From: a virus
Virus record (IMG/VR): IMGVR_UViG_3300047562_002795
Coordinates: 1 to 20,429 of that record
DNA: 20,429 nucleotides
Strand: one strand, 5' to 3'
The notes under the pieces are model-generated. The model did not search any database. It saw nothing but the letters and a program-made list of their open reading frames with translations, and was not told the DNA's origin. A program made the position numbers and the translations under genes. The stretch's first letter is position 1. Every line of letters starts with the position of its first letter. Shown here piece by piece: positions 1 to 20,429 of the stretch.

Positions 1-233
1 CGTCAATTATAAATCAGGCGGCAATTAGACAAGACTATATTGACCAATCACAGTCACTTAATCTTATGATATCACCTGATATGCCAACAAAAGATGTAAA
101 CAAACTTTTGATAGACGCATGGAAGTTAGGAGTTAAAACACTATACTACCAACATTCAATGAACTCGGCACAGGCATTTGCAAGGAAAAAGTTAAATTTA
201 AATGACCTACAATGTGTAGCTTGTGAAGGATAA
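1..233 (+). CDS. nrdA: Ribonucleoside-diphosphate reductase, large (alpha) subunit, C-terminal fragment
   Basis: Partial gene entering from the left edge; 76 codons are visible (frame starts at position 3, TAA at 231-233). The translated end contains YIDQSQSLNLMI followed by AWKLGVKTLYYQHS, the arrangement seen near the C-terminus of class I ribonucleotide reductase alpha subunits, and finishes with CVACEG, a cysteine pair that fits the mobile C-terminal redox dithiol that re-reduces the active site. The family reduces ribonucleotides to deoxyribonucleotides in the cytoplasm; phages carry it to supply DNA precursors for replication. The catalytic cysteines and the allosteric cone lie outside the window, so subclass cannot be decided and a class II enzyme is not formally excluded. 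It is followed after 7 nt by a strong terminator, so it belongs to a different transcription unit from the baseplate genes downstream. Confidence 0.85.
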   Translation, partial: SIINQAAIRQDYIDQSQSLNLMISPDMPTKDVNKLLIDAWKLGVKTLYYQHSMNSAQAFARKKLNLNDLQCVACEG

Positions 234-240
234 TAGAAAG

Positions 241-266
241 ACCCACCTAAAAAGGTGGGTTTTTTT
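241..266 (+). terminator. Rho-independent terminator after nrdA
   Basis: A perfect 8-bp stem, ACCCACCT (241-248) with AGGTGGGT (253-260), closes a 4-nt A loop and is followed by a run of seven T (260-266). The stem is strikingly G+C rich for this AT-rich sequence. It separates the nucleotide-metabolism gene from the tail genes. Confidence 0.92.
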
Positions 267-273
267 ATAAAAT
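266..273 (+). promoter_or_regulatory. Candidate T4-late-type promoter element before the gp25-like gene
   Basis: TATAAAAT matches the T4 late consensus TATAAATA at 6 of 8 positions and lies 23 nt upstream of the ATG at 297. It overlaps the T tract of the terminator. Octamers of the same kind lie 20-24 nt before the start of the gene after each of the other two intergenic gaps. In such AT-rich DNA the match alone is weak; the repeated spacing is what suggests function. Confidence 0.3.
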
Positions 274-296
274 TAATATTATGAATATTTATCGGT

Positions 297-776
297 ATGG
301 CACTAAATAAAACATATGGTATTAATTTCCCATTTAAGTCGAGTCAACAAGGGGATTATCTTTCACTTACTAAAACGGTTGACGAAGAAGTAAGGGCGGA
401 TTTATTACATTTAATATTAACTAGAAAAGGTAGTAGATATTATTTACCTGATTTTGGTACGAGAATTTATGAATTCATATTTGAACCTATGGACGGTAGT
501 ACGTTTGAATCAATAAAGGACGATATTCGAGATTCAGTAAAAAAGTACATGCCAAATTTAGAAATAGAAGATATAAGTATTCAACCTTACACAGAAGATG
601 AAAGTACAGATATTAATAAGTTAACATTTGAAGAAGAACCATCTGAATATCAGATGTTCGACATATTTAGAACTGCGGGACAAGGTGTTGAAGAATACAC
701 CGCTAAAATAAGGATAGATTATTCCATATCTGATACTACATTTAGTACTAGAGATTTTATAATTATTAATATATAA
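297..776 (+). CDS. 25: Baseplate wedge protein, gp25-like (GPW/gp25 family)
   Basis: A 159-aa protein of the gp25/TssE-like family, which joins the core bundle of the baseplate wedge to the first sheath ring in contractile tails. The diagnostic segment is residues 30-66: EVRADLLHLILTRKGSRYY, then LPDFGT and FIFEPMD, matching the family pattern of an N-terminal helix, a T-x-x-G-S/E-R turn, P-x-FG and an FEP-type end. T4 gp25 is 132 aa; the extra length is mostly an acidic stretch at about residues 98-133. The EPR tripeptide typical of this family is not seen at the expected place, where MPN (85-87) stands. No Shine-Dalgarno sequence precedes the start; the ATG lies 30 nt after the terminator and is the natural N-terminus. 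Its stop codon shares one base with the next start (TAATG), pointing to coupled translation with gp6. Confidence 0.92.
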   Translation: MALNKTYGINFPFKSSQQGDYLSLTKTVDEEVRADLLHLILTRKGSRYYLPDFGTRIYEFIFEPMDGSTFESIKDDIRDSVKKYMPNLEIEDISIQPYTEDESTDINKLTFEEEPSEYQMFDIFRTAGQGVEEYTAKIRIDYSISDTTFSTRDFIIINI

Positions 777-2614
777 TGGCAAATAGAAAAATATCATATA
801 CAGAAAGAGATTTCGAAGGTTTAAGACAGGAGTTAATAAATTATACGCAACAATATTATCCTGAATTAATTAATAACTTTAATGATGCATCAGTATTTTC
901 AGTATTGATGGATTTAAATGCTGCGATAGGAGATAACCTACATTATCATATAGATAGAAGTATCCAAGAAACAGTACTATCATACGCACAACAAAAGTCA
1001 TCAATATTTAATATCGCAAGAACTTATGGATTAAAAATACCAGGAAACAGACCCTCAATAGGTTTAGTCGATGTATCTATAACAGTTCCTGCATATGGTG
1101 ACCAAGAAGATACCAGATATTTAGGTGTACTAAGGGCTGGTTCACAATTTATTGGCGCAGGACAAATTTTTGAAAATCCTAACGATATTGATTTTAGTAC
1201 GCAATATAATTCGGAAGGTTTCCCAAATAGAACAAAAATTCCTAATTTTGATAGTAATAACAAAATTATAAACTATACTATTACTAAAAGAGAGGTCGTT
1301 GTTAATGGGGCAACAAAAATATTTAAAAAAGTTATTAACCCACAAGATGTCGTACCCTTTTACGAATTCTTCTTACCTGAAAAAAATGTTTTAAGTATAA
1401 CTTCAATTATACAAAAAGACGGTACTTCTTTTTCTAGTCCACCCACATATGAAGAATTTATAACAGCACCTAATAAATGGTATGAAGTTGATGCTTTAGC
1501 AGAAAGTAAAATTTTTATTGAAGACCCGACAAAATCATCTGATTCACCAGGTATTAAGGTGGGTGATTATTTTGAAACTGAAAATAGATTTATTAGTGAG
1601 TTTACACCTGAAGGGTACTGTAGAATACAATTTGGTGGTGGGACAACTTCACCCGATGAACAGTTGGCACAATTTTCAAGAACAGGAGTACCATTAAACA
1701 TTCAAAATTATCAAAACAATATCGGATTAGGTCTTACAGTAAAACCGAATACAACATTATTTGTAAAATATAAAATAGGTGGTGGAACACAATCTAATTT
1801 AGGTGTTAATACTATCACACAAATAGGAAACACATACTTTAGTGTAAACGGACCTTCTGACTCTATAAATCAAAATGTTAAACAAAGTTTAAGGTCAAAT
1901 AATGTAACAGCAACTATTGGAGGAGCCAATTTCCCAACATTAGAAGAAGTGAGGAATATGGTGACTTACAATTTTTCCGCACAAAAAAGAGCGGTAACTA
2001 TTAATGACTATAATACTTTAATAAAAACTATGCCAAGTAAATTTGGTTCACCAGCTAAAGCTTCAATAACAGAAGAGGATAATAAAATAAAAATAGAAGT
2101 GTTATCATACGACACCAACGGAAAACTAACTGGATTAGTATCAAACACACTAAAACAAAATATTGCAAATTATTTATCAAATTATAGAATGATAAATGAT
2201 TATATTTCAATATCTAGTGCACAGGTTTTAGATATTGAATTTGAGTTTTCTGTAGTTATGGATTCTTCTGAAAATCAAGGACAAGTTATAACAAACATAG
2301 TGGATAGTGTGAATTCATACATGTCTCCAGTAACAAATAATTTAGGTAAAAACGTAAATATATCCGACATAAGAAGAATTGTTCAGGATGTTCCTGGAGT
2401 CAATACATTGGCAGACTTAAAAGTATTTGGTAAAGTAGGCGGACAATACTCTTCATCTGAAACATCACAAGAGTATTTAGATAGTGAAACTAAACAAATA
2501 AAGTTAGTTGATGATATCATTTTCGCTCAACCAAATCAAATATATCAAATAAGGTTTCCTGAAAAAGATATTAAGGTTAGAGTTAAAAAATTACAGGGAG
2601 TAGAATTCTCGTAA
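776..2614 (+). CDS. 6: Baseplate wedge protein, gp6-like / baseplate J family
   Basis: A 612-aa protein (T4 gp6 is 660 aa) of the baseplate J/gp6 family. gp6 dimers form the inner iris of the baseplate, which opens when the sheath contracts. Visible hallmarks: the N-terminal NDASVFSVLMDLNAAIGD and HIDRSIQETVLSYAQ helices (residues ~37-70), which match the start of J-like proteins; the GGGTQSNLGVNTI loop (~335-350), equivalent to the GG...GN segment of J proteins; the RAVTINDYNTLI motif (405-416), the family's R-x-V-T-x-x-D-Y signature; and a C-terminal domain with DIEFEFSV and DIRRIVQDVPGV, consistent with the dimerisation region. It starts on the last A of the gp25 stop codon without a Shine-Dalgarno sequence. 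Its direct neighbourhood with gp25 is conserved in contractile tails. The following gap of 73 nt is the first break in the tail cluster. Confidence 0.93.
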   Translation: MANRKISYTERDFEGLRQELINYTQQYYPELINNFNDASVFSVLMDLNAAIGDNLHYHIDRSIQETVLSYAQQKSSIFNIARTYGLKIPGNRPSIGLVDVSITVPAYGDQEDTRYLGVLRAGSQFIGAGQIFENPNDIDFSTQYNSEGFPNRTKIPNFDSNNKIINYTITKREVVVNGATKIFKKVINPQDVVPFYEFFLPEKNVLSITSIIQKDGTSFSSPPTYEEFITAPNKWYEVDALAESKIFIEDPTKSSDSPGIKVGDYFETENRFISEFTPEGYCRIQFGGGTTSPDEQLAQFSRTGVPLNIQNYQNNIGLGLTVKPNTTLFVKYKIGGGTQSNLGVNTITQIGNTYFSVNGPSDSINQNVKQSLRSNNVTATIGGANFPTLEEVRNMVTYNFSAQKRAVTINDYNTLIKTMPSKFGSPAKASITEEDNKIKIEVLSYDTNGKLTGLVSNTLKQNIANYLSNYRMINDYISISSAQVLDIEFEFSVVMDSSENQGQVITNIVDSVNSYMSPVTNNLGKNVNISDIRRIVQDVPGVNTLADLKVFGKVGGQYSSSETSQEYLDSETKQIKLVDDIIFAQPNQIYQIRFPEKDIKVRVKKLQGVEFS

Positions 2615-2626
2615 ACCAAATCACTA

Positions 2627-2643
2627 TACTTTAAGATAAAGTA
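2627..2643. repeat. Short inverted repeat (7-bp arms)
   Basis: TACTTTA (2627-2633) and TAAAGTA (2637-2643) are perfect inverted arms around AGA. The segment TTAAGATAAA at 2631-2640 recurs exactly at 2652-2661, 21 bp away (two helical turns), inside the larger palindrome. The arrangement could be a tandem protein-binding site; AT-rich composition makes chance repeats likely. Confidence 0.45.
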
Positions 2644-2651
2644 AATTAAAA

Positions 2652-2677
2652 TTAAGATAAATAACTATTTATCTTAA
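2652..2677. repeat. Perfect 12-bp inverted repeat in the gp6 to 1866-aa gene gap
   Basis: TTAAGATAAATA (2652-2663) and TATTTATCTTAA (2666-2677) are exact reverse complements separated only by AC. The palindrome ends 10 nt before the ATG of the 1866-aa gene. With a two-base centre and no downstream T run on the + strand it does not look like a terminator. An operator or factor-binding site, or an mRNA hairpin close to the start codon, fits better. Confidence 0.6.
2656..2663 (+). promoter_or_regulatory. Candidate T4-late-type promoter element before the 1866-aa gene
   Basis: GATAAATA matches the T4 late consensus TATAAATA at 7 of 8 positions and ends 24 nt before the ATG at 2688, in one of the only two gaps between tail genes. 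It forms part of the left arm of the perfect palindrome at 2652-2677, so the site may be read by both promoter-recognition and regulatory proteins. Confidence 0.4.
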
Positions 2678-2687
2678 AAGTAAAAAT

Positions 2688-5600
2688 ATGCCCAAATCTT
2701 ACAGAATAAGAACCGAACCAGGTGTAGATAAACAAATAAGAGTTAATATCGAACAAGATTTTGATTTTCTTGAAATATTATCTTTAAAATTAAGACAGGA
2801 AGAGGTATATACTAGATTTTGTGCGGATTATGGCGTAGTTGCGGGTCGAGTCATAGCCAACGGAGGATTTGGAGTCCCGAATGTTAATATATCTATTTTT
2901 GTACCATTAAGTGAAATTGATGAAAACAATCCAATAATATCTACATTATATCCATATAAAAGTTTAAGGGATAAAAATGAAGACGGATATCGATATAACT
3001 TATTACCTTATGTTCAAGAATATGATGGACACACACCAACAGGTACTTTTCCTGATAGAGAAGATTTGTTAACGAGAAAAGAAGTTTTAGAAGTGTATGA
3101 AAAATACTATAAATACACTGTTAAAACTAACGATAGTGGTGACTTTATGATTGTTGGAGTACCTTTAGGCGTACAAAAAATTGTAATGGATTTAGACCTA
3201 TCTAATATGGGTCAGTTTTCACTGAGACCTGCAGACTTAATAAGAATGGGAATGGGAGTCCCATCACAATTTAATGGACAACAATTTAAATCATCCGAAG
3301 ACATTGATAGTTTACCTCAAATAGTACATAGTGTACAAGATATTGATATATCTTCTTTTTGGGGAGATGGAGATGTATGTGATGTTGGTATAACTAGAGT
3401 TGATTTTGATTTACGTGACCTAGGTATTGAAATACAACCACATAGTATTTTTATGGGCTCAATGTTCTCAACTACAGAACAAGATTTTTTAAGAAAAAAT
3501 TGTAAATCTAAAAGTGACACAGGTAATCTTTGTGATACTGTTGTTGGGCCTGGTCAAATAATTGCAATAAGACAAACAATAGAAGTTGATGAAAATGGTG
3601 ACCCAATACTTGAGGAATTCAAAGTTGAAAATAACGGATATGTAATTGATGATAACGGAACTTGGTTAACTGAGTTACCTATGAACGTTGATTATATTAT
3701 AACCAATGAATTTGGAGAACAAATCATATCACAAGACCCAAGTGTGGGTATACCAACAAAAGGTAGGTATAGATTTAAAATCAAATGGATGGATGAATCT
3801 GGTTTAGATGCTGATGTGATGAGGGCTTCGTATCTGGTACCTAATATTAAGGAACACGGATGGTCAGGGTCACAAACTTCTAATAGACCCAATGAGGATG
3901 TTATGAATAAATCTTATGCATTTTCTTTAAATTGGGAAGATTATTACGATAAAGAAAGTGCTATAAATTGTCACGATACATTTTATGAATTTTATTATAA
4001 TAAAGTTTATACTGTAGCTTCACATATAGACAGATTTAAATGGGGCTCAAACAGGGCTAGACATTTAGGTATAAAAGAAATAACAGATAGAAGATGCCAA
4101 TCAGAAGTTAATAGAATGCCAATTAATGATGGGCAGAAAAATTTTGACTTTTTATTTTTCGTATTTAATTTACTACTAACAATTGCAGGTTTTATTATAA
4201 ATGCCTTAATACCTGTTATACATATAGCTCTTTGGATTTATGATTTTATTATGAAAGTTGTTATTGCGGTAATAAATTTCATAAACAGAATAATAATAAG
4301 AATATGTGGCGCGATATGTGGTTCATGGGTTTTTTCTGGATTAAATTTTTGTGATACACCTTGTGAAGATAGAGGAATAGATGTTCCTGAAGAGCCTGAG
4401 GGTAAAGGTATTTCACTACCTTCGATGTCTTTTCCCGATTGTGAGGCCTGCCCATGTGAGTCTGATAATTTAACTACGGATAGTGGTGACCAATATATAT
4501 CATCTTTAGTAAATCAGTATTATGTGCCAAATACATCGGCACTGATTAATATATCAAGCAGAGACTCATATGTTAATTTTAGCACTTGTGAAACAACAGA
4601 AGAATATAATGCCGCTAAGATAACATTTTTAGCGGGTTATGATATCGCGGATGAATTTAATATTGTTGATGAAATAGTGCCTTCATCAGAAATACAAGAT
4701 GCGTGTGAGCAATGTGATGCGGGAGGCGTAGGTAGTGATGCGTATTGTAATATATGCAACGCTTATGAAACAGGACTAAATGATTCTAACTTTATATATT
4801 ATAGAGATAAAAAATTTTATAAAAGTCCTGTTTACATTAATTATTTTAATTGGAGTAATATTAGTGAAAATTTTGGTATTGCATCAAACCAAGTATTAGA
4901 TAGTTTAGTTACTCAACAGTTTACATCATCGCCTAATTATGCCGTCGATGGACTTAGGTCCGACCTAAACGTAACACTATCTCAATCACTTAACTTGATG
5001 AATCAGAGGTCACAATATTTTGTTGAGGCAACTGACGATACTGCACCAAGTAGAATAAGAGTTAAAGTAAAAAATCAAAATTTTTCTAATGATGGTTTAT
5101 CGGGTCTAGGCGGTGATGGAGGAGGACCAGGCGGTGGGTCAGGCAATTTAAATTACTATGAAGACCAACCATTAATATTAATATTTGACGCTAGTGTTAA
5201 TATTACTGCCGGTCAGTTATTAACTTTTAATGAGACTGAAAATTTAGAAGACCCTAATTTTATAATACCTCCTGATGATATATTATATACAGGAATTACC
5301 GTAACAAATGATAATATCATTACTATGGATTCTGAGTACAATGGTCAAGTAGGGATTAAATGGGTCACCGGACAAGGACAAACAATCTTTGGGCCAATAT
5401 TAAATCCACAAGAAACTTATGTAATACCTGGTTGTGTTAAATACAATAGTGTTTCTACCATCGGAGTACCTTCTGGTGGTGATACTAATTTAGTCACTAT
5501 CATACCCGGAAGTACTTGTACAATACCAACAACTTCAGGATATACAGAATATAATGAAAATTCTTATATAACAAAAACAATAAGTTGGATTGATTGGGAA

Positions 5601-8288
5601 GGTAACATTCAAACTACAGATTTAAATTTATTTAATGATAACCCTGATAGTACATATAAATTTAGAACAGGTGTAGAGTACTTCCAAGTCATTACCGCAC
5701 ATACTCTAAGTTATTTTATACCTTGTAACGAATATGGTGATGACCCTAATTGTGATAACATAGAGAATAATATACAAGGAGGACAATGGTGGCAATTTGC
5801 AAATAATATATTTAGAAAATTCTTAATTAATCGAGCCCAAACATACTACTGTCAATATGAAAATGGACCATGGACTGCTAAAGGTTGGGATTATTTTTTA
5901 AACAAAGAGAACTTACAAGTTGTAATATTAACTAGAGGTGTTGACCCATGGACACCAAAACAAAGGATAGAATATGACTTATCGATGTTATATGGTTATA
6001 ATAGTTTTAACGTACCAAATAACGAGGCGGTAAGAGTAACAGGAAATTACTTTTTAAACATACCAATACAACCTAATAATGGTGATAATACAGATGATTG
6101 GTACGCAGATTATAAGTCACCCGCACCTCATTTTAGTGTTGACCAAATAGAAGTCGATTTAACATATGGGAATGATACTAATGAATTCGATGTAACATGG
6201 AATGATAATAGTGTTAGTGCTGGTACTGTCGGTAATGTATTTTTCCCTTCATATCTTTATACATTAGATACACCAAATTACAATTTTATACCATTTGAGA
6301 GTAAATCACTAGTCTATTATTCTTCTTTGGATAAATCATTAAATCCTAATAATGATAATATATTTACTAATGTCTTTTATTTTAATGGTGTTGGTGCACA
6401 CAACCGTTATCTCGATTATGATTTCTTTGGAAATCAAGGACAAAATAGATTAGGTCAAAATTTACAAGTTAGATTAGAAGGAGGTACCTTACAAATATCT
6501 GATGTCAGTATTAGTTCTAATCAAATTAGCGGTTTAACACCTACAGAAATATTAGAAATGGATAAACCGCTAAGAGGAGAACCACAGTTTTTAACACCTG
6601 GCGGTAAAAAGACTTTAACACTTTCTATGATTTATAGTGGTTTAACTAGCTCACCGTCAACTATGATTGACGACCCAAGTAGGTTAGTAATTAGAACTGA
6701 TAGATTACCGTCCTCGGATTTAGTCGAAACATTAGATGGATTGGAGGACCCGCACTATAGAATAATGAGAAGGTATATACTAAACCTAAATAACTATTTT
6801 GGTATATACAACATTAATGAAAACGGTGATTTTACAGACTCTATTAATTTATCTGATGACCCTATAACCGCTACAGATGCCACAGGAAATTTAGAAGATT
6901 TAACAGGAGATACGTCTAACCCGTTATATCAGAGTGGTGTTTTAGAAAGTTTTACTTGTGGAGGTATGGTACCATTAACATGTTATTCAGGTAATGGTGA
7001 ATCATTTGCGGTGGAAGACCCTTGTGATGAATCAGGAAGAATGGTTGGTGGGTGTTATAAAATAATACAAAAACCTTATATTAGAACTATTGGTGATGAT
7101 TTAAAAATAGCAAAAGAATGGAGAGTAAGATTAAGATTTATTTTCGCAGCATGTAGAGGAGTTATTGGAGAAATGTTTCAAAATAATTGGATAAACGGTA
7201 CTTTATACATGCCAACATTTCAAAAGTTAAAAGTTTTATCTGGTAATGATAACGAAGTAACAGGTTACAAATATTGTGGTTCACCATTAAACAATGATGA
7301 AACCTCATATAATGGCCCCATTTATTTTAATACTGAAACTAATAGTTTTTATTATAGGTCAACACCATATGGTAACGACACTTTTTATGGACAGACCCCA
7401 TCAAAAATTTATAAGGGACAAAACAAAAAAAATATCTTTTTCCCAACAACAATAATGGAACTTGGGCCAAGAGACGAATTTACCAAACAAGTTTCATTCT
7501 CGAATGAATTTGAAGGTTATATAATAGATAAAATAACCACATCTTCATATAAGGATAATTCAGATATTTTAAATTTATTTATAATTGGAAGATTGGTTAA
7601 TGCATCATTTTTAGGTAGAATATTGGGTGGAATTGGTAGTGGAGATGCAAGTATTAATCAATTATTTAGTAGAGAGGAAGATGGTGGTATTTTTTATGAT
7701 GCAAGAGTTGATGGTGACTACGCTCAGTTAATATCTATTAATTCTGAATTTGGTGTAATTCCGTACATTGATGGTAATTATGGTGACGATATTACAATAA
7801 CAGAAGATAGATTAGGTATATGGTTTAATTCAGATACAATACAAAGAAGAATATTAACAGATGGTACCGTTACCTTTGGAGACCAACCTGATGGGGCAAG
7901 TAGTTATTTCGGTTATGCTAACACACAAGAAGTACCATATTATATGTGGGAACTTAAACCAAAATCAGAGGAAAACTCATACATAGGATTATTTGGTTCT
8001 CAATATAATACATGGTATACTGATGAAATACAATCAACAAAATATCAAGGAGACGACTTCTTTACAGGTAATGATGAAAAATATATGAAACCAAACTATG
8101 GTTATGGTTTAGGTTATATTTATAATAGAAGTGAAGACGACCCACAATTAGATGCAGTTCCTATACAAAATACAAATAGTAACAAATATAAAGTCGGTTC
8201 TCCGTTCCATTTTTATTTCGGACAAAAAAGAGGAAAAAGTGCAATTAATAAGTACATAATAAAATATATTTTTAATAATGTATTATGA
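2688..8288 (+). CDS. 1866-aa structural protein of the baseplate cluster, with internal hydrophobic segments
   Basis: A very long protein of no family I can name. The N-terminal part (about 48-170) resembles a carboxypeptidase-regulatory-like beta sandwich: GRVIANGG, GVPNVNISIFVP, then TNDSGDFMIVGVPLG, interrupted by an insertion of roughly 70 residues. A second module of similar style (about 325-385) contains GRYRFKIKWMD. Residues 486-545 are strongly hydrophobic and could form two or three membrane helices. A cysteine-rich stretch follows: C540, C544, C555, C559, C585, C588, C590, C634, then C673/C676 and C687/C690, which could hold a metal or disulfides. A glycine-rich hinge lies at 806-819. 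The remainder is beta-rich with many Asn, Tyr and Asp, and the chain ends with SPFHFYFGQKRGKSAINKY. Position right after gp6 matches T4 gene 7, but no gp7 similarity is visible, and the gpI-like module sits in a different gene. It overlaps the next gene by ATGA. Confidence 0.7.
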   Translation: MPKSYRIRTEPGVDKQIRVNIEQDFDFLEILSLKLRQEEVYTRFCADYGVVAGRVIANGGFGVPNVNISIFVPLSEIDENNPIISTLYPYKSLRDKNEDGYRYNLLPYVQEYDGHTPTGTFPDREDLLTRKEVLEVYEKYYKYTVKTNDSGDFMIVGVPLGVQKIVMDLDLSNMGQFSLRPADLIRMGMGVPSQFNGQQFKSSEDIDSLPQIVHSVQDIDISSFWGDGDVCDVGITRVDFDLRDLGIEIQPHSIFMGSMFSTTEQDFLRKNCKSKSDTGNLCDTVVGPGQIIAIRQTIEVDENGDPILEEFKVENNGYVIDDNGTWLTELPMNVDYIITNEFGEQIISQDPSVGIPTKGRYRFKIKWMDESGLDADVMRASYLVPNIKEHGWSGSQTSNRPNEDVMNKSYAFSLNWEDYYDKESAINCHDTFYEFYYNKVYTVASHIDRFKWGSNRARHLGIKEITDRRCQSEVNRMPINDGQKNFDFLFFVFNLLLTIAGFIINALIPVIHIALWIYDFIMKVVIAVINFINRIIIRICGAICGSWVFSGLNFCDTPCEDRGIDVPEEPEGKGISLPSMSFPDCEACPCESDNLTTDSGDQYISSLVNQYYVPNTSALINISSRDSYVNFSTCETTEEYNAAKITFLAGYDIADEFNIVDEIVPSSEIQDACEQCDAGGVGSDAYCNICNAYETGLNDSNFIYYRDKKFYKSPVYINYFNWSNISENFGIASNQVLDSLVTQQFTSSPNYAVDGLRSDLNVTLSQSLNLMNQRSQYFVEATDDTAPSRIRVKVKNQNFSNDGLSGLGGDGGGPGGGSGNLNYYEDQPLILIFDASVNITAGQLLTFNETENLEDPNFIIPPDDILYTGITVTNDNIITMDSEYNGQVGIKWVTGQGQTIFGPILNPQETYVIPGCVKYNSVSTIGVPSGGDTNLVTIIPGSTCTIPTTSGYTEYNENSYITKTISWIDWEGNIQTTDLNLFNDNPDSTYKFRTGVEYFQVITAHTLSYFIPCNEYGDDPNCDNIENNIQGGQWWQFANNIFRKFLINRAQTYYCQYENGPWTAKGWDYFLNKENLQVVILTRGVDPWTPKQRIEYDLSMLYGYNSFNVPNNEAVRVTGNYFLNIPIQPNNGDNTDDWYADYKSPAPHFSVDQIEVDLTYGNDTNEFDVTWNDNSVSAGTVGNVFFPSYLYTLDTPNYNFIPFESKSLVYYSSLDKSLNPNNDNIFTNVFYFNGVGAHNRYLDYDFFGNQGQNRLGQNLQVRLEGGTLQISDVSISSNQISGLTPTEILEMDKPLRGEPQFLTPGGKKTLTLSMIYSGLTSSPSTMIDDPSRLVIRTDRLPSSDLVETLDGLEDPHYRIMRRYILNLNNYFGIYNINENGDFTDSINLSDDPITATDATGNLEDLTGDTSNPLYQSGVLESFTCGGMVPLTCYSGNGESFAVEDPCDESGRMVGGCYKIIQKPYIRTIGDDLKIAKEWRVRLRFIFAACRGVIGEMFQNNWINGTLYMPTFQKLKVLSGNDNEVTGYKYCGSPLNNDETSYNGPIYFNTETNSFYYRSTPYGNDTFYGQTPSKIYKGQNKKNIFFPTTIMELGPRDEFTKQVSFSNEFEGYIIDKITTSSYKDNSDILNLFIIGRLVNASFLGRILGGIGSGDASINQLFSREEDGGIFYDARVDGDYAQLISINSEFGVIPYIDGNYGDDITITEDRLGIWFNSDTIQRRILTDGTVTFGDQPDGASSYFGYANTQEVPYYMWELKPKSEENSYIGLFGSQYNTWYTDEIQSTKYQGDDFFTGNDEKYMKPNYGYGLGYIYNRSEDDPQLDAVPIQNTNSNKYKVGSPFHFYFGQKRGKSAINKYIIKYIFNNVL

Positions 8289-10006
8289 TTGGTAATAAAA
8301 AGGATAGTACTATTAGAATAGTAAGAGGAGAGGATAAATTTGCAGGTGCGGTAAATCAAGATTTAGGTTTAAAACTAAACCTTGAAAAAACACAAAAAAA
8401 TTTAATAGAGAGTAACATTAGTGATGTTATAAATTTAGAGGAAAGGTTTGATACGGAAAGACAGAAAAGTACAAAATTTAGAATAGCAGGTAAAATAACT
8501 AATATATTTAACAACACTATTAGTGGGCAAACAAGCTACGAACCTTTTAGAAATAATTTATTTTATACAAATTCGATAGATGCTATTGGTAGTAACGCAC
8601 CTTGGGGAGGATATCCACAATACGAGGAATTTTCTTTTTTAAGGACGAGTGGTATACCAGGTCACATACCATTTTCACCAAAAAGTGCAACATCCTATAA
8701 TTGGATGTGTTATGTTAGTTATGCCTCTGATTCGGTCGATAATAGAACATCAATAGTTAAGTTCAATACTGATAATGGAATATTAACAAAGACATTTCAA
8801 ATTAAAAAAGGTGTACCATACTACATAAAAAAAAGAAAATACAACGGTAAAAATCTAATTACTTTTTATTGCGCATTTAATCACAATTTAAATGTTGGTG
8901 ATTGGATAGAAATAGAAACACCTATATCTTCAGGACGTAAAAAATTTGAGGTTTATATGTTAGGTAACGAGGCGTATGGAAATGAAGATAAGATATTTTC
9001 AATATTTGATTATGGGTTTAACTCACCCGTTTTTTCAGATTATCAGACAGGTAACTTTAAAAGAATTATCGACACAAATAATGAAGATGAAACTAGAAGT
9101 GAATATTATATCAGAAAACACAAAATACTAACTAATTTAAGAAACTGTGATATAACCAAAACTGGATTTGAAAGAAATCCCTTTCCAATAAAAAAACAAT
9201 TAGAATATTCAGGTTTAACACCTAATCAAACACAAAGGGTATCAATAAAAGATGGTTCACAGACCGTTAGCATATCTTTTGATAAAGATATTAATATAGA
9301 AGGTTTGTTAGACAACACAGGTAAACCAATTACTGAATTGTTTATTACTATCGTTAATAGAGGTTATATGGGATGGTTCAACAATCCTTGGTTGGGTAGT
9401 AATACCACCGGAATACAAATAGGGTGGGATTTTAATTTTTTAAGCAACGAAATTGATGACTGGTGGAAAATTAATACTACATACAATAGAGACAACATAT
9501 TAAGTTTAAGTTATACATATAACGGAGAAGAATTTTTTTATAACAAAGAATTAGAAATAGGAGACGAAATTTTAGGGAGTATTTGTGAATATAATAAGTA
9601 TGAACAAACAGAAACTGTTCTATGTGATATTCATCATAAGTTTTCATTTAACCCACAAGTCTTTGATAATAGTAGTATTAACACACTACCTGATGGTTAT
9701 ACATATAAACCACATTACCCAATAAAAATAAGAACTGTATCAGATTATATAGAAACTGGTGACAGGGATAAAGCCGATGGTGTTCCAAACTACGCATTTT
9801 ACTCTAAAAATGATGAACAGTGGAGATGGAGAGATTATTATAGTTACGGATATATAGATAGTAATGGAAATGGTACTGATATACCTTTTTTAAATGGTGC
9901 TCATTACCCATTTAAAGAAATACTATTTTTACAAACACCATTAAAGAGAAATATTAATACTAATAATAGTATTATATACTCACCATTAGAAGACGATTGT
10001 GAATAA
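8285..10006 (+). CDS. 573-aa putative virion/baseplate protein
   Basis: I do not recognise a family. The start overlaps the previous stop as ATGA, so it is probably translated by coupling. Residues about 25-65 are charged and could form a helix. The rest is beta-rich and aromatic with many Asn, including FYCAFNHNLNVGDWIEIE (about 197-214), which reads like a small beta-barrel or SH3-like turn, and several Trp-rich stretches (GWFNNPWLG, EQWRWRDYYSYGY). No signal peptide, membrane segment or catalytic motif is seen. By gene order (gp25, gp6, large gene, this gene) a gp8-like peripheral wedge role is possible, but this rests on position only; T4 gp8 is 334 aa. It ends with DDCE, and the next gene begins 8 nt upstream of its last base. 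Confidence 0.65.
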   Translation: MIGNKKDSTIRIVRGEDKFAGAVNQDLGLKLNLEKTQKNLIESNISDVINLEERFDTERQKSTKFRIAGKITNIFNNTISGQTSYEPFRNNLFYTNSIDAIGSNAPWGGYPQYEEFSFLRTSGIPGHIPFSPKSATSYNWMCYVSYASDSVDNRTSIVKFNTDNGILTKTFQIKKGVPYYIKKRKYNGKNLITFYCAFNHNLNVGDWIEIETPISSGRKKFEVYMLGNEAYGNEDKIFSIFDYGFNSPVFSDYQTGNFKRIIDTNNEDETRSEYYIRKHKILTNLRNCDITKTGFERNPFPIKKQLEYSGLTPNQTQRVSIKDGSQTVSISFDKDINIEGLLDNTGKPITELFITIVNRGYMGWFNNPWLGSNTTGIQIGWDFNFLSNEIDDWWKINTTYNRDNILSLSYTYNGEEFFYNKELEIGDEILGSICEYNKYEQTETVLCDIHHKFSFNPQVFDNSSINTLPDGYTYKPHYPIKIRTVSDYIETGDRDKADGVPNYAFYSKNDEQWRWRDYYSYGYIDSNGNGTDIPFLNGAHYPFKEILFLQTPLKRNINTNNSIIYSPLEDDCE

Positions 10007-10841
10007 CTTTAAAATTAGATTAAGTCCGCAACAAAAATCTTTTAAGATACCTATTGAAATTAAATATGATTTATTAGGTAGGGAAGATTTAGTTAACGAG
10101 TTTGTTGAAGATACAATTGAAAAGGTCATAAATCCCATAAAGGATTTTGAATTAACTAGGTTTGGACACAAAACATGGGTTTCTGGTGATACTATACAGT
10201 CACTTATAAATCATCAGTTTTATTTTTTTAACAGAGAAATTGAGGTAGATACTACAAATAACTCAAACATCGGTAATTGGGTTAATAATTATAATTTTAC
10301 AACAGTACCTGAGTTTACAGGTCAGTGCTTTACAAATAAAGAAATTTATTATTTTGCAAATTCGTTCAGAAGAAGTTTTTTCAAATTGGATTTATACGAC
10401 ACTCCAAACGCTGAAACTCAAAGACTATTTTTAACGATTATAATACCAACACAACAAGGAGTAACAACCGAAGTTGATATTGGAACAGAAATAACACCTT
10501 TATTTGTTGATATAAAAACACCTAATTTTAAACTCGATTATATTGGTGATAAAGAGGGTTATTTTATTTATTGGTTAAAAGACGAAGAAAGTTCTGGTAT
10601 AAACGAGTTCTATCTTTCTGCTAAATTTTTTAATGCAAAAATAGGACAGTTTATACGTATGACTACAATGCCACAAGCGACCTTTCCAAAAAAGTTTAAT
10701 GTAGAAAAACAAAAATATTTTTACCGTAAGGTCATATTAGATTATTCCAACTATGAATATGAAGTCAGAAATGTAATTACAAACAATAGAATAGGGACAG
10801 AAAATCCCATAAAATGGTATGAATATGTTAATCCATCATGA
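9999..10841 (+). CDS. 280-aa putative virion/baseplate protein, GTG start
   Basis: No family recognised. The frame is open only from 9990 (TAG at 9987-9989), so the GTG at 9999 is the only conventional start that keeps the N-terminal MNNFKIRLSPQQKSFKIPIE; it overlaps the preceding gene by 8 nt, suggesting translational coupling. The protein has an N-terminal helical region (about 25-50, LLGREDLVNEFVEDTIEKV), then a beta-rich body with FFKLDLYDT and RLFLTIIIPTQQG (about 127-150). No signal peptide or membrane helix is seen. Size, packing and composition match its neighbours, so a structural role in the tail is inferred from context only. It ends in an ATGA overlap with the next gene. Confidence 0.65.
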   Translation: MNNFKIRLSPQQKSFKIPIEIKYDLLGREDLVNEFVEDTIEKVINPIKDFELTRFGHKTWVSGDTIQSLINHQFYFFNREIEVDTTNNSNIGNWVNNYNFTTVPEFTGQCFTNKEIYYFANSFRRSFFKLDLYDTPNAETQRLFLTIIIPTQQGVTTEVDIGTEITPLFVDIKTPNFKLDYIGDKEGYFIYWLKDEESSGINEFYLSAKFFNAKIGQFIRMTTMPQATFPKKFNVEKQKYFYRKVILDYSNYEYEVRNVITNNRIGTENPIKWYEYVNPS

Positions 10842-11905
10842 GTAATCAAAGTTACTATATTAAAATATCTCCTGAAAGTCTTAAATCAGACATCGTTCAA
10901 GAAACGTATAGTGGTTATACTTTTGGTGTCTATTCTGGATTGACTCAAATACTGAGTGGGGGTACAGGCGGACAAAGTCTTTTAACGGATGTTAGTATAC
11001 CTATATTATTTACTGAGACATATAAAGATATGGGATTTTATTCTCCTTTTGATGGATTTATTTCTCAAAAAGATGTTGTTACAAATTTTTTAATTAGTGG
11101 TTCTCCTGAAAATATATACACCATTTATTTATACAACAGCGCCGAACAAACAAAAAGTTTTTTAAAATTGGCGAATTATGTTGTTAGTTGGGGGGATGGT
11201 TCTGCGAATATCTTTGATTCAGAAACTGAATTTTTAGAACATACATATGCAAGTACAGAACAAACATACACAATAAGTCTAATACAAAAAAATCCGTGGG
11301 GTGTTACAGAGATAAAAAAGAAAGTATCTATACCTCACAATACATTCACTGATAACAACAACATAACTTTTACTCCAAATCAGGGAAGTTTTTCTGGTGT
11401 TCAGTTAAATGCTGAAAGTATTTTTATGGGTGATGCAATAAATACTATTGATGCTCAGACATCCGATAACTTTACTACAGTACCATTTACCATTACAGGA
11501 TTTACAACCTCAAGATTAGATGAATTAAAATTATACGGTCCTGTTAAATTTAATCCCGCGGTTACTGTAAAAAAATACGGACAAGATTATGGTCAGGTAA
11601 ATGCGATTACCGATGAATATACTGCATATACAATTAATAATGTTCAGTATTATGATTATAATAACAAAACGACATTATTCTTTGTTGAGTCCTCAGGATT
11701 AACAGAAAATATGTTGGAAGAGGTACCAATAACAAAAGAAGAAATATTAATGGGAGTAGTTTCGTCACCAGAAATTCAATCAGGAATATTTATTGAAAGA
11801 GGGAAAGACACTGCATTTGAGGCTTTACAAAGACTCGGTGAAGTAGATAATATCGGAGACTTAACTTCTTATGGTTATGGCTTCTTTAAAATAAATAAAA
11901 CGTAA
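10838..11905 (+). CDS. 355-aa putative virion protein with a PKD-like domain
   Basis: Residues about 92-166 look like a single PKD (polycystic kidney disease) immunoglobulin-like domain: NYVVSWGDGS carries the W-G-D-G signature at 118-121, HTY follows at 135-137, and TYTISLIQKNPWG fits the closing strands. PKD domains are beta sandwiches common in surface and adhesion proteins and serve mostly as spacers or binding modules. The flanking parts (1-90, 170-355) are beta-rich and unrecognised; GGTGGQ at 41-46 may be a hinge. A conserved-looking C-terminal segment, FIERGKDTAFEALQRLGEV, is helical. It starts inside the previous stop (ATGA) with no Shine-Dalgarno sequence and ends 1 nt before the next gene. 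A structural role at the baseplate or in a fibre connector is inferred from context. Confidence 0.7.
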   Translation: MSNQSYYIKISPESLKSDIVQETYSGYTFGVYSGLTQILSGGTGGQSLLTDVSIPILFTETYKDMGFYSPFDGFISQKDVVTNFLISGSPENIYTIYLYNSAEQTKSFLKLANYVVSWGDGSANIFDSETEFLEHTYASTEQTYTISLIQKNPWGVTEIKKKVSIPHNTFTDNNNITFTPNQGSFSGVQLNAESIFMGDAINTIDAQTSDNFTTVPFTITGFTTSRLDELKLYGPVKFNPAVTVKKYGQDYGQVNAITDEYTAYTINNVQYYDYNNKTTLFFVESSGLTENMLEEVPITKEEILMGVVSSPEIQSGIFIERGKDTAFEALQRLGEVDNIGDLTSYGYGFFKINKT

Positions 11906-11906
11906 A

Positions 11907-12815
11907 ATGGCGTTAGGAACATATGGAACAATAAAACCGGCTAACATGTCTCCGGAAGATGTGGAGATTATCTTAAACTACACACCATCTAGAGACCAAA
12001 CTAGTGAGTTTGAATTAAAAAAGTTAAACGCATCTGACGTACTAACACCATACTATCATAATGAAAGTACGGGAGGTAACCCTAACGTTGAAATTTTGGG
12101 TGGTTTATATAATTTAACTTTACCTACTGAAGATTTTAATAGAATAGGTATATATACTCTTTATCTAAGACCTGCAGAAATTAGAACGACAATAAATGAT
12201 TGTGGAGTGTTATCTGCATTACCTAATGTAAAAGGAATAATTATAAATTTAAGTGATGTCCCATCACAATATAGAAACAAATTTATAAATCAGGGATTGG
12301 TCGGTTTTAGGGTTGAGTATCTAAATGACGATGGCTCCAAGATACAAAATTTTTATAGAATTATAACTTCATCTTTTTTCTGCGAACCCGTAGTAACTAA
12401 CCTAACCAACAGTTCACAAAAGGCTATAAGATATAGATACGTTGAACAAGGTAGTGACTTAGTATTTTGTACACTTTCACCATCAAGTGCACCTTCAAAT
12501 AAGCCAAACGCTACACCTTTTATAGGACAACCTAACCAAAATATAATAATTTCAAACTCATATTTTAACCCGATAAGTTTAGATATCGAAATTGCTGAAC
12601 ACGATGTGGATACATTGGCTATCGCTCTTTACGGTAATCAAACTAAGAGTATTGAAGATGGTATTTACACAATCTATGATAATAACAATAATATATACAG
12701 ACAATACAACTTATATGAAATTCGTGATGAGTTTAACAACCTATTGTTTGAAGTTAGAGAAAGTAGAGGTGATAACATAGATTTTAGTAAAAACTTCCAA
12801 AACATCACTAACTAA
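11907..12815 (+). CDS. 302-aa putative virion/baseplate protein
   Basis: No family recognised. The ATG follows the previous TAA by one base. The N-terminal segment MALGTYGTIKPANMSPEDVEIILNYTPSRD (about 1-30) is partly helical; the remainder is beta-rich (IGIYTLYLRPAEIRTTIND, FRVEYLNDDG). The closing stretch, IYTIYDNNNNIYRQYNLYEIRDEFNNLLFEVRES, looks like alternating short beta strands. Three cysteines are present but form no clear metal motif. No signal peptide or membrane segment is seen. Its stop overlaps the start of the gpI-like tail gene (TAATG), so the two are probably made in similar amounts and may act together; I assign only a structural role from context. Confidence 0.62.
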   Translation: MALGTYGTIKPANMSPEDVEIILNYTPSRDQTSEFELKKLNASDVLTPYYHNESTGGNPNVEILGGLYNLTLPTEDFNRIGIYTLYLRPAEIRTTINDCGVLSALPNVKGIIINLSDVPSQYRNKFINQGLVGFRVEYLNDDGSKIQNFYRIITSSFFCEPVVTNLTNSSQKAIRYRYVEQGSDLVFCTLSPSSAPSNKPNATPFIGQPNQNIIISNSYFNPISLDIEIAEHDVDTLAIALYGNQTKSIEDGIYTIYDNNNNIYRQYNLYEIRDEFNNLLFEVRESRGDNIDFSKNFQNITN

Positions 12816-15754
12816 TGGCCGATAACAAATATAGATACCCACCGGCCCCACCTAGCGGTAGAGGAACATTTTCAGACGATTTAGTTGGTCTGCAAATTGT
12901 GGGTGCGGGAGGTTTAACTCAGGGTAACTTTGAGTTTACGACAAATGTCGTAGAAAAGGTAAACCGAAAGTTTAACTTGGGAGTCTTTTCTAATCCAATC
13001 TCATTGGAAAATCTAGAGGTTGAGTCAATACAAAAGGCAAAAGAGATAATTGCAAAAGATTTCAGAGTTTATCCAAACTATGACTTATCTCAAATTACGA
13101 CTTTTAATCTATACGGTTCTTTACAAAAAAGAATGTCCGCATCTGTTACAAGAATTATTAATTTTTTCCCTGCGGCAATAGAAGTAAATTTAAGAAATTA
13201 TAATCTAACTACAGGTTACACTGCGACAAATATATTATTCGATGAAGTAGAAAATGCGACAACGTTTAATGTAGATATCACCAAATTTAAAAACCCATTT
13301 GAAATTGATTATTCGGCAAATGCCGATAGAAATATTTCAGTAAGACCTATGGAGGTCTCACCACTAAGGAACTTAAAAAAGGAATTTTTAAAATATGCTT
13401 TATATGTTGACGACATAAGTACAGAATATAAATTTTTAGATTTTACCCCTACACAAACATTATCTCAGGGAGTGGTGTCTATAACTGTAGAAGGTAATCC
13501 ATTTAGTGGAGAAACTAATAGTGTAAGAAATTTAGTTATTAAACCAAATACTTTTGAAACCGATGTTACGTTCAAAGAGGCGTTTGATGAGGTTGAAGAT
13601 TTTTTATTAAATAGGTTAATAACTCCATTATATACCGCGAAATTTGAAATAATAAGAGAGACAAATGACGGTAAATTTTTTAAATCATATCAAAAAATTA
13701 CGTGGCCTTTAGATGGGTTATGGAATATAGATATAAGAACAACTAATTTTGACGAATACTTAGAAAGTTTAAACAACTTTTCATTAGAAATAGATAGGTA
13801 CAAGACAAATTTAATATCTAGATTTTTAACAACAGGTGCTTTTAAAGATTTTGATACACCTGATAAAAACGTAGAAAAAGTTTTACAATTATACGGAAGA
13901 AGTTTTGATGAGGCCAAGAAGTTTATAGAAGCATTGGCCTATATGAATTCTGTAAATTATATAGTTAAAAATGATATACCATCTGAGTTATTAAAGAACT
14001 TGGCACAGACCTTAGGGTGGGACACTAACATATCTCCAATTACCAATGAAGGGTTTTTAAGTTCAGTATTTGGTAATGGAAGTGCATCTGCATATGAAGG
14101 ACAAAATAGAAGTTTAACGCCAAATGAAATTAACTTTCAATATTATAGAAATTTAATTCTAAACTCCGCTTACTTATTTAAATCGAAAGGTACAAGAAAA
14201 TCTATAGAATCTTTATTAAGATTGATAGGTGCACCGAAGGCTTTAATAGAAATAAATGAAACTATTTATCTTGCAGATGGTCCAATTAATATGACCAACT
14301 TTAATGAGGAGTATAACTCAATATCTGGTGGTACAAAAATAGATATTATTCCCGTTTTGGACCCCTCGGTCGTGTTTAACGTAGAAGGGATACAATATAC
14401 AGGATTTACAACACAAAGTATAAGTAATTTCGTTGATGTTGTTAGGGGAGATTATCCTGTTGATAACAAAGGTTACCCCAAGATGGTTCAACCTACTGAA
14501 GATTATTTCTTTGAAAAAGGTGGGGGATGGTATGAACAAACACCCCAACACAGAACTCCTGAAGAAATAAATGTAACCAACTCAGTTTTTACAGGACAGA
14601 ACCCTGATATACAAACAGTGTTAGAACCATTAACGTATGGTCAAAAATATTTTGATAGATATGAAAATTTTCCAAATATGGATTTGGGATTTAACTTAAC
14701 AAGAGTTTACGACAACAACAAAAGTTGGACCAATACTGAAACAGGGTTAAGAAGAAATGTTGGGGGTGGATATGATGCATATTATCATGTTTCTAATGAA
14801 AAGTTGGTACTTAACGCGAAAAATTTAGATTTAAATCTAAATATGGGGAGGGGTATAATTTACGACATATGGGACATGTCCAAAAAATATAATTATCCAA
14901 TACCGTCGACAGGTTTAACATCACCATATCCATATGTTACCAATACAGGAGTTAATCCAAAACCAAAAGAAAAATCATTTTTTGAATTTGCTCAGACATT
15001 TTATCGAAATATGATTGATGTTAGAAACAGACAGGGTAAGAGTAATAGTATAAGAGGTGCGTATCCGACATTAAGGGCGTTGTATCAGATGTATTTAAAT
15101 TCTGAAGAGGCAGTTAATATACCTTCTAATAAATACACATACCAAAAAATGATTGATTTTACAAACGGTATGGGTGACTATTGGATGAAGTTAGTTGAAC
15201 AAATGATTCCCGCGACTACCATATGGACAGGTGGTCAAAAAATGGAAAACAATGTTTTACAAAGACAAAAAGTAGTTTGGAGAAGACAAAGAGGGTGTGA
15301 GTTTATTATTATACCATGTATACCTTGCACTTACACAGGTCAACTATTTGGATATGATTGTGTAAATCAATTTGTGGAATGTAATGTTAACGTAAGCTCA
15401 TTTCAAGAAATATTAAATAGCTCAATTAATTATATTGTTGGATTAGATGGTTATCAATTAAGTGATTGCCAAACAAATACATTAGAAAGCCAATGGTTCG
15501 TTGATATTAGATTAGATGATGAAGTATTGGCTCAGAGATTATTTTATATAGGTTATGGAGGTACTGATACACCTACAAATAATACATGGTACCAAGGAAT
15601 AGAAAGTGCTTTGCAGTATTTATATCAAAACGGTCTTTATTATACTCTAAACGGAGATACTTTAATGATTTCAAATATAGGTTGCAATAACGATTTTACC
15701 GATAAAACTCTCCAAGTAAACGTTGGGGTTTATGTAAATATTAACTGTGAATAA
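12815..15754 (+). CDS. 979-aa tail protein with a P2 gpI-like module (possible gp7-equivalent)
   Basis: Residues about 328-490 resemble the phage tail protein I family: a helical run with FDEAKKFIEAL and LLKNLAQTLGWD, then YYRNLILNSAYLFKSKGTRK and SIESLLRLIGAP, the K-x-K/S-G-T-x-x-(S/A)-(I/L)-E-x-L-L motif of gpI-like proteins. gpI in simple contractile tails is regarded as the counterpart of T4 gp7, the wedge subunit that clamps gp6 and binds peripheral parts. At 979 aa this protein is several times longer than P2 gpI (176 aa) and close to T4 gp7 (1032 aa). Residues 1-330 are unrecognised, mixed helix and strand. The region before the end contains GDYWMKLVEQMIPATTIWTG and WRRQRGC. From about 845 to the end, a cysteine-containing domain resembles the end of the next protein. 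Both gene ends are TAATG overlaps. Confidence 0.78.
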   Translation: MADNKYRYPPAPPSGRGTFSDDLVGLQIVGAGGLTQGNFEFTTNVVEKVNRKFNLGVFSNPISLENLEVESIQKAKEIIAKDFRVYPNYDLSQITTFNLYGSLQKRMSASVTRIINFFPAAIEVNLRNYNLTTGYTATNILFDEVENATTFNVDITKFKNPFEIDYSANADRNISVRPMEVSPLRNLKKEFLKYALYVDDISTEYKFLDFTPTQTLSQGVVSITVEGNPFSGETNSVRNLVIKPNTFETDVTFKEAFDEVEDFLLNRLITPLYTAKFEIIRETNDGKFFKSYQKITWPLDGLWNIDIRTTNFDEYLESLNNFSLEIDRYKTNLISRFLTTGAFKDFDTPDKNVEKVLQLYGRSFDEAKKFIEALAYMNSVNYIVKNDIPSELLKNLAQTLGWDTNISPITNEGFLSSVFGNGSASAYEGQNRSLTPNEINFQYYRNLILNSAYLFKSKGTRKSIESLLRLIGAPKALIEINETIYLADGPINMTNFNEEYNSISGGTKIDIIPVLDPSVVFNVEGIQYTGFTTQSISNFVDVVRGDYPVDNKGYPKMVQPTEDYFFEKGGGWYEQTPQHRTPEEINVTNSVFTGQNPDIQTVLEPLTYGQKYFDRYENFPNMDLGFNLTRVYDNNKSWTNTETGLRRNVGGGYDAYYHVSNEKLVLNAKNLDLNLNMGRGIIYDIWDMSKKYNYPIPSTGLTSPYPYVTNTGVNPKPKEKSFFEFAQTFYRNMIDVRNRQGKSNSIRGAYPTLRALYQMYLNSEEAVNIPSNKYTYQKMIDFTNGMGDYWMKLVEQMIPATTIWTGGQKMENNVLQRQKVVWRRQRGCEFIIIPCIPCTYTGQLFGYDCVNQFVECNVNVSSFQEILNSSINYIVGLDGYQLSDCQTNTLESQWFVDIRLDDEVLAQRLFYIGYGGTDTPTNNTWYQGIESALQYLYQNGLYYTLNGDTLMISNIGCNNDFTDKTLQVNVGVYVNINCE

Positions 15755-18700
15755 TGGCTTTATATAATTTTACAGCATGTACTAATAGTAATAATATCGG
15801 TAATATCATTGTAAGTGCAGATACTTCGGTAATACCTCCTGCATCAGTCCCACCAATTACGATATATAATCAAAACTTTAGTGGTATGTGTTACACATGG
15901 GATGGTACTACAGCAACTGGTGCTCCTGATTTAACACTTACTTCAGCATCACAATACGACACTAGAGTATGTAGTACTGTTTGTAGAGACGATTTCAGTA
16001 TAAGAATAAGTGGTTGTACAGGACAAGGTACATGGATATTGGGAAATACGTCACCATCATTAACTTATAGTGTTGGAGATTCCATACATTTATCATCATC
16101 AACATTAAACGGATGTTTTGAAGTTATTGATGATGGATATGCCACACAGAGTTATCTTTTGGATTTGGGCGATGATATTACAGGTCCTTATGTTGGTTGT
16201 AGTGGGTGTACTAGTGACTACTGTAACTATCAAGACGTGATGATTCTATTAGATGAGTCAGGTAGTATTAGTTATAGTGAATGGGAATATATGATAAGTG
16301 GAACCACTAACATTGTAAATGGATTAAAACTATCTATGGACTCAAATGCAACTCAAGTAGGTATCATGAGATGGTCTACTTGTAATCAGATTAACACTTT
16401 AGTTGGATTAACTTCAGATTACGATACGGTTTACAACGCATTAACAGGTGCCACCAAATTATATAGTGGTGGTACACAACCATCCAAAGCAATTAGTGTC
16501 GCTTATAGTGCTTTAACAGGTTCTTCTGTAACTGAGGCTGAAAAAAATATAGTTTTAATTACTGACGGAGTATTAACTGATTTTGAAGATGACCAATGTA
16601 GTATTGGTTATAGTACAACACAAATATGTAATAACATAAAGGCTGGAACATATAGTAACGGTCAAGTTATGAAAATCCTAACTGTGGGTATAGGAATTGG
16701 TGCGAATTCAGATGAATTGGCGGCACTTTCATCAGGCTCAGAGTTCTCGTTCGAAGCTAGTGATTTTGAAGTGTTTAGAGATGTTACATCATTATTAATA
16801 CCTGACTTAACTTGTGAAGATACGCCAGACCCTGGTACAATAGATGTTTGGTTAGGTGTTGATTGCTGTGGAATTAATAATGATATATTGATAGGTATAA
16901 ACGACCAAGTACCTATAATACCCTCAACAGATGCAGTAGTATTTAATGGAAACTGTTACTATTTTGATAGTTTAAGTGCGGGTACAATTGATTACTTAGC
17001 TTTAAGTGGTGATGTGGTTACTTGCTCATATAGCGGATGTCCTACCTGTCCAACACCGACACCTACACCAACATCATCTAATACGCCCACACCAACAGAG
17101 ACACCTAACCCAACACCAACAAGTACACCATCACAAACATTAACTAATACACCGACAGAAACACCTAACCCAACACCAACAAGTACACCAACACCAACAG
17201 GTTCCCAATCATGTTATGTCGGAACTACCAATGGTGTATTTCAATATGTTGATTGTTGTGGTGTTGTTAGGAATGGAAATAATGTTGGACAAACTATATG
17301 TGTTAATCCTCTGTATAGTTATAGTGGGATTTTATTATCAACTACGGAATGTAGTACCGAATGTAACCAAGGAGATTTATTATATTCTTTTATTGTTAGT
17401 GGAACTTGTCTGAATAGTAATGGTGGGAGAATAAATATTTTCCCATCTGGAGGAGTTAAACCATATACTATACAAAACAATAATCCAGGTACCCTACCAA
17501 CACTAACAACATATGATTCTTTTATATATACAGGATTAACTGCAGGTACTTACACATTTACTATTAATGATAGTAGTGGTGGAGTAAATCAAACTATCAA
17601 CGTAAATATTAATCTTGAAGGTTGTTTAAGTTTAAGTGCATCAACAACTAATGGTACTTGTGGTAATAATAATGGTTCACTTAGAATTACTGGTGACTCT
17701 TATTCTTTCCCTTATAATTACAAAATTTATAGAAACTCAGGTTTAATTAGTAGTGGTCTTACGTCGAGTAATCCAATTACTATAAATAACTTAAATAGTG
17801 GTAATTATTATGCGGTTGTTACTGATTATGGAGGCTCTAGTGCGCAAACAGAGACTTATACTATTACAAGTGGCACTGCGGTTAATTTTGGATTTACGGT
17901 AACAGGAAGCTCTGTATGTAATAATAATGTTGGTGCCGCCACATTAACAGGTATTACAGGTGTCCCACCTTTTACTTATTTATGGAATGACGGACAGACA
18001 GGTACAACAGCCACAGGTTTAACATATGGGATTAAAAGTGTTATTGTTACAGATTCTAATGGATGTAGTACAACAAAACAAGTTAATATACCTCAAATAG
18101 AATCCTTAGGTGTAGCAAGTTTAACAACAACACAGGCGAGTTGTTTTAATGAAAATGGCACTGCAACTGTTACAATAACAGGAGGAACGTCACCATTTTT
18201 ATATTCCGCAGATACAGGATACGTCTCAAGTTATATAACAAATAGAACTTTTACATTTACAGGTCTTACTGGTAATCACACGATTAGAATTTTAGATTCT
18301 AATTTTTGTGATATAGAAAGTTCATTTAATGTTTCTTCTACTGCTGGATTTAATTCGGTTAGTGTAACTACTGTAGATTCTGCATGTGGAGAGGATGGTA
18401 GTATTAATATATCAGTACAAGGGATAGTTACACAACAAACATATTCTATAACAGGAAGTACAGGAAACACTCAAACATTTACGACTACACAACAAAATCA
18501 CACTTTTATTAATTTACCTACAGATACTTACACGGTTGGTGTTAGTAGTGGTAGTGGTTGTGATTATGTTACGACAGCAACTATTAATAATGTTAATAAA
18601 TTTTTTGTTGAAACACAAACTACAGGTACTACATGTGGAGGTGTAAACGGAATTGTAAATGTTAATGTTACGTCAGGCTCAACACGGTTACAATTACCTT

Positions 18701-19584
18701 TAGATTACATAATAAGAAGAGTCGATACCAATCAAGTAGTTAGTCAAAATATTGATTCACCTTTATCTACAGAAACTGTTAATAATTTAGCATCTGGTAC
18801 TTACAAATTAGAAGTAACAGACTTTAATAGTTGTACAATTACTAAATATTTCACAATTAATAGTAGTTTAGGTATTAATGCTTCAGTACAAAAAACTGAT
18901 TGTTTAATTAGTCCTAATACTGGTAATGCCACTTTAAATATATATGGAGGTGCACCACCATTTACTATAACATGGTCAGATAATGTAAATGGACAAGAAG
19001 GTTATACAGTAAATAATCTTTCAGGAGGAACATACACTGCGAGTGTTACAGACACTAACGGATGTTCCACTTCAGTAAGGTTTGATATTATATGTAATAA
19101 TCGTAGGTCAGTCGGTTATAATTTATACAATGTTTGTGAACAAGACATGATAACTACAGTAGGAAATAAAAGAAGTTTTTACTCTATGTTAAATGAGGCT
19201 TTTTTAGATACTTCTAATGGAAATTTAAATTGTGTTTTAGATACTGCAATATTTACATTAAATTTCACATTAACATCGTCAACTGTATCATATAGTTTTT
19301 CTGAAGATTTTTATACTGGAACTACATTAACTGATGTACCTAGTGATAATTTGTGGGTAACAACTTTAGATAACATCCTTTCACAAATAACAGAATTAAA
19401 ATCTTATACTATCGATTTATTAAATAACAAATACATTTTAGTATCAGATTGTGTTGGAGATGAAGACCCTCTTAAAGGTGCTTACGTTAAATTAGAATTA
19501 TTTATAAATATGGATATTGATTGTGTTACTAATCGTAGTCTTTTAAATTGTTCTCTTGACTTGGAGGCATTCTTATCTAGTTAA
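15754..19584 (+). CDS. 1276-aa mosaic adhesin: cysteine modules, vWA domain, Pro/Thr linker, seven SprB-like repeats
   Basis: A likely fibre or host-recognition protein. Domains in order: two short cysteine modules (about 14-77 and 80-157, ending CSTVC and CSGC); a von Willebrand A domain (about 161-355) with intact metal site residues D167, S169, S171 (DESGS), T241 and D271 (ITDG); a third cysteine module ending CPTC (429-432); a Pro/Thr linker (433-486); a fourth cysteine module (487-540, ending CSTEC); seven SprB-like beta repeats of 75-89 residues (about 543-1115), with phrases such as VTDSNGCSTT and LSGGTYTASVTDTNGCS; and a C-terminal domain (about 1118-1276) resembling that of the upstream 979-aa tail protein. 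vWA domains bind ligands through a divalent cation; SprB repeats are typical of Bacteroidota surface adhesins. No signal peptide is seen, as expected for a virion protein. It starts as a TAATG overlap and is the last gene of the packed block. Confidence 0.82.
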   Translation: MALYNFTACTNSNNIGNIIVSADTSVIPPASVPPITIYNQNFSGMCYTWDGTTATGAPDLTLTSASQYDTRVCSTVCRDDFSIRISGCTGQGTWILGNTSPSLTYSVGDSIHLSSSTLNGCFEVIDDGYATQSYLLDLGDDITGPYVGCSGCTSDYCNYQDVMILLDESGSISYSEWEYMISGTTNIVNGLKLSMDSNATQVGIMRWSTCNQINTLVGLTSDYDTVYNALTGATKLYSGGTQPSKAISVAYSALTGSSVTEAEKNIVLITDGVLTDFEDDQCSIGYSTTQICNNIKAGTYSNGQVMKILTVGIGIGANSDELAALSSGSEFSFEASDFEVFRDVTSLLIPDLTCEDTPDPGTIDVWLGVDCCGINNDILIGINDQVPIIPSTDAVVFNGNCYYFDSLSAGTIDYLALSGDVVTCSYSGCPTCPTPTPTPTSSNTPTPTETPNPTPTSTPSQTLTNTPTETPNPTPTSTPTPTGSQSCYVGTTNGVFQYVDCCGVVRNGNNVGQTICVNPLYSYSGILLSTTECSTECNQGDLLYSFIVSGTCLNSNGGRINIFPSGGVKPYTIQNNNPGTLPTLTTYDSFIYTGLTAGTYTFTINDSSGGVNQTINVNINLEGCLSLSASTTNGTCGNNNGSLRITGDSYSFPYNYKIYRNSGLISSGLTSSNPITINNLNSGNYYAVVTDYGGSSAQTETYTITSGTAVNFGFTVTGSSVCNNNVGAATLTGITGVPPFTYLWNDGQTGTTATGLTYGIKSVIVTDSNGCSTTKQVNIPQIESLGVASLTTTQASCFNENGTATVTITGGTSPFLYSADTGYVSSYITNRTFTFTGLTGNHTIRILDSNFCDIESSFNVSSTAGFNSVSVTTVDSACGEDGSINISVQGIVTQQTYSITGSTGNTQTFTTTQQNHTFINLPTDTYTVGVSSGSGCDYVTTATINNVNKFFVETQTTGTTCGGVNGIVNVNVTSGSTRLQLPLDYIIRRVDTNQVVSQNIDSPLSTETVNNLASGTYKLEVTDFNSCTITKYFTINSSLGINASVQKTDCLISPNTGNATLNIYGGAPPFTITWSDNVNGQEGYTVNNLSGGTYTASVTDTNGCSTSVRFDIICNNRRSVGYNLYNVCEQDMITTVGNKRSFYSMLNEAFLDTSNGNLNCVLDTAIFTLNFTLTSSTVSYSFSEDFYTGTTLTDVPSDNLWVTTLDNILSQITELKSYTIDLLNNKYILVSDCVGDEDPLKGAYVKLELFINMDIDCVTNRSLLNCSLDLEAFLSS
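17095..17190 (+). repeat. Direct repeat in the Pro/Thr linker (two 36-bp copies, 60 bp apart)
   Basis: Copies at 17095-17130 and 17155-17190 differ at a single base (17100 versus 17160), both encoding TETPNPTPTSTP. The 60-bp offset equals 20 codons, so copies could be gained or lost in frame. The linker joins the vWA half to the SprB-like half. Confidence 0.85.
17380..19098 (+). repeat. Seven SprB-like protein repeats
   Basis: Coding region of seven related beta modules in the 1276-aa protein. Each opens with a cysteine a few residues before an N/D-G-x-hydrophobic turn: C552, C636, C722, C797, C878, C961 and C1050, spaced 75-89 residues apart. Each closes with a (L/I)-x-x-G-x-Y-x-(V/A)-x-V-x-D type strand. 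DNA similarity between copies is low, so this is an old duplication array rather than a recent expansion. Confidence 0.75.
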
Positions 19585-19618
19585 ATTATTATGGTAAAAA
19601 TATTTTTAGAAACTAAAA

Positions 19619-19626
19619 CATAAATG
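19619..19626 (+). promoter_or_regulatory. Candidate T4-late-type promoter element before the Thr-rich stalk gene
   Basis: CATAAATG matches TATAAATA at 6 of 8 positions and ends 20 nt before the ATG at 19647, in the second gap between tail genes. It overlaps a small palindrome, ATAAAT-GT-ATTTAT (19620-19633), similar in layout to the palindrome before the 1866-aa gene. Confidence 0.28.
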
Positions 19627-19646
19627 TATTTATTAAGAAAAATAGT

Positions 19647-20429
19647 ATGGCGAATAGAACAATAACGCTATCAGGTATATCAATAGGTGATGATATTTCG
19701 GTAGTTAGTATATATAGTGAAACTGTTAATCCGAGCAATTTAATAGCTTCAGGCGTCACAAAGGCTGAACTTTATTCGGGTTACTCTTTTACTGCAGATA
19801 GTTCTATCAACACATTTAAAATTGTAAGTGATGAACCCTGCGATGTTACTACTACAGTGGTTATAGAAGTAACTTTAACACCAACACCGACTCAAACCAA
19901 CACACCAACCGCAACACCTACAGAAACTATCTCGTTTAGTCAAACACCAACACCGACTCAAACGGTAACTAGTACTCCAACTCAGACAGTCACTAGTACA
20001 CAAACACCAACACAAACCGCAGAAGAAACACCAACTCCAACTCCGACACAAACTGTTACGTCAACACAAACACCGACTCAAACAGTTACCTCTACACCAA
20101 CACAAACAGTTACTTCAACTCAGACACCAACACAAACAGTTACATCAACTCAAACACAAACTGTTACTTCAACTCAAACACCGACTCAAACTGCAGAAGA
20201 AACACCAACTCCAACTCCAACTCAGACGGTCACTAGTACACAAACACCAACACAAACAGTTACCTCTACACCAACACAAACAGTTACTTCAACTCAAACA
20301 CCGACTCAAACGGTAACTAGTACACCGACTCAAACTGTAACATCAACTCAAACACCGACTCAAACTGCAGAAGAAACACCAACTCCAACTCCGACACAAA
20401 CTGTTACGTCAACACAAACACCGACTCAA
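19647..20429 (+). CDS. Putative fibre/stalk protein with Thr-alternating Pro/Thr/Gln repeats (5' part, runs off the right edge)
   Basis: An open frame of 261 codons without a stop before the window ends. Residues 1-77 form a small beta-type domain of unknown family (begins [20 protein letters not shown], single cysteine at about 66). From T78 to the edge the sequence is a low-complexity stalk of T, P, Q, V, S and a few A, E, N in which nearly every second residue is Thr or Ser. Units QTVTST and QTPTQT recur, interrupted by [10 protein letters not shown] at residues 125, 183 and 241. The linker of the preceding adhesin has the same alternating style, so both proteins probably belong to one class of phage surface appendages; such stalks usually space an adhesive domain from the virion. 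The distal part lies outside the window. The ATG has no Shine-Dalgarno sequence but sits in an A-rich leader. Confidence 0.72.
19878..20429 (+). repeat. Pro/Thr/Gln coding repeat with a 174-bp higher-order unit
   Basis: Basic 6-bp (two-codon) periodicity from the alternating Thr codons. A higher-order unit of exactly 174 bp (58 codons) begins at the codons for AEE: 20019-20192, 20193-20366 and a partial third, 20367-20429. Units 1 and 2 differ by one residue in 58 (Q versus P at unit position 46). Part of an earlier unit precedes 20019. The true copy number cannot be judged because the array runs off the edge. Confidence 0.9.

Follow-up and report, generated by a model that had tools for sequence, protein, structure and literature searches.

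A Homologous Domain Shared by a gpI-Like Baseplate Protein and the Adjacent SprB Protein of an Uncultured Contractile-Tailed Phage, with a Possible Role in Fibre Docking

Introduction

How fibres attach to the baseplate has been worked out in only a small number of contractile tails, and hardly at all in phages from uncultured lineages. This question is raised by a 20,429-base fragment of the genome of a contractile-tailed phage, which is an IMG/VR record in full and is called here the window. In this window, two large proteins encoded by adjacent genes, a gpI-like baseplate protein and a protein with SprB repeats and a von Willebrand factor A (vWA) domain, seemed to end in similar sequences. 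An earlier note on this DNA had proposed that both end in the same domain, and that this domain could attach the second protein, described as an adhesin, to the baseplate. What is the relationship between the two protein ends, and what could the pair be for?

The Locus and Its Gene Order

The genes of the window are arranged in the order gp25-like, gp6/J-like, five large ORFs, the 979-aa gpI-like ORF, the 1276-aa SprB/vWA ORF and a truncated Thr/Pro-rich ORF. The two ORFs under study are as previously described, and the main features are as follows:

297..776, + strand, gp25-like baseplate wedge protein (phrog_261, E 3.4e-18)
776..2614, + strand, gp6/J-like baseplate wedge protein (phrog_219, E 1.5e-21; 27% identity over 99% to the Flavobacterium phage immuto baseplate wedge protein)
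12815..15754, + strand, gpI-like baseplate protein, 979 aa (core homologous to baseplate-cluster proteins of Flavobacterium phage immuto and Microcystis phage Mel-JY01)
15398..15751, + strand, shared domain, copy 1 (gpI-like residues 862-979, preceded by a conserved Cys-rich lead-in that starts at residue 823, position 15281)
15754..19584, + strand, SprB/vWA protein, 1276 aa (ORF call; Pfam)
16234..16788, + strand, von Willebrand factor A domain, residues 161-345, in the variable N-terminal region (Pfam PF00092, E 8.5e-16)
17038..17214, + strand, Thr/Pro (TPT) linker from the variable part to the conserved core (from the sequence)
17365..19095, + strand, SprB/Ig-like repeat block of the conserved core, residues ~538-1114 (Pfam SprB, five stretches; column occupancy mostly 1.00 in 51 relatives)
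19174..19527, + strand, shared domain, copy 2 (SprB/vWA protein residues 1141-1258)

No DNA-level match to the window was found among 50,697 phage records. The gp6/J-like protein came closest to proteins of Flavobacterium phage immuto, Microcystis phage Mel-JY01 and an uncultured phage of 484 kb, to which it is 27-28% identical along 99% of its length. These relatives, together with the SprB repeats, make a Bacteroidota host likely. An ORF of 1866 aa (2688-8288), located after the gp6/J-like gene and before the fibre module, had no match in PHROGs.

The order gp25 - J - I - fibre is present, with the gp25-like and gp6/J-like genes upstream of the gpI-like gene and the SprB gene downstream. It resembles the W-J-I-H module of phage P2 (gp25, J, gpI and the fibre gpH), from which the window differs by its five extra large ORFs between J and gpI. 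Residues ~290-482 of the gpI-like protein were homologous to large baseplate-cluster proteins of Mel-JY01 (hhalign E 2.6e-7), immuto (2.5e-5) and LR756508 (5.9e-5). No family of Pfam, PHROG or NCBIfam was above its cut-off with this protein, and the best TIGR02242 score was 13 bits versus a cut-off of 51.85. P2 gpI has 176 aa versus 979 aa in the window, and the hhalign match between the two was not significant (probability 0.1). This alignment, 28 residues long, covers the KGT motif. The KGT-helix region (LFKSKGTRKSIESLLRLIG) was aligned in register with P2 gpI, in agreement with the gpI label but below significance, and the P2 profile was too shallow to decide because the relatives fetched for it were near-identical. 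The name gpI-like, used in the earlier note, is kept on the basis of gene order and distant core homology, since the protein lies below the cut-offs of the curated gpI families.

The Two Proteins Share a Homologous Domain

When the two protein ends were compared as single sequences by BLASTP, an identity of 22% over 72 residues was obtained, with an E of 3e-4 for one comparison. An HMM built from the gpI C-termini alone matched the downstream protein (3.7e-6 in the window, 7e-9 to 4e-3 in relatives), and in the loci it matched only two kinds of ORF, gpI itself and the ORF downstream; a matching result was given by the reciprocal search of gpI with the fibre-copy model. Profile-profile comparison reached a probability of 96.0 (E 4.6e-9) with 23 versus 15 sequences, and of 98.1 (hhalign, E 8.3e-14, ~114 columns) with 59 gpI copies versus 51 fibre copies. 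Control gpI segments short of the domain gave probabilities of at most 5.2 (E >= 0.007), the control segment 761-917, which covers about half of the domain, gave 40.6, and profiles with reversed or shuffled columns gave at most 0.4. The HMM-HMM comparison that the earlier note had suggested was therefore significant, and gpI-like residues 862-979 and SprB/vWA residues 1141-1258 are homologous (hhalign 98.1, E 8e-14).

The landmarks shared by the two ends were real. All four cysteines that had been named occupy matching positions, 27/63/135/156 in the gpI domain versus 31/63/136/160 in the adhesin segment, and two of them are invariant or nearly so in both copies. The first pair (27/31) lies upstream of the stretch aligned by hhalign, yet it is equally spaced, at 13 residues, from SF in both proteins. 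One motif detail had to be corrected, as ISNIGC is S-x3-C and not S-x(1-2)-C. The C-terminal placement also needs correction, as the domain stops 18 residues before the end of the 1276-aa protein. Among 51 fibre relatives it ends at most 5 residues from the C-terminus in 26, whereas in 24 over 20 residues come after it, so it is not strictly C-terminal.

The fibre copy was predicted by AlphaFold2 as helix-strand-strand-helix-strand-strand-strand (H-E-E-H-E-E-E), with a pLDDT of 79-96 in these blocks and a mean of 72 for the segment, lowered by a disordered lead-in and tail. The gpI copy, taken from a full-length model, likewise followed H-E-E-H-E-E-E, with blocks at 70-90 in a model that was poor as a whole (mean 64). 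The order of helices and strands, by which the two predictions were compared rather than by superposed coordinates, was identical, and the shared domain is predicted to be a small alpha/beta domain. A chance or convergent similarity between two unrelated Cys-rich C-termini, to which the low single-sequence identity (22%) might point, is refuted at profile level by the E of 8e-14 with clean controls, the reciprocal searches and the matching predicted topology, and is vanishingly improbable.

No family of Pfam or PHROGs matched the shared domain, and nothing significant was obtained from the PDB by sequence or fold searches, so a known fold was rejected. Its sole significant structural match was A0A6J5LD72 (BFVD, E 5.7e-11), a 714-aa "SprB repeat" protein of an uncultured Caudovirales phage. 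The length of this protein fits the minimal fibre core of 707-724 aa, and it is probably a member of the same family. Homologues of the gpI domain in cells were not found by tblastn among 84,980 bacterial and archaeal genomes, and 50,697 phage records yielded, at the sensitivity of tblastn, no cultured relative with the domain. LR756502 was rejected as a carrier, since its match falls on SprB repeats and the protein is without the domain. Judged by these searches, with no match in Pfam, PHROGs or solved structures, the domain is previously undescribed.

The Two Copies Form a Fixed Pair

A scan of IMG/VR with the gpI-domain alignment retrieved 462 relatives, of which the best 80 were read. The copies were counted over all loci, some of them overlapping on the same contig, for a total of 129 gpI ORFs. 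Exactly one second copy was found downstream in 91 of the 129, located in the next ORF in 82 cases and in the second ORF in 9, and two downstream copies were found in none. The downstream sequence was truncated in all of the remaining 38. Just two of these retain a complete next ORF; their second ORF, which is the one that carries the copy in their relatives, is cut off. At most the two copies, and never a third, were present in each of 16 contigs of 102-309 kb.

In the tree, the gpI copies formed one clade and the fibre copies another (100/100); therefore, the duplication is older than the diversity sampled, and no sign was seen that the copies had exchanged sequence afterwards. At the outgroup loci (Flavobacterium phage immuto, Mel-JY01 and LR756508), a relative of the gpI core was present and both copies of the domain were absent. 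On this sequence evidence, the two copies are paralogues derived from one old duplication, which took place before this phage lineage diversified.

Additionally, a C-terminal extension of ~70-140 residues past the shared domain was observed in four gpI-like ORFs (L093, 5535-8897; L108, 5532-8894; L115, 5535-8894; L015, 8001-11147).

Constant and Exchanged Parts of the SprB Protein

In the protein of the window, the SprB repeat (PF13573) reached 46.1 bits versus a gathering cut-off of 28, and VWA (PF00092) 59.1 bits versus 23.8. Among ten domain-carrying relatives scanned, PF13573 was above its cut-off in eight, below it in L010 (24.4) and not among the matches listed for L004, in which VWA was present too. 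The vWA region of the window protein is common to at most 3 of 50 relatives. The fibre core, composed of the SprB/Ig-like repeats and the shared domain, has ~710-720 residues and was in register in 51 relatives, with near-full occupancy and ~40% mean pair identity. A fixed length and a constant register are expected of a structural part, and the minimal members of the family (707-724 aa) have little beyond this core. The sequences before the core, which in the window contain the vWA region, and those after the domain are common to few or no relatives, with Thr/Pro linkers and further modules following the domain in 24 of 51.

In L010 (10940-14068), L017 (10940-14026) and L049 (8465-11140), an N-terminal module has a gene of its own, located after gpI and before the core. 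The first 77-114 residues of these separate genes match the fused SprB N-termini of L004, L005, L003 and L006 (50-58% identity), and by this match the variable module has undergone fission or fusion.

By its pattern of conservation, the SprB protein is organised like a structural fibre whose tips can be exchanged, and its constant and exchanged parts become visible. The label of adhesin suits only the outer parts, because the protein consists of a conserved fixed-length fibre core with variable, unrelated modules at either end.

Two further observations were made. In L134 (6342-9242), residues 535-564, in the repeat that directly precedes the shared domain, matched Pfam Por_Secre_tail, a T9SS sorting domain (32.4 bits, E 1.1e-7, with no single stretch significant), which is probably an Ig-fold resemblance. 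The truncated ORF at the end of the window (19647-20429) is mostly made of Thr/Pro (TPTQT) repeats, and linkers of this kind are also found between modules within the SprB proteins across the whole group.

Coupled Divergence of the Two Copies

The distances of the fibre domain and the gpI domain were compared in 53 genomes. Once the gpI core and the upstream neighbour of 302 aa were controlled for, the partial correlation was 0.45 (0/500 permutations), and it was 0.29 once the SprB block was also controlled; given the fibre domain, the SprB block added little (0.08). This contrast became stronger when the divergent rows were dropped (0.41 for the fibre domain versus 0.03 for the SprB block) and weaker in a set thinned to 36 representatives (0.24 versus 0.26), in which the SprB block correlates equally well, so the coupling is not cleanly domain-specific. 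The gpI core diverges more slowly (mean distance 0.56) than either copy of the domain (0.91 and 1.00). The correlated distances lend moderate support to a functional coupling of the two copies and fall short of proving contact.

Possible Roles of the Domain Pair

Of the proposal in the earlier note, the duplicated domain is established, and a role of this domain in attaching the second protein to the baseplate is supported indirectly, by the presence of one copy each per genome, the adjacency of the genes, the correlated divergence, the lack of both copies at the outgroup loci examined and the docking of fibres on the last wedge protein known from other contractile tails. In phage E217, the fibre gene (gp46) comes directly after that of the triplex subunit gp45, on which the fibre docks (PMC10329688). 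The window is similar in having a fibre gene after the last wedge gene, docking on the wedge being a feature of E217. It differs in that the E217 fibre grips a gp45 loop by its N-terminus, and no shared domain is described in the available part of that report. In the Bacteroidota system AlgoCIS, the exposed gp7-like part of Alg12 binds fibres, and Alg19 is a putative Ig-fold fibre (PMC8894135); the available part of this report mentions no domain shared by Alg12 and Alg19, and the resemblance to the window is one of description. A dedicated domain that docks another tail protein is also known from the T4gp10-like branching domains of receptor-binding proteins, on which the partner, in a further difference, docks via a conserved N-terminal region or peptide (PMC6872550). 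No gp10-like match to the window domain was found in Pfam or PHROGs, nor was there a significant solved structure.

By analogy with the fibre docking of E217 and AlgoCIS, the pair appears most likely to act as a joint between the wedge protein and the SprB fibre core. The terminal copy of the gpI-like wedge protein would bind the copy that closes the SprB fibre core, the two might form a pseudo-symmetric heteromer or an interleaved ring, and this pairing would hold the fibre on the baseplate rim. That the paralogous domains pair with each other in this way, holding the fibre core on the wedge protein, falls just short of being probable. In that case the core would be attached close to its C-terminal end and would carry the variable modules (vWA and others) outward at the N-terminus or past the Thr/Pro linkers. 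The fibres of known structure (E217 and Milano) dock N-terminally, which argues against such an anchoring, as do the more than 20 residues found after the domain in 24 of 51 relatives and the incomplete specificity of the coupling. The full arrangement, in which paralogous copies of an undescribed domain join wedge and fibre, with C-terminal anchoring, outward N-terminal modules and a polarity reversed with respect to solved phage fibres, is put forward tentatively and is rather doubtful.

Paired retention and adjacency would be accounted for equally well if both copies were bound by a common third partner and the fibre were thus attached without domain-domain contact; this partner could be a bridging protein, a neighbouring fibre or a further wedge protein. 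Several baseplate-region proteins without family assignment are encoded between gp6/J and gpI in the window and could be considered for this function. The domain-domain correlation exceeds that with the 302-aa neighbour and gives no hint of this neighbour as the partner, and a third partner is unlikely.

The domain could instead be used separately in wedge and fibre core, as a structural plug or as a cap for folding or oligomerisation, with copies that never meet. Fibre trimerisation caps are often at the C-terminus, and the domain lies within 5 residues of it in 26 of the 51 fibre proteins. A cap leaves the exclusive occurrence of the pair, the absence of both copies from the outgroup loci and the correlated divergence unexplained, and is quite improbable. 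A surface- or glycan-binding module, present in two copies for avidity at the host surface, would suit a fibre protein with the vWA and SprB modules typical of adhesion and the faster divergence of both copies relative to the gpI core. It is very improbable, however, for a domain that belongs to the register-conserved core, outside the variable modules, and whose copy number is fixed at two.

This new domain family, whose gpI copy was found in 462 IMG/VR stretches and whose two copies occur together at every locus with complete downstream sequence, marks the two presumed sides of the joint from sequence alone. The pair may serve as a test for locating the fibre gene in these phages, and it provides a defined pair of domains of 120-160 residues for binding and structural work.

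In phage Milano, disulfides link the fibres to the baseplate (PMC10811340), and disulfides, either inside the domain or bridging the joint, may also be formed by the cysteines of the shared domain. The coupling of the Cys pairs 13/34 (gpI domain) and 31/136 (fibre domain) looks near-perfect. As support for disulfides it was rejected, because the tree requires just 1-3 changes per cysteine (2-3 for 13/34), too few for the covariation to count as independent support. At residues 13 and 34 of the gpI domain (alignment A5), Cys was present at both positions in 40 of 59 sequences and at neither in 17.
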